Shown here piece by piece: positions 1-64,000 of a stretch of DNA of 64,000 nt (position 1 is its first letter; each line of letters opens with the position of its first letter). Source of the DNA: Spelaeicoccus albus. GTDB lineage: Bacteria > Actinomycetota > Actinomycetes > Actinomycetales > Brevibacteriaceae. The stretch lies in assembly GCF_013409065.1 (NCBI RefSeq), contig NZ_JACBZP010000001.1:868001-932000 (forward strand), given 5' to 3'. Made by a program: the position numbers and the translations under genes. The notes under the pieces are model-generated. The model saw only the letters and a list, made by a program, of their open reading frames with translations. It made no database searches and had not been told where the DNA came from.

Positions 1-121
1 AGTGGTGGCGAATGGTCAACGGCCCCCGCCGAGTGGTGGCGAATGGCTGCGAAATCGCCGATTTCGCAGCCATTCGCCACCACTCGGTGAAAGGGGGCAG
101 CCGTTCGCCACCACTCGGCGG
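1..121. repeat. Palindromic intergenic repeat, site 1
   Basis: A perfect palindrome spans 29–87: 29-base arms beginning CCGAGTGGTGGCGAATGGCT pair around one central base at 58. A further unit in the same direction as the left arm is cut by the window edge (1–15), and one in the opposite direction lies at 99–121. The order is therefore half unit, full palindrome, half unit. It sits just beyond the stop of the FAD dehydrogenase gene. There is no T-run, so a simple intrinsic terminator is unlikely. The same family recurs at six other places in the window. Confidence 0.93.
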
Positions 122-145
122 ACGAGGTCGTGGAGAAAGGCGCGG

Positions 146-1789
146 CTACAGCTGCCGCACGATCCCGCGTGCGGCTTGTCGGCCCGAAAAGATGCATCCG
201 CCCAAGAACGTGCCCTCCAACGACCGGTACCCGTGCATCCCCCCGCCTCCGAAGCCGGCAACTTCGCCGGCCGCGTACAGGCCCGGCAGCGGATCGCCGG
301 ACGGCGTGAGCACGCGGCCGTCGAGATCGGTTTCCACGCCGCCGAGGGTCTTGCGCGTGATGACGTGCAGTCGGACGGCGATCAGGCCGCCGGCTTTCGG
401 GTCGAGTAGCCGGTGCGGCCGGGCCACGCGGATCAGTCTGTCGCCGATGTAATGCCGGGCGCCGTGAATCGCAGTAACCTGGGCGTCCTTGGAGAATCCG
501 TTCGCGATTTCCCTGTCGCGGCCCGTCACTTCGGCCTCGACCCGGGCTGGATCCACCAAGTCGCCGGCCAGTGCATTCATCTTTCCGACCAGTTCCGGCA
601 GCGTATCTGCGCGGAGGAAGTCTTCGCCACGATCGAGGAAAGCCTGCACCGGCGCCGTTGGGCCCGGGAGCGCCCTTCCCAACGTCGACTTCAAGTTCCG
701 GCCGGTGAGATCGGGATTTTGCTCGGAGCCGGAAAGCGCGAATTCCTTTTCCACGATCTTCGTCGTCGTAATGAACCACGAGTGGTCGTGCCCGGTTTGC
801 CGCAAGTGCGCGAGAGTGCCCAACGTGTCGAAGCCCGGGTAGAGCGGGCCGGGCAGCCGCTTGCCCGTCGCGTCCAACCACAGCGAGCTCGGGCCCGGCA
901 GGATCCGGATGCCGTGCTCCGGCCACACGGGCGAATGGTTCTTGATCCCCTCAACGTAATGCCACATCCGATCCTCATTGATCACATGCGCGCCGGCGAG
1001 CTTTGAAATCCCCAGCATCCGGCCGTCAACGTGAGCCGGGACGCCGGTGATCATGTGCTCGGGCGGGGCGCCGAGGCGCTCCGGCCAGTTCGCGCGAACG
1101 AGTTCGTGATTGCCTCCGATGCCCCCGGACGTCACCAGGACAGCCTGCGCCGAGAGCTCAAAGGCTCCGGACGACGTCCGGCTGCTCGGTTGGCCGCGTC
1201 CGGCCTCGCTGGGCTCAAGCCTCGTACCGCGCACGCCGGTGACAAAGCCGGCGTCAACGATCAACTCGTCGACCCGGTGACGAAAATAGAACCGCATCCT
1301 GCCGTCGTGTGCGGCTTGCTTCACCCGGCGGACGAACGGCTCGAGCACGCCCGGCCCGGTCCCCCACACGATATGGAAGCGCGGCACCGAATTCCCCGGG
1401 CCCTCGGCGTCATAACCGCCGCGTTCGGCCCATCCGACCACCGGAAAGAATTTCATGCCGCGCTCGCGCAGCCAGCTGCGTTTCTCGCCTGCAGCGAATT
1501 CCACGTACGCGCGCGCCCACTTTTCGGGCCAATAGTCCTCGGGCCTGTCGAATCCGGCGGTACCGTGCCAGTCCTGCCACGCCAGGTCGGCCGAATCGCG
1601 AATCCCCAGGCGGCGTTGTTCGGGAGAATCGACGAGAAAGAGCCCGCCGAACGACCAGTACGCTTGGCCGCCCAGCGACGCTTCCGGTTCCTGCTCGACA
1701 ACGACGACCTGCTTGCCGGCCTCGGCGAGTTCGGCAGCGGCAACCAAGCCGGACAAGCCGGCCCCGACCACAATGACATCGGCATCCAT
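146..1789 (-). CDS. FAD-binding dehydrogenase (KsdD-like family)
   Basis: A flavoprotein of about 547 residues in the FAD-binding fumarate-reductase/succinate-dehydrogenase superfamily, closest in style to actinobacterial KsdD-like FAD-binding dehydrogenases. The dinucleotide-binding motif VVGAGLSGLVAAAELAEAG is at the N-terminus, followed by a conserved acidic residue in VVVVEQE. The C-terminal flavin-binding signature includes GLYAAGEVAGFGGGGMHG. The start at 1789 is chosen because the Rossmann strand follows at once; a longer frame upstream has no family character. The substrate cannot be told from sequence, and steroid dehydrogenation is only one possibility. It stands alone and convergent with nothing inside the window; repeat site 1 follows its stop. 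Confidence 0.88.
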   Translation of the reverse strand: MDADVIVVGAGLSGLVAAAELAEAGKQVVVVEQEPEASLGGQAYWSFGGLFLVDSPEQRRLGIRDSADLAWQDWHGTAGFDRPEDYWPEKWARAYVEFAAGEKRSWLRERGMKFFPVVGWAERGGYDAEGPGNSVPRFHIVWGTGPGVLEPFVRRVKQAAHDGRMRFYFRHRVDELIVDAGFVTGVRGTRLEPSEAGRGQPSSRTSSGAFELSAQAVLVTSGGIGGNHELVRANWPERLGAPPEHMITGVPAHVDGRMLGISKLAGAHVINEDRMWHYVEGIKNHSPVWPEHGIRILPGPSSLWLDATGKRLPGPLYPGFDTLGTLAHLRQTGHDHSWFITTTKIVEKEFALSGSEQNPDLTGRNLKSTLGRALPGPTAPVQAFLDRGEDFLRADTLPELVGKMNALAGDLVDPARVEAEVTGRDREIANGFSKDAQVTAIHGARHYIGDRLIRVARPHRLLDPKAGGLIAVRLHVITRKTLGGVETDLDGRVLTPSGDPLPGLYAAGEVAGFGGGGMHGYRSLEGTFLGGCIFSGRQAARGIVRQL

Positions 1790-1958
1790 GCACCGATACT
1801 GCCACAGTCCGCGTCCCGCGGCGGGCCGCACCGAGCAATGACTCGGCGCGGCCGGAGACGACATCCGGCCGCGCCGAGTGGTTGGTCAGCCCGGATCCGT
1901 CAGCCCGGATCGGACACCACCGCGCGGACAACGCGGAGCGGACAATACGGAGCGGGTG

Positions 1959-2219
1959 TTACGGCGCCGTATCGTCGGACCTGCTTCGAACGGCTCCTAC
2001 AACTGCTCCGACCACCAGGAGCACCCCGGCCAGGCCGAGAATGCCGATCAGAGCGGTGCCCGCCTGGATGTGGATGTTGGCGATCTGACTCACGATGAGA
2101 CCGCCGCCGATGATGATCAGGATGATGCCCCACACGATGGTCGTCGGCCGCGGCCCTGTCCGTACTATCGGCTCGGGATTGGTCGCCACCGGTTCGCGGG
2201 CGCTGTATTCCTGGCTCAT
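1959..2219 (-). CDS. Small two-helix membrane protein
   Basis: An 86-residue protein with a polar N-terminus and two predicted membrane helices (about residues 27–47 and 54–76). Its start overlaps the stop of the PspC/LiaF-like gene in an ATGA arrangement, so the two are probably translationally coupled. No enzyme motif is visible. By context it belongs to the PspC envelope-stress locus. The family is not recognised beyond a generic actinobacterial integral membrane protein. Confidence 0.75.
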   Translation of the reverse strand: MSQEYSAREPVATNPEPIVRTGPRPTTIVWGIILIIIGGGLIVSQIANIHIQAGTALIGILGLAGVLLVVGAVVGAVRSRSDDTAP

Positions 2220-3727
2220 GAGTGTGTTCCTTCCTTAGCCTTGTCGACCGTGACGTTGCCGATTCCCATACGGATCTTGACGATCAGGTGGGCCGGGCCG
2301 TTTCCGTACTTCGTCGTCCGGGTCCGGACGTCCGCGCGGTCGAATCCATCCGAGTCGTTGCTCGAGCTGCCGAAGCCTCGGTCCGCGTTTCCGCGGTGCC
2401 ATTCGCCGGCGCCCGCCATCTTCACTTTCGCTGTCTCATCCGGGGGCAGCACCACCTTGACGTCGCCGATCCCCGAATTGACCGGAACCGTGGTGACGCC
2501 GGACGACGGCACTGTCAGATTGCTCAAGTCGACAGTCGTCGAACCGACGCCAACGGAGTACCCGTGTTCGGCCACCCGCACGGATGCCGGCGTCCAGGTG
2601 CTGTTCTGCACTGCGGCAAGGCGTCCGGCCGCCGGCACTATCGCGACGATGAGCGCGATAATCAGACCGACCCACGCCCAACCGGTCAGCCCGCCGCCGC
2701 GCCGTCCCCAGGCGCCGGCCAACACGATGCCGATGCCGACGACGGCCAGGCCGAGACCGACCGCGACGAGCCGGCCGTTGCCCGGCAGGCCGATTTCGCG
2801 TTCGACGAGCCATCCGGCTGCCACGGCAACGATCGCGAGCCCCGCAAAGAGCAGCGTAAGTGGTCCCCCGGCCGGCTTGGTGATCATGCGCGGAGGCCGC
2901 GGAACCGGCGGTGCGACGCCGACGCCCCGAGTATCGGTCCGGTAGCGCACCGTCGATACGGCCGGCTGATAGGCCGGTCGCGGCGCGGCATCGCCGTAAC
3001 CGGACGCCGGGAACGTGGCGGTCGGCTCATCGCCGGACGCCGGGAACGCGGCGGTCGGCTCATCGGTCGGCCGCGCATCGACAACAGTTTCGTCATCGCC
3101 TGCCGGGTCAGCCGCCGGCTCGCCTCCCGGTTGCCGAGGTTCGCTTCCCGGTTGCCGAGGTTCGTCTCCGCCCTGCCCGGGACCGCCGCCGGCTTGCCCG
3201 GGACCGCCACCGTAGTGCCGGCGTCCGGCGTCGCCCGCTCCCGGACCCTGCGGCCGGTGGTCGTCATGGTGCTTGACGGCGTACACGATCACGGCCACTA
3301 CGATGCCGATGCCAAGGACCGGCCCGAACCAGCCCCAGAAGTCGTGACCGGCGGGCCAAAACAGCCAGGGTGCGTGGATTCCGGGATTGCCCAGGCCGAG
3401 CAACACCACTAAGCACGAGCCGATGAAGCCTCCGCTCCAGACACCGTGCAGCACTCCTTCGGCGTGGATCCGGCCGTCGGGTTCGGGGAGGAACAACCAG
3501 GCCAGCCCGTACAACAGCACGCCAATGCCGAAGAACAGGCACAAGACGATTGCCAGGCCGCGGACCAGTGTCCGGTCGATCCCGGTGCGCTCGGCGACGG
3601 CACCCGCGACGCCGCCGATCCAGCGGCCGTCGATGGTGCGGGTGATTCCCGTGCCGCGGATCGAGTCGAAAAAGCGTCCGCCGGGACGCCGCGGCGGCGG
3701 GTACTGTGAAAAGTTGTCGTTGGTCAT
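2216..3727 (-). CDS. PspC-domain membrane protein with LiaF-like C-terminus
   Basis: A protein of 503 residues. A PspC domain lies at about residues 25–85 (TIDGRWIGGVAGAVAERTGI, then a hydrophobic helix). Further membrane helices follow, with a long Gly/Gln/Pro-rich cytoplasmic or linker segment at about 165–260 containing near-exact repeats (ATFPASG, QPGSEPRQPG). Four hydrophobic segments come next. The C-terminal domain (LTVPSSGVTTVPVNSGIGDV onward) resembles the beta-rich LiaF/DUF2154-type domain. PspC and LiaF proteins act at the membrane in envelope-stress sensing. The gene diverges from a PspC-fused histidine kinase, so it is probably the sensor or inhibitor partner of that kinase; this is inferred from context. 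Confidence 0.85.
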   Translation of the reverse strand: MTNDNFSQYPPPRRPGGRFFDSIRGTGITRTIDGRWIGGVAGAVAERTGIDRTLVRGLAIVLCLFFGIGVLLYGLAWLFLPEPDGRIHAEGVLHGVWSGGFIGSCLVVLLGLGNPGIHAPWLFWPAGHDFWGWFGPVLGIGIVVAVIVYAVKHHDDHRPQGPGAGDAGRRHYGGGPGQAGGGPGQGGDEPRQPGSEPRQPGGEPAADPAGDDETVVDARPTDEPTAAFPASGDEPTATFPASGYGDAAPRPAYQPAVSTVRYRTDTRGVGVAPPVPRPPRMITKPAGGPLTLLFAGLAIVAVAAGWLVEREIGLPGNGRLVAVGLGLAVVGIGIVLAGAWGRRGGGLTGWAWVGLIIALIVAIVPAAGRLAAVQNSTWTPASVRVAEHGYSVGVGSTTVDLSNLTVPSSGVTTVPVNSGIGDVKVVLPPDETAKVKMAGAGEWHRGNADRGFGSSSNDSDGFDRADVRTRTTKYGNGPAHLIVKIRMGIGNVTVDKAKEGTHS

Positions 3728-3841
3728 ATATCTACCGTGCCGTGCCCGTTGCCGCCGCGCTATCGGGGAAGACCCTGATCTTCACCCTGGTATTCGCCCG
3801 GGAAGGCGAAAGTGCGCGGCCCGACATGTGAAGATCGGACT

Positions 3842-5218
3842 ATGAGCGCAATCCGTCCACCGCTGACCAGGCACACCCACGGCCGGGTGCTGTTCGGCGT
3901 GTGCGCCGGCCTGGCCGAACATTTGCGCCTGTCGGTCACGGCTGTGCGCGTCATCATGCTGGTGATGGCGTTTTGCGCCGGGGCCGGCCTGATCTTGTAT
4001 CTCTGGCTGTGGGCACTGTTGCCGTTGGAAGGAGAGCCGGACGTCGGCGACCCGGCTTCTCACCCGGGCTACAGCACCCGCGGGGCCCGCCCAGCGTCCG
4101 GAGCCCGCCCGGCGAACGGGACCCGCCCGGCGTCGAGCTCACCGTCGGAAGCGGCGGAAGACGTCTTCATGCGCGTTGCCACAAATGTACGCGGCAGCTA
4201 CCGGCGCAATCCGAGCCTGTGGTTCGGGTTCGTCATCGGCACCATGCTCTTGCTGTTCTCCGGCGGGCTGATCGCATCGGCCCAGGGGGTGCGGGTGCCG
4301 TGGGGCGTCATCATCCCTGTCATCCTGCTGATCGCCGGCGTCATTCTCATGTGGGTCAACTTGAGCGACACGGAGCGGAAGAAGTGGCGAGGGCGCACCG
4401 ACACGCCGACGTCCCTGGCCGTCGTCCGGCTGATCGGCGGCCTCGCGCTGCTCGTGCTGGGCATCGTGTTCGTCGTGCTCACGGCAACCAACGGCACCCC
4501 GATCTTCTCGACAGTGCTGGCGGTGGTGGCGGTGCTGGTGGGGATCGCACTGGTGCTCGTTCCGTTCGCCGTCCGGTTCTCCCGCAAGATCCTGGCCGAG
4601 CGATCCGAAGCCGCACGGACGAGTGAGCGGGCCGATATCGCGGCACACCTGCACGATTCCGTGCTGCAAACGCTCACGCTCATCCGCCGCCGCAACGGCG
4701 ATCCGGCCGAAGTGGCAAGGCTGGCGCGCGGGCAGGAGCGCGAGCTGCGCGAGTGGCTGTACGGCAGCAAGCTCGAGCCCGGCGTGAGTCTCGCGGACGC
4801 CGTCAAGAACATGGCCGGCGAGATCGAGGATCTCTACGGCGTCGAAATCGAGACGGTCATAGTGGGCGACGTGTTGAGCGATCCGGCCGCCGAGCCGGAT
4901 CAGGACGCATCGAATTCGTCCGCCAAGCTCGGAGCATTGCAGGCGGCTTCACGCGAGGCGATGGTCAATGCCGCGGTGCATGCCGGCGGTACCGTGTCGG
5001 TGTACGCCGAGTTTTCCGACCGGACGCAGCAGATATTCGTCCGCGACCGCGGCGACGGATTCGATGTGGACGATATCGACGACTCGAGGCACGGCGTCCG
5101 GCATTCGATCATCGGCCGGATGGAACGTCACGGCGGGTCGGCCGAGATCGTGCGCGGGAAGTCCGGCGGCACCGAGGTCAGAATGACGATGACGAGCAAC
5201 GACGGGAAGAAGACATGA
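3842..5218 (+). CDS. PspC-fused sensor histidine kinase
   Basis: A membrane sensor kinase of about 458 residues. An N-terminal PspC domain (about 5–65) is followed by a low-complexity Ala/Arg/Pro linker and four hydrophobic helices (about 120–240). The HisKA_3 dimerisation segment has the phospho-acceptor histidine in AAHLHDSVLQT (H271). A HATPase_c domain follows, with N box ASREAMVNAAVHA and G box VRDRGDGF. The start at 3842 gives the PspC domain a normal N-terminus. Its stop overlaps the response-regulator start (ATGA). It resembles MacS-type kinases in which PspC is fused to a NarL-family kinase. The likely signal is membrane or cell-wall stress. Confidence 0.9.
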   Translation: MSAIRPPLTRHTHGRVLFGVCAGLAEHLRLSVTAVRVIMLVMAFCAGAGLILYLWLWALLPLEGEPDVGDPASHPGYSTRGARPASGARPANGTRPASSSPSEAAEDVFMRVATNVRGSYRRNPSLWFGFVIGTMLLLFSGGLIASAQGVRVPWGVIIPVILLIAGVILMWVNLSDTERKKWRGRTDTPTSLAVVRLIGGLALLVLGIVFVVLTATNGTPIFSTVLAVVAVLVGIALVLVPFAVRFSRKILAERSEAARTSERADIAAHLHDSVLQTLTLIRRRNGDPAEVARLARGQERELREWLYGSKLEPGVSLADAVKNMAGEIEDLYGVEIETVIVGDVLSDPAAEPDQDASNSSAKLGALQAASREAMVNAAVHAGGTVSVYAEFSDRTQQIFVRDRGDGFDVDDIDDSRHGVRHSIIGRMERHGGSAEIVRGKSGGTEVRMTMTSNDGKKT

Positions 5219-5865
5219 CGATCCGCGTGGTGTTGGTGGACGATCACCGGCTGGTGCGCAGCGGCGTGCGGGCCGAGCTGGGCGGCGAGTTCGAGGTGGT
5301 CGGCGAGGCCGGGAACGTCGAGGCGGCAATCGACGTGATCAATGCCCAGGCGCCGGACGTCGTGCTGCTCGACGTGCATCTGCCCGGCGGTGCGGGCGGC
5401 GGCGGGCGCGAAGTGATCGAACAATGCGCTCAGGCCGGCACCCGCTCGAAGTTCCTGGCCCTCAGCGTGTCCGACGCGGCCGAGGACGTCGTCGGCGTCA
5501 TCCGCGCGGGTGCGCGCGGATACGTGACGAAGACGATCGCCGGGCCCGAGCTGACGGACGCCATCGAACGGGTGTCGACCGGGGACGCCGTGTTCTCGCC
5601 GCGGCTGGCCGGATTCGTCCTCGACGCGTTCGGCTCGGCGTCCGGCGAAGTGGCGTCCGTGGAAGCCGAACTCGACAGGTTGACGGCCCGCGAGCGCGAA
5701 GTGATGCGGCTGATCGCACGCGGCTATACCTATCGCGAGGTGGCCTCGGAGCTCGTCTTGTCGATCAAGACAATTGAAACGCACATGTCCGCGGTGCTCC
5801 GGAAGCTCCAACTGTCCTCCCGGCACGAACTGACGACGTGGGCGGCCAAGCGCAAGCTGTTGTAG
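5215..5865 (+). CDS. LuxR/NarL-family response regulator
   Basis: A protein of 216 residues: a receiver domain with the acidic pair DD at 9–10, phospho-acceptor Asp53 in VVLLDVHLP and the conserved Lys in YVTKTI, then a LuxR-type helix-turn-helix at about 153–210 (LTAREREVMRLIARGYTYRE). The ATG overlaps the kinase stop codon, which fixes the start and pairs it with the upstream PspC kinase. Expected to control transcription of envelope-stress genes, probably including the divergent PspC/LiaF-like operon. A Gly-rich insertion (GGAGGGG) sits just after the phosphorylation loop. Confidence 0.92.
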   Translation: MTIRVVLVDDHRLVRSGVRAELGGEFEVVGEAGNVEAAIDVINAQAPDVVLLDVHLPGGAGGGGREVIEQCAQAGTRSKFLALSVSDAAEDVVGVIRAGARGYVTKTIAGPELTDAIERVSTGDAVFSPRLAGFVLDAFGSASGEVASVEAELDRLTAREREVMRLIARGYTYREVASELVLSIKTIETHMSAVLRKLQLSSRHELTTWAAKRKLL

Positions 5866-5893
5866 CCGCCGCTTGGCTGACCGTGGACCGTCG

Positions 5894-7354
5894 CTACCCC
5901 TGTTCGAGGAATTTCCGGATGCGCTCTTGTTCGGCAGTCGTGTCGACGCTCGCCACAAAGGCACCGGCCATTCGCAACGGGTCGCCGAAGAAGTAGTACT
6001 CGTAGAGCGCCTGACGCGATCCGAACGCCGAGAGCGCCGCATCGAATGCCAACCGGAAGAGCCGCACCCGCTCGGGGCCGGCAATGTTTTTGCCCTGCAG
6101 ATACGTTTCGACGTCGCCGGCCGCCGAGCCGTACACGTCCGCCTCGCCCGGCAGCCCCATGAGACCGGAAGCTCCGAATTTGCGCAGGATGGCCGGGAAG
6201 CGCTGTGAGATCTTCGGATACCAGTTCCGCGCGGCATTGAGGGCCGACCACCTCGGCGTCATCACGCCAAACCGGTTCGGCTGCGCATCCGCCTCGGCGG
6301 CCCGGAGCGTGGACCGGCCGAGTTCGGCCGCGACCAGGATCTCGGCGATGTCCTCTTGGATGTGTCCGAAGCCGTCGATGCCGATGGCCTGGGCCATCTC
6401 GGTGGCCAGGGCGCCGAAGAACTCGCTCTTGGCCGTGGTGCGCGCCACCACCTGGTGCGTCATGTGCGTTGTGGCGTCGGTGTCCGCATAGAAGTTGTTG
6501 CACAGCTCCGGGTTGCCCAGCATGAAGATGCGCTCACGCGGGACGTGCACGTCGTCGAAGATGACGACGGCGTCCAGCTCTTCAAAGCGCGAGGCCAGCG
6601 GCTCGTTGAAATGTCCGCCCCCGCCGTCCAGCCCTCGGCGGCACAAGAACCGCAGGCCGCGAGTGTCCGTCGGGATCGCGAACGCATAGGAGTACGCGGC
6701 GTCCTCGGGCGAGCCGCGCAGCACCGTGGACGGGAACACGAGCAATTCGTCGGCGAGCGGCGCCACCGTCGCCAACATGCGCGCACCACGGATCGTGACG
6801 CCGTCGTCGTCCTCGTCCACGATGCGCGCCGAGAGCTGACCGCCGCCTTGCCGGGGACCCGACACGCCGCGATTGACCTGCGGCGGGATCAGCGTGTGGG
6901 TGGTCAACAGATCGTTTTCGCGCACATACTCGTAATAATTCCGCATATTGTCGGCGTACTCGTCGCCGTTGACGTCGGCCGACCGGAACCAGTCGCCGGC
7001 GGTGGACAGCGCCATCAGGGCGGAGTTGAGGTAATCGCCGGTGCGTCCCAACATGCCGAACGAGTACTTGGCCCAGATCGAGGCGGCTTCGCGACGCTTG
7101 ATCAGTTCGGCTTGCGTGGTCGGGACCATGAAAGAGGTGGCGACTCGGGCACCGGACGACGGCGATTCGTACGTGAGGGTGTCGCGGTATTTGGGGTCGT
7201 GCTGCATGTCGTACAGCTCGGCGAATGTCTTGGCGACGCCCGCGAACGCCGGATGCTCGGCGAGACGGTCGGTCACGGTCTCCCCGTCGATCTGCACTAC
7301 CGCATGCCGCGAGTTCAATCGCTGGATGAACTCCTTGCCGGTCGATGCAGCCAT
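5894..7354 (-). CDS. hpaB: 4-hydroxyphenylacetate 3-monooxygenase oxygenase component
   Basis: A protein of 486 residues of the HpaB family, the FADH2-using oxygenase that hydroxylates phenolic rings at the ortho position. The N-terminus (TGKEFIQRLNSR), the segment containing GRTGDYLNSALMAL and the acyl-CoA-dehydrogenase-like fold segments are all typical, and length fits the family. The start at 7354 has GGAG upstream; a longer frame runs 83 residues further but overlaps the reductase gene and is arginine-rich noise. The flavin reductase gene lies 38 bases upstream on the same strand, making an hpaC–hpaB operon. The true phenolic substrate may differ (phenol, chlorophenol and 4-HPA enzymes look alike). 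No ring-cleavage genes are nearby. Confidence 0.9.
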   Translation of the reverse strand: MAASTGKEFIQRLNSRHAVVQIDGETVTDRLAEHPAFAGVAKTFAELYDMQHDPKYRDTLTYESPSSGARVATSFMVPTTQAELIKRREAASIWAKYSFGMLGRTGDYLNSALMALSTAGDWFRSADVNGDEYADNMRNYYEYVRENDLLTTHTLIPPQVNRGVSGPRQGGGQLSARIVDEDDDGVTIRGARMLATVAPLADELLVFPSTVLRGSPEDAAYSYAFAIPTDTRGLRFLCRRGLDGGGGHFNEPLASRFEELDAVVIFDDVHVPRERIFMLGNPELCNNFYADTDATTHMTHQVVARTTAKSEFFGALATEMAQAIGIDGFGHIQEDIAEILVAAELGRSTLRAAEADAQPNRFGVMTPRWSALNAARNWYPKISQRFPAILRKFGASGLMGLPGEADVYGSAAGDVETYLQGKNIAGPERVRLFRLAFDAALSAFGSRQALYEYYFFGDPLRMAGAFVASVDTTAEQERIRKFLEQG

Positions 7355-7392
7355 AATGTCCTCCTTGACGGAATGAGTCGGGCCGGAAGCAG

Positions 7393-7896
7393 TTAAATGA
7401 GAAACTCCTGGCCGAGCGATGTTTCGGGAATCACGGTGAATCGCGAATTGGAAAAGCCCAGGGCGTCTCCGTCGCGGTAATTGAAATTGGTCACGCGACC
7501 GAGGTACATGGTGTGGTCGCCGCCGTCGTAGGCCGCCCACGGCGTGCATTCGAAATACGCCAGCGTGCGGGCCAACCGCGGGGCGACGTCGCCTTCGATC
7601 CATTGCGGCTCGCAGTTGGGCCGGCCGGCAAAGTGCAGGGCGAGGTCGTTTTGCTCCGCGCCAAGCACGTTGACGACGAAGGGCCGCCCCGCGAGCGCAT
7701 CGTGCGCGTGGGACTTCCGGTCGACGTTCACGACGACCAACGGCGGATCGACCGATACGGAAGAAAACGAGTTCGCCGTCATACCGTGACGTTTGTCGGC
7801 CCCATCGAATGTCACAACCGTGACACCCGTGGCGAATCGGCCGAACGCGCTGCGCAGTCTGGCGATATTGCGGGCCACCGGGTCGATGTGCCGCAC
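7393..7896 (-). CDS. hpaC: Flavin reductase (HpaC-like)
   Basis: A protein of 167 residues of the flavin-reductase-like FMN-binding split-barrel family. It shows LRSAFGRFATGVTVVTF near the N-terminus, SFSSVSVDPPLVVVNV in the flavin-binding region and a C-terminal GRVTNFNYRDGDAL strand. It should supply reduced flavin from NAD(P)H to the adjacent HpaB oxygenase. The GTG at 7896 is preferred because GAGGTGG sits five bases upstream. The gene heads the hpaCB operon and diverges from the IclR regulator. Confidence 0.88.
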   Translation of the reverse strand: MRHIDPVARNIARLRSAFGRFATGVTVVTFDGADKRHGMTANSFSSVSVDPPLVVVNVDRKSHAHDALAGRPFVVNVLGAEQNDLALHFAGRPNCEPQWIEGDVAPRLARTLAYFECTPWAAYDGGDHTMYLGRVTNFNYRDGDALGFSNSRFTVIPETSLGQEFLI

Positions 7897-7944
7897 GAAT
7901 ACCACCTCAATTGCTGACGGCGCCGTCCTTGTCCGGCGCACGCT

Positions 7945-7976
7945 GCGATTCTATATTAGAATCGCATACTCGTATG
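7945..7976. promoter_or_regulatory. Two operator-like palindromes between hpaC and iclR
   Basis: A perfect inverted repeat, GCGATTCTA then TAT then TAGAATCGC (7945–7965), is followed at once by CATAC–TC–GTATG (7965–7976). Both lie in the divergent promoter region, about 50 bases from each start codon. IclR regulators bind such short palindromes next to the genes they control. These are the natural candidate sites for the divergent IclR protein. Confidence 0.75.
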
Positions 7977-8016
7977 TAGAACCAGGCTATTCGAGTGCGA
8001 TCACGGGAGGCAAGGC

Positions 8017-8730
8017 GTGGACAACCCCGAAGCCCATGAGCCGCCGGCCGACAAAGATCGCGATGCCTGCACCGCGCCGGTGTCGCAAACGCTGTCCCGG
8101 GGCATTCGGGTGCTCGAAGTTCTCGCCGGCTCCGAGACGGCGTTGAATGTTCGCGAAATCGCGGACGAGCTGGGCGTGCACCGTTCAATAGCGTATCGCT
8201 TGGTGCAAACCCTCGAACAGCATTCTCTCGTCACCAGGCACGCCGATGCCCGGTTCTCGCCGGGAACTGGCCTCGCGGTCCTGGCCCGGTCGGTGCAAAG
8301 CGATTTGACGGCGGTGGCCGGGCCGGCTCTCGAGCGGGCGGCGAACGACCTCGGAATGACCGCGTTCATCGTCGTCGCGGACGGTGATCAATGCGTGACG
8401 CTGCTCAGCGCCGAACCGCGCGATGCGCCGGGCGTATTGGCCCAGCGGCCCGGCACGGTGCATTCGGCGCTCCGCGGCGCGCCGGGGTTGGCCATGATGG
8501 CCGCATCGCCGGACGTTCCGCCCGCTCGCAGCGCCGAGATCGGCACGGTGCGCGCGGACGGGTATGCCGCCTCGCACGACGAGGTCATTCCCGGGCTGTC
8601 TTCGGTGGCGGTACCGCTGCCGCGCCCGGTGCCGCCGCATGCGGCGATCGCGGTCGTGTACGTTGCCTCGACGCGCGAGGTGCCGGAGATTGCGGCTCGA
8701 TTGACGCGCGCCGTGGCCGAGATTCCCTAG
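8017..8730 (+). CDS. IclR-family transcriptional regulator
   Basis: A protein of 237 residues with the IclR winged helix at about 22–80 (SRGIRVLEVLAGSETALNVR; recognition helix in HRSIAYRLVQTLEQ) and a C-terminal effector-binding domain that ends earlier than usual. Start is GTG with GGGAGG six bases upstream. It is transcribed away from hpaCB and probably controls that operon in response to an aromatic compound. The effector domain is short and lacks some of the typical distal helices, so ligand binding may be atypical. Confidence 0.88.
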   Translation: MDNPEAHEPPADKDRDACTAPVSQTLSRGIRVLEVLAGSETALNVREIADELGVHRSIAYRLVQTLEQHSLVTRHADARFSPGTGLAVLARSVQSDLTAVAGPALERAANDLGMTAFIVVADGDQCVTLLSAEPRDAPGVLAQRPGTVHSALRGAPGLAMMAASPDVPPARSAEIGTVRADGYAASHDEVIPGLSSVAVPLPRPVPPHAAIAVVYVASTREVPEIAARLTRAVAEIP

Positions 8731-8821
8731 GATCGCCGGCGGGTTTCGCGTCGATCGGGTTCACGGGCCCTCGGGGCGGCCCGGAATGCCGGAACTGCGG
8801 GGTGCCGGGGCTGCGGGAATG

Positions 8822-9289
8822 CTAGAGCCGCGGGAACTGCTCGTCGTCCTCGCCGCGTCGGTCGATGCCGCGTTCGACGAGCATCATGGCTCCGAACCCC
8901 AGGAAAAGCGCGACGAATGCGATGAGGAACGCAATGAGCCCGATCGTGATCTGCCGAGCAAAAATCCATTCGAGGATCCCGCTGATCAGCGCAACGGTCA
9001 ACGAGAGCTTCAGACCGGTTTTCATGGTGATCGGCGGTTTGGCCGGGGCGTCCGGCGTGGCTCCGACCGGTTCGGCCCGCGACTCGGCCCCGGAGCCCGT
9101 CGCTGCGCGAGCCTGCTCGTCCGGCGCCGTATCGTCGGCCTCGGTCTCCTGCGCTTGCCCGGACTCGGGCTCGGTAGTGCCCGGCGACGACTCGGCGGTC
9201 TCGTCCGGCTGCTCGGAATCCGACCCGGCGTCCGGCGTTGAATCGTGCGCGGACGTTCGCTCGGAAGGATCGAAAGATTGTGATGACAT
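8822..9289 (-). CDS. Acidic membrane protein of unknown function
   Basis: A protein of 155 residues. The first 85 are Ser/Glu/Asp/Pro-rich and probably disordered. Two membrane helices follow (about 93–112 and 114–138), then a short charged tail (ERGIDRRGEDDEQF). It lies 60 bases downstream of the guanidinium exporter gene on the same strand and may be co-transcribed with it. No domain is recognised. Confidence 0.65.
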   Translation of the reverse strand: MSSQSFDPSERTSAHDSTPDAGSDSEQPDETAESSPGTTEPESGQAQETEADDTAPDEQARAATGSGAESRAEPVGATPDAPAKPPITMKTGLKLSLTVALISGILEWIFARQITIGLIAFLIAFVALFLGFGAMMLVERGIDRRGEDDEQFPRL

Positions 9290-9349
9290 CGCACCCGCAG
9301 TCTACCGGTCGAGTTCGCGCGTTTTCTGAGAGCCGGCTGATTCGTCGAA

Positions 9350-9664
9350 TCAGTGCAGCACCTTCAAGCCGACGACTCCCGCCACGATCAGCATGAGGCA
9401 GCCGATGCGCGCCGTCGTGACCGGTTCGCCCAGTGCGACCATGCCGAAGACCGCAGTGCAAACGGCACCAATGCCCACCCACACCGCATATCCGGTGCCG
9501 ACCGGGAGCGTGCGTAACGCGATTCCGAGACCGGCCATGCTCAAGGCCAGCGCAACGATGAACGTCACCGACGGCCACAACCGGCTCAGCCCGTGCGAGA
9601 GGCCAAGAGCCGACGCCCACACCGCTTCCAGAACTCCCGAGACGATTAAAACTGCCCACGCCAT
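9350..9664 (-). CDS. gdx: SMR-family guanidinium exporter
   Basis: A protein of 104 residues with four membrane helices, of the small multidrug resistance family, SugE/Gdx branch. The N-terminus MAWAVLIVSGVLEAVWASAL carries the essential membrane glutamate (E13) and the Trp/Ser pattern typical of Gdx rather than EmrE. Gdx proteins form antiparallel dimers and exchange guanidinium for protons. A class III guanidine riboswitch lies in the leader, which strongly supports this substrate. AAGGAG stands a few bases before the start. Confidence 0.93.
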   Translation of the reverse strand: MAWAVLIVSGVLEAVWASALGLSHGLSRLWPSVTFIVALALSMAGLGIALRTLPVGTGYAVWVGIGAVCTAVFGMVALGEPVTTARIGCLMLIVAGVVGLKVLH

Positions 9665-9694
9665 GACGACTCCTTCGAATGATTCGTGATCAAT

Positions 9695-9731
9695 CGCCGT
9701 CGTCGTTCCGGGTACGGCTGCCTCGTCCGGG
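9695..9731 (-). promoter_or_regulatory. Class III guanidine riboswitch (ykkC-III)
   Basis: On the minus strand the leader of the exporter gene reads CCGGACGAGG, then CA, then GCCGTACCCGG, a short AACGACG loop, and ACGGCG. These blocks match the compact guanidine-III aptamer in order and spacing. The first CCGG can pair with the second CCGG, and GCCGT with ACGGC, giving the interlocked pseudoknot of this class. It ends about 30 bases before the start codon, so translation control at the AAGGAG site is likely. The call rests on recalled consensus, not a covariance search. Confidence 0.9.
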
Positions 9732-9825
9732 AAAATGCTCTATCGTTCAGGATCTCAAATCGGGGCGCCCGGTGCATCCCGAAGCGTGGTCGGATTCGTC
9801 ACCCTCCATCCGCCGTTGCCGTCGC

Positions 9826-9923
9826 CGAGTGGCGGCGAATGGCTGTCCACGGCGCTCCCCTGCCGCCGAGTGGTGGCGAATGGCGGCAAAATCGCAGATT
9901 TTGCCGCCATTCGCCACCACTCG
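9826..9923. repeat. Palindromic intergenic repeat, site 2
   Basis: The palindrome at 9867–9923 has 27-base arms beginning CGAGTGGTGGCGAATGGC and a three-base centre. Its inner stem reads GGCAAAATC against GATTTTGCC, changed on both arms relative to other sites. A single unit, GAGTGGCGGCGAATGGCTG, precedes it at about 9828–9846. It lies between the riboswitch leader of the exporter and the stop of the trehalose-phosphatase fusion gene. Confidence 0.93.
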
Positions 9924-9953
9924 ATGGAATGGGCCGCTACCGGGAATGACCCC

Positions 9954-12650
9954 CTACGTTGCGGCGGCGTCCAGGCGTCTGGCGCAGCGGATGTACCCCA
10001 AATGCGAGTACGCCTGCGGATGATTGCCCAGATGACGCTCCGGAACCGGGTCGAACTCCTCGGCCAGCAGCCCGGTCGGCCCCATCAGCTTGGTCAACCG
10101 TTCGAAGAGTTCGCTGGCGTCGTCGTAGCGGCCAAGTGCCAAGAACGACTCGATCAGCCATGTCGTGCAGATGTGGAATCCGCCTTCGAGGCCCGGCAGG
10201 CCGTCATCGTAGCGGTACCGGAACACCGTCGGCCCCACCCGCAAATCACGTTCGACGGCTTCGACGGTCTTGGCAAAGCGCTCGTCGTCGACCGGCAGCA
10301 GCCCCGACAAACCGATTTGCAACACAGCGGCGTCCAGATCGTCGCTGTCGTAGGCCACCGCGTAGGACTGGGCCTTGTCGCTCCATCCCTCTTCCAGCAC
10401 CTCGGCGGCGATCGCCTGGCGCAGCGGTTCCCACGACGACGGCACCTCGATGCCGTGACGCCGTCCGATACGCAGCGCCCTGTCAATGGTGACCCAGCAT
10501 TGCACCTTGGTGTACACGTGATGGCGCGGCGCGCGTCGGGCTTCCCAAATACCGTGATCCGGATCGGTCCAGCGGCGTTCGACGGCAGTGACCATCTGTT
10601 CGACGAGCCACCAATGCTCGTCGTCGACCTCGCCGAGCGTCTCCGTGAGCCGGTCCAGCAGTTCGGTGATGGGGCCGAACACGTCGAGTTGCACCTGGTG
10701 TTCGGCCGCGTTGCCGACCCGCACGGGTCGCGATCCGGCGTATCCGGGAAGCCCGTCGAGCACGGATTCCGTCGAGAGCGCCGACCCGTCCACGGTGTAG
10801 AGCGGGTGAAGCTGCTCGGGGCCGTTCGACCTGTCAAGTATCCGGTGCAGCCAGTGCAGAAAGCCGATCGCCTCGCCGGTCGATCCGAGTGACAACAGTG
10901 TGTCGACGGTCATGGCGCCGTCCCGCAGCCAGCAGTACCGGTAATCCCAGTTGCGGGTGCCGCCAATGCCTTCGGGCAACGATGTCGTGGCCGCCGCGAC
11001 CACGCCGCCGGTCGGCGCGTGGCACAGCGAACGCAGCGTGATGGCCGAGCGCGATACCAGCCCGGACTGGTATTTCGGGATGTCGAGACCGGCGACCCAT
11101 TCGGTCCACCAGCGTGAGGCCTGCCTGCGCAATTCGGGTTCTTCACTGGCATGGATGGCCCGCGCATCGACGCTGCCGCCGCAACTCAGGGCTATCACGA
11201 CCGGCCGGCCGTCCAACGGGACCTCCGCCACGGCCGTGTCCGAATTGCCGTCCGGGAATATGGTGAACTCGACGCCGGGCGCGTGCAATTCGATCGGCTC
11301 GGCGGTGCCCTGCACCGCGATCCCGTCCTCGGTCTTTTCCAGCCGGGTCGGTGCCGTGCCGTAGTCGAGCCGCGGCGCGAAAGTGATGCTGGCCGGCCGG
11401 TCGCCATCGAGCACCCGCACCAGCGTCGTGATGTTTTCGTCCGACGGCGCCAGATAATCGGTCGACTTGAAGCCCGGCCACCGGGTTTCAACCATTGCCG
11501 TGCCCGCGACGTAACGCTGCGACAGCGATTTCGACCCGCCGGGCGTGCCGATCGCGAAATACCCGGCGGCTTCGGTGCCGAGGATCTCGGAAAACATGGA
11601 CGCCGAGTGCGGCAGCGGATGCGGCATCCAGCAGATCCGCCCTTCGGGGTCGATCAACGCGCTCGACTGCCCGTTGGCGATCAGGCTGTGCCGTTCGATC
11701 GGCACCGACGAGCGGCCGAACAGCCACGCACGACGCAGATCATAGAGCGTGGCCAGCACGAGCGACACTGTCGCGGGATCCGGCACTGTCACGGCGGCGG
11801 CCGTGCGCGCATCGTCGTCCGCCCCGACGACCTTGATCCCCAGGTCCGGCCCCTGCAACGTGGCCAGCGCGCGCTCGTCCGACGTGTCGTCGCCGATGTA
11901 CATCGCGGCGGACGAACCGAGCCGCGAACGCAGCGCCCGCAGCGCGGCGCCCTTTGACGTGTGGACGACGGACAAGTCGATGACCTGCTTGCCTTCGGTG
12001 GCGTACACCTGCAGCCGCTCGGCGATATCGCGGACGTCGCCGAGCACCTTTTCGCGCACGTGCGGCTCGACGCCGCGCACGTGAATGGCCAAGCCGGCGG
12101 GCTTTTCCTCAATCCGGACTCCCGGGCGCTCGCGAGCGATGTCCCCGGCGTCCGACCGCAGGCTGGCCAGCTTGTCGGCAAGGGTGGCCGGCAACGCCGT
12201 CACCGTGTCGGACGTGAATTCGCTGCCGTGCGAGCCGACCAGATGCACCTCGACCGGTAATCGCGACATCGCTGCGAGATCGCGCAACGACCGGCCGGAG
12301 ATGACGGCTACCTCGGTGGCAGGCAGCGTGGCCAGCGCGCGCATCGCAATGACGGACGCAGGCAGCGGATACGCCTGGCTCGGCACGTTCACGATGGGAG
12401 CGACGGTGCCGTCGTAGTCCGTGGCGACGAGCAGTTGCGGCGTCCGGGACAGTGAGACGAGCCGTTCCAGGAGGGCGGGCGAGAGCTGCCCGGCCGCCCG
12501 TCCGAGGTCGGTCAGCGGCCGCGCGTGCGGGGACGCCGGATCCCAGCCCTCGACCTCGGGCGCCAAGCTGGCCGGCGGAATTGCCGGCACGTGGTCGCGC
12601 ACGATCGGAACGCCGGTTGTGGTGGTGAGGTCGTCATTATCGTCGGTCAT
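9954..12650 (-). CDS. Trehalose-6-phosphate phosphatase fused to GH15 trehalase/glucoamylase
   Basis: A fusion of 898 residues. Residues about 65–320 form a HAD-type trehalose-phosphatase (OtsB): VATDYDGTVAPIV holds the nucleophile and acid/base Asp pair, ISGRS and LVGSHGSE are OtsB motifs, and GDDTSDERAL is the Mg-binding motif. Residues about 325–890 form a glycoside hydrolase family 15 domain of the mycobacterial trehalase type, with ANGQSSALIDPEGRICWM at its start and GGTRNWDYRYCWLRDGAM in the active-site region. OtsB makes trehalose from trehalose-6-phosphate; GH15 trehalases split trehalose to glucose. One polypeptide could thus turn trehalose-6-phosphate into glucose. No otsA is adjacent. 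The fold order and motifs are clear; the GH15 substrate is inferred. Confidence 0.88.
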   Translation of the reverse strand: MTDDNDDLTTTTGVPIVRDHVPAIPPASLAPEVEGWDPASPHARPLTDLGRAAGQLSPALLERLVSLSRTPQLLVATDYDGTVAPIVNVPSQAYPLPASVIAMRALATLPATEVAVISGRSLRDLAAMSRLPVEVHLVGSHGSEFTSDTVTALPATLADKLASLRSDAGDIARERPGVRIEEKPAGLAIHVRGVEPHVREKVLGDVRDIAERLQVYATEGKQVIDLSVVHTSKGAALRALRSRLGSSAAMYIGDDTSDERALATLQGPDLGIKVVGADDDARTAAAVTVPDPATVSLVLATLYDLRRAWLFGRSSVPIERHSLIANGQSSALIDPEGRICWMPHPLPHSASMFSEILGTEAAGYFAIGTPGGSKSLSQRYVAGTAMVETRWPGFKSTDYLAPSDENITTLVRVLDGDRPASITFAPRLDYGTAPTRLEKTEDGIAVQGTAEPIELHAPGVEFTIFPDGNSDTAVAEVPLDGRPVVIALSCGGSVDARAIHASEEPELRRQASRWWTEWVAGLDIPKYQSGLVSRSAITLRSLCHAPTGGVVAAATTSLPEGIGGTRNWDYRYCWLRDGAMTVDTLLSLGSTGEAIGFLHWLHRILDRSNGPEQLHPLYTVDGSALSTESVLDGLPGYAGSRPVRVGNAAEHQVQLDVFGPITELLDRLTETLGEVDDEHWWLVEQMVTAVERRWTDPDHGIWEARRAPRHHVYTKVQCWVTIDRALRIGRRHGIEVPSSWEPLRQAIAAEVLEEGWSDKAQSYAVAYDSDDLDAAVLQIGLSGLLPVDDERFAKTVEAVERDLRVGPTVFRYRYDDGLPGLEGGFHICTTWLIESFLALGRYDDASELFERLTKLMGPTGLLAEEFDPVPERHLGNHPQAYSHLGYIRCARRLDAAAT

Positions 12651-12822
12651 AGCGTTTCGCTCTGTTCTCGATGAAGCCGTTAAGAATTATCCGCTCGAGG
12701 TGTACCGGCAGCGGTTCTGCATTTCCTGACTTGACGGTCCGTTGCGTGGTCAAGCGTACCCGCGCGCGGCGTACCGGATGGTCAGCCACGGCCGACCATG
12801 TCGCAACTTCGCCCGCGCCGAT

Positions 12823-13431
12823 TCAGCTCTTTCGCGCCAACCGGCGAGCCGTGACCGCACCCAGGATAAACAGGACACCGCTCATCACGGCAACCGCGCC
12901 GACCAGACCCATGACGGTCAGCGCTTCCATATGGACGAAGATGCCCAAGACTACCGCGAGCGCCACGTGCAGCGCTCCGCTGACCATCCAGTCCTGGCTG
13001 CCCTTCAGCCGCCGTCGCATCAGCACCGCGAACGTGATGTCGAGGCCGCCGTGAATGAGCGCCCAGGCGAATACCACCCAGTGGAATTGATCGACGTCGG
13101 CGCCCATCACGCCGCACGCGATTGCCGCAGCGCCCAGCACTATCGATACGGCGGCGTCCACGACGACCGTCAAACGCATTGCACCGGTGATCCGTCGCCC
13201 GAGGCCGAACTGCACGATCCCGAACACGATCAGATAGACCGCGATCAGGTATTCGACGGTGCCGACCGGGACCTGCAATTTCAGCGCTTCGGTGCTCTCG
13301 CGCTGCCAAAAGACCGTGACGACGCCGATCGCGGCGCACCAAATGCCGCGCGTCAGTTCGAACTTCCAAAAGTCGAGGACGCCGGACGGCGTGCGGGCCG
13401 GCAGGGCGCTGCCGGCTAGATCTTTGCTCAC
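12823..13431 (-). CDS. DUF308/HdeD-like membrane protein
   Basis: A protein of 202 residues with about six membrane helices arranged as hairpins, in the style of the HdeD/DUF308 family. The start is a GTG with GGAGG almost touching it. No catalytic motif is visible. It follows trehalose-fusion gene 5' sequence at a gap of about 170 bases that contains no gene. HdeD relatives are linked to acid or envelope stress, but no specific role can be assigned. Confidence 0.7.
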   Translation of the reverse strand: MSKDLAGSALPARTPSGVLDFWKFELTRGIWCAAIGVVTVFWQRESTEALKLQVPVGTVEYLIAVYLIVFGIVQFGLGRRITGAMRLTVVVDAAVSIVLGAAAIACGVMGADVDQFHWVVFAWALIHGGLDITFAVLMRRRLKGSQDWMVSGALHVALAVVLGIFVHMEALTVMGLVGAVAVMSGVLFILGAVTARRLARKS

Positions 13432-13471
13432 CCCTCCAGTCTAGGACCGGTCCGGTCGCCGTCGGGGTCCC

Positions 13472-13514
13472 CCTGCCCGCCCGGCCGGGCAGGTAGGTAT
13501 CGTGTGACTCACAC
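13472..13514. promoter_or_regulatory. Dyads upstream of whiB
   Basis: Two inverted repeats lie in the region between the divergent DUF308 and whiB genes: CCTGCCCG–N6–CGGGCAGG (13472–13493) and GTGTGA–C–TCACAC (13502–13514). The second is a compact regulator-type operator. Either could control whiB; the binding protein is unknown. Confidence 0.45.
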
Positions 13515-13627
13515 CACATCCGCTTGCCGGCTGGTCAGACCGATCGGCCGTCGGACATCGACACCATCGACGTCCACGCGCGACGGGCACGCCAACCCGG
13601 TGTCCGTCAGGAAAGGAAGTATTGACA

Positions 13628-13882
13628 GTGGACATCAACATCCCCGAAGCAGCGATGCCGGCTTGGGACAGGCTCGCTAAAGTCCTCGAGACGACGCAGA
13701 CGCCGTGCCAGGCAATGCCGGATTACTGGCAGACGCCGGAGAAAGCCACAATGCGCAAGGCCGCGCAGATGTGCAATTCGTGCCCGGCATTGCAGGCGTG
13801 CGCCAGATACGCTCGTACAGCCGGCGAACCGAGCGGCGTGTGGGGCGGCACCATGCCGGGGCGCAGGGCAGCCAACCGGTAG
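13628..13882 (+). CDS. WhiB-family Fe-S transcription factor
   Basis: A protein of about 84 residues with the four WhiB cysteines that ligate a [4Fe-4S] cluster: one in TPCQ, then the CNSC pair and the Cys of LQAC. The turn motif GVWGG follows, then a basic C-terminus (GRRAANR). WhiB proteins occur only in actinobacteria and their phages, usually working with a sigma factor. The GTG at 13628 has AAGGAAG eight bases upstream; an in-frame TTG at 13622 is too close to that site. It precedes argS by 29 bases. The member subtype is not certain. Confidence 0.92.
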   Translation: MDINIPEAAMPAWDRLAKVLETTQTPCQAMPDYWQTPEKATMRKAAQMCNSCPALQACARYARTAGEPSGVWGGTMPGRRAANR

Positions 13883-13911
13883 GGCCCAATCTGTAGGGCA
13901 GAATAGATACC

Positions 13912-15735
13912 GTGCCATCTTCGACCCATGTCTCTCAGTTGCTCGCCGCCGCCGTCCAAGACGCGTACCGGTCCGCCCTCGACCTCGACATCACTCAGGA
14001 CGACGCGCAGATCCGCGTGTCGACGCGCCCCGAGGCCGATTACCAGTGCAACGCCGCAATGGGAATCGCCCGCAAGGTCGGCAAGCCGCCGCGCGAGGTC
14101 GCCCAGGCCGTTGCCGACACTCTCCTCCAACCGGGCGACGCCGACCGGCTGATCGCGGCTGCGGAGGTCGCCGGACCCGGATTCATCAACATCCGCATCG
14201 GAGACGACTGGCTCGGCTCGGCCGTGGAGCAGGTGGTCACCGACGAGAGGTGCGGCGTCCCGGCCGCCTCATCGCCAAAGCGCTTCGCCCTGGACTACTC
14301 CAGCCCGAACGTGGCCAAGGAGATGCACGTCGGCCATCTGCGCTCGTCCATCATCGGCGATGCAGTGGCCCGGATTCTGCGGTTCGCCGGGCACGAAGTC
14401 CTGGCGCACAATCATTTGGGCGACTGGGGAACGCCCTTCGGCATGCTCATCGAGCATTTGCGCGACGTCGACTTCGGCGCGGCCGATGCCGAGGACGCCG
14501 ACAACCCGGCCACGCCGACCATTGCGGACTTGAACGCGTTCTACCAGCAGGCGCGGGTGAAATTCGATTCCGATCCGGAATTCGCCGACCGGGCGCGCCA
14601 CCGCGTGGTCCTGCTCCAGTCCGGGGACGAGCCGACGCTGAAGCTATGGCGGATGCTCGTTGCCGAATCGACGCGGCATTTCGAGCAGGTGTATTCGCTG
14701 CTCGGGATCGGGTTGACCGAAGACGACGTCTACGGCGAGAGTTTCTACAATCCGGTGCTTGCCGACGTGGCGACCGAGCTCGAGGACAAGGGGCTGACGT
14801 CGATCAGCGACGGCGCGCTGTGCGTGTTCCCGCCCGGATTCACGGGCAGGGAGGGCGAGCCGCTGCCGCTCATCGTGCGCAAGCGCGACGGCGGGTACGG
14901 ATACGCCGCAACTGATCTGGCCACTGCGCGCTATTGGCTCCTCGAGCGGAAATGCGATGAGCTGCTGTACGCCGTTGGAACGCCGCAGTCGTTGCACTTC
15001 CGGATGGTGTTCGAAGCAAGCAGGCAGGCCGGCTGGCTCGGCGAGGAGCAGACGGCAACCCATATCGCTTTTGGGTCGATGCTCGGCGCCGACGGAAAGA
15101 TGTTCAAAACGCGCGCCGGCGGCACCATCAAGCTCATTGATCTGCTGGGTGAGGCCATCGACCGCGCACGGGCCCGCTTGGAGCTCGAGGATGCCGGCTC
15201 CGAGGCCGAGGACTCCGACACGATCGCCCGCCAGGTCGGCATCGGCGCCATCAAATACGCGGATTTGTCGTCCGCCCGCGAGAACGACTACGTGTTCGAC
15301 TGGGACCGGATGTTGTCGATGGAAGGCAATACGGCCGCCTACGTGCAATATGCGATCGCCCGCATCAACTCCATCGGTCGGAAAGCGGCCGGCGCGGCCG
15401 GAACCGGGGCCGGTGCGGCTCCCGAAACCGAGGCGGACGCGGCGTCCGGCGCCGTCGTGCTGGGCGAGGAGCCCGAACGGGCTCTCGCGCTGCGGATCCT
15501 GCAGCTGCCCGCGGCGATCGAAGCGGCAATAGGCACCTACGAGCCGCACAAGATCTGCACGTACCTGTTCGACACCGCCACCGAGTTCTCGCAGTTCTAC
15601 CAAAAATGCCCGATCCTGGCACCGACGACGCCGCCGGACGTACGGGCCTCGCGGCTCGCACTGGCGGACGCGACCGGACGGGTGCTTCGCCTGGGGCTCG
15701 GACTGCTCGGCATCGAGTCGCCCGAACACCTCTGA
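13912..15735 (+). CDS. argS: Arginyl-tRNA synthetase
   Basis: A class I synthetase of 607 residues that charges tRNA-Arg. The N-terminal Add-1 domain is followed by the HIGH motif as HVGH in KEMHVGHLRSSIIGD and the KMSK-like loop GKMFKTRAGG. The C-terminal anticodon-binding domain ends HKICTYLFDTATEFSQFYQK. Start is GTG. The protein is somewhat longer than many bacterial ArgS, with an acidic insertion (GAADAEDADNPATP) after the HIGH motif and an Ala/Glu-rich loop before the C-terminal domain. In many actinobacteria argS precedes lysA; here a palindromic repeat and a lipoprotein gene follow. Confidence 0.96.
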   Translation: MPSSTHVSQLLAAAVQDAYRSALDLDITQDDAQIRVSTRPEADYQCNAAMGIARKVGKPPREVAQAVADTLLQPGDADRLIAAAEVAGPGFINIRIGDDWLGSAVEQVVTDERCGVPAASSPKRFALDYSSPNVAKEMHVGHLRSSIIGDAVARILRFAGHEVLAHNHLGDWGTPFGMLIEHLRDVDFGAADAEDADNPATPTIADLNAFYQQARVKFDSDPEFADRARHRVVLLQSGDEPTLKLWRMLVAESTRHFEQVYSLLGIGLTEDDVYGESFYNPVLADVATELEDKGLTSISDGALCVFPPGFTGREGEPLPLIVRKRDGGYGYAATDLATARYWLLERKCDELLYAVGTPQSLHFRMVFEASRQAGWLGEEQTATHIAFGSMLGADGKMFKTRAGGTIKLIDLLGEAIDRARARLELEDAGSEAEDSDTIARQVGIGAIKYADLSSARENDYVFDWDRMLSMEGNTAAYVQYAIARINSIGRKAAGAAGTGAGAAPETEADAASGAVVLGEEPERALALRILQLPAAIEAAIGTYEPHKICTYLFDTATEFSQFYQKCPILAPTTPPDVRASRLALADATGRVLRLGLGLLGIESPEHL

Positions 15736-15786
15736 CGGCCGGCGCCCCGTTCGCCTCCATTGGCACCTCCGCTCTACCTCCTCCCG

Positions 15787-15878
15787 CCGAGTGGTGGCGA
15801 ATGGCTGTGAAATCGGCGATTTCACAGCCATTCGCCACCACTCGGCACGGCGGGAGAGCCATTCGCCACCACTCGGCG
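15787..15878. repeat. Palindromic intergenic repeat, site 3
   Basis: A perfect 59-base palindrome at 15787–15845 with arms starting CCGAGTGGTGGCGAATGGCT. Its inner stem is TGTGAAATC against GATTTCACA: compared with site 1 a C became T on one arm and the paired G became A on the other. A reversed single unit (AGCCATTCGCCACCACTCGG) follows at 15856–15878. It lies between argS and the lipoprotein gene, both on the plus strand. Confidence 0.94.
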
Positions 15879-15951
15879 GTGAGCAGCGCGTCATCCAATC
15901 GTTAATCCCCCGGTAGTTGCAATGTGACCGGCCCGGGTATTCGATATCACT

Positions 15952-16755
15952 ATGACTTCCCCAAGACATACTCAATTTCGCTTGCTGTTCGCCCCCGCGG
16001 TTATCGCCGTGATTGGGCTGACGTTGGCAGGCTGCTCGAACGACGACTCGGGCGACAACGGGTCATCGAATCAAGCGTCGAGCCAGTCCCAGGCCGACTC
16101 GACGCCGAATTCGTCGAAGGATTCGTCGGGCGCCGACAAGGGCTCTGCCCGGAAGTCAACGAAGTCGGACTCGCAGTCCGACAAGTCAGGCACCAAATCC
16201 GACGGCTCGAAGCGCGACGGTTCCAAATCCGACAACCAGTCCGAGGGCGGCAATTCGGACACGAAGTCCGGCTCGAAGAATAACGACAAGAGCGGGTCGA
16301 AGTCCGACTCGCAAGCAAAAGGCTCGTCGGTCGCGCGGTGCCGGTCGAGCCATCTGGCGGCGTCCGTCCGGCATGAACCCGGCGGTGACTCGGCCGGCCA
16401 CACGGGCATCTACGTCGTCGTGAAGAACACCGGACAGTCGCCGTGCCTGATGAAAGGCTACGGCGGATTGTCGTTCGTGGGCCATAGCAACGGAACCCAG
16501 CTGGGCGCGCCGGCCGACCGCACCAAGACACGCGTTCCGTCGGTGGTCGTCATTCCGAACGGGCATGCGCGCGCGCCCGTGCAGATCTCGAACCCCGGCA
16601 ACTACGGCGCCAAGTGCCATCAAACGACAGCCGACGGGTTCCGTTTCTACCCGCCGAACGAAACGCATTCGATGTTCATCAAGAAGTCCATCAAGGCGTG
16701 CGACAACTCGAAGGTGCACCTACTGCAGATGCGGCCGTTCGAGCCGATGAGCTGA
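15952..16755 (+). CDS. DUF4232-type lipoprotein
   Basis: A protein of 267 residues with a lipoprotein signal: charged N-terminus, hydrophobic stretch and lipobox LAGC. A very long Ser/Lys/Asp/Gly-rich linker (about 30–125) leads to a C-terminal domain of the DUF4232 type with conserved Cys residues (VARCRSSHL, SPCLMKGYGG, GAKCHQT, KACDNS). DUF4232 domains are surface-exposed in actinobacteria; function is unknown. The gene is convergent with the DUF421 gene, only five bases apart. Confidence 0.82.
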   Translation: MTSPRHTQFRLLFAPAVIAVIGLTLAGCSNDDSGDNGSSNQASSQSQADSTPNSSKDSSGADKGSARKSTKSDSQSDKSGTKSDGSKRDGSKSDNQSEGGNSDTKSGSKNNDKSGSKSDSQAKGSSVARCRSSHLAASVRHEPGGDSAGHTGIYVVVKNTGQSPCLMKGYGGLSFVGHSNGTQLGAPADRTKTRVPSVVVIPNGHARAPVQISNPGNYGAKCHQTTADGFRFYPPNETHSMFIKKSIKACDNSKVHLLQMRPFEPMS

Positions 16756-16760
16756 CGACT

Positions 16761-17309
16761 CTAAGCGTGGCGCACCAGTTCGGCCGGGACATGTTCGCTG
16801 CCGCGCACGGATTCCAGCAGCTCGGGGTCGATCAGCTCGCCGCGCCGTAAGATGCTGATCTCGCCGGTCGATTCCAGCGTCACGCACGCTACCTCGTTCA
16901 TCGACCGGATGCCGGCCAGCCGCAGCTTGACGTGCACCTCGTCGGGAGTCACGTGCATGCGCACAAGATTGTCGTGGATCATGTTCGAACCCGCCACGAG
17001 GACAACCGGTTTGTTGGTCAGCATGTGGTCGCCACCGCGGAATCGGCGTATCTGTCCGACGGCGGCGTGCAGGCAAAACAGCGTGACAAGCGCGATGATG
17101 CCGGCGGCCATTGTCGGGGTGTATCCCAGCGTCGCGCGCCCGGCGACAGCTCCGAGGGCCAATACCGCCGCCATATCGAAATTCGACATCGTCGCGATGG
17201 CCCGTTGCCCGAGCAAGCGAATCAACAGCAGGACGGCGCAGTAAACTCCCACTGTCGCGGCGATCACCTCGAGCGCTTGAAAGGGCGTAATGCCAATCGC
17301 ATGCCACAT
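16761..17309 (-). CDS. DUF421 (YetF-like) membrane protein
   Basis: A protein of 182 residues. Three N-terminal membrane helices (about 7–85) are followed by a cytoplasmic DUF421 domain (KPVVLVAGSNMIHDNLVRMH, then IRSMNEVACVTLESTGEISI). The start at 17309 is chosen for AGAGGTG seven bases upstream; a longer upstream frame has no family character. YetF-like proteins are widespread and of unknown function. It diverges from the pirin-like gene across about 118 bases. Confidence 0.85.
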   Translation of the reverse strand: MWHAIGITPFQALEVIAATVGVYCAVLLLIRLLGQRAIATMSNFDMAAVLALGAVAGRATLGYTPTMAAGIIALVTLFCLHAAVGQIRRFRGGDHMLTNKPVVLVAGSNMIHDNLVRMHVTPDEVHVKLRLAGIRSMNEVACVTLESTGEISILRRGELIDPELLESVRGSEHVPAELVRHA

Positions 17310-17427
17310 TCCCAACACCTCTTCGTATTCGATCTTCCGCTCGATGCTGCCCCGCGCCCGCTCCCGCAGTGCCGTGTCCGCCCGAAGCCACCTACGTCGA
17401 CTACGATAGCGCCATCGAGGAGGTGCC

Positions 17428-18444
17428 ATGAGCAACGTCGAAACGAAGCCGGTCGAGCAAATCTGCCGGGATGAGCCGGGCCCCGAAGCGTTGCCCGACG
17501 CCGTCACCGGGGTTCAAGTGCTCACGGCCAGGGACGTGCCGCTCGGCGGCCCGCGTGCCATGACGGTGCACCGGACGATTCCGCAGCGGGCACGTTCACT
17601 CATCGGTGCGTGGTGCTTCGCCGATCATTACGGGCCGGACGACGTGTCGGTCACCGGTGGCATGGTCGTCCCCCCGCATCCGCACACCGGGCTGCAGACA
17701 GTGAGCTGGCTGTTCAGCGGCGAGATCGAGCATCGCGACAGTTTGGGCACGCACGAGCTGGTGCGGCCGGGCGAGCTCAACCTGATGTCCAGCGGTGCCG
17801 GCATTTGCCATTCCGAAGTCTCGACCGCGTCGACAACGGTGCTGCACGGCGTCCAACTATGGCTTGCGCTGCCGGCCACGGCTCGGTTCGGCGGCCGCGA
17901 CTTCGATCACTACGTGCCCACGCCCGTGACGCTGGACGGCGGGTCGGCCCGCGTGTTCCTTGGTGGCCTACCGCTGGTCTCGGATCCGAACGCAACGTCC
18001 CCGGTGCCGGCATTCTCGCCGATCCTCGGCGCGGAGGTGTCCATCGACGCAGGCGCGCTTCTTCGTCTCGACGTCGATCGGGGATTCGAGCACGGCGTGC
18101 TCGTCGACTCCGGGAAGGTCGCCGTATTCGACACGGATCTCGCGACCGCCGAAATGGGGTACGTCGGAACCGGCAATCGAACGCTTGAGCTGCGCAATAC
18201 CGGCGACCGGCCGGCACGGGTGATGTTGCTGGGCGGCGAGCCGTTCGGGGAGGAGATCCTCATGTGGTGGAATTTCGTGGGCCGTAGCCACGACGAAATC
18301 GCCGCATTCCGCGACGCCTGGCAAGCCGGCGCCGACCAATTCGGCAGTGTCGAGAATTATCACGGAGACCCGGCACGGCTGCCGGCTCCGGCGCTACCGG
18401 CCGTGCGCATCAAACCCCGGCGAAATCCTCCGGCGACGTCGTGA
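17428..18444 (+). CDS. Pirin-family protein
   Basis: A protein of 338 residues of the cupin-type pirin family. The N-terminal cupin carries the metal-binding signature PHPHTGLQTVSWLFSGEIEHRD (His residues here plus later His and Glu) and the pirin segment SSGAGICHSE. A C-terminal pirin_C domain includes GGEPFGEEILMWWNFVG. Some bacterial pirins act as quercetinases or bind metabolic enzymes; the activity here is unknown. GGAGG precedes the ATG. Its stop overlaps the start of the acetyltransferase gene (GTGA). Confidence 0.9.
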   Translation: MSNVETKPVEQICRDEPGPEALPDAVTGVQVLTARDVPLGGPRAMTVHRTIPQRARSLIGAWCFADHYGPDDVSVTGGMVVPPHPHTGLQTVSWLFSGEIEHRDSLGTHELVRPGELNLMSSGAGICHSEVSTASTTVLHGVQLWLALPATARFGGRDFDHYVPTPVTLDGGSARVFLGGLPLVSDPNATSPVPAFSPILGAEVSIDAGALLRLDVDRGFEHGVLVDSGKVAVFDTDLATAEMGYVGTGNRTLELRNTGDRPARVMLLGGEPFGEEILMWWNFVGRSHDEIAAFRDAWQAGADQFGSVENYHGDPARLPAPALPAVRIKPRRNPPATS

Positions 18445-19007
18445 GCGCCGGTCCCGGCCGGACGGCCGGCCTCCCGTGGCCCGAGTCGGCGCCCACGAGC
18501 GGCAATATCTCGCTCCGCCGGTTCAATGACTGTGACATCCCGATGGTGATGGAGCTCTCGACCGACGACTACGTGCCGAAGACCGGCACCCTGCCCGCGC
18601 ATGCGACGGAGGAGCAAGCCCGCGCGTGGATCGACAGGCAGCTCAGCCGCGCCGAACACGGCAAGGGTTTTTCGTTCGCTATCGCCGTCGAAGGAAACCC
18701 TGTCGCCGTCGGGCAGGTCGGACTCTGGCTGACCGGTTTGGCGCAAGGGCGGGCCAGCGTGGGCTACGCGATCTCGCCGAGCGCGCGGGGGCACGGCACC
18801 GCCGGTCGGGCGCTCCGGCTCGCGGTCAAATTCGCTTGGACGATTCCCGAATTGCACCGCATCGAGGCACTGATCGAACCGTGGAATGCCGCATCGATCC
18901 GCACCGCGGAGTCGGCCGGTTTCGAGCGGGAAGGCGTGCTGCGCAGTTACCGTGAGATCGGCGGCGTCCGCCGGGATATGGCCATGTTCGCCGTCGTCCG
19001 CAATTAG
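18441..19007 (+). CDS. GNAT acetyltransferase (RimJ/RimL type)
   Basis: A protein of 188 residues of the RimJ/RimL branch of GNAT N-acetyltransferases. The acetyl-CoA-binding loop is SARGHGTAGRALRLAVKFAW and motif B is ELHRIEALIEPWNAASIRTAE. The GTG start overlaps the pirin stop codon, so the two genes are probably translated together. Substrate is unknown. Confidence 0.87.
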   Translation: MSAGPGRTAGLPWPESAPTSGNISLRRFNDCDIPMVMELSTDDYVPKTGTLPAHATEEQARAWIDRQLSRAEHGKGFSFAIAVEGNPVAVGQVGLWLTGLAQGRASVGYAISPSARGHGTAGRALRLAVKFAWTIPELHRIEALIEPWNAASIRTAESAGFEREGVLRSYREIGGVRRDMAMFAVVRN

Positions 19008-19056
19008 CGTGCCGGAATTGCGAATCGGTTCGTGGTCAATGGTTCGGCGATACATA

Positions 19057-19075
19057 CTGGTAGTCTGGCTACCAG
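19057..19075. promoter_or_regulatory. Operator-like palindrome upstream of the HxlR gene
   Basis: The arms CTGGTAG and CTACCAG are perfect inverted repeats separated by five bases. The site ends 16 bases before the GTG of the HxlR-type gene, a position that would overlap its promoter or leader. Autoregulation by the HxlR protein is likely. Confidence 0.72.
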
Positions 19076-19091
19076 ATGAGGAGGAACTGAA

Positions 19092-19514
19092 GTGGCGACA
19101 GCGCGGAAGATCAGCGGTCCGTGTCAGGCATGGCCCGACGACAGCGCCTTCATCCGCGAGGTGCTCGACCGTATCGGCGACAAGTGGACCATGTTGACCA
19201 TCGCCACCCTGAGCGCCGGTCCATTACGCTACTCCGACCTGCAGGCCAGCATCCGCGGTATTTCCCAGCGGATGCTGACCCAGACTCTCAAGCAACTCGA
19301 ACGCGATGGGCTCATCACGCGGACCGCGTACGCCGAGGTCCCGCCGCGCGTGGAGTATGCGCTCACGGATCTGGGCCGGTCCCTGATCGAGGCCGTGACG
19401 GCGATGACCCGGTGGGCTGCCGCCCACCACACCGAGATCGCCGCCAACCGCGAGGCTAGCGACCTGACGGGTGTCGGCCGAGCCAAGGCTGCGGCTGAAG
19501 CGCCGGCCGACTGA
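19092..19514 (+). CDS. HxlR-family transcriptional regulator
   Basis: A protein of 140 residues with the HxlR winged helix: CQAWPDDSAFIREVLDRIGD, then KWTMLTIATLSAGPLRYSDL, the recognition region ISQRMLTQTLKQLERDGLI and the wing RTAYAEVPPRVEYALTDLG. The conserved N-terminal Cys (C11) is the redox-active residue in some relatives. GAGGAGG lies seven bases before the GTG. It is convergent with a DsbA-like gene, a neighbour that HxlR proteins often have. Confidence 0.9.
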   Translation: MATARKISGPCQAWPDDSAFIREVLDRIGDKWTMLTIATLSAGPLRYSDLQASIRGISQRMLTQTLKQLERDGLITRTAYAEVPPRVEYALTDLGRSLIEAVTAMTRWAAAHHTEIAANREASDLTGVGRAKAAAEAPAD

Positions 19515-19575
19515 CCCGTCGATGGGGCTCACCGTGACGCAGTGTCGGACACGTAATCCGCGGCGTTCTCGTCGC

Positions 19576-20259
19576 TCATGACACGCGCTCGCTGGTCGCG
19601 TGCCCGGCCACCCGATCTAGCAAGTGAGCATAGCCGGCGACTTTCTGGGCGCCCGGGGCGGCAACCTGACGGCCAACGACGACGAACGGGACGCCGGTCA
19701 GGCCCAGCTCGATGCCCTCGTCGCGGTCGGCGCGCACACGGTCGGCGTACTCGTCGTTCGCGAGGATCTCGCGAACTCGCCGGCCGTCCAGCCCCGCCGA
19801 CTCGGCGATGCCGGCAAGGGCATCCGGGTCGTGTGGGTCTAGCGTGCCGCCGAAGAATCCATCTTGGACTGCGGAAAAGAATTCGAACCCGCGGCCGTGG
19901 TCGCCCGCGTACTGCACCACGCGATGCACGTCGAACGTGTTGGCATTCATGCGGTCCAGCGAGTACTTCAGCCCCTCCGTGCGCGCGAGCGCCTGCATTT
20001 GCCGCTCGGCCCGGAGGACGTCCTCGACGATGCCGCCGTGGGAACGGATGAAGCTCGTCTCGTTCTTCTCCGGTTCGCGCGGCGCGGCCGGGTCCAGCTC
20101 GAAGGAGCGCATCACTATCTCGAATCGCGACGCGTCCGGACGCTTGGCAATCGCGGCCCGGAGTCGGTGCTTTCCGACGTAGCACCACGGGCAGCCCAGA
20201 TCAGCCCACATTTCGATGACAACCCGTGCCCGCTCGGATGGAGTTGGATGCTCAGTCAT
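19576..20259 (-). CDS. DsbA-family (FrnE-like) oxidoreductase
   Basis: A protein of 227 residues with a thioredoxin fold of the DsbA/FrnE branch. CPWC (C23, C26) is the redox-active motif in WADLGCPWCYVGKHRLR, and GVPFVVVGRQVAAPGAQ holds the cis-proline loop. There is no signal peptide, so it acts in the cytoplasm. The start at 20259 has GAGG eight bases upstream. An 11-base palindrome, CACTACTAGTG (20271–20281), lies just before the gene and may be an operator. Confidence 0.9.
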   Translation of the reverse strand: MTEHPTPSERARVVIEMWADLGCPWCYVGKHRLRAAIAKRPDASRFEIVMRSFELDPAAPREPEKNETSFIRSHGGIVEDVLRAERQMQALARTEGLKYSLDRMNANTFDVHRVVQYAGDHGRGFEFFSAVQDGFFGGTLDPHDPDALAGIAESAGLDGRRVREILANDEYADRVRADRDEGIELGLTGVPFVVVGRQVAAPGAQKVAGYAHLLDRVAGHATSERVS

Positions 20260-20368
20260 ATTTATTACCTCACTACTAGTGCGTAACACCATTGTGTGTG
20301 AGTTTTAATGAGGGTACAAAAGGCACTTTGAAGTGCGCAGGCATCGCCCGACCGGGCCTGCAAACGAC

Positions 20369-21418
20369 TTACGGCACCCGGTAGAGCCAGTCGTCGGTGC
20401 CGAACTTCGTCGCGACGAGTTCACGGGCGCGCCGCATCTCGTCGTCGGTGACGGCTGACCGGGTCAGCCCGTACAGGCCGCGGAACGTGCCGATCAACCG
20501 GTCGGTGACGTCTTCGCGGCTCAGTCCCGTTTGCGTGCGAAGCGGATCGACCCGCTTTTTCGCGCTCGTGGTGCCCTTGTCGCTGAGCTTTTCACGTCCG
20601 ATTCGCAGCACCTGCGTCATCTTGTCGGCATCCATGTCGTAGCTCATCGTCACGTGATGCAGGACGGCGCCGTTCGCGAATCGCTTTTGGGCGGCACCGC
20701 CGATCTTGCCGACGGGCGAGGCGATGTCGTTGATTGGCTGGTAATACGCGTCAATGCCCAGTTCCGCGAGCGCCTGCAGCACCCACCCGTCGAGAAACGG
20801 ATACGACTCGACAACGGACATCCCCCGCACGAGCTCCGCCGGCGCGTACAGCGAATAGGTGATGAATGCTCCGGGCTCGACGAACATTGCTCCGCCGCCG
20901 GTGACTCGCCGGGCCACGCGGACGCCAAGCTCACCGGCCCTCTTCATGTCGACTTCGTTCCGCACCGACTGGAAGCTGCCCAGGATGACGGCCGACTCGT
21001 TTCGTTCCCAAAAGCGCAATGTGGGTGGCCGTCGTCCGGCGCCGACGTCTTCGGCCAGCACCTCGTCGAGCGCCATGTGCATCAGTTCGGTTTGCGGCTC
21101 GCCGTGGACAAGCTGCCAGTCGTATTCTGCCCAGGCGGCCGACGTCGACAGGGCACGGACGACGGCCGTGCCGATTCCCTCCGGCGTCACCCCGATCAGC
21201 GCGGCACCAGGCGACAACACATTCTCGACCACGGCGGCCACTCCTGCGGCGTCCGTGTCGGCCGGCATTCCGTCCACCGCGGAATTGATGGTGTCGAGGA
21301 GCTCGTCCGGCTCGAGGAAGAAGTCGCCGGCCAGGCGGAAGTTCGTAATGGCCTCGCCCGACACGTCCAGGTCAACGACGACGAGTTTTCCGCCGGGGAC
21401 CTTGTATTCGCCGTGCAT
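20369..21418 (-). CDS. Lipoate–protein ligase A family with N-terminal accessory domain
   Basis: A protein of 349 residues. The catalytic biotin/lipoate-ligase domain occupies about 95–330: RRVTGGGAMFVEPG is the RRxxGGG lipoyl-AMP motif and KIGGAAQKRFANGAVLHH holds the catalytic lysine region. The first 85 residues (YKVPGGKLVVVDLDVSGEAI onward) look like the small LplB/accessory domain that in many ligases follows the catalytic domain. The enzyme should attach lipoate, or octanoate as a related substrate, to E2 and GcvH proteins. The permuted domain order is deduced from the residues seen. The flanking intergenic stretches contain no gene. Confidence 0.88.
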   Translation of the reverse strand: MHGEYKVPGGKLVVVDLDVSGEAITNFRLAGDFFLEPDELLDTINSAVDGMPADTDAAGVAAVVENVLSPGAALIGVTPEGIGTAVVRALSTSAAWAEYDWQLVHGEPQTELMHMALDEVLAEDVGAGRRPPTLRFWERNESAVILGSFQSVRNEVDMKRAGELGVRVARRVTGGGAMFVEPGAFITYSLYAPAELVRGMSVVESYPFLDGWVLQALAELGIDAYYQPINDIASPVGKIGGAAQKRFANGAVLHHVTMSYDMDADKMTQVLRIGREKLSDKGTTSAKKRVDPLRTQTGLSREDVTDRLIGTFRGLYGLTRSAVTDDEMRRARELVATKFGTDDWLYRVP

Positions 21419-21591
21419 GCTGCTCCGTTCGCTTCATCGGCTCCGGCCGAACGACCGCTCAGTGGTTAACGCTATCCTGCTACTTCGCAAAGCGCGTCGT
21501 CACGTCAGAAACGCGAAGTCACAACAGCGCGTTCTAAGCGCGACGGCGCGTTTTGCGTTCCGGACGGCGCGCAGGCCGGACGACGCTTCGG

Positions 21592-22479
21592 TTACCGGAG
21601 GCGCTCGAGAGCCGTGTCGATGATCTCGCGGCTCGGCGTGAAAAGCGCGTCCGCAGCCCGTTTGCCGGTGGCGTCCAGGTACGTGTCGACGAGCCTGCCG
21701 CCCGCCGCATAGCCGGCCCCGGTCGGCAGCCCGACGGGTTCGGCGCCGAACCGAACGGCACTCGCATCACCGTGCACCCACGCCGTAAAGTTCTGCATTC
21801 CGGTGACGTCGAGGCCCGTCACAACCTTGGCGAACACGTCGTCCGCGTGCAGGTGCGGGACGCCGATTCGCGTGTACCCGAGTTCGTCGCCGTACAGTTG
21901 GCGCGCAAACGCATCCGCCAATCCTTCGGACACGATCTGTTCGCCGGCCGTCACGGATCCCGGATCCCACACCACGCCGCCCCGGCTGTAGCGCAGGTTG
22001 TGGTTCAGCTCGTGCACGGCTGTCGCTTCGAGCCGAGCGAGGTTCTCCTCCGACGGCCAAAGCGTGATGGCAATGTATCCGGGCATGCTGCCGTTACCGA
22101 CGACGCCGAGCACTTCGTCCATGAAATGGATGTCCTGCGGATTGCCCAGCATGAGGAGCACCGTGATGTCCGGCGCGTCGAGTGCGGGTACCGCGGCCTG
22201 CTGCACAGCGAGCGCGCCGGTGAGCGCCCGGTCGATTCGGCCCCACGCATCGGCGGCGCGGAGGGTCTCGACGGCGTCCAGGCACCGCGCGTCGTCCCCG
22301 TCGATCGGAAAGCCGGACCCCATCCGGTGCATCTGTACCAGGTCGACCTCGCCCGGGAAATACTTGTACATGTCGGCGGCGGGTCGCAGCATGGCGCGCA
22401 CGGCTTCGGGGCGTTCGGGTGACGACACGGCCAGGACGTCACGCATTCCGGTATACGTGTCGAGAACCGTGATCGTCAT
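21592..22479 (-). CDS. DUF2268 putative zinc metallopeptidase
   Basis: A protein of about 295 residues with the DUF2268 architecture. AVHELNHNLRY contains the HExxH zinc-binding motif, and SEGLADAFARQLYG provides the downstream glutamate region. The start is uncertain: the ATG at 22479 matches the usual family N-terminus (MTITVLDTYTGMRDVL), though AGG is only two bases before it; the frame extends to 22599. The family occurs as a predicted Zn-dependent protease in firmicutes and actinobacteria with unknown substrates. No signal peptide is seen. Confidence 0.82.
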   Translation of the reverse strand: MTITVLDTYTGMRDVLAVSSPERPEAVRAMLRPAADMYKYFPGEVDLVQMHRMGSGFPIDGDDARCLDAVETLRAADAWGRIDRALTGALAVQQAAVPALDAPDITVLLMLGNPQDIHFMDEVLGVVGNGSMPGYIAITLWPSEENLARLEATAVHELNHNLRYSRGGVVWDPGSVTAGEQIVSEGLADAFARQLYGDELGYTRIGVPHLHADDVFAKVVTGLDVTGMQNFTAWVHGDASAVRFGAEPVGLPTGAGYAAGGRLVDTYLDATGKRAADALFTPSREIIDTALERLR

Positions 22480-22667
22480 GACCTGAACGCTAAGCACGCC
22501 GCCGCGTCGTCCGCAACCGAATTCTTCTGCGCCTTCGGCCGCAGTGAGTCCGCCCAACCCGGTGATGTGCGACAGCGACAGGCTCGGATAGCCCTTCATG
22601 GCCGGTCACATTATCCAGCCGGTGACCGGTCGCGGACATTCACGGGGCTCGATCAGCCGCGTGCCCA

Positions 22668-23678
22668 TCACGTTCCGACGCGAAACCGCCCGAGCACATA
22701 TGCCGCCGTTCGAGCGACGTCCTCGTCCGAGTCGTTCGTGAGCGCCTCGAGGATCGGCTGCGCGAATGTGCCGGACAACTCGGCGAGCGCCCCTGTGAGC
22801 CGGAGCCGCGCGCCCGGTTCGCCATGCCGATTGTCTATCTCGCCGGCAATAGTGCCGGCAATGGATTCGCCGACGCCGTGCCTGCCCGCCAGCGATCCCA
22901 GCGTCTCGGCAGCCTCGACGTCGTTGTCGCCGTCCACCACCATCGCGGTCAACACCGGAATCGCCCGACGATCCCCGCGTGCGCCAATCACGACGGCGGC
23001 CTTGTGCCGGACGGCATCATCGGCATCCTCAAGCGTGCCGGCCAGCACCGCGTTCGCCTCGTCGGTGCCGAGCTCCGCAATCATTGTCACAGCGCGCAGC
23101 CGCGGCTCGGCGTCCGGCGATTCCAGCGCGGCCGTCAAAACCGGCAATGACTCGTTTCCTGACTGCTTCAATGCCCACCGCAGAGCTCCCGCGACGTTCA
23201 AATCATCCTCGGCAAGCACGGCTGCGGCCAGCGTGTCGGCTAGCCCGGCCGCCTCGTCGCCGCCGGCCGACAGCGCGCTCGTTTGGCGCCGCGACGGATC
23301 GCTCGACTGGATTCCGTGCATCAGTGACATGATGCGCAGGATGTCGTCCCATCCGCCGGGGCCGCTTGCGTGCACCTGTTCGAGGCGGTGCAGAAGCTCC
23401 CGCTCGCGGGTGATGCGCTGGCGCGTTTTCGCCATCAGCTCGTCGACCAACCGGGCGGGCGCGAAGTCGGGGTCGTCGAGTGCCTGCCCCACTTCAGGCA
23501 GGGACAGGCCGAACGATCGAAGGGTCTCAACGTGGAACAAGCGCTGGAGATCGACCTCGGCATACTCGCGGTATCCCGACGCCGTCCGCGCCGACGGCAC
23601 GACGAGGCCGATGGAATCGTAGTGGCGCAGCATCCGGGCACTGATGCCTGATTGCCGCGCCACCTCGCCGATCAACAT
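22668..23678 (-). CDS. MerR-family regulator with C-terminal HEAT repeats
   Basis: A protein of 336 residues. The MerR helix-turn-helix is at 1–70 (MLIGEVARQSGISARMLRHY, with GYREYAEVDLQRL) followed by a coiled segment to about 110. The remaining two thirds are HEAT-like alpha repeats (for example PRLRAVTMIAELGTDEANAV and DAVRHKAAVVIGARGDRRAI). MerR proteins normally end in a small ligand-binding domain; here a HEAT array replaces it and may bind a protein partner. The upstream gene is itself a HEAT-repeat protein and overlaps this start by seven bases, so the two are a cotranscribed pair. Partner recognition between them is inferred. Confidence 0.86.
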   Translation of the reverse strand: MLIGEVARQSGISARMLRHYDSIGLVVPSARTASGYREYAEVDLQRLFHVETLRSFGLSLPEVGQALDDPDFAPARLVDELMAKTRQRITRERELLHRLEQVHASGPGGWDDILRIMSLMHGIQSSDPSRRQTSALSAGGDEAAGLADTLAAAVLAEDDLNVAGALRWALKQSGNESLPVLTAALESPDAEPRLRAVTMIAELGTDEANAVLAGTLEDADDAVRHKAAVVIGARGDRRAIPVLTAMVVDGDNDVEAAETLGSLAGRHGVGESIAGTIAGEIDNRHGEPGARLRLTGALAELSGTFAQPILEALTNDSDEDVARTAAYVLGRFRVGT

Positions 23679-24421
23679 GCCGGCTCTTCCTGCGCGTCGC
23701 CGGGCGGCGGTTCGGCCTCCACGGGTGCATCGATCAATGCCACGGTGCGCTTGGCCTCGAAAACCGAGTCGTCGAAGCTCTCGTCGGGATCATTAACGAG
23801 GCGCTGGGTGGCGATCGCGTGCGTGCGCACTTGGGCGTTGCCGTGTGCCGCCGCTTCGGCCAATGCTGCCTCGGCGGCCTCGCCTAGGCCGGCGAGCGCT
23901 CTACTGAGGCTGAGGCGCACTTCCCTGTCGCCGCGCCCCAGCTGCGTCGCAAGCCTCGCCGCCAACCCCGCTCCAGCCCCGCCCGGGACGAGGGCGACTG
24001 CCGCGCGCCACGCACTCCGGGCCACGTCGTCGTCCGCGCTTTGCAGCAGCTCGCCAGTGATCGCCGGCCACCCACGCGGGTCGCCGATTTTCGACAACGT
24101 ATGCAACGCCTGGCTTCGGGCTTGCCGGTTGCCCGTTTGGAGTTCATCGAGTAAGAGCGGCACGATGTCGGCGGCGGCATGGCGAGTCAGTGCCCACGTC
24201 AGCATGTCGCGCACGTAGAAATCGGGTTCGACGGCGCAGCGGTCGACGAGGGCCCGGGCATATTCGGGGGCCGGCCGTGTCCCTGCCGCCAGCGCGGCCT
24301 GCAGGCGCGCCGACGATCCTGCGGCCCCGAGTGCTTCGTGCAGGCTGGCGACCGCCGCGATCCGGTGCGGCATCGGCTGCGGGCTCCGTGTCGTCGAATT
24401 CCGGGCCGTCGAATTTTCCAT
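23672..24421 (-). CDS. HEAT-repeat protein
   Basis: A protein of 249 residues made largely of HEAT-like helical repeats (VRDMLTWALTRHAAADIVPL, ARSQALHTLSKIGDPRGWPA, VRLSLSRALAGLGEAAEAAL, VRTHAIATQRLVND). The start at 24421 has GGAGG eight bases upstream. It is the first gene of the operon with the HEAT-bearing MerR regulator. No catalytic residues are evident, so a scaffold or inhibitor role towards that regulator is the simplest idea. Confidence 0.8.
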   Translation of the reverse strand: MENSTARNSTTRSPQPMPHRIAAVASLHEALGAAGSSARLQAALAAGTRPAPEYARALVDRCAVEPDFYVRDMLTWALTRHAAADIVPLLLDELQTGNRQARSQALHTLSKIGDPRGWPAITGELLQSADDDVARSAWRAAVALVPGGAGAGLAARLATQLGRGDREVRLSLSRALAGLGEAAEAALAEAAAHGNAQVRTHAIATQRLVNDPDESFDDSVFEAKRTVALIDAPVEAEPPPGDAQEEPAC

Positions 24422-24448
24422 TGGTCGTACCTCCTCTCCCCTACTCAA

Positions 24449-24471
24449 GACCTTCACATCGTGTCAAGGTC
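24449..24471. promoter_or_regulatory. MerR-type operator upstream of the HEAT/MerR operon
   Basis: GACCTT and AAGGTC form an inverted repeat separated by 11 bases; the symmetry extends outward imperfectly. On the minus strand it reads TTGACCTTGACAC…GTGAAGGTC, like operators bound by MerR-family activators. It ends about 28 bases before the HEAT gene start. Autoregulation by the operon's MerR protein is likely. Confidence 0.78.
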
Positions 24472-24518
24472 AAGAGCTCAGTGCGAGGTTTGTGCGACAA
24501 GTTCGCTGCGCGCCTGTG

Positions 24519-25622
24519 TCAACACGCCATCTGGAGGTCGAGGCGCAAACACCGGGCGAGGTCGTCGAGTTGCCGGTCGACGCCGGCACGCAAGGTGCGG
24601 CTGAACGCCTCGTCTTCGTGCACCGCGTCAACGCGCAGCACTCCGGCTTTGCGGTCGGCCGTGGCGTCGATTTTCCCGACGAAACGGTCGCCGTGCATGA
24701 TCGGCAACGCGTAGTAACCCCAGCGACGCTTTGCCTTCGGCTTGTATTTCTCCAGCGCAAAGTCGAACGCAAAGATCTCGCTCATCCGCTTTCGGTCGTA
24801 GAGCAGCCGGTCAAGAGGGGACAAGATCGCGATCCTGCCTTCGAATTCTTCGTCCAAGAGCGACGGATCGACGCGCCACGTACCGCGAACTCCGTCGACG
24901 ACGGCGGGCTCGCCGGCATCGCCGACGTCGTCCGGCTCGACCCGGCACTCCGGGCCTCGCGAACGTGCCAGGCCCAACGCCCGAAGCCGCTTCTCGTCGC
25001 GAATCCGTTTCGCTTCGTCAGCGGGGACGACCGGGAGATCCGGGTAAACTCGGGACGCGGTGTCCCACACTCGCTGTCCGTTCCGCCTGCCGGCAACGGC
25101 AATTTCGCCGCGTTCTTCCAGCATCTCGAGCATCTGTCCGACGTTGCGCTTGTTGTTCCACCCGCTTGAGCGCCAGGGCTTCACGCACGTGTCCGGCAGG
25201 TCCGCTGCCGGCAGCGGTCCGGAATCCGTCAGACGTGCGAGGATGTCGCGGCGAAACGTCTCGTTGGCGGCGACCCAGTCGCCCTTGATCTGCTGCCATG
25301 GCGACAGTTTTCCGGTTCCCGGCCAGTTGTTCATGTCGGCGCTGTACAACGCGATATCTTCGGCGGGCCGGATCATCCCACGCAGCTCGAGCAGGGTCCG
25401 CTCACTCAGCGCGGACTCCAGAGCGTCGGGCGAATACGCCGATCCGAGCCGGCTCCACGCGACGAGATCGGCGCTCGGGGCAACTGCCGCGGTCGGGTCG
25501 ATCTGCAACAGCGTCAGTCCGCGGACGGCGTCCGCCAGCGAAGCCGGACGCCGGGAGGTCAGCAGTTGCGCGCGAACGGCGATCCGCCTGGCGTCGACAC
25601 GTGAAAGCCGATGCATTGTCAT
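24519..25622 (-). CDS. Winged-helix protein of the YcaQ/AlkX (DUF1006) family
   Basis: A protein of 367 residues of the HTH_42 family that includes YcaQ/AlkX and AlkZ DNA glycosylases, which excise bulky or cross-linked purines. The catalytic signature QxD appears as Q40-I-D in LTLLQIDPTAAVAP. Later family segments are KRNVGQMLEMLEERGEI and LLYDRKRMSEIFAFDFALEKYKPKAKRRWGYYALP (shown only by its start and end: LLYDRKRMSEIFAF and KRRWGYYALP). The start overlaps the stop of the upstream hydrolase gene. A glycosylase role is inferred from the family. Confidence 0.85.
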   Translation of the reverse strand: MTMHRLSRVDARRIAVRAQLLTSRRPASLADAVRGLTLLQIDPTAAVAPSADLVAWSRLGSAYSPDALESALSERTLLELRGMIRPAEDIALYSADMNNWPGTGKLSPWQQIKGDWVAANETFRRDILARLTDSGPLPAADLPDTCVKPWRSSGWNNKRNVGQMLEMLEERGEIAVAGRRNGQRVWDTASRVYPDLPVVPADEAKRIRDEKRLRALGLARSRGPECRVEPDDVGDAGEPAVVDGVRGTWRVDPSLLDEEFEGRIAILSPLDRLLYDRKRMSEIFAFDFALEKYKPKAKRRWGYYALPIMHGDRFVGKIDATADRKAGVLRVDAVHEDEAFSRTLRAGVDRQLDDLARCLRLDLQMAC

Positions 25623-26371
25623 CCACCGTCGGGGCCGTGCGCCCGAACGCCGTCCGTTGACAGGCCGGCGGCGCTAGCGGCCGCGTCCAGAATCACGCGT
25701 GCCAGCTTTCCCGGCTGGGTGATTTGCGGCCAGTGGCCGCCGGGCAGATCGACGTATGTCACGTCATGCATCCGGGTCAGCTCGCTTACGGGTTCGGCGC
25801 CGGCCGCAACCCACTGCCGGACGTCGTCCGACGTGTATTCCGGACAAACCAGCGTCACCGGAATGTCATAGCGGCGGTCGTTCGACAGTCGCTGCGGGTC
25901 GGTCAGCACTCGTTCGGGCGCGGGGATCGCGGCAGCGTAAAAGCGGGCCAGCGTTGGTCCGTCGAAGTCAACGACGTTTGCCTCTTCGCCGACTTCGGCC
26001 CAGTCGGGCATGGCCACCTCGCCGTATTCGGCGGGTAAGCCGTCGAGTAGCGGAGCGTCGCCCGGCGTCGGGAACCCGCCGATGTACACCGCTCGTGCCA
26101 CCGTGTCCGGCCGGGCATCTACCGCCGCATGCGAGATACCGCAACCGGCCGAGTGCCCGACCAGAAGAACCGGGCCCTCCGCTTGGTCGAGGGCGGTCAC
26201 GACCGCGGCGACCTGGTCGGCCAATGTGACTCCGGATCGGTCGACGTCCTTACTTTCCATGCCGGGCAGCGTCAGCGGGCGCACGGTATGACCGGCCCGT
26301 TCGAGTACGGCGGCGACGGCATCCCAGGTCGAGCCATCCAGCCAGAGGCCGGGGACGAGGACGATTTCCAT
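25619..26371 (-). CDS. Alpha/beta hydrolase
   Basis: A protein of 250 residues of the alpha/beta-hydrolase fold. The nucleophile elbow GHSAG places the catalytic Ser at residue 74 (LLVGHSAGCGISHAA), the acid probably lies in VTLVCPEYTSDD, and the catalytic His is in LPGGHWPQITQP. The start at 26371 is favoured by GGGG eight bases upstream over the ATG two codons earlier. The gene diverges from an ArsR-type regulator across a perfect palindrome and is followed, with a 4-base overlap, by the YcaQ-like gene. Substrate is unknown. Confidence 0.88.
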   Translation of the reverse strand: MEIVLVPGLWLDGSTWDAVAAVLERAGHTVRPLTLPGMESKDVDRSGVTLADQVAAVVTALDQAEGPVLLVGHSAGCGISHAAVDARPDTVARAVYIGGFPTPGDAPLLDGLPAEYGEVAMPDWAEVGEEANVVDFDGPTLARFYAAAIPAPERVLTDPQRLSNDRRYDIPVTLVCPEYTSDDVRQWVAAGAEPVSELTRMHDVTYVDLPGGHWPQITQPGKLARVILDAAASAAGLSTDGVRAHGPDGG

Positions 26372-26390
26372 GAGCATTTCCCCATCAACT

Positions 26391-26412
26391 ATGATCGAGT
26401 TTTCTCGATCAT
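26391..26412. promoter_or_regulatory. Perfect operator palindrome in the hydrolase/ArsR divergent promoter
   Basis: ATGATCGAG and CTCGATCAT are exact inverted repeats separated by TTTT. The site lies 20 bases from the hydrolase start and 24 bases from the ArsR-like start, ideal for control of both by the ArsR-like protein. Confidence 0.82.
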
Positions 26413-26436
26413 TTAAATTAGCATGCGGGATGAGAC

Positions 26437-27006
26437 ATGTCGAGCACTTCGCAATTTCCCGACTACAGCCTTGACGACCTGCGGGTCGTCACCGCCACCG
26501 CGGAACTCAAAGCCGCGTTCCACCCGCTGCGCGAGCAACTCCTGGACCTGGTGTTGGAAAGGGCCGCGACGGTCGCCGAGCTGGCCGAAGCCGTCGGGAG
26601 GCCGAAAAGCAGCGTCGCGTACCATGTGAACGTCCTGCTCGAGGCGGAGCTGCTCAAGGTGGTCCGCACACGTCGGGTCCGGGCGATCGACGAGCGCTTC
26701 TACGGCCGCACCGCACGGATCTTCTACGTCGGCGAAATCAATCGGGACCAGCTCCAAGCGATTCCCAACATCCTCACCAACGCCGCAGCCGACTCCGTGC
26801 CCGCCCACGCGGCAGATGACCTGCGGGCGATAGTGCGCCATGCCCGGATTGCCCGGCGGGACGCGGCCGAGTTCTGGCAGCGGGTCGCCGACCTAGCCCA
26901 AGCGTTCAGCGAACTGCCGCGCACCGGCGACGAGACTTTCCGATTCGTCGCCGGACTCTATCCCACCGACTACCCCAGCTTGCCCAGCCCCGAGTCCGAG
27001 TCCTAG
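26437..27006 (+). CDS. ArsR-like winged-helix transcriptional regulator
   Basis: A protein of 189 residues. The DNA-binding domain is N-terminal: AFHPLREQLLDLVLERAATV, then the recognition helix in GRPKSSVAYHVNVLLEAELL and a wing (VVRTRRVRAIDERFYGRTAR). The C-terminal half is helical and resembles ligand-binding tails of PadR/ArsR-like regulators. It diverges from the hydrolase/YcaQ operon and probably represses it through the palindrome at 26391–26412. Its stop codon overlaps that of the convergent lipoprotein gene in the sequence CTAG. Confidence 0.87.
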   Translation: MSSTSQFPDYSLDDLRVVTATAELKAAFHPLREQLLDLVLERAATVAELAEAVGRPKSSVAYHVNVLLEAELLKVVRTRRVRAIDERFYGRTARIFYVGEINRDQLQAIPNILTNAAADSVPAHAADDLRAIVRHARIARRDAAEFWQRVADLAQAFSELPRTGDETFRFVAGLYPTDYPSLPSPESES

Positions 27007-27524
27007 TCTTCCCAACTCGTGCAGACCATTGTGCCGTTCAGAGTTGCCGGGCCAAGACGCGTCTTCTTGAACACGACGCGGTCCTTACCGTAATGGATTC
27101 CCGATGGATTGCCCGACTTATACGGTCGCCCGTGCCCGGTCTTGGCCATGACGAAGTGAGTGCCCTCAGCTTTGATCAGAGGCAGCCCGTGATCGGTCTT
27201 CCCGATGATGTGCCGGACGTGTCCGGGTCGACCCGAACAGTACACGTCCGTCGGTTTCACCGTCGTGGTTTTCGTTCCGACTCTCACCGTGACCTTCGAC
27301 GGCGCGGCGGCCTTGTCGTGAGTTCGAGAATCGGACGCGTGCGACGACGGGCCGGTTGAATTGTTCGTGCGGGGCGCATCCGTGACGTCCGGCGTCTCGG
27401 CGGCTTCTTGGGATTGGTGGTTCGTGGGGGAGCTGTCGGTAGAGTCACTATCCGAGTGACTAGCGCAGCCGCTCACGGCAAGTAGAACGCCGAGAACCGG
27501 CAAAATTGCTTTTGAAATCCGCAT
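27003..27524 (-). CDS. Secreted lipoprotein of unknown function
   Basis: A protein of 173 residues with a lipoprotein signal and lipobox VSGC (Cys20). A Ser/Thr/Asp-rich linker runs to about residue 75. The C-terminal domain is basic and has two Cys (VYCSGRPGH and MVCTSWED) that could form a disulphide. No known domain is recognised. Its 3' end overlaps the convergent ArsR-like gene by three bases. Confidence 0.72.
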   Translation of the reverse strand: MRISKAILPVLGVLLAVSGCASHSDSDSTDSSPTNHQSQEAAETPDVTDAPRTNNSTGPSSHASDSRTHDKAAAPSKVTVRVGTKTTTVKPTDVYCSGRPGHVRHIIGKTDHGLPLIKAEGTHFVMAKTGHGRPYKSGNPSGIHYGKDRVVFKKTRLGPATLNGTMVCTSWED

Positions 27525-27603
27525 GGTTCAATCCTCGCGAATCGAACGGCCGCATGCGAATGAAATCGGTGAGGGATTGCTCACGGTCGCCAACACCCGC
27601 CGT

Positions 27604-28140
27604 CTACCCATCCACCACTCGGCGAGGGGACGGCGCGAGTACGACGGTCGTGCGGGTGATCAGGTCGTACGGCGTGCGGCCGCCGGGGGCAAATAGGCAG
27701 ACCACCCACACACTCGGGATCAGATAAGCAGCGGCCGTCAAAATCCACACGCCCACCGGTACCGTGGCCGACTCGCTGCTGGTTGAAGTGATCGCGTAGA
27801 CGGCGGCATGGCCGAGTAGCCACGGCACACCGAGCTTGAGCATGTTGCGTGCCAACGCCGCCCGAAAGCGCGGGGGTCCGACCTCGGAAATCACGATGAG
27901 TCTCAGTGCTCTCTTGCCCGGGGTCGCCGCGGACGAGCCGGATTCGCAGATTGCGGCCGCAAATACGACGGGGATGACCATGACGAACGCAGCCACCAGA
28001 TTCAGCGCCAGCACGCCGTCCGGCGCAATGACGCCGGCGAGATACAGCGGAACGCCGACAGCTGCGGTAATCGCAACCCACCCGAGGATACACGCCCAGT
28101 CGATCAACCACGCGAGTAGTCGCCGCCGACCGCTTCTCAT
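27604..28140 (-). CDS. RDD-family membrane protein
   Basis: A protein of 178 residues with the RDD domain: RLLAWLIDWACILGWVAI carries the first conserved Arg and Asp, and SAATPGKRALRLIVI is the second RDD motif. Four hydrophobic helices are predicted. RDD proteins are of unknown transport function. The gene ends about 80 bases before the upstream lipoprotein gene on the same strand. Confidence 0.85.
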   Translation of the reverse strand: MRSGRRRLLAWLIDWACILGWVAITAAVGVPLYLAGVIAPDGVLALNLVAAFVMVIPVVFAAAICESGSSAATPGKRALRLIVISEVGPPRFRAALARNMLKLGVPWLLGHAAVYAITSTSSESATVPVGVWILTAAAYLIPSVWVVCLFAPGGRTPYDLITRTTVVLAPSPRRVVDG

Positions 28141-28165
28141 GGTTGGTCACCCTACCCCGGGGCGG

Positions 28166-29032
28166 TCAGTTCTCCCGGTAGCTGTCGTGCCTTTCGGGCA
28201 GTGGACGGAAGCCGGCGGCTTGATAAGTGGCGACGGCGCCCCTGTTGGAACTCGGCGTGCACACCATCGCGCTCGATGACCCCAGCTGCCGCAGCGCAGC
28301 CGCGGCAGCGACGCTGATCGCCCGGCCGTACCCGCGGCCGCGGTGGTCGGCGTGCACACCCATCGGCTCGAGCAATCCGGGCTTCCCCGGGCCGGCCGAC
28401 CACACCGTCACTGCCGCCACCGGATTGGCGTCATCGTCGTAGGCGACGACCGAGCGGGCACCGGCGTAGGGCAACCCGGCCGCCATTGTGCGCCAGTGCC
28501 GGTCCGTGAACTTGGCGCTACCGAACGCCGACTGGTGGACTGCCGCGAATTCGCTCGCCCGATCGGGGCCGATCGCCTCGATCCGAATGCCGGCGTCCTC
28601 CACGGCCTCAGTAAGATCCCGTTGCAGCGGCGTCCATGGCTCGCCGACTCTCCACCCTGTCTCGAGGAGCAGGTCGTGGACCAGGGCGCCGGTCGGCGCT
28701 TCGATGGCGACTTCTCCGGCCGGCAGGATGCCGCGCGCGGGCTCGATCGCGTCGGCAACCTGGGTGCGGGCAAGCTCCTCGTCGCGCTGAGCGTCCGGCG
28801 CGCTCGTCACGCGCAATAGCTCCGGACCGTCGAGCAGGCCGACCGCGACGATTTGTCCGTTGCGGCGCCACGCGCGAATGGCCCCGGCGGTCGCGGCCGC
28901 GCCGCGCAGCCAGTACCATCCCAGGTCGCCGGGGTGCAGTTGCAACGGCACGTCGTCGTCCTGCCAGTCCCGGAGGGCGCCTACGATCTCGGCCAGCTCG
29001 GCGACGTCCGGTGTGCTCACCTTGATGCTCAT
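28166..29032 (-). CDS. GNAT acetyltransferase (two-domain)
   Basis: A protein of 288 residues. The C-terminal half is a GNAT domain with the acetyl-CoA loop VHADHRGRGYGRAISVAAAA and the late motif SSNRGAVATYQAAGFRPL. The N-terminal half resembles a degenerate second GNAT fold (VGLLDGPELLRVTSAPDAQR). The ATG at 29032 is used; AAGGA is close to it. Substrate is unknown; a longer frame to 29068 is possible. Confidence 0.84.
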   Translation of the reverse strand: MSIKVSTPDVAELAEIVGALRDWQDDDVPLQLHPGDLGWYWLRGAAATAGAIRAWRRNGQIVAVGLLDGPELLRVTSAPDAQRDEELARTQVADAIEPARGILPAGEVAIEAPTGALVHDLLLETGWRVGEPWTPLQRDLTEAVEDAGIRIEAIGPDRASEFAAVHQSAFGSAKFTDRHWRTMAAGLPYAGARSVVAYDDDANPVAAVTVWSAGPGKPGLLEPMGVHADHRGRGYGRAISVAAAAALRQLGSSSAMVCTPSSNRGAVATYQAAGFRPLPERHDSYREN

Positions 29033-29069
29033 GTCCTTGATCCCACACCAACGCCCGGGCGTTCGCACC

Positions 29070-29387
29070 TTATTTTTCCCCGATGACGAGCGGGCCGGCC
29101 CAGCGTTGCGGGGCGCCTGTCACGTGGGGACCGACAGCGGCCCCGAGATGCGGACGCAGGCTGGCACTGGCCTCGGCCGCGGCCGTTTCGGAAGAGTAGA
29201 GCGTGAACATGACTGCCTCGGCCGGGCCGGCGTCCAGCACCCAGCAATCCAGGAAACCCGGTAGGTCGTCCGCGGCACGGACCAGCTCCCTCAAACCATC
29301 CACGGCCGTTCGCTTGGCGTTTGAGTCCGCGAATCGGAGGACTGTCACGGTTGCATATGGTGCTTCGCTCTTTTCCGGCACACTCAC
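29070..29387 (-). CDS. Small dimeric alpha/beta-barrel (ABM-like) protein
   Basis: A protein of 105 residues with the beta-alpha-beta pattern of antibiotic-biosynthesis-monooxygenase-like dimeric barrels (ATVTVLRFADSNAKRTAVDG, LPGFLDCWVLDAGPAEAVMF). Start is GTG. The gene diverges from the PopR/ClgR-like gene across 18 bases. Function and active site are unknown. Confidence 0.6.
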   Translation of the reverse strand: MSVPEKSEAPYATVTVLRFADSNAKRTAVDGLRELVRAADDLPGFLDCWVLDAGPAEAVMFTLYSSETAAAEASASLRPHLGAAVGPHVTGAPQRWAGPLVIGEK

Positions 29388-29405
29388 GAGTGTAGGCTTT
29401 GAGCC

Positions 29406-29762
29406 ATGGGTGGTGTCGAGCCGTTATGGCGGGAAGTAGCCGGGCACGTGTTGCGTCGAGAACGTCATCGACAGCACCGCACTTTGGCCGATGTCGCTGC
29501 GGCGAGCGGCGTAAGTATGCAACATTTGTCGGATATCGAGCGGGGCCGTAAAGACCCGTCCTCGGAAGTTTCCGCCGCCGTCACGGGGGCGCTGGGGCTA
29601 TCGCTTGGCGATCTGGCGATCCAAGTCGCGCAGACCGTACGCGTCGGTTCTCAAGCCGAGACGGCCGTCGTGCTTGATTTGAGTACGGGCAATCCGGTAG
29701 CTCATTCTCGGAGCGCGCCAGTCAGCGGCCAAATCAATGATGCCTTGTGCGCGGCCGCGTGA
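29406..29762 (+). CDS. PopR/ClgR-like XRE regulator with C-terminal Ala degron
   Basis: A protein of 118 residues with an XRE helix-turn-helix of the ClgR/PopR type: LWREVAGHVLRRERHRQHRT, then LADVAAASGVSMQHLSDIER (family members read similarly) and GALGLSLGDLA. The protein ends in CAAA. In Streptomyces, PopR and ClgR activate clp protease genes, and their terminal Ala pair makes them ClpP substrates. The gene faces the two clpP genes and overlaps the last one by 29 bases at its 3' end. It is therefore the probable regulator of that operon, itself limited by proteolysis. This link is inferred from family knowledge and position. Confidence 0.88.
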   Translation: MGGVEPLWREVAGHVLRRERHRQHRTLADVAAASGVSMQHLSDIERGRKDPSSEVSAAVTGALGLSLGDLAIQVAQTVRVGSQAETAVVLDLSTGNPVAHSRSAPVSGQINDALCAAA

Positions 29763-30342
29763 CCAACACTTGATCGGCTAACCCGTAGTCAACCGCTGCC
29801 CGCGCATCGAGGACGGTTTCACGTTCGAGGTCGCGTCGAACTCGGCTCAGGTCCTTCCCGGTGTGTTCGCTCAGAAGTTGCTCGAGGTTACGGCGAATAC
29901 GTTCGACTTCTTCCGTGGCCAATATGAGGTCCGGCACTGCTCCGCGGCCGCTGGCTTCGAGAGGGTGGAGGACGATCCTGGCGTGTGGGAGGACATTTCG
30001 CATGCCGGCCGTCCCGGCGGCTAGGAGAATCACCGGAGCCGCCACCACTTCCCCGAGCGCGAAAGTAATAACGTCTGGTTGCACGTACGTCAGCGCATCG
30101 TAGATAGCCATGACTGCCTGAGCATCGCCACCGGCCGAGTTGATATAGATCTGGATGGGCATATCCGGTGACTCGTTTTCCAGATGCAAGACCTCAGCCA
30201 CCACCGTGTTGGCGACGCCGTCATCGATCGGCGTGCCGATATAGATGATCCGGTCCGAGAGCAGACGCGAGAAGATGTCGGCGGTGCGCTCGGAACCGAA
30301 TGCAGTGCGTTCGATGACATTGGGGATTGTGTAGCTACTCAT
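29734..30342 (-). CDS. ClpP-like subunit lacking the catalytic serine
   Basis: A protein of 202 residues with the full ClpP fold (YINSAGGDAQAVMAIYDALT, LLAAGTAGMRNVLPHARIVL). At the position of the usual serine in GQAASMGAFLLAAG the protein reads GEVVAAPVILLAAG, so Ser is Ala101. The His is kept (H126 in ARIVLHPL), but the Asp of the ERDRF-type motif is Glu175 (ERETVLD). It is probably an inactive, structural subunit. The start at 30342 overlaps the stop of the upstream clpP, and the two are one operon, the second gene being this one. It overlaps the convergent regulator by 29 bases. Confidence 0.9.
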   Translation of the reverse strand: MSSYTIPNVIERTAFGSERTADIFSRLLSDRIIYIGTPIDDGVANTVVAEVLHLENESPDMPIQIYINSAGGDAQAVMAIYDALTYVQPDVITFALGEVVAAPVILLAAGTAGMRNVLPHARIVLHPLEASGRGAVPDLILATEEVERIRRNLEQLLSEHTGKDLSRVRRDLERETVLDARAAVDYGLADQVLVTRPRTRHH

Positions 30343-31069
30343 TGCCGCCTCCCGACGTCGTACCGGTCGTCCCCGTAAGGGGATCTTGATTGTCAATCGA
30401 AAAGCCGCCGCGAGACGGGTTCGTGACCGCACCGTGGGCCAGCGGGAGTATCTCGTCGAGCGAAGTCACGACGTGGTCGCAAAAGCCGTAGTCGACTGCG
30501 GCACGCGCGTCCCACATGCGGTCCCGCTCCGAGTCACGGGCGATTGTTTGTTCGTCTTGTCCGGTCCGTTCAGCGGTTAATCGGATCAAAAGATCGCGGT
30601 TCTTGCGTAAGTCCCCGGCTTGAATCTGTATATCGGCCGCGCTACCGCCAAAGCCGGCCGATCCTTGATGCATCAGCACGGTCCCATGCGGCAGGATGAA
30701 TCGTTTGCCTCGGGTGCCATGAGTCAACAGGAATTGGCCCGCGCTATAGGCCATGCCAAGGGCGACGGTGCGCACATCGCACGGGATCACGTCCATCAAG
30801 TCGCCGATACCGAGCATGGCCGGCACCAATCCGCCGGGCGAGTTGATCAATAGCGTGATATCCCGCGATGGATCCTCAGCGGCAAGCAACACAAGTTGTG
30901 AGCAAAGACGAGCACCGTTTTCTTGATCAAGTTCGCGATCCAAAAGCAGAATACGTTGGTACAGCAAACGCTCGCTCGTCATCATGGCCACGTCGGTGCC
31001 GCGAGAAATCGCGCTGTCGTCCGCGCCGGCGGAACGATTTCGAGCATGCTCAAAATAATTCGTTGTCAT
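30335..31069 (-). CDS. clpP: ATP-dependent Clp protease proteolytic subunit (active)
   Basis: A protein of 244 residues with the ClpP fold and an intact triad: Ser109 in GMAYSAGQFLL, His134 in TVLMHQGSAGF and Asp183 in ERDRMWDARA. It is the first clpP of the operon and overlaps the inactive paralogue by eight bases. A Ser/Asp-rich N-terminus and a C-terminal Gly/Thr-rich tail (DPLTGTTGTTSGGGNE) are longer than in housekeeping ClpP. This arrangement resembles the clpP3–clpP4 operon of Streptomyces rather than the essential clpP1–clpP2. The housekeeping copies are not in this window. No unfoldase gene is adjacent. Confidence 0.92.
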   Translation of the reverse strand: MTTNYFEHARNRSAGADDSAISRGTDVAMMTSERLLYQRILLLDRELDQENGARLCSQLVLLAAEDPSRDITLLINSPGGLVPAMLGIGDLMDVIPCDVRTVALGMAYSAGQFLLTHGTRGKRFILPHGTVLMHQGSAGFGGSAADIQIQAGDLRKNRDLLIRLTAERTGQDEQTIARDSERDRMWDARAAVDYGFCDHVVTSLDEILPLAHGAVTNPSRGGFSIDNQDPLTGTTGTTSGGGNE

Positions 31070-31126
31070 GACGTCAATATTGCTCGCGCGCACCCCGTGC
31101 CGACGACAATATCCATTCACAGCGGA

Positions 31127-31315
31127 TCAACTCACAGCGGAATGGCCGTGAAAGTCGGCAATCAAGTCGAGCACAAACAACTCGACGGGCCGGGTTGCAT
31201 CGTGATCGCGGGGAGTGCCGGCCGACGCAATTCCGCTGATCTCGCCGTGCAGTTCAGCGACCGCGACAGTAATGGTCCCTTCGGCTTCTTCGGCTGGCGT
31301 TCTGTGCGTCGACAC
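31127..31315 (-). CDS. Possible 62-residue protein upstream of clpP
   Basis: The frame starts with GTG at 31315, with AGG seven bases upstream, and ends 57 bases before the active clpP on the same strand. The sequence (GTITVAVAELHGEISGIASA, then VELFVLDLIADFHGHSAVS) alternates hydrophobic residues in a way that could form a small alpha/beta domain. No family is recognised. GC at third positions seems moderate, so this may be a chance frame. Confidence 0.35.
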   Translation of the reverse strand: MSTHRTPAEEAEGTITVAVAELHGEISGIASAGTPRDHDATRPVELFVLDLIADFHGHSAVS

Positions 31316-31520
31316 TCCCGTACCTGTGCTCGAAGCTAACCAAAGCCCGCATTTTGGGCAACGCCGAACGTACGCAACGGGATCCTGTTCCGGTCACCGA
31401 TCCGGCCTACGGCGATCTACTCGGTTTCGCTTGTGCGCCGCCAACCATCGCCGTACGTGGTTCAAATTGCAGACGTCAAGCGGCCGCATGGTGCACGCAC
31501 AACTTGCGCGCGGTTCTTCT
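31316..31520. promoter_or_regulatory. Probable clp-operon promoter region with a dyad
   Basis: No coding signal beyond the low-confidence small frame is seen in this stretch. TTGGGC–AAC–GCCGAA (31354–31368) is an imperfect palindrome that could be a regulator site for the PopR/ClgR-like protein. Two TCACAGCGG copies 14 bases apart (31118–31126 and 31132–31140) lie closer to clpP and are direct repeats. Confidence 0.35.
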
Positions 31521-32306
31521 CTAGATGGTCTTTGAAACGCCGGCATCGACGACCCAGTTAGCACCGTGGACGCTGGCTGCGAGCGGCGAGACGAGATATG
31601 CGACCGTGGTCGCGATCTCACGCGGTTCGATGAAGCGGCCCGTGAGCATGCCCATCTGCGACGGAAGCGCAGCGATCAGTTCTTCCTGCGTGATGTCCAT
31701 TGCCTGCGCGAGGTCGGAGCCGAAGCTCTGCTTGCCCTCCCAAAGGTCAGTACGAGTCGACGACGGGGACACGGTATTGAACCGCACCCCCTGCAGGCCG
31801 AACTCCTCGGACAACCCCTTCGTTACAGCGTTGAGCGCTGCTTTCGCCGCGCCGTATGGCAACGGTGCAGTCTGCGGACGCCGGGCGCTGTCGGACGAGA
31901 CATTGACGACGGCTCCGCGCGACGCCAGCAGGGCGGGCAGGGCGGCACGCGTCGTCCGAACGGCCGCGAAGAGGTTCAGATCGAAGGTGGACGACCAAAC
32001 CCGATCGGCGAAGTCGAGGAAGCCCGCTCCGGGAGCGCCCGCGTCGCCGCCGCCGACATTATTGACGAGAATGTCAAGTGTGTCCGCGACGCCGAGCGCC
32101 TCTGCCACGATCCGTGCCGGGACATCCGGCTGGGACAGGTCACCGATCAGGGTCACGGCCCCGGTCGCGGCCAGTTCGGGGGTGACGGTGCGCGATGCGG
32201 TCACGACGGTGACCCCCTCCTCCTCAAGGACACGCACGACCTCCAAACCCATTCCCTTGCTCGCGCCGGTGACGAGTGCGGTCTTGCCTGAGAGCTGGAG
32301 GTCCAT
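31521..32306 (-). CDS. Short-chain dehydrogenase/reductase
   Basis: A protein of 261 residues of the classical SDR family. The nucleotide-binding motif is TGASKGMG (TGxxxGxG), with NNVGGG in the fourth strand. The catalytic Ser is in VVNVSSDSA and the YxxxK motif is YGAAK. The C-terminal HGANWVVDAGVSKTI is typical of reductases that make or use 3-hydroxy compounds. The start at 32306 has AAGGA upstream. It diverges from a TetR gene over a 34-base palindrome and is probably its target. Substrate is unknown. Confidence 0.93.
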   Translation of the reverse strand: MDLQLSGKTALVTGASKGMGLEVVRVLEEEGVTVVTASRTVTPELAATGAVTLIGDLSQPDVPARIVAEALGVADTLDILVNNVGGGDAGAPGAGFLDFADRVWSSTFDLNLFAAVRTTRAALPALLASRGAVVNVSSDSARRPQTAPLPYGAAKAALNAVTKGLSEEFGLQGVRFNTVSPSSTRTDLWEGKQSFGSDLAQAMDITQEELIAALPSQMGMLTGRFIEPREIATTVAYLVSPLAASVHGANWVVDAGVSKTI

Positions 32307-32342
32307 GTTTCCTTCTTTCAATGAGGTCGACCATGTGCCGAC

Positions 32343-32376
32343 GACTTAACTGCAACATATGTGTTGCAGTTAAGTC
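32343..32376. promoter_or_regulatory. 34-base perfect operator palindrome between SDR and TetR genes
   Basis: Arms of 15 bases, GACTTAACTGCAACA and its exact complement, are separated by TATG. The site lies 36 bases from the SDR start and 26 from the TetR start. Such long symmetric sites are bound by TetR dimers. It is the expected operator for both genes. Confidence 0.88.
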
Positions 32377-32402
32377 AATAGAAGCGACGGTAATATTTCC
32401 TT

Positions 32403-33029
32403 ATGCCAGAAAACTCTCGAAGGTCCCAGCGTCCCCTTCGCGCCGATGCCGAGGTCTCGATCGCACGCATCCTCAGGGCGGCAGAGCACGTGTTTGCTGC
32501 CGATCCGTCGGCAAGCCTCGAAGCCGTGGCCCAAGCTGCCGGTGTCGCGCGCACGACTGTGCATCGTCGATTTTCTTCGAGGGACGACCTGCTCGATGCC
32601 CTCGTCGACATGGTCAACACCAAGCTGCGCGAAGCCATTGGCGGTGCGAACGTAGAAACGGCGCCTCCTCTGGTCGCCCTGTATCAGCTGACTGTGGCGA
32701 CGCTCGATCTTAAGGTCGATTGGCGAGCAGCCTGGCAGTTCGTCGATCTCGGCAGCGACGGCGCTCGAGGAATCGACCCCGACAACATCGCCGAACTCGC
32801 TGCCCTCATGCAACGCTCCGTCGACGTCGGACTCCTGCGCCCCGGGGTCGACCTACAGTGGGCATGCAGCGTGTACATGGCCCTGATCCACGAGGCCGCG
32901 ACTGCCCGGCCCGACGACGAGTCCGCCTCCGAATGGGCGAATCTCATCATGCAGACCCTGCTCGGCGGCGTCGGGAACACTGAGCACGATCTCGAAGCGC
33001 TCCTTACCCAATTGCCCGAGCAGAATTGA
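32403..33029 (+). CDS. TetR-family transcriptional regulator
   Basis: A protein of 208 residues. The TetR helix-turn-helix is at about 18–62 (ISIARILRAAEHVFAADPSA is approximate in place; SLEAVAQAAGVARTTVHRRF contains the recognition helix), followed by a helical ligand-binding domain with DLKVDWRAAWQFVDLG. No strong ribosome-binding site precedes the ATG. It is divergent from the SDR gene over the 34-base palindrome and probably represses both. The inducer is unknown. Confidence 0.9.
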   Translation: MPENSRRSQRPLRADAEVSIARILRAAEHVFAADPSASLEAVAQAAGVARTTVHRRFSSRDDLLDALVDMVNTKLREAIGGANVETAPPLVALYQLTVATLDLKVDWRAAWQFVDLGSDGARGIDPDNIAELAALMQRSVDVGLLRPGVDLQWACSVYMALIHEAATARPDDESASEWANLIMQTLLGGVGNTEHDLEALLTQLPEQN

Positions 33030-33212
33030 AGTGCGCCCGATTTTGTGTACGAGCACCGTCCATGAACACATGCGCTAACGCTACTGCGGGGCGTCATTCG
33101 TACACCACCACCGGCATCGGCGATGTTTTTCGTACTTGCGACCGTCTACCCATAGAACAGAGGGGTACCGGCCGAGGAACGTTACTCGGTACGAGGAGAG
33201 CGTCCCGGGCGT

Positions 33213-33740
33213 TCAAGCCGTCAAAGTCTGAGCGGCCGTGACGTCTATGGGGCCGCGGTGCAGAACATCGATGACGTCGACGAACAGCGGCATTCGATTA
33301 GACGCATCGGTCAGACGAGTCAAGGTCGCGTTCGTCGCAGTGCTGGCCGCCGCGAGGGTCCGGGGCGTGAACAACTCACATTCCTTGGTCGTGACGGGAG
33401 GTGGTCCAGTCGCAGGATCCCACCGGTCAGGCTTGAAGAGCACAGTACGCTCGGCCTCCAGCAGATCCGCGTCGATGACGAACCAATCTCGGGCAGGAAG
33501 GTTCGGGTGGACTGTGCGTGCGGCCGACACGAGCTGCTGCGGATCGACGGGGCACAAGAACACGCACTCCGCCCATGTGCAATCCAACGGTTCTACCGGA
33601 CGCTCCGGCAGTGCGGGCCGATCTTGATATTTGCGCAAGTGGGACGCGTGGACATCCGAATCGATGTCGGCAAGGCTGGCCAGCGGCCACAGCGTCGTGC
33701 CGCGCATCCGGTCAGGCACACGGTGATAGACGAAACCCAT
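33213..33740 (-). CDS. Conserved hypothetical protein
   Basis: A protein of 175 residues starting MGFVYHRVPDRMRGTTLWPL. It has no signal peptide or membrane helix and contains two Cys (EPLDCTWAECVFLC region) and an aromatic-rich middle. It looks like the conserved 'group-specific' proteins seen in various bacteria, of unknown function. About 180 bases between it and the TetR gene include a possible hairpin, CCGAG–N8–CTCGG (33172–33189). Confidence 0.7.
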   Translation of the reverse strand: MGFVYHRVPDRMRGTTLWPLASLADIDSDVHASHLRKYQDRPALPERPVEPLDCTWAECVFLCPVDPQQLVSAARTVHPNLPARDWFVIDADLLEAERTVLFKPDRWDPATGPPPVTTKECELFTPRTLAAASTATNATLTRLTDASNRMPLFVDVIDVLHRGPIDVTAAQTLTA

Positions 33741-34031
33741 CTATGGCACGGCCTCTCTCCTACGAGTTCGGTGATCCACGCAACAGCGCCTTTACTAGCG
33801 AACCACTTCGTCGACGTGCGGGCTCAAGTCGGGGACGAGGAGCCGTTAAACACTCTGTGTGGCAGCTTGGTCGAGTAGCCAAGCCGGCCTCTAGCCAGGC
33901 AACGTGGTGATCTCCCATCGAACCTCTCGCGGTCATAGTCGGCGTGGTCCTTCCAGGCGATGTCGCGGCGGCGATCGGTATCCGGAGCACGGCTCGACGG
34001 TGGGCTTCTGCAGGCAATGCCTCCCTCAGGG
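33741..34031. other. Intergenic stretch with no recognised gene
   Basis: About 290 bases with moderate GC. Fragments of frames on both strands are present but none has a family signature or a convincing start. A remnant of a lost gene is possible, not shown. Confidence 0.5.
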
Positions 34032-34448
34032 TTACTCCAAGCGCATCGCCATGCCCACTGAGCCGGGAGCCGTTTCGCGGAAGCCATGTCGTTCATACAG
34101 ACGACGACCGGGCGGATCGGCAAGGAGGTTGACGTAGGCACCCGGTGGCGCCTGTTGGCGGATCCGGTCGAGTAACGCGGTCAGCACCGCTGCACCCACG
34201 CCGCGCCGCTGGTGCTGAGGAAGGACGGCCATGTCGATGACATGGAAGTACCAACCCCCGTCGCCGAGTAAGCGCCCCATCCCCACAACTTCACCATTGT
34301 CATGGATGGCATGGCAGTTCGCCCATGCACCAGCTAGCCCAGCTGCCGCCTGCTCCTCGGTCTTCGGGGAAAGGCCGGCCTCCTGCCGAAGTCGGAGGTA
34401 ATCCCTGATCGAAGGGGGTTTCATGACGAGCCGATAGTCAGGATCCAC
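34032..34448 (-). CDS. GNAT acetyltransferase
   Basis: A protein of about 138 residues with the GNAT acetyl-CoA loop VLPQHQRRGVGAAVLTALLD and the motif YVNLLADPPGRRLYERHGF. The N-terminus SIRDYLRLRQEAGLSPKTEE is typical of small PanM/YhhN-like GNATs. The GTG at 34448 gives VDPDYRLVMKPPSIRDYL; an ATG eight residues later is also possible, and the open frame extends to 34547. Substrate is unknown. Confidence 0.85.
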   Translation of the reverse strand: MDPDYRLVMKPPSIRDYLRLRQEAGLSPKTEEQAAAGLAGAWANCHAIHDNGEVVGMGRLLGDGGWYFHVIDMAVLPQHQRRGVGAAVLTALLDRIRQQAPPGAYVNLLADPPGRRLYERHGFRETAPGSVGMAMRLE

Positions 34449-34662
34449 GAGACAACTATGACACTTCCGGTTCCACCGACGTAGACGATCGTGCTTGTGT
34501 CGATGTCGATCCAAATGTAAAGCCACGATCCGCTTGGACGAAGTCACCAGAGCACGTCACAGCGCTGCGGACCGTTTTGCGAGTCAAGCAAGACACGCCT
34601 TTTAGCCGAAACCGATGCATCCAGTCACTTGTCCAAAACAGGAGGCATCTCGACAACCCGAA

Positions 34663-36018
34663 TCAGTCGTGTGCCATGTCCACGAAGCGCGAATAGTGGC
34701 CCTGGAACGCCACAGTGATGGTGGCAGTCGGGCCATTACGATTCTTGGCGACTATCAGGTCGGCCTCGCCGGCGCGAGGACTTTCCTTGTCGTACAGGTC
34801 TTCGCGGTGCAGCAGGATCACCATGTCGGCGTCCTGCTCGATGCTGCCGGACTCGCGCAGGTCCGAGACCATCGGCTTCTTGTCGGTACGCTGCTCCGGG
34901 CCGCGGTTGAGCTGCGAGAGCGCGATGACGGGCACTTGGATCTCCTTGGCCAGCAGCTTCAACGCGCGGGAGAACTCGCTGACCTCCTGCTGGCGCGACT
35001 CAACCCGCTTGCCCGACGACATGAGCTGCAAATAGTCGATGACGACCAGCTGCAAGTTGTTCTTTTGCTTCAATCGACGGCATTTGGCACGGATTTCGAC
35101 AAGGGACATATTTGGCGAATCATCGATATAAAGCGGTGCTTCATTCACTTCACCCAGCACTCGGGCCAGCCTGGTCCAGTCGTCGTTGTCGAGTTCGCCC
35201 TTGCGCAGTTTCTGCAACGGCAGCCGCGATTCCGCCGACAACAAGCGCATGCTGATCTCGGTGCGCCCCATCTCGAGCGAGAACACGACCGATGCCATGC
35301 TGTTCTTGATCGATGCGGCGCGGGCGATGTCGAGCGCAAACGTCGACTTACCGACCGCCGGACGAGCCGCCACGACGATCATTTGGCCGGGCTGCAAACC
35401 GTTCGTGAGCTCGTCCATGTCCGCGAAACCGGTCGGCACGCCGAGCATGCCGCCGTCGTGGTCGCCGGCCCGCTCGATCTCCTCCATCGTGCCTTCGATG
35501 ACGTCCGATAGCGGCACGTAGTCCTCGCTCGTACGCTCTTCGGTCACGGCGTAGACCTCGGCCTGTGCAAGGTTCACGACGTCGTCCACATCGCCTTCGG
35601 CGTCATACCCGAGTTGAACGATGCGAGTGCCGGCTTCGACTAGTCGGCGCAGGACTGCGTGTTCGTGCACGATTCCTGCGTAGTAGCCGGCGTTCGCCGC
35701 CGTGGGCACCGACGAAATCAGGGTATGCAGGTAGGCCGCACCGCCGATCCGCGCGATTTCGCCCCGTTTGGTCAGCTCGTGCGCCACCGTGACCGAATCC
35801 GCCGGCTCACCCTTGGCGTACAGGTCCGTGACGACGTCGAAGATCGATTCGTGAGCGGGCCGATAGAAGTCGTTGCCGCGCAGCATCTCCACGACGTCGG
35901 CGATGGCATCCTTGCTGAGCATCATCCCGCCGAGCACGCTTTGCTCCGCAGGGATGTCCTGAGGGGGCGTCCGGCTATGCGTCGGCTGCTGGTACTCCGT
36001 CACCGCCTCGATGGCCAC
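34663..36018 (-). CDS. dnaB: Replicative DNA helicase
   Basis: A protein of 451 residues. The N-terminal DnaB domain (AEQSVLGGMMLSKDAIADVV) is followed by the RecA-like helicase domain with Walker A ARPAVGKST, Walker B VVIDYLQLM and the DnaB motifs ALSQLNRG and DLRESGSIEQDADMV. DnaB unwinds parental DNA ahead of the replisome. The GTG start has AGGAG seven bases upstream. No intein interrupts the Walker A or the SALSQL region, unlike several actinobacterial dnaB genes. A DnaA-box cluster lies upstream. Confidence 0.97.
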   Translation of the reverse strand: MAIEAVTEYQQPTHSRTPPQDIPAEQSVLGGMMLSKDAIADVVEMLRGNDFYRPAHESIFDVVTDLYAKGEPADSVTVAHELTKRGEIARIGGAAYLHTLISSVPTAANAGYYAGIVHEHAVLRRLVEAGTRIVQLGYDAEGDVDDVVNLAQAEVYAVTEERTSEDYVPLSDVIEGTMEEIERAGDHDGGMLGVPTGFADMDELTNGLQPGQMIVVAARPAVGKSTFALDIARAASIKNSMASVVFSLEMGRTEISMRLLSAESRLPLQKLRKGELDNDDWTRLARVLGEVNEAPLYIDDSPNMSLVEIRAKCRRLKQKNNLQLVVIDYLQLMSSGKRVESRQQEVSEFSRALKLLAKEIQVPVIALSQLNRGPEQRTDKKPMVSDLRESGSIEQDADMVILLHREDLYDKESPRAGEADLIVAKNRNGPTATITVAFQGHYSRFVDMAHD

Positions 36019-36225
36019 CGGGCATCTCCTCACGCTCGTCGTTCGACTACTTCTGATCTCTGTTGTACCGGCGAGCACCGACACCCGCTTTTCGGCAGCA
36101 GACGCTCACGCACCCCGCGTATCGATTGAGGCCCCGATTGGGCCCCGGAATCCGGCCGAGAACTGCCGGAGTCTTTAGCGTAATGCCCTCCGGGCCCACC
36201 CCACGACATGTCCTGTGCACCGTCT

Positions 36226-36381
36226 TGTGGACAACCTGTGGATGCACGGCGAGTCGATGTGCACAGAGTGTGGATTAACCTGGGGATAACACGTGATCTT
36301 TATGAACACATGAGCTGTGACCTGCGAAAACGCCGTCCACGATATGTGGATTGGAAAAATTTTGGCGAAAAGTTTTCCACC
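36226..36381. promoter_or_regulatory. Cluster of DnaA-box-like sites and AT-rich hairpin upstream of dnaB
   Basis: Within 36019–36479, a 461-base stretch without a gene, nonamers related to the DnaA box crowd together. They read, as box strand, TTGTCCACA (36226–36234, the actinobacterial consensus), GCATCCACA (36237–36245), TAATCCACA (36269–36277), TTATCCCCA (36281–36289) and CAATCCACA (36345–36353), all in one orientation. An AT-rich segment with TGGAAAA…TTTTCCA arms lies at 36352–36379. It resembles a DnaA-binding region. A role as chromosomal origin is not supported, because dnaA and dnaN are not adjacent. Confidence 0.65.
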
Positions 36382-36479
36382 GAGTAGCACGTACCAGTCT
36401 CCAAGTAATCGCGCAAGAGACAAGTGAAAATTCGTTTGCGGAAGGCCCGAACGCTGCCTGGGAACCCGGCTGATGTGCG

Positions 36480-37745
36480 CTACGGCAACAGTAGTGTCAG
36501 CGCGTAAATGATGACCCCCACCAGCGCGCCGACGACTGTGCCGTTGAGACGAATGAACTGGAGATCCGGGCCGACGTGCAGTTCGATCTTCTCGGCCGCC
36601 TCCTTGCCGTCCCACCGCTCGACGGTGTCCGAAATGACGGTGGCCAGCTCCGGGCCGAACATTGTGGCAAGCGTGTCGGCCGCGCCGGCAAGCTGAGAGT
36701 CGAGACGAGCCGCGTAGTCCGGGTCCGTGGTCAATCGCTTCGCGAAGTCTCCCAGCGCCGCGAGACCGCGTGCACGCAGGACGCCGTCCTCGTCCGCCAA
36801 CGACTCCGTCAGCGACCGCTGCACGGACTTCCACAACGTCAGAACGGAGCCGCCCAGGTCCTCGCGGGCCAACACGCGGTTGATGACGGCTTCGGCTCGG
36901 GCGCGCGTGCCGTCGTCATACTGCAAATCGTCTGCGAACTTGGCAAGCCATTTGTCGATCGACGCCCTGGCCGGATGCGCCGGACGGTCTCGGACGTCGG
37001 CAACCCAAGCGAGCAGCTCCTGGTGGATCCGGTTCGTCACCGTGTCGTTCACCCATTGCGGCGACCACCACGGCGCACGGCCCTGCACAATGCGCGAGAC
37101 GGTGTCGGGATTGTCGCGCAGCCACACGTACAGCTCGGTGGCGGCGAGATCGACGAGGCCGTGGTGAGCGCCGTCCTGGACAACGCCGGCGAGAAATTCG
37201 CCGAGGATCGGGCTCTTGGTGGACTCGGCGAGCTTGGGAAGCACGACCTGGTTCACCAGCGCGGCGACGTCGTCGTCCTTGATCTTCTCCACCGCGACTC
37301 CGGCGATTCGCGCCGCTTGCCGGGCGACCGTGCGCCGATTGTTTTCGGGAGTGAGCCATTCGCCGGCGCGGCGGGACGGCTGGGCCCGCAGCACCTTGTC
37401 GCGGACGACGGATCCGCGAAGGAAGTTGCTCGCCACGAAATCGGCAAGACTGCGCCCGAGCGTCTCCTTGCGGGTCGGAATGATCGCCGTGTGCGGGATC
37501 GGTAAACCGAGCGGGTGCCGAAAAAGCGCCGTCACGGCGAACCAGTCCGCCATGGCGCCGACCATCGCCGCCTCGGCGGCCGCATTGACGAACCCCCAAA
37601 GCCCCGTGCGGTCGGTCAGGGTCTGCGTCAGAACGTAGATGATCGCGGCGAGCACCAGCAGTGACAAAGCAAGCGTGCGCATGTTCCGCAATCGCCGACG
37701 TCTGCGGAGATCTGCTGGGCTGATGGTCGCCTCGGTCGTGGACAT
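36480..37745 (-). CDS. DUF445 membrane protein
   Basis: A protein of about 421 residues. Membrane segments lie near the N-terminus (LALSLLVLAAIIYVLTQTLT and the GFVNAAAEAAMVGAMADWFA motif) and at the C-terminus (GTVVGALVGVIIYALTLLLP). The middle is a long helical DUF445 domain. The ATG at 37745 is used. DUF445 proteins resemble YjiN/YheB and may act at the membrane in envelope maintenance; role unknown. It follows the rplI terminator on the same strand. Confidence 0.86.
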   Translation of the reverse strand: MSTTEATISPADLRRRRRLRNMRTLALSLLVLAAIIYVLTQTLTDRTGLWGFVNAAAEAAMVGAMADWFAVTALFRHPLGLPIPHTAIIPTRKETLGRSLADFVASNFLRGSVVRDKVLRAQPSRRAGEWLTPENNRRTVARQAARIAGVAVEKIKDDDVAALVNQVVLPKLAESTKSPILGEFLAGVVQDGAHHGLVDLAATELYVWLRDNPDTVSRIVQGRAPWWSPQWVNDTVTNRIHQELLAWVADVRDRPAHPARASIDKWLAKFADDLQYDDGTRARAEAVINRVLAREDLGGSVLTLWKSVQRSLTESLADEDGVLRARGLAALGDFAKRLTTDPDYAARLDSQLAGAADTLATMFGPELATVISDTVERWDGKEAAEKIELHVGPDLQFIRLNGTVVGALVGVIIYALTLLLP

Positions 37746-37944
37746 ACGTCCATCTTGCCAGTATGACCGGCGAACGCGATGCATCGCATTTCACCGGGTG
37801 CGCGCTGCCCGCCCTGCCGACCGCCCTGCCGACCGTCCCGCCGCCGGGACCGCCGCCGGACCGTCGACGGGTACTTGACGGGCCGACACGGGCAGCCCCG
37901 CGGCGTCCTCTCGGCCATACCCGCGGCGTCCGCGGATTACGACG

Positions 37945-37983
37945 AAAGGGGCGCGGACACCATTGGTGTCCGCGCCCCTTTTT
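37945..37983 (-). terminator. Intrinsic terminator of the rpsF–rplI operon
   Basis: A perfect 17-base stem (AAAGGGGCGCGGACACC and its complement) with a three-base ATT loop is placed just beyond the rplI stop. Both sides are flanked by A or T runs, so it could stop transcription from either strand. No other comparable terminator was found in the window. Confidence 0.9.
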
Positions 37984-37995
37984 CAGCGTGACGAA

Positions 37996-38445
37996 TCAGC
38001 CGGCGACAACCGAAAGGTTGAGCGTTGCCAAAACGTCATCGTGCAGTCGCACCGTCGCCTTGTAATCACCGGTGGTCTTGATGTGCACCGGGATTTCCAC
38101 CTTGCGGCGGTCGACCGACGTCGACGTTTCCGCTTCGACAGCCGACGCGATGTCGGACGGCGTGACGGTGCCGAACAGTCGGCCGGTCTCGCCGGCCTTC
38201 ACGGTCACAGTGATGGGCTCGGCCTCCAGCTTGGCCTTGACGATCTGTGCGTCGTCCAGGCTTGCGATGGCGCGAGCGCGCCGGGCTGCCTGGATGGCCT
38301 CGATCTGCTTTTCGGCGCCCTTGTTCCAGCCGACGGCGTACCCGCGCGGGACGAGGTAGTTACGGGCGTACCCGTTCTTGACCTCGACGACGTCGCCGGG
38401 AGCTCCGAGACCGGTCACTTCGTGCGTCAGAATAAGTTTCGCCAT
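37996..38445 (-). CDS. rplI: 50S ribosomal protein L9
   Basis: A protein of 149 residues: [20 protein letters not shown] is the canonical N-terminus with a long central helix and C-terminal domain ([19 protein letters not shown]). Last gene of the rpsF-ssb-rpsR-rplI operon, 13 bases after rpsR. The ATG at 38445 gives the normal length. Confidence 0.97.
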
Positions 38446-38458
38446 GAGTGCCCCTCCT

Positions 38459-38695
38459 TTAGCGAGCCGAGCTCGAGTAAGGGAGCAAGGCCATCTCGCG
38501 GGCATTTTTCACTGCCTTCGCGATCAGGCGCTGTTCCTGAACCGACACACCTGTCACGCGGCGGGCGCGGATCTTACCGCGGTCCGAGATGAACTTGCGC
38601 AGCATTGCGGTGTCTTTGTAATTGATTGCCGCAGCTTCGGAAAGCTTCAGCGGGTTTGCCTTCTTTTTAGGCTTCCGGACTTCCGGCTTGGCCAT
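38459..38695 (-). CDS. rpsR: 30S ribosomal protein S18
   Basis: A protein of 78 residues, basic, with the S18 segments [19 protein letters not shown] and [20 protein letters not shown]. No zinc-binding Cys residues are present, so this is the C-minus form. Located between ssb and rplI. Confidence 0.97.
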
Positions 38696-38726
38696 AATCG
38701 TGCTCCTTGCTTATTTGAAGAATGAG

Positions 38727-39341
38727 TTAGAACGGCGGTTCGTCGTTGCTCGGACCGCCCCAGTTGCCGCCTTGTCCCGATTGCGGGTTCGACGCGGCCC
38801 ACGGGTCGTCCTGCGGCGCGCCTTGCTGGCCGCCGAAGCCGCCCTGCTGCTGGCCGCCGTAACCGCCTTGACCGCCCTGAGGCCCGCCAAAGCCGCCCTG
38901 CTGCGGACCGCCCTGCTGCTGGCCGCCGAAGCCGCCCTGCTGCTGGCCGCCGAAGCCGCCTTGCTGGCCGCCGCCGCGGGAGGTCTTGGTGACCTTGGCC
39001 GAGGCATAACGCAACGCCGGGCCGACCTCGTCGACCTCGAGCTCCATGACCGTACGCTTTTCGCCTTCTTTGGTCTCGAAACTGCGAGACTTGAGCCGGC
39101 CCTGCGCCACGACGCGGGTACCGCGAGTGAGCGATTCCGCAACGTTCTCGGCCGCGTCGCGCCATACCGAGCAACGGAGGAACAGCGTCTCGCCGTCCTT
39201 CCACTCGCCGGACTGACGATCGAACGCTCGGGGTGTCGATGCCACGGTGAAGTTGGCAACGGCAGCGCCGGACGGCGTGAACCGCAACTCAGGATCGGCG
39301 GTCAAGTTGCCGACGATCGTGATGATTGTGTCGCCTGCCAT
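38727..39341 (-). CDS. ssb: Single-stranded DNA-binding protein
   Basis: A protein of 204 residues with an OB-fold (residues 1–115: [40 protein letters not shown]) followed by a long disordered linker of repeated GGFGGQQQ and related Gly/Gln units. The acidic tip NDEPPF is the interaction peptide for replication and repair proteins, close to the usual DDDIPF/DDEPPF. It protects single-stranded DNA during replication and repair. The repeats are a likely site of length variation. Confidence 0.96.
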
Positions 39342-39383
39342 ATAGATTTCCCCTTAGGAGTTCGTCGGAACGGTCTGCCGGGC

Positions 39384-39671
39384 TCAGGCCTCCGGGCGGA
39401 GGATCTTCGTCCGGATCACCGTTTCATTGAGGCCGAGCTGGCGGTCGAGTTCTTTGGCAACGTCCGGCGTCGCGTGGAAATCGACGACGGCGTAGTAACC
39501 TTCAGTCTTCTTTTGGATCTCGTAAGCGAACCGGCGGCGTCCCCACACGTCGACGTTGTCAACGGTTCCACCGTTTTCCGGGATCACCGTGATGAGCTTG
39601 TCGATAGCGGGCTGGAGCGTGCGCTCTTCGAGCTCCGGGTCGAGAATGACCATCATTTCGTAATGACGCAA
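39384..39671 (-). CDS. rpsF: 30S ribosomal protein S6
   Basis: A protein of 95 residues, first gene of the ribosomal/ssb operon. The TTG at 39671 gives the canonical start (M)[18 protein letters not shown] and has GGAGG nine bases upstream; a longer frame to 39788 is not credible. Its C-terminus [15 protein letters not shown] is typical. Confidence 0.96.
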
Positions 39672-39792
39672 GTAAACCCACCTCCTTTGGTCTGTAGCGG
39701 CCACGGTCTTTCCGTGGCAGGAGGGTTGTTGCATCGTCTGCGTACACAGACCTCCCCACAATACCGGGCAGCCGGTGTTTTCGGCCAATCCA

Positions 39793-39856
39793 TCGCCGAG
39801 AGTGGAGTTGTTGTCGGTTTTCGGTCCCGAAAACCGACAACAACTCCACTCTCGGC
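39793..39856. repeat. 64-base perfect palindrome upstream of rpsF
   Basis: Two exact 31-base arms, beginning CGCCGAGAGTGGAGTT and containing TGTTGTCGGTTTTCGG, face each other across two bases (TC). The outer bases CGCCGAGAGTGG resemble the ends of the other palindromic repeats (CCGAGTGGTGG), but the inner sequence differs. It lies between rpsF and the stop of the short acs-linked gene. There is no T-run, so it does not look like an ordinary terminator. Confidence 0.95.
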
Positions 39857-39911
39857 GCTTGGACGGAAGGGGCGCCCGGCGGGGTTCGGCGGTGCGGAGG
39901 ACGGCGCGGTG

Positions 39912-40116
39912 TCAGTCGACGGGCTCGCTGCTCATGCGGTCGCCGATGAACTCGAGCACTGCCGGGTCGTCGGTGACCAACCGGTCCACCTCTTCACCGG
40001 CCGTACACGTCATCAATCCGATTGTCGCCACCCCGTCGGACCGGAAGAGTACCTGCCAGATCGCCCCGCTGTCCTCCCAGCGCCGCAGCTTCTCCACCCC
40101 CGGGCTCACGCCTCCG

Positions 40117-40124
<8 letters not shown>
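39912..40124 (-). CDS. Small conserved protein downstream of acs
   Basis: A protein of about 70 residues (MSDGGVSPGVEKLRRWEDSG onward), apparently soluble. Its start overlaps the acs stop by eight bases, so it should be cotranslated with acetyl-CoA synthetase. No known domain is recognised. The association with acs suggests a link to acetate metabolism. Confidence 0.7.
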
Positions 40125-42096
<1,972 letters not shown>

Positions 42097-42335
42097 GGAA
42101 ATCTCCTTCGATTGATGCGTGGCGTTGTTCCGGCAGGGGTCGAGGCGATCGATTCGTCCGCATCACGCTCCCCGCAAATTCGCACGCCGGACTGACCGAG
42201 CCGGCGGTCTGCCGTCGAGGGCAGTTTCCATTGTTTGCTGACGCTTTCAATCTACGAGCGCACACACGTCGAGACAAGACCCGGCACTGTAGGGTCGAAA
42301 GCGGTATCAGCCCCGTCCGCGCAAAGGAGCAGCAG

Positions 42336-43313
42336 ATGTCCACGAGCCCCAGAGGGCCGATCGACGCCTCGAAGACACCGCGTTTCGCCGGCCCGGCCAC
42401 GTTTGCCCGGTTGCCGCGTCTGGACCAGGTCGACAAGGCCGACGTCAAGGTCATCGGCGTTCCGTTCGACACCGGCGTCTCCTACCGCCCCGGCGCACGG
42501 TTCGGCGCCAATCACGTGCGCGAGTCGTCCCGGCTGCTGCGCCCGTACAACCCCGCCCAGGACGTCTCCCCGTTCGAGAACATGCAAGTGGCGGACGCCG
42601 GCGACGTCGCCGTCAACCCGTTCAATATCGGCGAGGCAATCGAAACGCTGCAGGGGGCCGCTACCGATCTGACGTCGGACGGCGCGAAGCTCATCACGAT
42701 CGGCGGCGACCACACGATCGCGCTTCCGTTGCTGCGTGCAGCCTGCGAGCGCCACGGCCCGGTCGCGCTTTTGCACTTCGACGCGCACCTCGACACCTGG
42801 GACACCTACTTCGGCGCCGAATACACGCACGGCACCCCGTTCCGCCGCGCCTTCGAGGAAGGCATCATCGACACCGACGCCCTCAGCCACGTCGGCACCC
42901 GCGGACCTCTTTACGGACGTCGCGATCTGGACGACGACCGTCGGTTCGGCTTCGGCATCGTCACGTCGTCCGACGTCTACTACCAGGGCGTACGCGAGGT
43001 GGTGGCCAAGCTGCGCGACCGCATTGGCTCCCGTCCGCTCTACATCTCCATCGACGTCGACGTCATGGACCCGGCGCACGCGCCCGGCACCGGCACTCCG
43101 GAGGCCGGCGGGATCACGAGCCGCGAGCTGCTCGAAATCGTGCGCGGTTTCGACGGGCTGGACATCATCGGCGCCGATATCGTCGAGGTGGCGCCGGCAT
43201 ACGACCACGCCGAGATCACCGGAATCGCGGCTGCCCATATCGGGTACGATCTCGTGTCGTTGCTTGCCCGCCAGCACGACCGCGACAACGCGCCGGACGC
43301 CGGCAAACGCTAA
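42336..43313 (+). CDS. Agmatinase/ureohydrolase-family enzyme
   Basis: A protein of 325 residues of the arginase superfamily. Metal ligands are present as His126 (GGDHTIALP), Asp149/His151/Asp153 ([10 protein letters not shown]) and Asp240/Asp242 ([10 protein letters not shown]). The agmatinase-like [12 protein letters not shown] segment is kept. Agmatinase, guanidinobutyrase and related enzymes look alike, so the substrate is not decided. AAAGGAG lies six bases before the ATG. Confidence 0.9.
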
Positions 43314-43351
43314 CCCGGAGGGCTCGGGCCGGCCCGCCGGCGGCTACGAAT

Positions 43352-44608
43352 CTACTCGGTGACCTTGTAATATTTGAAGAATTTTTTCACGTAATTCGCT
43401 TGCGCGATAGCTATCAACGCCCACCGGCGGGGATCGGTCTCGGCGCGGTTCCACAGCGGATTCCGCCCGCCGCCGCGCTTGAAGATCCCCTTCACCCACG
43501 CCTTCATGGACGGGTCCGTGATGTAGTGCAGCAGTAGTTTCTGCGGAATGACCGTGAAGCACGACTCGAGCTGATCTTGGACGAGTTCGGCCTGATCCTT
43601 CAAGGTGTCGAATACGTACTCGTCGACATACCAGGATGCCGCGTTGTGCCCGCCGCCGGTGATGTAGAAATTCGACCGTCCGAGCCGGGGATTGAGCTCG
43701 AAGAACTTCATCGACCCGTCGCGCGGATCCTTCTTCACGTCAAAGTTGGCGTAGCCGACCCAGCCGAGCTCCTTGAGGATCAGCCGTGACTGTTCGACAA
43801 CCTCGGGGTGGTGGCTCGTGACCATGGCGACCGGGTTGCCGATGGCGCCGGGAGTGTGTTCTTCGAGCAGCGTCACGCCCCACGACGCAAACCGGACATC
43901 GGAATTCTTGTCGCAATAGCACGTCAGGGTGCGCATGCCCTGGTCATTGCCGGGCACCTTGTCCTGCAAGATCACGTTCTCGCGGTAACCCGCCCGGTAC
44001 ATGGTGGCGGTGAGTTCACGCAGCTCGGTCTCCGACGAGACCTCGTGCACCTTTTTCCGGCCCGGGAAGTCAATCTTCTTCCATGCCGTGACGTTGCCGG
44101 GCTTGACCATGACCGGGTAGTCGAACGGCACGCTGAGGTCCGCGGGCGGCTCCTGCGACAAGTCGAGGATTTGCGTGGCCGGATGGTCGATCCCAAGTTT
44201 TTGGCACAGTTCGGAGAAATTCTGCTTCATCGTGCCGCGGTCGAATCGTTCTTGGTCGACGTACGGCCCGATGTAGTTGTCCGGCAGCTTGCCGTGCAGC
44301 GAGATGATGGCCTGCACGGTCCGGTCGGCCGACCCCATCACCAGGATGGGTCGCCCGTCTCGCGCAATCCCGGCGAACGGTTCACTGGTCAACGTCTCAT
44401 ACAGCACATCGGGCTCCGCCGGTGCCGGGCATCGCACGTGGTGCAGAATTTTCGAATAGCGCACGATCCAGGTGTCGTGTTCGGAGATCAAATACGCGCG
44501 GACGCCGTACTGTTCATAAAAGGCACGCGCCAGCGAGTACGCTCCGACGTCGCCGCCGACGATGACGGCTGTGAAAGGGGCGTCGTTCGGCGGGGTCATG
44601 CGCTCCAT
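43352..44608 (-). CDS. ATP-grasp D-aspartate ligase-like protein
   Basis: A protein of 418 residues of the ATP-grasp superfamily. It closely follows the enterococcal D-aspartate ligase (Aslfm): FPVMVKPGNVTAWKKIDFPG is approximated by VPFDYPVMVKPGNVTAWKKI, with YRAGYRENVILQDKVPGND and FFELNPRLGRSNFYITGGGH. Such enzymes add D-Asp to the lysine side chain of peptidoglycan precursors and so form cross-bridges. The start is uncertain: the ATG at 44608 is listed, and one at 44599 is near GGAG. It stands 38 bases beyond the convergent agmatinase-like gene. Confidence 0.85.
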   Translation of the reverse strand: MERMTPPNDAPFTAVIVGGDVGAYSLARAFYEQYGVRAYLISEHDTWIVRYSKILHHVRCPAPAEPDVLYETLTSEPFAGIARDGRPILVMGSADRTVQAIISLHGKLPDNYIGPYVDQERFDRGTMKQNFSELCQKLGIDHPATQILDLSQEPPADLSVPFDYPVMVKPGNVTAWKKIDFPGRKKVHEVSSETELRELTATMYRAGYRENVILQDKVPGNDQGMRTLTCYCDKNSDVRFASWGVTLLEEHTPGAIGNPVAMVTSHHPEVVEQSRLILKELGWVGYANFDVKKDPRDGSMKFFELNPRLGRSNFYITGGGHNAASWYVDEYVFDTLKDQAELVQDQLESCFTVIPQKLLLHYITDPSMKAWVKGIFKRGGGRNPLWNRAETDPRRWALIAIAQANYVKKFFKYYKVTE

Positions 44609-44663
44609 CGTATCGGAGGCGACCGCTTGTCTTCGACATTCGCTACGCCCGGCCGGCGGTGGA

Positions 44664-45167
44664 TTACGAGGTTTTCGCCGGCAATTTCCACCGCACCAGT
44701 CCGGCTGCCGTGTCGATCTGCACGAGTTTCGGCGCGGCGGAGCCCTTCACCGCGATGACGACCCATCCGTGTTCGCAGCTCCCCAGCGGTATTTCGGCCT
44801 GCTTGAGGAGTTTGCCGGGTTTGCCGGGCGTCGGCGAGTCGGCCTCCTGGCTGAGCGTTCCGTGCTTGTCGCGCATCACCCAGCCGTAATTGCCGGGCTG
44901 GGCGCTACCCTTTTCGGATTTCGCAATGCAAAATTTCACCCGTACCGCGGCGTTCTTGGGATGCTCCGAGTCGAAACCTTCGGGCTCGTATTTCTGCACG
45001 GCGACGGTGGATCCGTCCGCCGTGTACCGGACGGTGGTCCCGACCGGCTGCGGCCCGGGAATATCAGCGGTGGGGGCTTTCCCGGCCACGTGATCGCCCG
45101 ACCCACCGCAACCGGCGAGCATCAGCATGGCGGCAACGGCCGCCGCGGAAACAATTTTGCGTATCAC
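44664..45167 (-). CDS. Lipoprotein of unknown function
   Basis: A protein of 167 residues with lipobox LAGC (Cys20) after a short charged and hydrophobic leader. A globular part follows with three Cys (VKFCIAKSEKGSA and IPLGSCEHGWVVIAV). No domain is recognised. Located between the ATP-grasp gene and the GT87-like membrane protein gene, same strand. Confidence 0.72.
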   Translation of the reverse strand: MIRKIVSAAAVAAMLMLAGCGGSGDHVAGKAPTADIPGPQPVGTTVRYTADGSTVAVQKYEPEGFDSEHPKNAAVRVKFCIAKSEKGSAQPGNYGWVMRDKHGTLSQEADSPTPGKPGKLLKQAEIPLGSCEHGWVVIAVKGSAAPKLVQIDTAAGLVRWKLPAKTS

Positions 45168-45188
45168 TTCTCAACCCCGTCTTCGACT

Positions 45189-46655
45189 TTATCGCTGCTC
45201 CGAACTGCCGGAGTCATCGGCGTCGCCGTTTCCCCATAGGTCGCCGAACACTTCGTCGGGCGTGGCGAGGGCGTCCGCCGACGCCGACTTGGCCGGCGGA
45301 TCGGCCCGCAGTCGCACGTGCCGGGTCGACGTCAACCACCCGCGGGGAGTCGTGAACCCGTCGTCCACGGGTTTGTAGATCAACAGCGCCACGATCGAGG
45401 CCAGCCGTGCCAGCACGAACACGACAAGGATCCACGTTGCCACCCCCTTGCCCGGATCGGCGGTTTCCAGCCGGTACAGCGACAGGCAGACCGCGAAGAA
45501 TACCTCGCAAAACATCCACGGCAGTTGCACGGCCCATTGCGGCGCGGTCAGCGCGGCGACCGGGATCAGCCACAGCGAAGCCTGGGGCGGCAACGCCGGA
45601 AGGGCGACGAACGAGGACACGAGGGTCACCGACAGCACGGTTTCGAATTTCCATATATCGGGCCGCCGGGCCGCGCACGCTCCCAGGACCACGAGGATCA
45701 AGACAACGATCCCCAGGGCCAGCCCGACTTCGAGGCCCTGCGAGGCTGCCACGCCCCCGATGTTCGCCAACCACCACAGCGAACCGGGGCCGACCCCGTA
45801 GGACAGCCAATACTGCATGGTTCCCGGGAACGACGGATCGAGCGCCGCTCCGGCCGCGGCAGTTCCGATTGCGCAGCACGTCAGGGCCGTGAGCTGGCGG
45901 AGCTTCGCACCGCGCGTGCGCAGGCCGTGAATCAGGACGGCAGCCAACACCAGCAGCGCGACCGGCGACACGAGAACGGCGAGGCCCAGCAGTATTCCGC
46001 TCAGCCAACCTCGGCCGGGGTGCGCGAAATCGTCGATCCACAACACGAGCGCCCACACGGCCAACGCAATCGCGACCAAGTCGAATGACCCGGGCGCCGC
46101 GAACACCAGCACCGCGCTGAGCCCGACACTGGCGACCCGCCACCGCCGACGGAATCCGAGAACTCGTGCGGTTCCGATCACGACGAAAGCCAGTGCAGCG
46201 GCGTCCAGCGTCATGGCGAAAGCGAAAAAGACCTCGGACTGTTCGCCAAGGGATCCGCCCGGCACGAACGCGCCGAGCAGGTGGATCAGCCCCCGGGTGC
46301 CCGGGGCGGCGATCAGGTCGGGGAATTGCGGGATGGTGCTGCCGATCGGCGCATCGGGCGGGTTCAAGGACGCGGCACCGCCCGAGGGCGACACCATCGA
46401 CTGGTATTTGTCGATCAGCCCGGACGAGCACATATGCGACAACGAGCCGGGCGATTTCCAATCCGTGCCGAAGCAGCGGCCCTGGAAAAGTACGCCGACG
46501 CCGAACATCGCCAGCGCCGCCACGACGAAGATCCGGACGGCGCTGACGGCCGAACGTCCGGCCGTGAGCGCGTGCCGGCCGAGCGGTCCGCCGACGACCG
46601 GGCTGGCCCAGGTGACTATCGGCTGATCGCGGCTGGGTGGTATCTCAGTCGGCAC
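45189..46655 (-). CDS. Multi-pass membrane protein (GT87/DUF2029-like)
   Basis: A protein of 488 residues with about ten membrane helices. It resembles the polyprenyl-phosphate-mannose-dependent GT87/DUF2029 family and lies next to ponA in the same relative position as Rv0051 beside ponA1. An early acidic motif that would be the catalytic Asp is not clear, so activity is uncertain. Start is GTG at 46655. A half repeat unit separates it from the ponA stop. Confidence 0.75.
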   Translation of the reverse strand: MPTEIPPSRDQPIVTWASPVVGGPLGRHALTAGRSAVSAVRIFVVAALAMFGVGVLFQGRCFGTDWKSPGSLSHMCSSGLIDKYQSMVSPSGGAASLNPPDAPIGSTIPQFPDLIAAPGTRGLIHLLGAFVPGGSLGEQSEVFFAFAMTLDAAALAFVVIGTARVLGFRRRWRVASVGLSAVLVFAAPGSFDLVAIALAVWALVLWIDDFAHPGRGWLSGILLGLAVLVSPVALLVLAAVLIHGLRTRGAKLRQLTALTCCAIGTAAAGAALDPSFPGTMQYWLSYGVGPGSLWWLANIGGVAASQGLEVGLALGIVVLILVVLGACAARRPDIWKFETVLSVTLVSSFVALPALPPQASLWLIPVAALTAPQWAVQLPWMFCEVFFAVCLSLYRLETADPGKGVATWILVVFVLARLASIVALLIYKPVDDGFTTPRGWLTSTRHVRLRADPPAKSASADALATPDEVFGDLWGNGDADDSGSSEQR

Positions 46656-46683
46656 GAGGCAAGCCTATCGACCTGGTCTCGCT

Positions 46684-46706
46684 TGCCGAGTGGCGGCGAA
46701 TGGCTG
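46684..46706. repeat. Single repeat unit, site 4
   Basis: One unit GCCGAGTGGCGGCGAATGGC plus a few bases, without its inverted partner. It lies between the ponA stop and the GT87-like start and is the only unpaired copy seen. The CGCCGGGTGGTC segment after it may be a decayed remnant. Confidence 0.8.
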
Positions 46707-46735
46707 TGCGTCCTCGTAGGGCCCTCGCCGGGTGG

Positions 46736-49198
46736 TCAGGGCGCCGTGTCGTGCGGGCGTGCCGGTGGATTCACCAAATCCTTCACGCCGTGCCCACCGT
46801 CGTGGCCACTACCGCCTTCGTTACCCTCGTCGGAGGAACTGCCGTCGGAGTCGTCGGAGTCGTTCTGTCCTGTGCCCCCGCCGTCGTCCGACGGGGTCGT
46901 GTGCGTCGTTGCGGGCGGGCTCGGCGGCTTCGACGGCTCGGTCGGCTGTTCCGTGGGAGATTCGGATTCCGTCGGCGATTCGGACGTCGGCGGCGACGTA
47001 GGCGATTCGGACGTCGGCGGCGACGACGGCTCACTCGGCTCCTCGGTGTCCGATTCGGACGTCGGCGGCGGAGTGTACTCCTTCGTCTGGTGTCCACCCG
47101 GGGGCGTCTTGTCCGGCAGCGCCTTCAGGCCCGGGAACTGTTCGACAGGCTCACCGGCGAGGGCCTTCTTCATGTAGTCGGTCCACACGATCGTCGGATA
47201 GGAGCCGCCATAGATGTAGCTGTAATTGCCGAAGCCTTCGAGCGGAAGCTCGGCGCCGTGCTTACCGACCCGGAACATCGATACGGCAGTCGCCATTTGC
47301 GGGGTGTATCCGACGAACCAGGCCGCCTTGCTGCTGTCGGTCGTGCCGGTCTTGCCCGCAGCCGGACGATCCAACCCCTGCGCCACGGTTCCGGTGCCTT
47401 CGTCGATCACCGATTCGAGAGCATGCGTCGTTTGCGACATGAGGGCCGGCTGGAACACCTTCTTCCCGGAGGTATCCGGTTTGTAGATCGAATTGCCGTT
47501 CGGGCTCGTTACCGACGACACCACATGCGGGTCGTGCCGCACGCCGTTCGCCGCGAACGTCGCGTACGCGCTCGCCATGTCGATATTGTGCGGACTCGCC
47601 GTGCCGAGCACGTTTGCGGGATTCGCAGTGAGCCCGGCGGTCTTCTTCGGTAGCCCGGCCTTGACCGCGGCATCCACAGTCTTTTGCGGTCCGATTTGCG
47701 TGTTGATCTGCGCGAACACAGTGTTCACCGAATGTGCCGTGGCGTCCAGCACGCTGATCTCGCCGTAGTTCTCCCCCGAATCGTTGTGAATGCCCTCGGG
47801 GAAGCCCTTGACGTAAATGCCGCTGTTGCCGTTGTAGTAATCGTCCAGCCGGACGCCCGATTTGAGCGCGGCCACGAGCGTAAACGCCTTGAAGGTCGAT
47901 CCGGCCTGCACGCGATCATCCGTTGCCGCGTTCACTTGCCGCTCGAGATAGTCCTTACCGCCGTACATGGCCACAACCGCGCCGGTCTTCGGGTTGATGG
48001 ACGTCAGCCCGACGGTGGTGCCGCTCGGCTGATATTGCGGCAACGCGCTGACCGCGTCATCGGCGGCCTTCATCGCCTTTTGACTGAACGTCGTCACGAT
48101 CCGGTAGCCGCCGCGGCGCAGCTCGTCGTGCGAGATCCCGGCCTTTGAATTCAACTCGCGGCGCACGTAGTCCAGCAAGTACCCCTTCGTGCCCTTGTAC
48201 ATGCTCTGGTGCTGCTTGGCTTTGTACACGTGCGGGAACTTGGTCTTGTCCCGCTGCGCCTGACTGATGTATCCCTCCTCGACCATGTTGTCGAGGACGT
48301 AATTGAAACGCGGCTTGTACTCGCCGGGATCGTCCGCCGGGTCCGCAGCGCCCGGCCGTTGCACCATTGCCGCAAGCATCGCACTTTGCGCCACGTTCAA
48401 TTTGGACGCAGGCTCGTGGAAATAATCCTGTGCCGCGGTCTCGACTCCGTAATTGCCCCGGCCGAGGTAAATGGTATTGAGATAGTGGGCGAGGATCGCG
48501 TCCTTGCTTTGCTGCTGATCGATCTTCAGCGCAATGAACATTTCCTTGATCTTGCGGCTGAACGTGTGCTTGTCGTTCAGATAGAAGTTCTTCACGTATT
48601 GCTGCGTGATTGTCGACCCGCCGCCGGCATAGTTGCCGCTGACGACGCCGACCACCGCGCGGCCGATGCCTTTGAACGAGATGCCGCGGTTTTCATAGAA
48701 CGACTGGTCCTCGGCCGAAACCACTGCGTGCTGCATGGGTTTCGAAATGCCGCCGATCTTCACGCTCTCCCGATCGATATCCGAAAAGCGCCCGAGCTCG
48801 GTCTTCCCATCGGCGTAGTAGACGATAGTCGTCTGCTCCCGCGCGGCCGCATTGGCCGGCGGAATATCCGTCGTGACGTATCCGACCACGAATGTGATGC
48901 CGCCGATCAACGCAATTCCAAGGATGATCAGCAACACGAGACGCAACGACGGGAGCCACCGCATGACTCCCCTGCGGCCCGGCCGGGGATACTTGAACAG
49001 GTTCTTCCGCGAGGCGGCGCCGGACGACGCGGTGGAGCGCGCCCGCGGCTGAGAATTCGCCGGCGCTTTGCGTTTCGGCGCTCTCGGTCGTCGCTTGCTC
49101 AAATTTGCCCCTCGAGGTCTGGAATATCGGCCGTCCGCATCCCGGATCCACTGCCCGTGCCGTGATGCGGCATTGTCTGCTGGCCTGCCATCGGCCAT
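46736..49198 (-). CDS. ponA: Bifunctional penicillin-binding protein PonA (class A)
   Basis: A protein of 820 residues. A basic cytoplasmic N-terminus and one membrane anchor (about 85–108) lead to a glycosyltransferase domain (SAEDQSFYENRG with catalytic Glu163; GGSTITQQYVKN) and a transpeptidase domain with SxxK (Ser434, Lys437 in AGSTFKAFTL), SVN in HSVNTVF and KTGTT. The enzyme polymerises and cross-links peptidoglycan. The C-terminal 120 residues are Ser/Thr/Pro-rich with PPTSESPT repeats, outside the catalytic domains. A GT87-like gene lies downstream, as in mycobacteria. Confidence 0.95.
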   Translation of the reverse strand: MADGRPADNAASRHGQWIRDADGRYSRPRGANLSKRRPRAPKRKAPANSQPRARSTASSGAASRKNLFKYPRPGRRGVMRWLPSLRLVLLIILGIALIGGITFVVGYVTTDIPPANAAAREQTTIVYYADGKTELGRFSDIDRESVKIGGISKPMQHAVVSAEDQSFYENRGISFKGIGRAVVGVVSGNYAGGGSTITQQYVKNFYLNDKHTFSRKIKEMFIALKIDQQQSKDAILAHYLNTIYLGRGNYGVETAAQDYFHEPASKLNVAQSAMLAAMVQRPGAADPADDPGEYKPRFNYVLDNMVEEGYISQAQRDKTKFPHVYKAKQHQSMYKGTKGYLLDYVRRELNSKAGISHDELRRGGYRIVTTFSQKAMKAADDAVSALPQYQPSGTTVGLTSINPKTGAVVAMYGGKDYLERQVNAATDDRVQAGSTFKAFTLVAALKSGVRLDDYYNGNSGIYVKGFPEGIHNDSGENYGEISVLDATAHSVNTVFAQINTQIGPQKTVDAAVKAGLPKKTAGLTANPANVLGTASPHNIDMASAYATFAANGVRHDPHVVSSVTSPNGNSIYKPDTSGKKVFQPALMSQTTHALESVIDEGTGTVAQGLDRPAAGKTGTTDSSKAAWFVGYTPQMATAVSMFRVGKHGAELPLEGFGNYSYIYGGSYPTIVWTDYMKKALAGEPVEQFPGLKALPDKTPPGGHQTKEYTPPPTSESDTEEPSEPSSPPTSESPTSPPTSESPTESESPTEQPTEPSKPPSPPATTHTTPSDDGGGTGQNDSDDSDGSSSDEGNEGGSGHDGGHGVKDLVNPPARPHDTAP

Positions 49199-49396
49199 GC
49201 GGACTGGGCTCGCGGGCTGACGGCCGGGGCTGACGGCGGTGGGGCTATGATCGGCATCAATTGCGTGATGCGGTTGAAGTCTAGGATAGAAGCCAATCTT
49301 GTCAATCGCCTAACAATCGCTGAACTATCGTGGTGAATTTCACCACTCGGCCCGTCGGATCGCCCGCGATTCGCAGGTCAGGAAGGACCCGTCGCG

Positions 49397-50377
49397 ATGC
49401 TTTCCACCTGGCTGACCCGGACCCTGAATTTGCGCGCGCCGATCATTGGCGCCCCGATGGCGAACCGCTCCGGAGGCCGGCTGGCACGCGCCGTCACATC
49501 CGGCGGCGGGCTCGGCATGATCGGTGCCGGCTCCGCCGCAACACCGGCATGGCTGCGCGAGAACGCGGCGCGCGCATCGACGCCGGACGACGCGACTCAA
49601 GGCGACGCGGGTGACGGCGAGCGCTTCGGCGTCGGGCTGATGACCTGGTCGATCGACCGCGACCGCACGCTGTTCGATGCGGTCTTGGCCGAACGGCCCG
49701 CCGTCGTGTCGCTGTCCTTTGGCGATCCGGCACCGTACGTCGACGATGTGCACGACGCCGGCGCACTCGTGATGTCGCAAGTCAACACGCCGGCCGATCT
49801 GCGACTGGCCGAGGACGCCGGCGTGGACTTCGTCGTCGCGCAAGGCACGGACGCCGGCGGCCACACCGGCGTCATCGGCACGTTGCCGCTGCTGCAGCAA
49901 GTGCTCGATCGTGCCTCCATCCCGGTGCTGGCCGCCGGCGGAATCGCGACCGGACGCGGACTCGCCGCAGTGCTGGCGGCCGGCGCGGAGGGAGCCGTCG
50001 TCGGCACCGCGCTGCTCGGCAGCCCCGAAGCCGATATTCCGGACGGGCTTCGCGAACGCTTGTTCGCCGCCGAGGCCGAGGAGACCGTGTACACGCGCGC
50101 ATTCGATACCGCAATGGGCACGCCGTGGCCGCACCGGTGGGGCGGCCGGGCCATCCACAACCGGTTCATCGACGAATGGGACGGCCGGCTGGATGAGTTG
50201 GCGCACGACGGACATGCCGGCGATCTTGTCCGCGCCGCGAACCGGGCCGGCAATCCGGACGCCGCCGGGCTCTACGCCGGCCAAGGCGTCGGAATGCTCA
50301 GCGACGGCGCGCCGGCCGCCGACGTCGTCGCACGGATGGCGACCGACGCCGAAGCGCTGCTCGGCCGACGGTTCTAG
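49397..50377 (+). CDS. Nitronate monooxygenase family (FMN-dependent)
   Basis: A protein of 326 residues of the NMO/2-nitropropane dioxygenase family. It has the N-terminal APIIGAPMANRSGG and ARAVTSGGGLGMIGAG, FMN-binding residues in VVAQGTDAGGHTGVIGTLPL and AAGGIATGRGLAAVLAAGAE, and the phosphate-binding loop AVVGTALLGSPEA. GGAAGGA precedes the ATG. Enzymes of this type oxidise nitronates such as propionate-3-nitronate, but several members have other substrates. Confidence 0.9.
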   Translation: MLSTWLTRTLNLRAPIIGAPMANRSGGRLARAVTSGGGLGMIGAGSAATPAWLRENAARASTPDDATQGDAGDGERFGVGLMTWSIDRDRTLFDAVLAERPAVVSLSFGDPAPYVDDVHDAGALVMSQVNTPADLRLAEDAGVDFVVAQGTDAGGHTGVIGTLPLLQQVLDRASIPVLAAGGIATGRGLAAVLAAGAEGAVVGTALLGSPEADIPDGLRERLFAAEAEETVYTRAFDTAMGTPWPHRWGGRAIHNRFIDEWDGRLDELAHDGHAGDLVRAANRAGNPDAAGLYAGQGVGMLSDGAPAADVVARMATDAEALLGRRF

Positions 50378-50395
50378 GACGCGATCACCGCAGTA

Positions 50396-51682
50396 TCAGT
50401 CGCCTTGCGGCGGCTGCTTCGGCGCCGGCGGATCTGCCGGCGGTTCGGGCGCATCGTCGATGACCGGCTCTGCGGCCTGCTCGCCTGCGGCTTCATCGCC
50501 CGCGACCTGACCGGCCGCCGTCGCCTCGGACTCGGCTTCTTCAACGATCTTGTCGATCGGAACGTTGAGAATGTCCTCCAGCTTGGTTCCGGCGCGGCCC
50601 TGTTCTTTTTCGGCAGTGCTCACATCGCCGAACGCGTTTGCGGCGTCCTGATTCAAAGCCTCCAACGTCGACTTCGTATCGGGCGCGCCCACCGGTCCCG
50701 AGTCCTGACTGCCGGCCGAGTCGTCGTCCCGGGTCGCCGGCGGCATCAGACCTGCCGACCCACCGTCGTCCGGAGTCGTATTGCCCAGCGCTCCGCCGAT
50801 CCCCTTCAGCGCCTCGCCGACTTCGCTGGGAATGACCCATAGCTTGTTGGACGTGCCTTCGGCGATCTTGGGCAGTGTTTGCAGGTACTGGTAGGCCAGC
50901 AATTTCTGGTCGGGCTTGCCTTCGTGAATGGCGTTGAACACCTTCATGATGGCCGCCGATTCGCCGTCGGCGCGCAAGACCGATGCCTTGGCGGCGCCTT
51001 CGGCCTCGAGAACCGCCGATTTCGCGGCGCCTTCGGCCTGCAGAATCGACGATTGGCGTTCGCCCTCGGCCGTGAGGATCTGCGACTGCTTGGTGCCTTC
51101 GGCCGTCAAAATCACGGCGCGGCGGTCGCGCTCGGCGCGCATCTGCTTTTCCATCGAGTCCTGGATCGACAGCGGCGGATCAATGGCCTTCAGCTCGACG
51201 CGCGAGACCCGGATGCCCCATTTGCCGGTGGCTTCGTCGAGCACTCCGCGCAGCTGGCCGTTAATCTGGTCGCGCGAGGTGAGCGCTTGTTCCAGGTTCA
51301 GTCCGCCGACCACGTTACGAAGCGTCGTGGTGGTCAGCTGCTCGACGGCCTGGATGTAGTTGGCGATCTCATACGTCGCTGCTCGGGCGTCGGTGACCTG
51401 AAAGTACACGACGGTGTCGATCGATACGACCAGGTTGTCCTCGGTGATGACCGGCTGCGGCGGGAACGACACGACCTGCTCGCGCAAATCGATGAGCGGC
51501 CGGATCCGGTCAACGAACGGGATCAACAAGGCCAGGCCGGGGTTCAACGTCTTCTGGTAGCGGCCGAGCCGTTCGACGACTCCTGCGCGGGCCTGCGGGA
51601 CAATCCTGACGCTGCGTGACAAGACGATGATCACGAAGATCAATATGATGAGCGCGACTATCCAGCCGCCGGCGTTATCCAT
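50396..51682 (-). CDS. SPFH/band-7 membrane protein (QmcA-like)
   Basis: A protein of 428 residues. One N-terminal membrane segment (WIVALIILIFVIIVLS) is followed by an SPFH domain (about 25–250: VPQARAGVVERLGRYQKTLN, KWGIRVSRVELKAIDPP) and a coiled coil with near-repeats of ILTAEG and EGAAKA type. The C-terminal 120 residues are acidic and Pro-rich. SPFH proteins form membrane platforms. It lies 72 bases downstream of a small NfeD-type gene, its usual companion. Confidence 0.9.
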   Translation of the reverse strand: MDNAGGWIVALIILIFVIIVLSRSVRIVPQARAGVVERLGRYQKTLNPGLALLIPFVDRIRPLIDLREQVVSFPPQPVITEDNLVVSIDTVVYFQVTDARAATYEIANYIQAVEQLTTTTLRNVVGGLNLEQALTSRDQINGQLRGVLDEATGKWGIRVSRVELKAIDPPLSIQDSMEKQMRAERDRRAVILTAEGTKQSQILTAEGERQSSILQAEGAAKSAVLEAEGAAKASVLRADGESAAIMKVFNAIHEGKPDQKLLAYQYLQTLPKIAEGTSNKLWVIPSEVGEALKGIGGALGNTTPDDGGSAGLMPPATRDDDSAGSQDSGPVGAPDTKSTLEALNQDAANAFGDVSTAEKEQGRAGTKLEDILNVPIDKIVEEAESEATAAGQVAGDEAAGEQAAEPVIDDAPEPPADPPAPKQPPQGD

Positions 51683-51754
51683 TCTCGCTCCCCCAAATTC
51701 GGCGGACGTCGTCCGCTCGCTCGATTCCGCGGACGTTGTCCGCCCGGTAAGTTC

Positions 51755-52210
51755 TTAGACGACTTCATCTCGTGTCACGACCGCCGTCGCGCCGTCGATC
51801 AAGGCAACCGACACGTTCTCGCCGGCTTGGATGACAGTATCGGCGTCCATGGTGCGCGCCGTCCAGACGTCACCGCCGATCTTGACGAGCCCGCTCGACG
51901 AATCGACCGCCTCGAGCGCCAGGGCGCTGGCCCCCAGCAGGGCGTCGACGTTGGTACGGCGTCCCGGCGGTCCTTTCCGAAGGTGTCGGATCGCCACCGG
52001 GCGGACGAGGAAGATCATCAGCAGGCCGACGATCGCGGCCACCACGACCTGGACGGCCGCCCCGGCCGGCGTGAACGACGTGGCAAGTCCGGCGACGGCT
52101 CCGACCGCAAGCATGCCGAAGAGCAGATCCAGACTGACGATCTCGATGCCGGCCAATGCCAGCGTGATCACCAGCCAGATCAACCACGGATTTTCGGCGA
52201 GCCAACCCAA
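51755..52210 (-). CDS. NfeD-family membrane protein
   Basis: A protein of 151 residues with three membrane segments (about 8–76) and a C-terminal OB-fold NfeD domain (NVDALLGASALALEAVDSSS, then VWTARTMDADTVIQAGENVS). It is upstream of the SPFH gene in one operon; NfeD and SPFH proteins occur together in many genomes. No serine-protease part is present, so it is the short NfeD form. Confidence 0.9.
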   Translation of the reverse strand: MGWLAENPWLIWLVITLALAGIEIVSLDLLFGMLAVGAVAGLATSFTPAGAAVQVVVAAIVGLLMIFLVRPVAIRHLRKGPPGRRTNVDALLGASALALEAVDSSSGLVKIGGDVWTARTMDADTVIQAGENVSVALIDGATAVVTRDEVV

Positions 52211-52350
52211 TGCCGTGAGACCTCCAATCGAATTTTCCGTCCCTTTCCTCCATCATGCCCGAAATACGTGCACTCTTGGGCCGAACGCCGATATTCGTCA
52301 TGGGACCGAAACAATTTCCCCGCTGTCACCGGCCGGCGGATCGGTTCCCG

Positions 52351-52446
52351 CCCCGAGTGGCGGCCAATGGTCGTCGCCCCGCCCCGAGTGGCGGCCAATG
52401 GTCATCGGGCGGCCGGTTTTGCCGCCATTGGCCACCACTCGGCGGG
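52351..52446. repeat. Palindromic intergenic repeat, site 5 (diverged)
   Basis: Two direct units, CCCCGAGTGGCGGCCAATGG, at about 52351–52370 and 52382–52401, are followed by a reversed unit (GCCATTGGCCACCACTCGGC, about 52424–52443). The motif has GGCCAATGG in place of GGCGAATGG, a shared change. The order is direct, direct, inverted, so it does not form one long perfect stem. It lies between the divergent nfeD and poxB genes, and 52211–52558 contains no gene. Confidence 0.9.
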
Positions 52447-52558
52447 TGTCACTGCCGTGCCCGGCCGCTGAACGCCGTCGGCGCCCTCTTTGCAGGGATT
52501 GACGAGGGAAGGGTGTTGACTGGTCTCGAACGTTTGTCTTTTAAGGAGAGTGCTCGGC

Positions 52559-54310
52559 ATGGCAGAGACAGTCGCAGATCAGCTTGTCGCTCAGCTCAGC
52601 GCGGCGGGCGTCAAACGCATTTACGGCATCGTGGGCGACAGCCTGAACCCGGTCGTCGACGCCGTTCGGCGAAGCGGCGGTTCGGCGAAGGGCGGCATCG
52701 ACTGGGTGCATACGCGCCATGAGGAAGCCGCGGCGTTCGCGGCGGCGGCCGAGGCACAGCTGACCGGCACCGTCACGGCATGTGCGGGATCGTGCGGACC
52801 GGGCAACCTCCACTTGATCAACGGCTTGTACGACGCGCAGCGATCGAGCGCGCCCGTGATCGCGATCGCCGCGGACATTCCGAGCATCGAGGTCGGCTCG
52901 AACTATTTCCAGGAAACGCATCCGATCAGGCTGTTCAACGAATGCTCCTGGTACAACGAGCACATCTCCACGGCCCAGCAAGCACCGCGCGTCGTTCACC
53001 ACGCCCTCCAGATCGCGCAGGGCCGTTCCGGCGTGGCGGTCGTGACGTTGCCGGGCGATCTGGCCGAGAAGGAGGCGGTAGGCCGGGCGCCGCAGTACAC
53101 CCGGCCTGCCGCGCCGAGCGTGACCCCGGACGACGAAACAGTAAAGAAATTCGCCGAACTGATCAACAAGTCCAAAAAGGTCGCGATCTTTGCCGGCATC
53201 GGCGTGGCGGGCGCCCACGACGAAGTACTCGCCTTCGCCGACAAGGTCGGCGCCCCGATCGGCCACTCGCTGCGCGGTAAGGATTTCATCCAGTACGACA
53301 ATCCGAACGACGTGGGCATGACCGGCCTGCTGGGGTACGGCGCGGCACATGCCGGGATCCACGACGCCGATCTGTTGATTCTGCTCGGCACCGACTTTCC
53401 CTACGAGCAATTCCTTCCGGACGACGTCACAACCGTGCAGGTCGACATCGCGGCCGAGCGGCTCGGCTGGCGCACGCCGATCGACCTGGCAGTACACGGA
53501 GACGTCTTGTCGACGCTGGCCGCGCTGGATCCGATGGTCAAGGACAAGCGCAATAAGTCCTACCTGAAGAAGATGCTGAAACGCCATGACGAGTTGATGA
53601 CCAAGTCCGTCGGCGCGTACACCAAGAACGTCCAGGACCTCGTCCCGATCCATCCCGAATACATCGCTTCGATCCTTGACGATCTGGCCGATGACGACGC
53701 CGTCTTCACCATGGACACCGGCATGACAACGGTCTGGGGAGCCCGTTACATCAACCCGACCGGACGGCGTCGCACGCTCGGCTCGTTCACGCACGGGTCG
53801 ATGGCCAACGCCCTACCCCAGGCCATCGGCGCCCAGCTGACCGACCCGAACCGGCAGATCGTCTCGATGAGCGGCGATGGCGGCCTCGGCATGCTGATGG
53901 GCGAGCTCCTCACGGTGGGCATGTACAAGTTGCCGGTGAAGATCCTGGTGTTCAACAACTCGACACTCGGAATGGTCAAGGCCGAAATGCTCGTGGCCGG
54001 ACTGCCCGACTTCGGCGTGGACGTGCCGGGCGTCGACTATTCGGCTCTGGGCACGGCACTCGGTATGCACTCGCAGCGCGTCGAGCAGCCCGGCGACGTC
54101 GAAGCAGCGCTCACCGCTGCGCTCGAGCACGACGGCCCGGCGCTCGTGGACTTCGTCACCGATCCGATGGCCTTGTCGGTGCCGACCAAGATCACGCCGG
54201 ATCAAATCATGGGATTCGCCGCGGGCGTCAGTAAGTTGGTGCTCGGTGGCGGGGCCGGCGAGGCCATGAAGATGGCCAAGTCGAACCTGCGCAATATTCC
54301 GCGCAACTAA
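52559..54310 (+). CDS. poxB: Pyruvate dehydrogenase (quinone), PoxB
   Basis: A protein of about 583 residues of the thiamin-diphosphate family of pyruvate oxidases. The N-terminal Pyr domain has the conserved Glu in HTRHEEAAAFAAAAEAQLTG, the FAD-binding middle domain includes LLILLGTDFPYEQFL, and the C-terminal TPP-binding motif is GDGGLGMLMGELLT with NNSTLGM. PoxB oxidises pyruvate to acetate with electrons passed to quinone. The C-terminus ends in a lysine-rich amphipathic segment (EAMKMAKSNLRNIP), like the membrane-associating tail of PoxB. The ATG at 52559 has AAGGAG eight bases upstream. Confidence 0.95.
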   Translation: MAETVADQLVAQLSAAGVKRIYGIVGDSLNPVVDAVRRSGGSAKGGIDWVHTRHEEAAAFAAAAEAQLTGTVTACAGSCGPGNLHLINGLYDAQRSSAPVIAIAADIPSIEVGSNYFQETHPIRLFNECSWYNEHISTAQQAPRVVHHALQIAQGRSGVAVVTLPGDLAEKEAVGRAPQYTRPAAPSVTPDDETVKKFAELINKSKKVAIFAGIGVAGAHDEVLAFADKVGAPIGHSLRGKDFIQYDNPNDVGMTGLLGYGAAHAGIHDADLLILLGTDFPYEQFLPDDVTTVQVDIAAERLGWRTPIDLAVHGDVLSTLAALDPMVKDKRNKSYLKKMLKRHDELMTKSVGAYTKNVQDLVPIHPEYIASILDDLADDDAVFTMDTGMTTVWGARYINPTGRRRTLGSFTHGSMANALPQAIGAQLTDPNRQIVSMSGDGGLGMLMGELLTVGMYKLPVKILVFNNSTLGMVKAEMLVAGLPDFGVDVPGVDYSALGTALGMHSQRVEQPGDVEAALTAALEHDGPALVDFVTDPMALSVPTKITPDQIMGFAAGVSKLVLGGGAGEAMKMAKSNLRNIPRN

Positions 54311-56034
54311 CCCTTCAGGTCGGGGAAGTCGCTATCGGCGAATTCCCGTCCCTCGCCGACCGGCGACTCCCCGGCTCCCGGGTGCAAATCATTTTCGCGC
54401 GTCCGCAGTTCGACGCGCCGAATCTTGCCGGAGATTGTTTTCGGCAGTTCGGCGAACTCCAGGCGGCGGATTCGCTTGTAGGGCGCCAAATGTTCTCGGG
54501 CAAACGCCAGAATGTCCTTGGCGGTCTCGGCGGTGGGCTCGTACCCGGATGCCAACACGACGTAGGCCTTCGGCACCGACAGACGCAGCGGGTCCGGGGA
54601 CGGCACGACTGCCGCTTCGGCGACGGCGTCGTGTTCGATCAGCGCGCTTTCCAGCTCGAACGGCGAGAGCCGGTAATCGGACGACTTGAACACGTCATCG
54701 GCGCGGCCGACGTAGGTGATGTAGCCGTTCTCGTCGCGTTCGGCCACATCGCCGGTGTGGTAGAAGCCGTCGCGCATGGCCGTGGCCGTCAGTTCGGGCG
54801 CATCGTGATAACCGGTCATCAGACCGAGCGGCCGTTTGGACAGGTCCAGACAAATCTCGCCATGATCGCCGATCTCGCCGGTTGCCGGGTCGATCAACGC
54901 CACCGTGTAGCCGGGCATGGGTAGCCCCATCGATCCCGGCTTCACCGGATTGCCGAGTGAATTGGCAATCTGCACTGTCGTCTCGGTCTGGCCGAATCCG
55001 TCGCGGATCGTCACGCCCCATGCGGCCTTCACCCTGTCGATGACTTCGGGGTTGAGCGGCTCGCCGGCGCCCACTGCCTTTGTCGGAGGGGTGGGCAGCT
55101 GGGACAGGTCGGCCTGGATCAACATCCGCCACACCGTCGGAGGCGCACAAAAACTGGTCACACCCGCTCTGTCCATTTGCGCCATCAGCGCGCCGGCATC
55201 GAACCGGGTGTAGTTGTACAAAGACACGCACGATTCGGCGATCCACGGCGCAAAGAAGTTCGACCATGCGTGCTTGGCCCAGCCCGGAGACGCCACATTC
55301 AAATGCACGTCGCCGGGTTCGAGCCCGATCCAATACATCGTGGACAGGTGCCCCACCGGGTACGACACATGCGTGTGTTCGACGAGCTTGGCTTGCGCCG
55401 TGGTTCCGGACGTGAAGTACAGCAGGAGCGTGTCGGAGGCCTTCGTCGGGCCGTCGGGGGCGAATTCGACCGGCGCGCCGTCGGCGTCCGCATAGTCGTG
55501 GACACGTGCGCCGTCCGTGCCGGACGCCCCGTCGGCGCCGCCGACCACAATGCGCGCAAAGTCGCGGTTCACGCCGTCCAGCTTCGGCGAATCGGCGACG
55601 CCGACCACCACAAATTTGGCGCCGCCGCGGTGAACCCGATCATCGAGATCGTTGGTGTTCAACATGGTGGTGGTTGGGATCATGACGGCGCCGAGCTTGG
55701 TGCACGCCAACATGGTTTCCCACAGTTCGACCTGATTGCCGAGCATCACGATGACCCGGTCGCCTCGGCCGATCCCAATGGACCTGAACCAATTGGCCAC
55801 CTGGGACGAGCGAGCCGACAGCTCGGCAAAACTGCGCTTTTCCTCGCTTCCGTCCTGCTCGACTATCCACAATGCCGGCGACTCGTTGTCGACCGCCACG
55901 GCATCGAACCAATCCAGGGCGAAGTTGAATTCGTCGAACTGCGGCCATTCGAAGTCGGCCACTGCGGCTGCGTAGTTCTCTTTGTTCGCCACCAAGCGGT
56001 CGCGAGCTGCTCGAAACTGGTCGGTCACACTCAT
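54307..56034 (-). CDS. Acyl-CoA synthetase (medium-chain/AcsM-like)
   Basis: A protein of 575 residues of the ANL adenylate-forming family. YFTSGTTAQAKLVEHTHVSY is the AMP-binding loop, and GFGQTETTVQIANS and ELPKTISGKIRRVELR (catalytic Lys) are conserved. It resembles medium-chain acyl-CoA synthetases. The start at 56034 has AGGAG six bases upstream; an open frame runs further upstream across repeat site 6 and is not genuine. It is convergent with poxB by four bases. Confidence 0.9.
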   Translation of the reverse strand: MSVTDQFRAARDRLVANKENYAAAVADFEWPQFDEFNFALDWFDAVAVDNESPALWIVEQDGSEEKRSFAELSARSSQVANWFRSIGIGRGDRVIVMLGNQVELWETMLACTKLGAVMIPTTTMLNTNDLDDRVHRGGAKFVVVGVADSPKLDGVNRDFARIVVGGADGASGTDGARVHDYADADGAPVEFAPDGPTKASDTLLLYFTSGTTAQAKLVEHTHVSYPVGHLSTMYWIGLEPGDVHLNVASPGWAKHAWSNFFAPWIAESCVSLYNYTRFDAGALMAQMDRAGVTSFCAPPTVWRMLIQADLSQLPTPPTKAVGAGEPLNPEVIDRVKAAWGVTIRDGFGQTETTVQIANSLGNPVKPGSMGLPMPGYTVALIDPATGEIGDHGEICLDLSKRPLGLMTGYHDAPELTATAMRDGFYHTGDVAERDENGYITYVGRADDVFKSSDYRLSPFELESALIEHDAVAEAAVVPSPDPLRLSVPKAYVVLASGYEPTAETAKDILAFAREHLAPYKRIRRLEFAELPKTISGKIRRVELRTRENDLHPGAGESPVGEGREFADSDFPDLKG

Positions 56035-56122
56035 GGTTCTCCTCGTCGAGATGGATAACTCTTGCATTCTCGCACGCGCGCCATCAAATGGCGGCCAGTG
56101 GTTTATCCCCGTTGTCCCCGCA

Positions 56123-56243
56123 CCGAGTGGTGGCGAATGGCTGCGAAATCGGCGATTTCGCAGCCATTCGCCACCACTCGGCGAACCGGGACAGCCGTTC
56201 GCCACCACTCGGCGAACCGGGGCAGCCGTTCGCCACCACTCGG
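56123..56243. repeat. Palindromic intergenic repeat, site 6
   Basis: A perfect 59-base palindrome at 56123–56181 with a single central base is followed by two reversed units 31 bases apart (ending 56212 and 56243), each containing CAGCCGTTCGCCACCACTCGG. This is the most extended copy. It lies between the acyl-CoA synthetase start and the nuclease-like gene. Confidence 0.95.
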
Positions 56244-56269
56244 CAGGGGCAGCGGGCCGGCCCGAACTC

Positions 56270-56317
56270 TCGTCCACAGGCCACGCCCACAGCCCCCGGA
56301 GTACCGAGTTATCCACA
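56270..56317. promoter_or_regulatory. Two DnaA-box-like sequences before the nuclease-like gene
   Basis: TCGTCCACA (56270–56278) and TTATCCACA (56309–56317) match the DnaA-box consensus, the second exactly. They lie in the leader of the gene starting at 56359, 39 bases apart. Chance occurrence is possible with only two sites. Confidence 0.45.
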
Positions 56318-56358
56318 GGGGGTAGAGGCGAGAGACACTTCGGACTTCAATCACAAGC

Positions 56359-57363
56359 ATGAATCGTCAACCCATTGAGACGCCGATCGCCTTCACCGTC
56401 GAGGACGGCCGCAGTCACGGGCTGTCGCGGGCCATGATGCGCTCGAGCCGCTACAAGAAGCCCTGGCGCGGCGTTCGCATCAAAGCCGAAAACGCCGAGG
56501 ACACGTTCGTTCGCGCCTCTCTTGCGCAATTGCAGCGCCCGGATGCCGTCATCAGCCATTCCACCGCGGCCGAATTGCTGGGGTTGCCGGTACGGCCGGG
56601 CGGTGGATTGCACCTCACGACCGACACCGACAAGGCACCCCAAGCGAAGACACGCGCACAGCTGCCCGGCACGATTGCGCACCGGTCGACGTTATCGGCC
56701 GACGACAGCATGACCTTGGCGACACCGGTCATCGCTCCATCGAATTTCGATGGCGGCCGCACCGGGATCGAACAGCTCACGGCGCCCGCCACACACCCGC
56801 TGCCGGACGGCGTCCGGATCACCACGCCGCTGCGTACCTGGGTCGACTTGGCAGCGCAGGGGTTGCCGGTGGACGACCTGGTCGCGGTCGGCGATGCCCT
56901 GATCAGCTTGCGGTTCAGCTTCTGCACAAGTGCGGAATTGCTGGACGCCGTCCGGCAGCTGCGGCCGATTCGCGGCGTCCGGCATCTGCGCCAGGCGGCC
57001 GAACTGATTCGCGCCGGCACCGATTCCGTCAAAGAGACCGAGCTGCGACTCGCCATCGTCAAGGCGGGCTTTCCCGAACCGGAGATCAACGTACCCGTTC
57101 TCGATCCCGCCACGGGCGGCAGAATTGCGCAGCCGGACCTCCAGTACCGCGCGCTGCGCATCGCCATCGAATACGACGGCGACCACCACCGCGTCGATCG
57201 AAAACAGTGGCAGCACGACCTGGTGCGCAACGACGGACTGATCGACCTGGGGTGGCGAGTTCTGCTTGCGACCGACCTGACGCTTCGCGAAGGGAAACAA
57301 TGGACGCGATTCATCGACCGGTTGGCGGCTCTCGTGCATGATCAACAACGCGGGATTCGGTAG
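56359..57363 (+). CDS. DUF559-type endonuclease-like protein with AbiEi-like N-terminus
   Basis: A protein of 334 residues. The N-terminal part (FTVEDGRSHGLSRAMMRSSR, GVRI) resembles the winged-helix AbiEi-type antitoxin fold often fused to such proteins. The C-terminal domain is a Vsr/DUF559-like PD-(D/E)xK nuclease fold: the conserved Glu lies in SVKETELRL, Asp260 in QPDLQYRALR and Glu271/Asp273 in IAIEYDGDHHRVDRKQWQHD. The two repeat sites 6 and 7 lie immediately outside the gene on both sides. Proteins of this composition are common and multi-copy in actinobacteria, with no established role. Nuclease activity is inferred. Confidence 0.82.
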   Translation: MNRQPIETPIAFTVEDGRSHGLSRAMMRSSRYKKPWRGVRIKAENAEDTFVRASLAQLQRPDAVISHSTAAELLGLPVRPGGGLHLTTDTDKAPQAKTRAQLPGTIAHRSTLSADDSMTLATPVIAPSNFDGGRTGIEQLTAPATHPLPDGVRITTPLRTWVDLAAQGLPVDDLVAVGDALISLRFSFCTSAELLDAVRQLRPIRGVRHLRQAAELIRAGTDSVKETELRLAIVKAGFPEPEINVPVLDPATGGRIAQPDLQYRALRIAIEYDGDHHRVDRKQWQHDLVRNDGLIDLGWRVLLATDLTLREGKQWTRFIDRLAALVHDQQRGIR

Positions 57364-57414
57364 CGCCCGGTCCGATTGCGCCTTCGTCGCGCCGCCCCGC
57401 CCCGGCTTTCCGGA

Positions 57415-57508
57415 CCGAGTGGTGGCGAATGGCTGCAAAATCGGCGATTTTGCAGCCGTTCGCCACCACTCGGCGGGAGGGGACAGCCGTTCGCCACCAC
57501 TCGGCGGG
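57415..57508. repeat. Palindromic intergenic repeat, site 7
   Basis: A 59-base palindrome at 57415–57473 whose inner stem is TGCAAAATC against GATTTTGCA, changed in step on both arms compared with sites 1 and 6. One arm position differs (GCCATT becomes GCCGTT), leaving a G·T pair. A further reversed unit follows at about 57483–57506. It lies between the nuclease-like gene stop and the convergent cca stop. Confidence 0.93.
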
Positions 57509-57509
57509 G

Positions 57510-59009
57510 TCAGCGGGAGGCCCACCACTCCTTGAGCCGCCTTTCGGCCTCGTCGCGGCCGAGCGGTCCATTCTCCATCCGCAGATCGAGCAGGAACCGG
57601 TACGCCTGACCGACTGCGGGGCCCGGCGGTATGTCGAGGATCGTCATGATCGAGCGGCCGTCCAGATCGGGCCGGACGGCGTCCATCTCTTCTTTCTCGC
57701 GCAACTCACCAATGCGGCGCTCCAGGTCGTCGTACGCGTGGGCCAGTCGGTCGGCCTTGCGGCGGTTGCGCGTCGTGACATCCGATCGGATCAGGATGTG
57801 CAGCCGGCCCAGCAGCGGCCCGGCGTCGGTGACGTACCGGCGCACGGCCGAATCGGTCCACCCGGCGTCGCCGTACCCGAAGAACCGCAAGTGCAGCTCG
57901 ACCAGCCGCGCCACCGCCTTGGTGGTGTCCTTGTCGAACCGCAGCTGTTTCATCCGCTTGGCAGTCAGTTTGGCGCCGACCACGTCGTGGTGATGAAAGC
58001 TCACCCGGCCGCCCGGCTCGAACCGGCGCGTCGCCGGCTTGCCGACGTCGTGCATCAAGGCGGCGAATCGGACGATGAAGTCCGGTCCCTCCACCGTGTC
58101 CGGTCCCTCGAGGTCGATCGCCTGCTCGAGCACCGTGAGCGTGTGCTGATACACATCCTTGTGCCGGTGATGTTCGTCCCGTTCGCGCACGAGCGCCGCA
58201 ACCTCCGGCAGTACGTAGTCGGCCAGGCCCGTGTCGACGAGCAGTTCGATCCCGGCACGCGGATCCTTGCCGCACATCAGCTTGACGAGTTCGGCTTGTA
58301 CCCGCTCCGCCGAGACGATCTCGATCCGCGCGGCCATGTCGGTCATTGCCGCACCCACCGAGGGGTGGACGCCGAACCCGAGCTGCGAGACGAACCGGGC
58401 CGCGCGCAGCATCCGCAGCGGATCGTCCGAGAACGAATCGGCGGCAAGGCCCGGCGTCCGCAGCACTCCGGCGCCCAGGTCGCCGAGACCGCCGGACGGA
58501 TCGACGAACGTCAACTCCGGCAGCCGCACGGCCATCGCGCCCACCGTGAAATCACGCCTGGTCAGATCGCCGTCCAGCGTGTCGCCGAAGACGACCTCCG
58601 GTTTACGCGAGTCCGCCTGATATTTTTCGGCCCGATACGTCGTGATCTCGAGGATCTCGCCGTTCTTCCGCAGCCCGATTGTGCCGAATTCACGCCCGAT
58701 CTCCCAATGCGCATCCGCCCACCCGTCGATAACGCGCAGGACGTCGTCCGGTCGGGCGTTCGTGGTCAGGTCCAGATCGGGCGTCGGCCTGCCTAAAAAA
58801 GCGTCCCGCACCGATCCGCCGACCAGTGCCAGCTCGTATCCGGCGCCTGCAAAGCGGCGACCGAGGTCTCCGATGACCGGGTCCAAAGCGGCGAGCCTGT
58901 CGGTCAAGCGTTTCTTTGCCGCATGAACGGCAGTCGTGTCTTCGGTGATAATGGGCTCCTCGCGCCGGCGATTGCACGGCCTGGCGGCGTCGTTGACAAG
59001 TTCGGACAA
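57510..59009 (-). CDS. cca: CCA tRNA nucleotidyltransferase
   Basis: A protein of up to 499 residues that adds the CCA end to tRNA. The nucleotidyltransferase motif is LVGGSVRDAFLGRPTPDLDL, then RRDFTVGAMAVRLPE and the PcnA-like middle (DPLRMLRAARFVSQLGF). An HD-type domain follows (FAALMHDVGKPATRRF). The frame is open to a TTG at 59009, but no ribosome-binding site precedes it; GAGGAG occurs a little downstream of that, next to ATT/ATC codons, so the true start is uncertain. It heads the conserved order with NUDIX, DUF6049 and murJ. Confidence 0.94.
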   Translation of the reverse strand: MSELVNDAARPCNRRREEPIITEDTTAVHAAKKRLTDRLAALDPVIGDLGRRFAGAGYELALVGGSVRDAFLGRPTPDLDLTTNARPDDVLRVIDGWADAHWEIGREFGTIGLRKNGEILEITTYRAEKYQADSRKPEVVFGDTLDGDLTRRDFTVGAMAVRLPELTFVDPSGGLGDLGAGVLRTPGLAADSFSDDPLRMLRAARFVSQLGFGVHPSVGAAMTDMAARIEIVSAERVQAELVKLMCGKDPRAGIELLVDTGLADYVLPEVAALVRERDEHHRHKDVYQHTLTVLEQAIDLEGPDTVEGPDFIVRFAALMHDVGKPATRRFEPGGRVSFHHHDVVGAKLTAKRMKQLRFDKDTTKAVARLVELHLRFFGYGDAGWTDSAVRRYVTDAGPLLGRLHILIRSDVTTRNRRKADRLAHAYDDLERRIGELREKEEMDAVRPDLDGRSIMTILDIPPGPAVGQAYRFLLDLRMENGPLGRDEAERRLKEWWASR

Positions 59010-59081
59010 ACTACAGGCGACATTTTACTGGCGCCGGTGAGCGTTCGACATCCGTCCAGGCTCGGCCATTAGAGTAAAGGG

Positions 59082-59558
59082 ATGCCATTGCCAAAGCCGG
59101 GGCCCGCCCCACGCATCCCGACGGTGGAAGAAACCTCCGCCGGTGGCATGGTCGTAGACTTCGATGCGCGCGGCTACCCGGTCGCGGTGATTGGACGTCT
59201 CAATCGCGGCGGTCGCCTGGAATGGTGCCTGCCAAAGGGACATTTGGAAGCCGGTGAGACCGAGGAGCAGGCGGCGATTCGCGAAATACACGAGGAGACC
59301 GGCATCCTGGGCGATATCGTCGGGCGGCTCGGCGACGTCGAATATTGGTTTGCGGCCGGCGGTCAGCGCATCCACAAGATGGTGCACCACTACCTGCTGC
59401 GCGCCCGCGGCGGCACCATCACGGTGGAAAACGACCCCGATCATGAAGCCGTGGAAGCTGCGTGGGTACCGATCGTCGAACTGCCGGCTCGCTTGTCGTT
59501 TCCCAATGAACGGCGCATCGCTCGACTTGCATACGCCGCTATCGCGGGGCAGGCGTGA
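59082..59558 (+). CDS. NUDIX hydrolase
   Basis: A protein of 158 residues with the Nudix box GHLEAGETEEQAAIREIHEE followed by TG (G-x5-E-x7-REIHEETG). It diverges from cca and its stop overlaps the GTG of the DUF6049 gene. The same position in mycobacteria is held by mutT4, next to Rv3909 and murJ. Substrate is unknown; damaged nucleotides or dinucleoside polyphosphates are typical. Confidence 0.93.
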   Translation: MPLPKPGPAPRIPTVEETSAGGMVVDFDARGYPVAVIGRLNRGGRLEWCLPKGHLEAGETEEQAAIREIHEETGILGDIVGRLGDVEYWFAAGGQRIHKMVHHYLLRARGGTITVENDPDHEAVEAAWVPIVELPARLSFPNERRIARLAYAAIAGQA

Positions 59559-62086
59559 GGCGCCGGAAGCGTCCCCGGCTTGCGCTGGCCGGGACGGCGG
59601 CCGCCGCCGCCATTGGCCTCGTCGGCTTGCCGATGCCCGCTTTCGCCGCGCCGGACGACGGGTCGGGCTCGTCGCCGTCCGCCACCTCGCCGGGTCCGTC
59701 GGATACTCCGACACTTGACTCGAACAGCCCGACGGCCGGCCCGACAGTGCCGTCGAAGACCCCGGGCGAGGGTCCGACTTCCGAGCCGCCCGATGGCAGC
59801 GGCCAGGACACCGAGCCGGTTGCCGACACCGGATACGTCGAAATCGACTCGGTCACGCCAAAGCTCACCCCGCACGGCACTCTCACCGTCAAGGGGCGCA
59901 TCGTCAACGGCTCCGACCATGCGCTCACTCATTCGCGGCTGCGCCTGGAGTATCAACGCACGGCGCTGTCCTCGCGCGATGAGCTGCAACGATGGGCGTC
60001 GAATCCGCACGCCGACCAGCTGGCGGCCGAATTGTCGACCGAAAACGCCGACGCCTCGGGTAAACGCAGCAGCAAGGGCAACAGCACCGGCGACGGCGGC
60101 ACCGCCGGCGGCAGCGTGTCGGCCGCAAAGACCGCCGCATTGTCGACGTCCATCGCTCCGGGCGATTCCACCGGCTTCACCTTTTCGGTCAAGGCGTCCG
60201 ATCTCGGATTCACCACCCTGAACCCCGACTCCAATTGGGGGGCGCGAGGCATCGCGGTTGAACTCACGGCGGACGACGGGACGAAGGATGGTCTCACCAC
60301 GACGGCGCCCAGCTTCGTCACCTGGTATCCGCATCCCCACCTGAAACCCAGCCGCATCAGCACGCTCATCCCGATCAGCGGGCCGCGCCGGACGGACGAC
60401 GACGGCCTGGCCACTGCCAAGGATCTGGACGACGCCGTCACCGGCGACGGCAAGCTCCTGGCCCTGCTGGACGGCGCGGACAATCCCGCCATTTCCTGGG
60501 CGGTGGATCCCGCGCTCATCAAGTCGATCAAGACCCGGCTGAACCCGAAGCCCGTGAGCCCGACGGGCACTCCGACGTCCAGCCCGACACCGACCGAATC
60601 GCCGGAGGCCGATTCGGAGCTGGCCGACTGGTACAAAAAATTCCTTGCCGCGGGACAGCGCCGCACCGTCGTGGCGCTGCCGTGGGCCGATCCGGATCTG
60701 CAGGCGCTGACGAAGTCCAAGCTGGCCGGTCTGCTCGGCCCCGCCAAAAACAAATCCGACCTCGTGACCGATGCCTTTCCGCGCGCCATCACATCGACGG
60801 CGTGGCCGGTGTTCGACACGGCACACGAGAAGTCGCTGCGCGCCCTGAAAAAGGTCGGCTACACGAACGTGCTCCTATCGAGCACGCAACAACGGTTCGA
60901 CGTCGGTTACACGCCGACCGCACGCGGCAAGTTGCCGGCGGACCAGTCGGGCCTCGGCACCGTGACGGCGGATGCAACGCTGTCGAGCCTCCTGGCCAGT
61001 CTCGGTCGCGACGGGCCCGTGCAAGAGCCGGTGGCGGACGACTCCGACGGCGTGACGCTCTCGCCCGTCAGCAAAGGCCAGGACATTGCCCGAATCATCG
61101 CCGAAACGGCCACCATCACGCACGAGCGGCCCAGCGATCCGCGCACCGTGCTGATGGCGGCGCCGCGGAACTTCACGCCGGACGGGGCGTCGCTGCGCCA
61201 GCTGTTCGACAGGCTCGACTCGATTCCGTGGATGACGACCACCAGCCTGAAGAAGCTGATGGCCGAGAAACCGGACACCACCGAGACATTCACTGCCGAG
61301 GCCGCCGGCGGCGCGCTGAGCGCCGCAACCCTCAACCGGCTCGTCGAGTCCCGCCGCGAGTTCGACGAGTTCAGTGCGATCCTGGCGCATCCGAAGGTGG
61401 CCCGCGATCACCTCGACCGGGAACTTGTCGGGCTGGCGTCGGCCAAATGGCACGGCCGGGACGGCTGGAAGGCGCAGGTGACCGACGTCGTGCACCGCAT
61501 CGCGTCGGATATTCAAAGCGTGGCGGTGGTGAAGGGATCGCCGGTCCTGCTCGTGACCGGGGACAAGGCGAAACTCGCCGTGCAGGTGCAGAACAACTTC
61601 GACAAGGCGGCGCACGTCGTCGTCCGGATGAACCCGGAGACGCCGCAGTTGCAAGGCGGCACCTCGAAACCGGTGACAGTGCCGGCACACCGCGGCTCCC
61701 GCGTCGAGGTGCCGGTCAAGGGTCTTGCCAACGCCGACGTTCAGGTCGAAGTCAGCATCGAATCGACCGGCGGGCATCAAGTCGGGGCATCCACCACCCG
61801 CACCGTGCGGGTGCGCGCCGACTGGGAAAATATCGGCACCGCCATCATTGGCGCTATTGTGGCAGTGATCTTCATCTTCGGCATTGTCCGGACGTTCCGC
61901 CGCGGCCGCATCACAGTCACGGGCGACGACCTGGCCGCTGCCGAGACGCTTGTCAACTCGCGGCTGGAAACGGGCGATATGCCGGTGATCCGCAGCGAGC
62001 TCTCCGGCGACCGCCGCGGCGACCGCCACGACCCGGACACCGTCCGCGCCAGGCACGGACGCGATCAACGAGGAAAACACGAATGA
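59555..62086 (+). CDS. DUF6049 membrane-anchored secreted protein
   Basis: A protein of 843 residues. A cleavable signal (RLALAGTAAAAAIGLVGLPM, ending AFA) leads into a Ser/Thr/Pro-rich region, a large extracytoplasmic part, and a single C-terminal membrane segment (TAIIGAIVAVIFIFGIVRTF) with a basic cytoplasmic tail. It sits between the NUDIX gene and murJ, the place of Rv3909 in mycobacteria, and overlaps both neighbours at start and stop. It is probably involved in cell-wall assembly with MurJ, an inference from context only. Confidence 0.88.
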   Translation: MRRRKRPRLALAGTAAAAAIGLVGLPMPAFAAPDDGSGSSPSATSPGPSDTPTLDSNSPTAGPTVPSKTPGEGPTSEPPDGSGQDTEPVADTGYVEIDSVTPKLTPHGTLTVKGRIVNGSDHALTHSRLRLEYQRTALSSRDELQRWASNPHADQLAAELSTENADASGKRSSKGNSTGDGGTAGGSVSAAKTAALSTSIAPGDSTGFTFSVKASDLGFTTLNPDSNWGARGIAVELTADDGTKDGLTTTAPSFVTWYPHPHLKPSRISTLIPISGPRRTDDDGLATAKDLDDAVTGDGKLLALLDGADNPAISWAVDPALIKSIKTRLNPKPVSPTGTPTSSPTPTESPEADSELADWYKKFLAAGQRRTVVALPWADPDLQALTKSKLAGLLGPAKNKSDLVTDAFPRAITSTAWPVFDTAHEKSLRALKKVGYTNVLLSSTQQRFDVGYTPTARGKLPADQSGLGTVTADATLSSLLASLGRDGPVQEPVADDSDGVTLSPVSKGQDIARIIAETATITHERPSDPRTVLMAAPRNFTPDGASLRQLFDRLDSIPWMTTTSLKKLMAEKPDTTETFTAEAAGGALSAATLNRLVESRREFDEFSAILAHPKVARDHLDRELVGLASAKWHGRDGWKAQVTDVVHRIASDIQSVAVVKGSPVLLVTGDKAKLAVQVQNNFDKAAHVVVRMNPETPQLQGGTSKPVTVPAHRGSRVEVPVKGLANADVQVEVSIESTGGHQVGASTTRTVRVRADWENIGTAIIGAIVAVIFIFGIVRTFRRGRITVTGDDLAAAETLVNSRLETGDMPVIRSELSGDRRGDRHDPDTVRARHGRDQRGKHE

Positions 62087-63714
62087 CGGCTCCGGCGACC
62101 GCCCGGTTCGGACGCGCTTCGGCGATCATGGGTGCCGGCTCCCTGGTCTCGCGGGTTCTCGGCCTCGTGAAGATCATGGTGCTGGCCACCGCCATCGGCG
62201 TCACGTTCGGCCCGGCCAACGCGTTCGACGTCGCCAACAAGATCCCCAACACCCTCTATATGCTCATCGGCGGCGGTGTCATGAACGCCGTCCTGGTCCC
62301 GCAGGTCGTCAGGGCATCGAAACGGCCGGACGGCGGACGCGATTACACCGACCGTCTGCTCACCCTTGCCATCGGCGCGTTGTTGATCATCACGCTGGTG
62401 CTGACGGCGTGCAGCGCCGCCATGGTCTGGGTGTACACGTCGGTCGGCTCGGGCTCGTGGACGCCGGACCAGACGGCACTGGCCACGGCGTTCGCGTACT
62501 GGTGCCTGCCGCAAGTCTTCTTTTACGGCCTGTACACGCTGCTCGGTCAGGTGCTCAACGCCCGCGGGTCGTTCGGACCGTACATGTGGGCGCCGGTCGT
62601 CAACAACGTCGTAGCCATCGCCGGCCTCGTCACGTTCATCATCCTGTTCGGCCCGGGCAGCCACGGCCAGCACGGCATCCACGACTGGGATTCGGCCAAG
62701 ATCGCCGTATTGGCCGGCACCGCCACGCTGGGCGTCGTCGCACAGGCGCTGATCTTGATTTGGCCGCTGCGCCGCGACGGGTTCGGGTTCACCCCGCGGT
62801 TCGGCTGGCGCGGAGTCGGTCTCGGGACGGCGTCCCGCGTCGCGTCGTGGTCGATGGCCCGGTTGATCGTCGCGCAGGTGGGGTTTGCCGTCATTTCCAA
62901 CGTCGCGGCCGGCGTCGGCCAAAGCGATGCGTCCAACTCGGCGTATTCGTACGGGTATCTCGTGTTCATGCTGCCGCACGGGCTGGCGACGGTGTCCATT
63001 TCGACGGCGTTGTTCACCGCGATGTCCGCACACGCCGCGGACGGCGACACGGCAAGTGTGCGCGCCAATTTATCCGTCGGGCTGCGCACCGTCGGAGTCA
63101 TGACGATTTTCGCCACGGCCGCCATCGTGGTCATCGGCGGCCAAATCGGCTTCACCCTGACCGGCGGTGCCGCCTCTCAAGGCGCCGCCGTCGGCAAGGT
63201 GATAGTGGCAATGATCGTGGGAATCGTGCCGTTCAGCGCGTCGTACCTGCTCAGCCGCGTGTTTTACGCGTACGAGGACGCTCGCACGCCCTTCTTCGTG
63301 CAAATCTGGACAATTCTCGTCACAACTGCGGGCGTCCTTGCCTCGAGCATGCTGCCCGACCAGTGGGTGGTCGTCGGCATTGGCGTGTCCATGTCGGTCG
63401 GCAACCTGGTTGGCGCCGTCATCGCGGCCGCCAAGGCCCGCAGCCTGCTGGGCGGGATCGACGGAGAGCGCACGCTCCGCACGCACGTGCGACTGGCCGC
63501 GGCCGCAATAGTCTCGGCCGTGGTCGGCGCCGCAATACTGTACTTGGTGCACGGCTTCGCCTGGTCCGGCCGGCTCGAAGCGTTCACTGCGGCAATCATC
63601 GTGGGCATTCCCATGACGGCGGTTTACTTTTTCATGTGTCTCGTCTTCAATGTGCGTGAGATTCGTGACCTAATCGGCCTTGTGCTTGGGAGATTCCGCC
63701 GGTCGGTTCGTTAG
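62083..63714 (+). CDS. murJ: Lipid II flippase MurJ (MviN family)
   Basis: A protein of 543 residues with about 14 membrane helices that flips lipid-linked peptidoglycan precursor. Conserved parts include GAGSLVSRVLGLVKIMVLAT, VANKIPNTLYMLIGGGVMNA and a late YAYEDARTPFFVQIW. The ATG overlaps the DUF6049 stop codon, fixing the start. In many actinobacteria MurJ is followed by a pseudokinase-like gene or domain that regulates it; such a gene starts just downstream here. Confidence 0.95.
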   Translation: MTAPATARFGRASAIMGAGSLVSRVLGLVKIMVLATAIGVTFGPANAFDVANKIPNTLYMLIGGGVMNAVLVPQVVRASKRPDGGRDYTDRLLTLAIGALLIITLVLTACSAAMVWVYTSVGSGSWTPDQTALATAFAYWCLPQVFFYGLYTLLGQVLNARGSFGPYMWAPVVNNVVAIAGLVTFIILFGPGSHGQHGIHDWDSAKIAVLAGTATLGVVAQALILIWPLRRDGFGFTPRFGWRGVGLGTASRVASWSMARLIVAQVGFAVISNVAAGVGQSDASNSAYSYGYLVFMLPHGLATVSISTALFTAMSAHAADGDTASVRANLSVGLRTVGVMTIFATAAIVVIGGQIGFTLTGGAASQGAAVGKVIVAMIVGIVPFSASYLLSRVFYAYEDARTPFFVQIWTILVTTAGVLASSMLPDQWVVVGIGVSMSVGNLVGAVIAAAKARSLLGGIDGERTLRTHVRLAAAAIVSAVVGAAILYLVHGFAWSGRLEAFTAAIIVGIPMTAVYFFMCLVFNVREIRDLIGLVLGRFRRSVR

Positions 63715-63778
63715 GCTTACGGTACGGTCTCGATATTCTCGACCCGGAATTTTTGTTGCGCTCAAGGAAAAGTCGGAG

Positions 63779-64000
63779 GTGGTCGCGCTGAGCGGCGTCA
63801 CGCAGGGTGCGGTCATCGGCAACCGGTACAAGGTGTCGTCACGGCCGGCCGAATGGATCGCCGATTCCCCGGCCCCGGGCACCACGTGCCTGGCGGACGA
63901 CGAGATCCTGGGCCGCCAGGTGATGTTGTTCGCAATCGCCGGAGGAAGCGGCCCGGATCTGTTGGATGCGGCGCGCCGTGCCGCTCTTTTGGCCGATGAG
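63779..64000 (+). CDS. Start of a protein-kinase-like (pseudokinase) gene, cut by window end
   Basis: Seventy-four codons (VVALSGVTQGAVIGNRYKVS onward) are open to the end of the window. The segment resembles the N-terminal lobe of kinase-like proteins found after murJ in actinobacteria, where in mycobacteria the pseudokinase part of MviN binds FhaA. AAGGA lies ten bases before the GTG. The catalytic features cannot be judged because the gene is truncated. Confidence 0.68.
   Translation, partial: MVALSGVTQGAVIGNRYKVSSRPAEWIADSPAPGTTCLADDEILGRQVMLFAIAGGSGPDLLDAARRAALLADE

What the first reader, a model, noticed from the sequence alone, without database searches (positions are those of the whole stretch)
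15787..15845. Stem changes in the repeats are matched on both arms
The inner stem reads TGCGAAATC/GATTTCGCA at sites 1 and 6, TGTGAAATC/GATTTCACA at site 3, TGCAAAATC/GATTTTGCA at site 7 and GGCAAAATC/GATTTTGCC at site 2. At least three base pairs changed in step. This keeps pairing and suggests that the hairpin itself, as RNA or as extruded DNA, is selected, or that copies arise by a fold-back process.
Basis: seen in the sequence. Interest (0 to 1): 0.75.

Follow-up and report, generated by a model that had tools for sequence, protein, structure and literature searches.

The report
Nuclease-linked dispersed DNA palindromes
A long mirror-image DNA repeat scattered through this bacterial genome keeps its two arms matched even when the sequence changes, and copies of it flank a DNA-cutting-enzyme-like gene; the same pairing of palindrome and gene recurs with unrelated palindrome sequences in other actinobacteria, which points to an undescribed kind of repeat-and-enzyme system.

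Summary
Genome-wide there are at least 73 copies of the 60-bp palindrome. On a tree-based null, 29 paired changes fall on the same branch against 2.2±1.4 expected; the loop pair and the flanks show no excess. The matched region is a 26-bp stem with a 3-nt loop.

Nothing favours RNA: G·T and A·C mismatches are equal (7:7) relative to transcription, there is no U-tract, half-site bases are fixed, and extra half-arms repeat at 31 bp (rarely 41/42 or 62/63), i.e. whole helical turns.

The unexpected part is what accompanies it. Two copies flank a 334-aa protein in the window (56359-57363) with an AbiEi-like N-terminus and an MTES_1575/DUF559 (Vsr-type) nuclease C-terminus. The only other full-length homolog in the genome is flanked by a second, unrelated palindrome family. 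Homologs elsewhere are flanked by their own dispersed palindromes, even in another order (Tsukamurella). Strong palindromes lie beside 41/53 homologs versus 4/96 controls, and 31-bp half-site repeats recur there.

I read this as a REP/RAYT-like arrangement with a different enzyme. Binding, cutting and spreading are inferred, not shown. No paper linking this protein family to palindromes was found in the library searched.

The parts
15786..15846 (.). Lies 50 bp after the stop codon of the argS-like gene 13939-15735.
15858..15875 (-). Extra half-site 31 bp after the palindrome's minus arm
28..88 (.). Family-1 palindrome (site 1)
100..117 (-). Extra half-site, 31-bp spacing
9865..9925 (.). Family-1 palindrome (site 2, GGCAAAATC/GATTTTGCC)
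9826..9843 (+). Extra half-site at 41-bp spacing (one helical turn more than 31)
46687..46704 (+). Solitary half-site
52383..52443 (.). Degenerate family-1 copy: half-sites keep the 39-bp offset, but the left inner arm is replaced by spacer-like sequence
52354..52371 (+). Extra half-site, 31-bp spacing, sharing the locus-specific GGCCAATGG variant
56122..56182 (.). Family-1 palindrome upstream of the nuclease-like gene
56194..56242 (-). Two extra half-sites (56194-56211, 56225-56242), 31-bp spacing
56359..57363 (+). 334-aa protein: AbiEi-like N-terminus and MTES_1575/DUF559-type (Vsr-fold) nuclease C-terminus, motif PDLQY...EYDGDHHR...W..D intact; flanked by family-1 palindromes on both sides
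57414..57474 (.). Family-1 palindrome downstream of the nuclease-like gene (TGCAAAATC/GATTTTGCA)
57486..57503 (-). Extra half-site, 31-bp spacing
39794..39857 (.). Copy of the unrelated family-2 palindrome (GCCGAGAGTGGAGTTGTTGTCGGTTTTCGG arm); about 9 copies in the genome, two of which flank the second homolog of the nuclease at G000:295388-296353

Best explanation
The palindrome is the dispersed cognate DNA site of a single-copy protein that joins an AbiEi-like DNA-binding domain to a Vsr/MTES_1575-type nuclease domain. Arrangement (shown): a nuclease gene with a palindrome on each side, plus many solo palindromes at gene ends, each a 26-bp stem made of two inverted half-sites and often more half-sites at 31 bp. 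Working (inferred): the winged-helix part binds half-sites on one face of the helix; the palindrome is extruded or single-stranded at some step (replication, repair) and is acted on as a hairpin by the nuclease; copies spread and are kept symmetric, either because an asymmetric copy is no longer a substrate or because the break is repaired using the opposite arm as template. That makes it a functional counterpart of REP sequences with their RAYT transposase, with an unrelated enzyme.
For: In-step changes confined to the hairpin-forming part and replicated across species for a second palindrome family (42 both-side cells vs 13.9+-3.2), including orthologous loci. Sequence-fixed half-site bases A-G-T-G-G-n-G-G-n-n-A-n-n-G-G in arms and in extra half-sites alike. 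Spacing of half-sites 31 bp (79), 41/42 (7), 62/63 (3), and arm offset 39 in 73 of 74 although inner sequence varies. The only two full-length homologs of the nuclease in the genome are each flanked on both sides by copies of a different dispersed palindrome family. In the sister genus a third family is dispersed and flanks the gene on both sides in six genomes; a fourth (G029, about 22 copies) lies 84 bp after a homolog; Tsukamurella has it on both sides of a 'DUF559 domain-containing protein' and dispersed; Arthrobacter likewise has dispersed copies near homologs. Matching repeats up- and downstream: 23/33 and, in a second sample, 9/20 homologs, versus 4/198 control genes, one of which is this nuclease. 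Strong palindrome in the flanks 41/53 vs 4/96; direct half-site repeats at exactly 31 bp in 10 of 43 repeat-bearing flanks vs 0 of 114 control repeats. AbiEi proteins are known to bind inverted repeats (PMC7319586).
Against: No binding, cutting or movement was observed. About a quarter to half of homologs lack matching repeats on both sides at my thresholds. Many of the homolog loci are orthologs, so counts are not all independent. The domain calls are below Pfam's curated cut-offs; the structure model is worthless (mean pLDDT 33) and no solved relative was found. No insertion with an empty site was demonstrated.
Confidence: 0.6

Rival explanations
1. Operator only: the palindromes next to the gene are autoregulatory binding sites (as for AbiEi antitoxins), and the dispersed copies spread by another agent or serve to titrate the protein; the nuclease domain has nothing to do with dispersal.
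For: AbiEi and Rv2827c bind pairs of 23-bp inverted repeats in their own promoters (PMC7319586); the upstream palindrome lies 176 bp before the start codon of the window gene.
Against: A palindrome also lies just after the stop codon in three palindrome families and in Tsukamurella, and unrelated families are dispersed in unrelated genomes each with its own homolog.
Confidence: 0.2
2. No selection on the hairpin: arms stay matched because template switching or cruciform repair (quasipalindrome correction) copies one arm onto the other.
For: Copy-private multi-base replacements are matched at once (e.g. 679044 GCATTTTTCGTAAAAATGC; 3486173 GGAAATTTTCAAAATTTCC). A G-C to C-G swap on both arms separates orthologs with 97% identical flank on one side and 92% on the other (L235/L242); two separate transversions there would be unlikely. 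Intermediates are scarce: 68 matched versus 28 unmatched altered cells in 69 good copies.
Against: It does not explain fixed half-site bases, fixed spacing or the gene association; one-sided mismatches persist in all families. It is compatible with the best explanation as its mutational part.
Confidence: 0.3
3. RNA element: a 3'-UTR hairpin, e.g. a bidirectional terminator or mRNA stabiliser, kept by compensatory mutation.
For: Copies are intergenic and prefer gene ends (35 convergent, 39 tandem, 10 divergent of 85 clusters, several divergent ones being IS cases).
Against: G.T equals A.C on the transcribed strand, 7:7; no U-tract; spacers C-rich and variable; half-site bases fixed also where unpaired; helical spacing; REPs share the same positional preference without being terminators.
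Confidence: 0.07

Closest known systems
REP/REPIN sequences with RAYT (TnpA-REP) transposases: REPtrons (PMC2817692, PMC3116915, PMC8266576)
   Same: Dispersed extragenic palindromes; a low-copy gene flanked by two copies; repeat sequence differs between lineages along with the protein; complementary mutations in the stem; target of insertion sequences.
   Different: No Y1 (HUH) transposase in the genome; no GTAG or CGTC tag; arms about 27-30 bp instead of 10-16; helically spaced half-site arrays; the flanked gene encodes an AbiEi-like/Vsr-type nuclease; actinobacteria, whereas RAYTs were described from gammaproteobacteria.
AbiEi antitoxins / Rv2827c (type IV toxin-antitoxin)
   Same: Similar N-terminal region (PADLOC AbiEi E = 5.7e-9); known binding to 23-bp inverted repeats with cooperativity.
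   Different: No AbiEii-type toxin gene beside it (neighbours are a PolyA_pol/HD protein and an AMP-binding enzyme); fused to a nuclease domain; sites dispersed through the genome.
MTES_1575/DUF559 Vsr-type REase domains (PMC3710099)
   Same: All 17 aligned homologs match PF18741; catalytic-looking residues invariant.
   Different: The published description concerns domain fusions in conflict systems; no palindromes are mentioned in the passages found.
Untagged REP-like palindromes of bacteria lacking a known enzyme (noted in PMC3733652, including M. tuberculosis)
   Same: Dispersed hairpins without tag or RAYT.
   Different: Here a candidate partner protein is identified.

Membership tests
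REP/REPIN-RAYT system | Dispersed extragenic palindromic repeats in many copies | tested here: met
   At least 73 copies, nearly all intergenic
REP/REPIN-RAYT system | GTAG (or CGTC) tetranucleotide beside the palindrome | tested here: not met
   No conserved tag; flank is variable, C-rich
REP/REPIN-RAYT system | RAYT (Y1_Tnp, PF01797) gene in the genome | tested here: not met
   No match in the whole genome; controls ring
REP/REPIN-RAYT system | Associated gene flanked by two copies of the repeat | tested here: met
   Met, but by a nuclease-like gene of another superfamily
REP/REPIN-RAYT system | Protein and its repeats coevolve | tested here: inconclusive
   Protein identity and flank similarity correlate (Spearman 0.47; 0.23 below 60% identity), partly through shared ancestry of the flanks
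MTES_1575/DUF559 nuclease | Profile match and conserved catalytic residues | tested here: inconclusive
   17 of 17 homologs match at E<=0.01, best 7.6e-8, the window protein at 1.9e-4, which is below the curated cut-off; PD...E-Y-(D/E)-G-x-H-H conserved
AbiE type IV toxin-antitoxin | AbiEi followed by an AbiEii (DUF1814) toxin gene | tested here: not met
   Neighbours are PolyA_pol/HD and AMP-binding proteins
Intrinsic terminator | Hairpin followed by a T run | tested here: not met
   No terminator-like site at 15700-16000
Insertion sequence or MITE | Target-site duplication and excisable unit | not tested
   No empty-site comparison could be made for the palindromes; array ends vary

The most novel reading that the evidence does not exclude
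A mobile-repeat system, widespread in Actinomycetota, in which an AbiEi-type DNA-binding domain fused to a Vsr-like endonuclease recognises helically spaced half-sites, nicks the extruded palindrome, spreads it to gene ends and copies one arm onto the other, so that the in-step changes are the footprint of the enzyme's own action: a REP system built on a PD-(D/E)XK nuclease instead of a HUH transposase.
Probability: 0.3. Interest if true: 0.92.

Novelty: new variant of a known kind. Interest (0 to 1): 0.8.

Why it matters
[quoted passage not shown] Here a concrete candidate appears, repeated with at least five unrelated palindrome families that are dispersed (two in this genome, two in the sister genus, one in Tsukamurella). 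It also offers a biological substrate for a very common but uncharacterised group of actinobacterial proteins (MTES_1575/DUF559 with an AbiEi-like domain), and a system in which selected hairpins and templated arm correction can be told apart by experiment.

Tried and rejected
RAYT transposase: searched for and absent. Known RNA family: none in the window. Chance or simple local homogenisation: excluded by the tree-aware null and by extra half-sites as an internal control. Insertion sequences as the source: IS481-like and IS110-like elements sit inside or beside some copies, but as targets of insertion. First covariance model R1 had its pairs two columns out of register; it was discarded and rebuilt as R2. 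Structure prediction from a single sequence was useless, so no fold search was run. Profile search of solved structures gave nothing. Exact search of named genomes found only two unrelated chance matches, because the arm sequence is confined to this lineage. G062/G068 palindromes gave only weak, mostly one-sided differences by eye and were not pursued. Paper searches on DUF559, MTES_1575, EDxHD, AbiEi and REP-associated nucleases found no earlier link; the library lacks most subscription journals.

Full report
CHECK. The window is part of a 4.03-Mb single-contig genome at 65% GC. The other four sites read exactly as reported. A half-site pattern (18 bp, <=3 mismatches) occurs 285 times in the genome versus 9 for the reversed control; a covariance model and half-site pairing give at least 73 palindromes with the same arm offset of 39.

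IN-STEP CHANGES. Over pairs 5-30 in 69 well-preserved copies, 68 cells are changed on both sides with pairing kept, 28 are unpaired (11 G.T, 11 A.C, 6 other). Twenty-one different double changes occur, including wholesale replacements of the inner stem (679044, 3486173, 3453635). Tree-aware null: 29 coincident paired changes versus 2.2+-1.4. The tree was built from the same short sequences, so it is rough. The shuffle control agrees. The would-be pair next to the central base, the most variable place of all, has no coincident change, and the flanking columns 1-4 are at the null: the process sees a hairpin with a 3-nt loop. Extra half-sites act as internal control: they share variants with the neighbouring arm much less than the two arms do with each other, although more than random loci, so some local duplication also occurs.

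DNA OR RNA. With elements oriented by tandem flanking genes, G.T and A.C mismatches are 7 and 7; small numbers, but no sign of RNA wobble. There is no T run. The half-site has fixed bases (AGTGGnGGnnAnnGG) in arms and in extra half-sites alike. Extra half-sites lie 31 bp apart in 79 cases, otherwise 41/42 (7) or 62/63 (3), with unrelated spacer sequences; arm offset is 39 in 73 of 74, even in copies whose inner arms no longer pair. Fixed bases at whole-turn spacing speak for a protein on duplex DNA; matched inner stems speak for a hairpin at some stage. Both seem to apply.

POSITION. Practically all clusters are intergenic: 35 convergent, 39 tandem, 10 divergent, usually tens of bp after a stop codon (simple gene caller of my own). 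The family is absent from 58 relatives and from named genomes apart from two stray matches.

THE PARTNER GENE. In the window, two copies (56122-56182 and 57414-57474) enclose one gene, 56359-57363. A second palindrome family with unrelated arms (39794-39857 in the window; about 9 copies in the genome) encloses the gene at 295388-296353. The two proteins are 42-43% identical and are the only full-length members in the genome. Both have a weak but consistent MTES_1575/DUF559 nuclease match at the C-terminus and an AbiEi-like N-terminus; MTES_1575_REase was described as a Vsr-type fold (PMC3710099).

REPLICATION ELSEWHERE. 53 of 60 genomes of the family have homologs. A third palindrome family (AACGGTTGGTAAGTTC arm) flanks the gene on both sides in G005, G013, G017, G027, G075 and G079 and is dispersed there. 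In G029 a family of about 22 copies has a degenerate copy 84 bp after a homolog. Outside the family, a Tsukamurella tyrosinosolvens 'DUF559 domain-containing protein' has 27-bp-arm palindromes immediately before and after it, with further copies on seven other records, mostly between convergent genes; Arthrobacter sp. StoSoilB13 has 37 strand-matches (about 18 copies) of one near a homolog. Statistically: matching repeats on both sides in 23/33 homologs and 9/20 of a second sample versus 4/198 control genes; strong palindrome beside 41/53 versus 4/96; half-site repeats at exactly 31 bp in 10 flanks versus none of 114 control repeats. Control genes came partly from regions chosen for palindromes, which works against the result. 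Homolog loci include orthologous groups, so the effective number is smaller, roughly a dozen distinct palindrome sequences.

IN SITU CHANGE. Orthologous fam-3 copies differ in step: G005 GTTCTGCTCGA/TCGAGCAGAAC versus G027 GTCCTGGTCGA/TCGACCAGGAC; G027 AAGTTCG/CGAACTT versus G075 AACTTCG/CGAAGTT with 97% and 92% identical flanks; the copy upstream of the gene GTTCGTCGCG versus GTTCTTTGCG on both arms. One-sided states also occur (G013, G075). So symmetry is restored or kept after insertion; fold-back copying at dispersal alone is not enough. Across the fam-3 set 42 both-side cells versus 13.9+-3.2.

MECHANISM AND STATUS. Shown: covariation, hairpin-shaped limits, half-site constraint, helical spacing, association with the gene. 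Inferred: that the protein binds the half-sites, that it cuts, that it causes dispersal, and how symmetry is kept. AbiEi-type antitoxins bind inverted repeats (PMC7319586), which makes binding plausible. [quoted passage not shown]

Noticed in passing
G000:667164-668672, 732161-733731, 3465658-3467197 (L056, L059, L098): A 1.4-kb IS481-like element (404-aa DDE-type integrase-like protein) is inserted in the centre of three palindromes with 15-bp target duplications, and beside a fourth (L062): the palindromes are insertion targets.
   Followed up: partly
L071 1944130-1945450; junctions also at L055, L069, L103: An IS110-like element joins at the same point of the outer arm (CACTC|CTTTACTGG) in four places, i.e. 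it uses the palindrome arm as target; its bridge RNA should match the arm.
   Followed up: partly
window 39794-39857: Copy of a second, unrelated palindrome family (about 9 copies) whose arms also show matched changes.
   Followed up: yes
L172 and L173 (G068, G062): Another long palindrome shared by two species with a matched C-G to T-A change; not linked to a gene here.
   Followed up: no
G000:329933-330103 and 488750-489118 (L176, L177): A fragment with an internal stop and a distant relative of the nuclease, both without palindromes nearby.
   Followed up: partly
window 38824-38987 and 3000-3065: In-frame-looking tandem repeats within predicted coding regions (24- to 39-nt and 33-nt units).
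   Followed up: no
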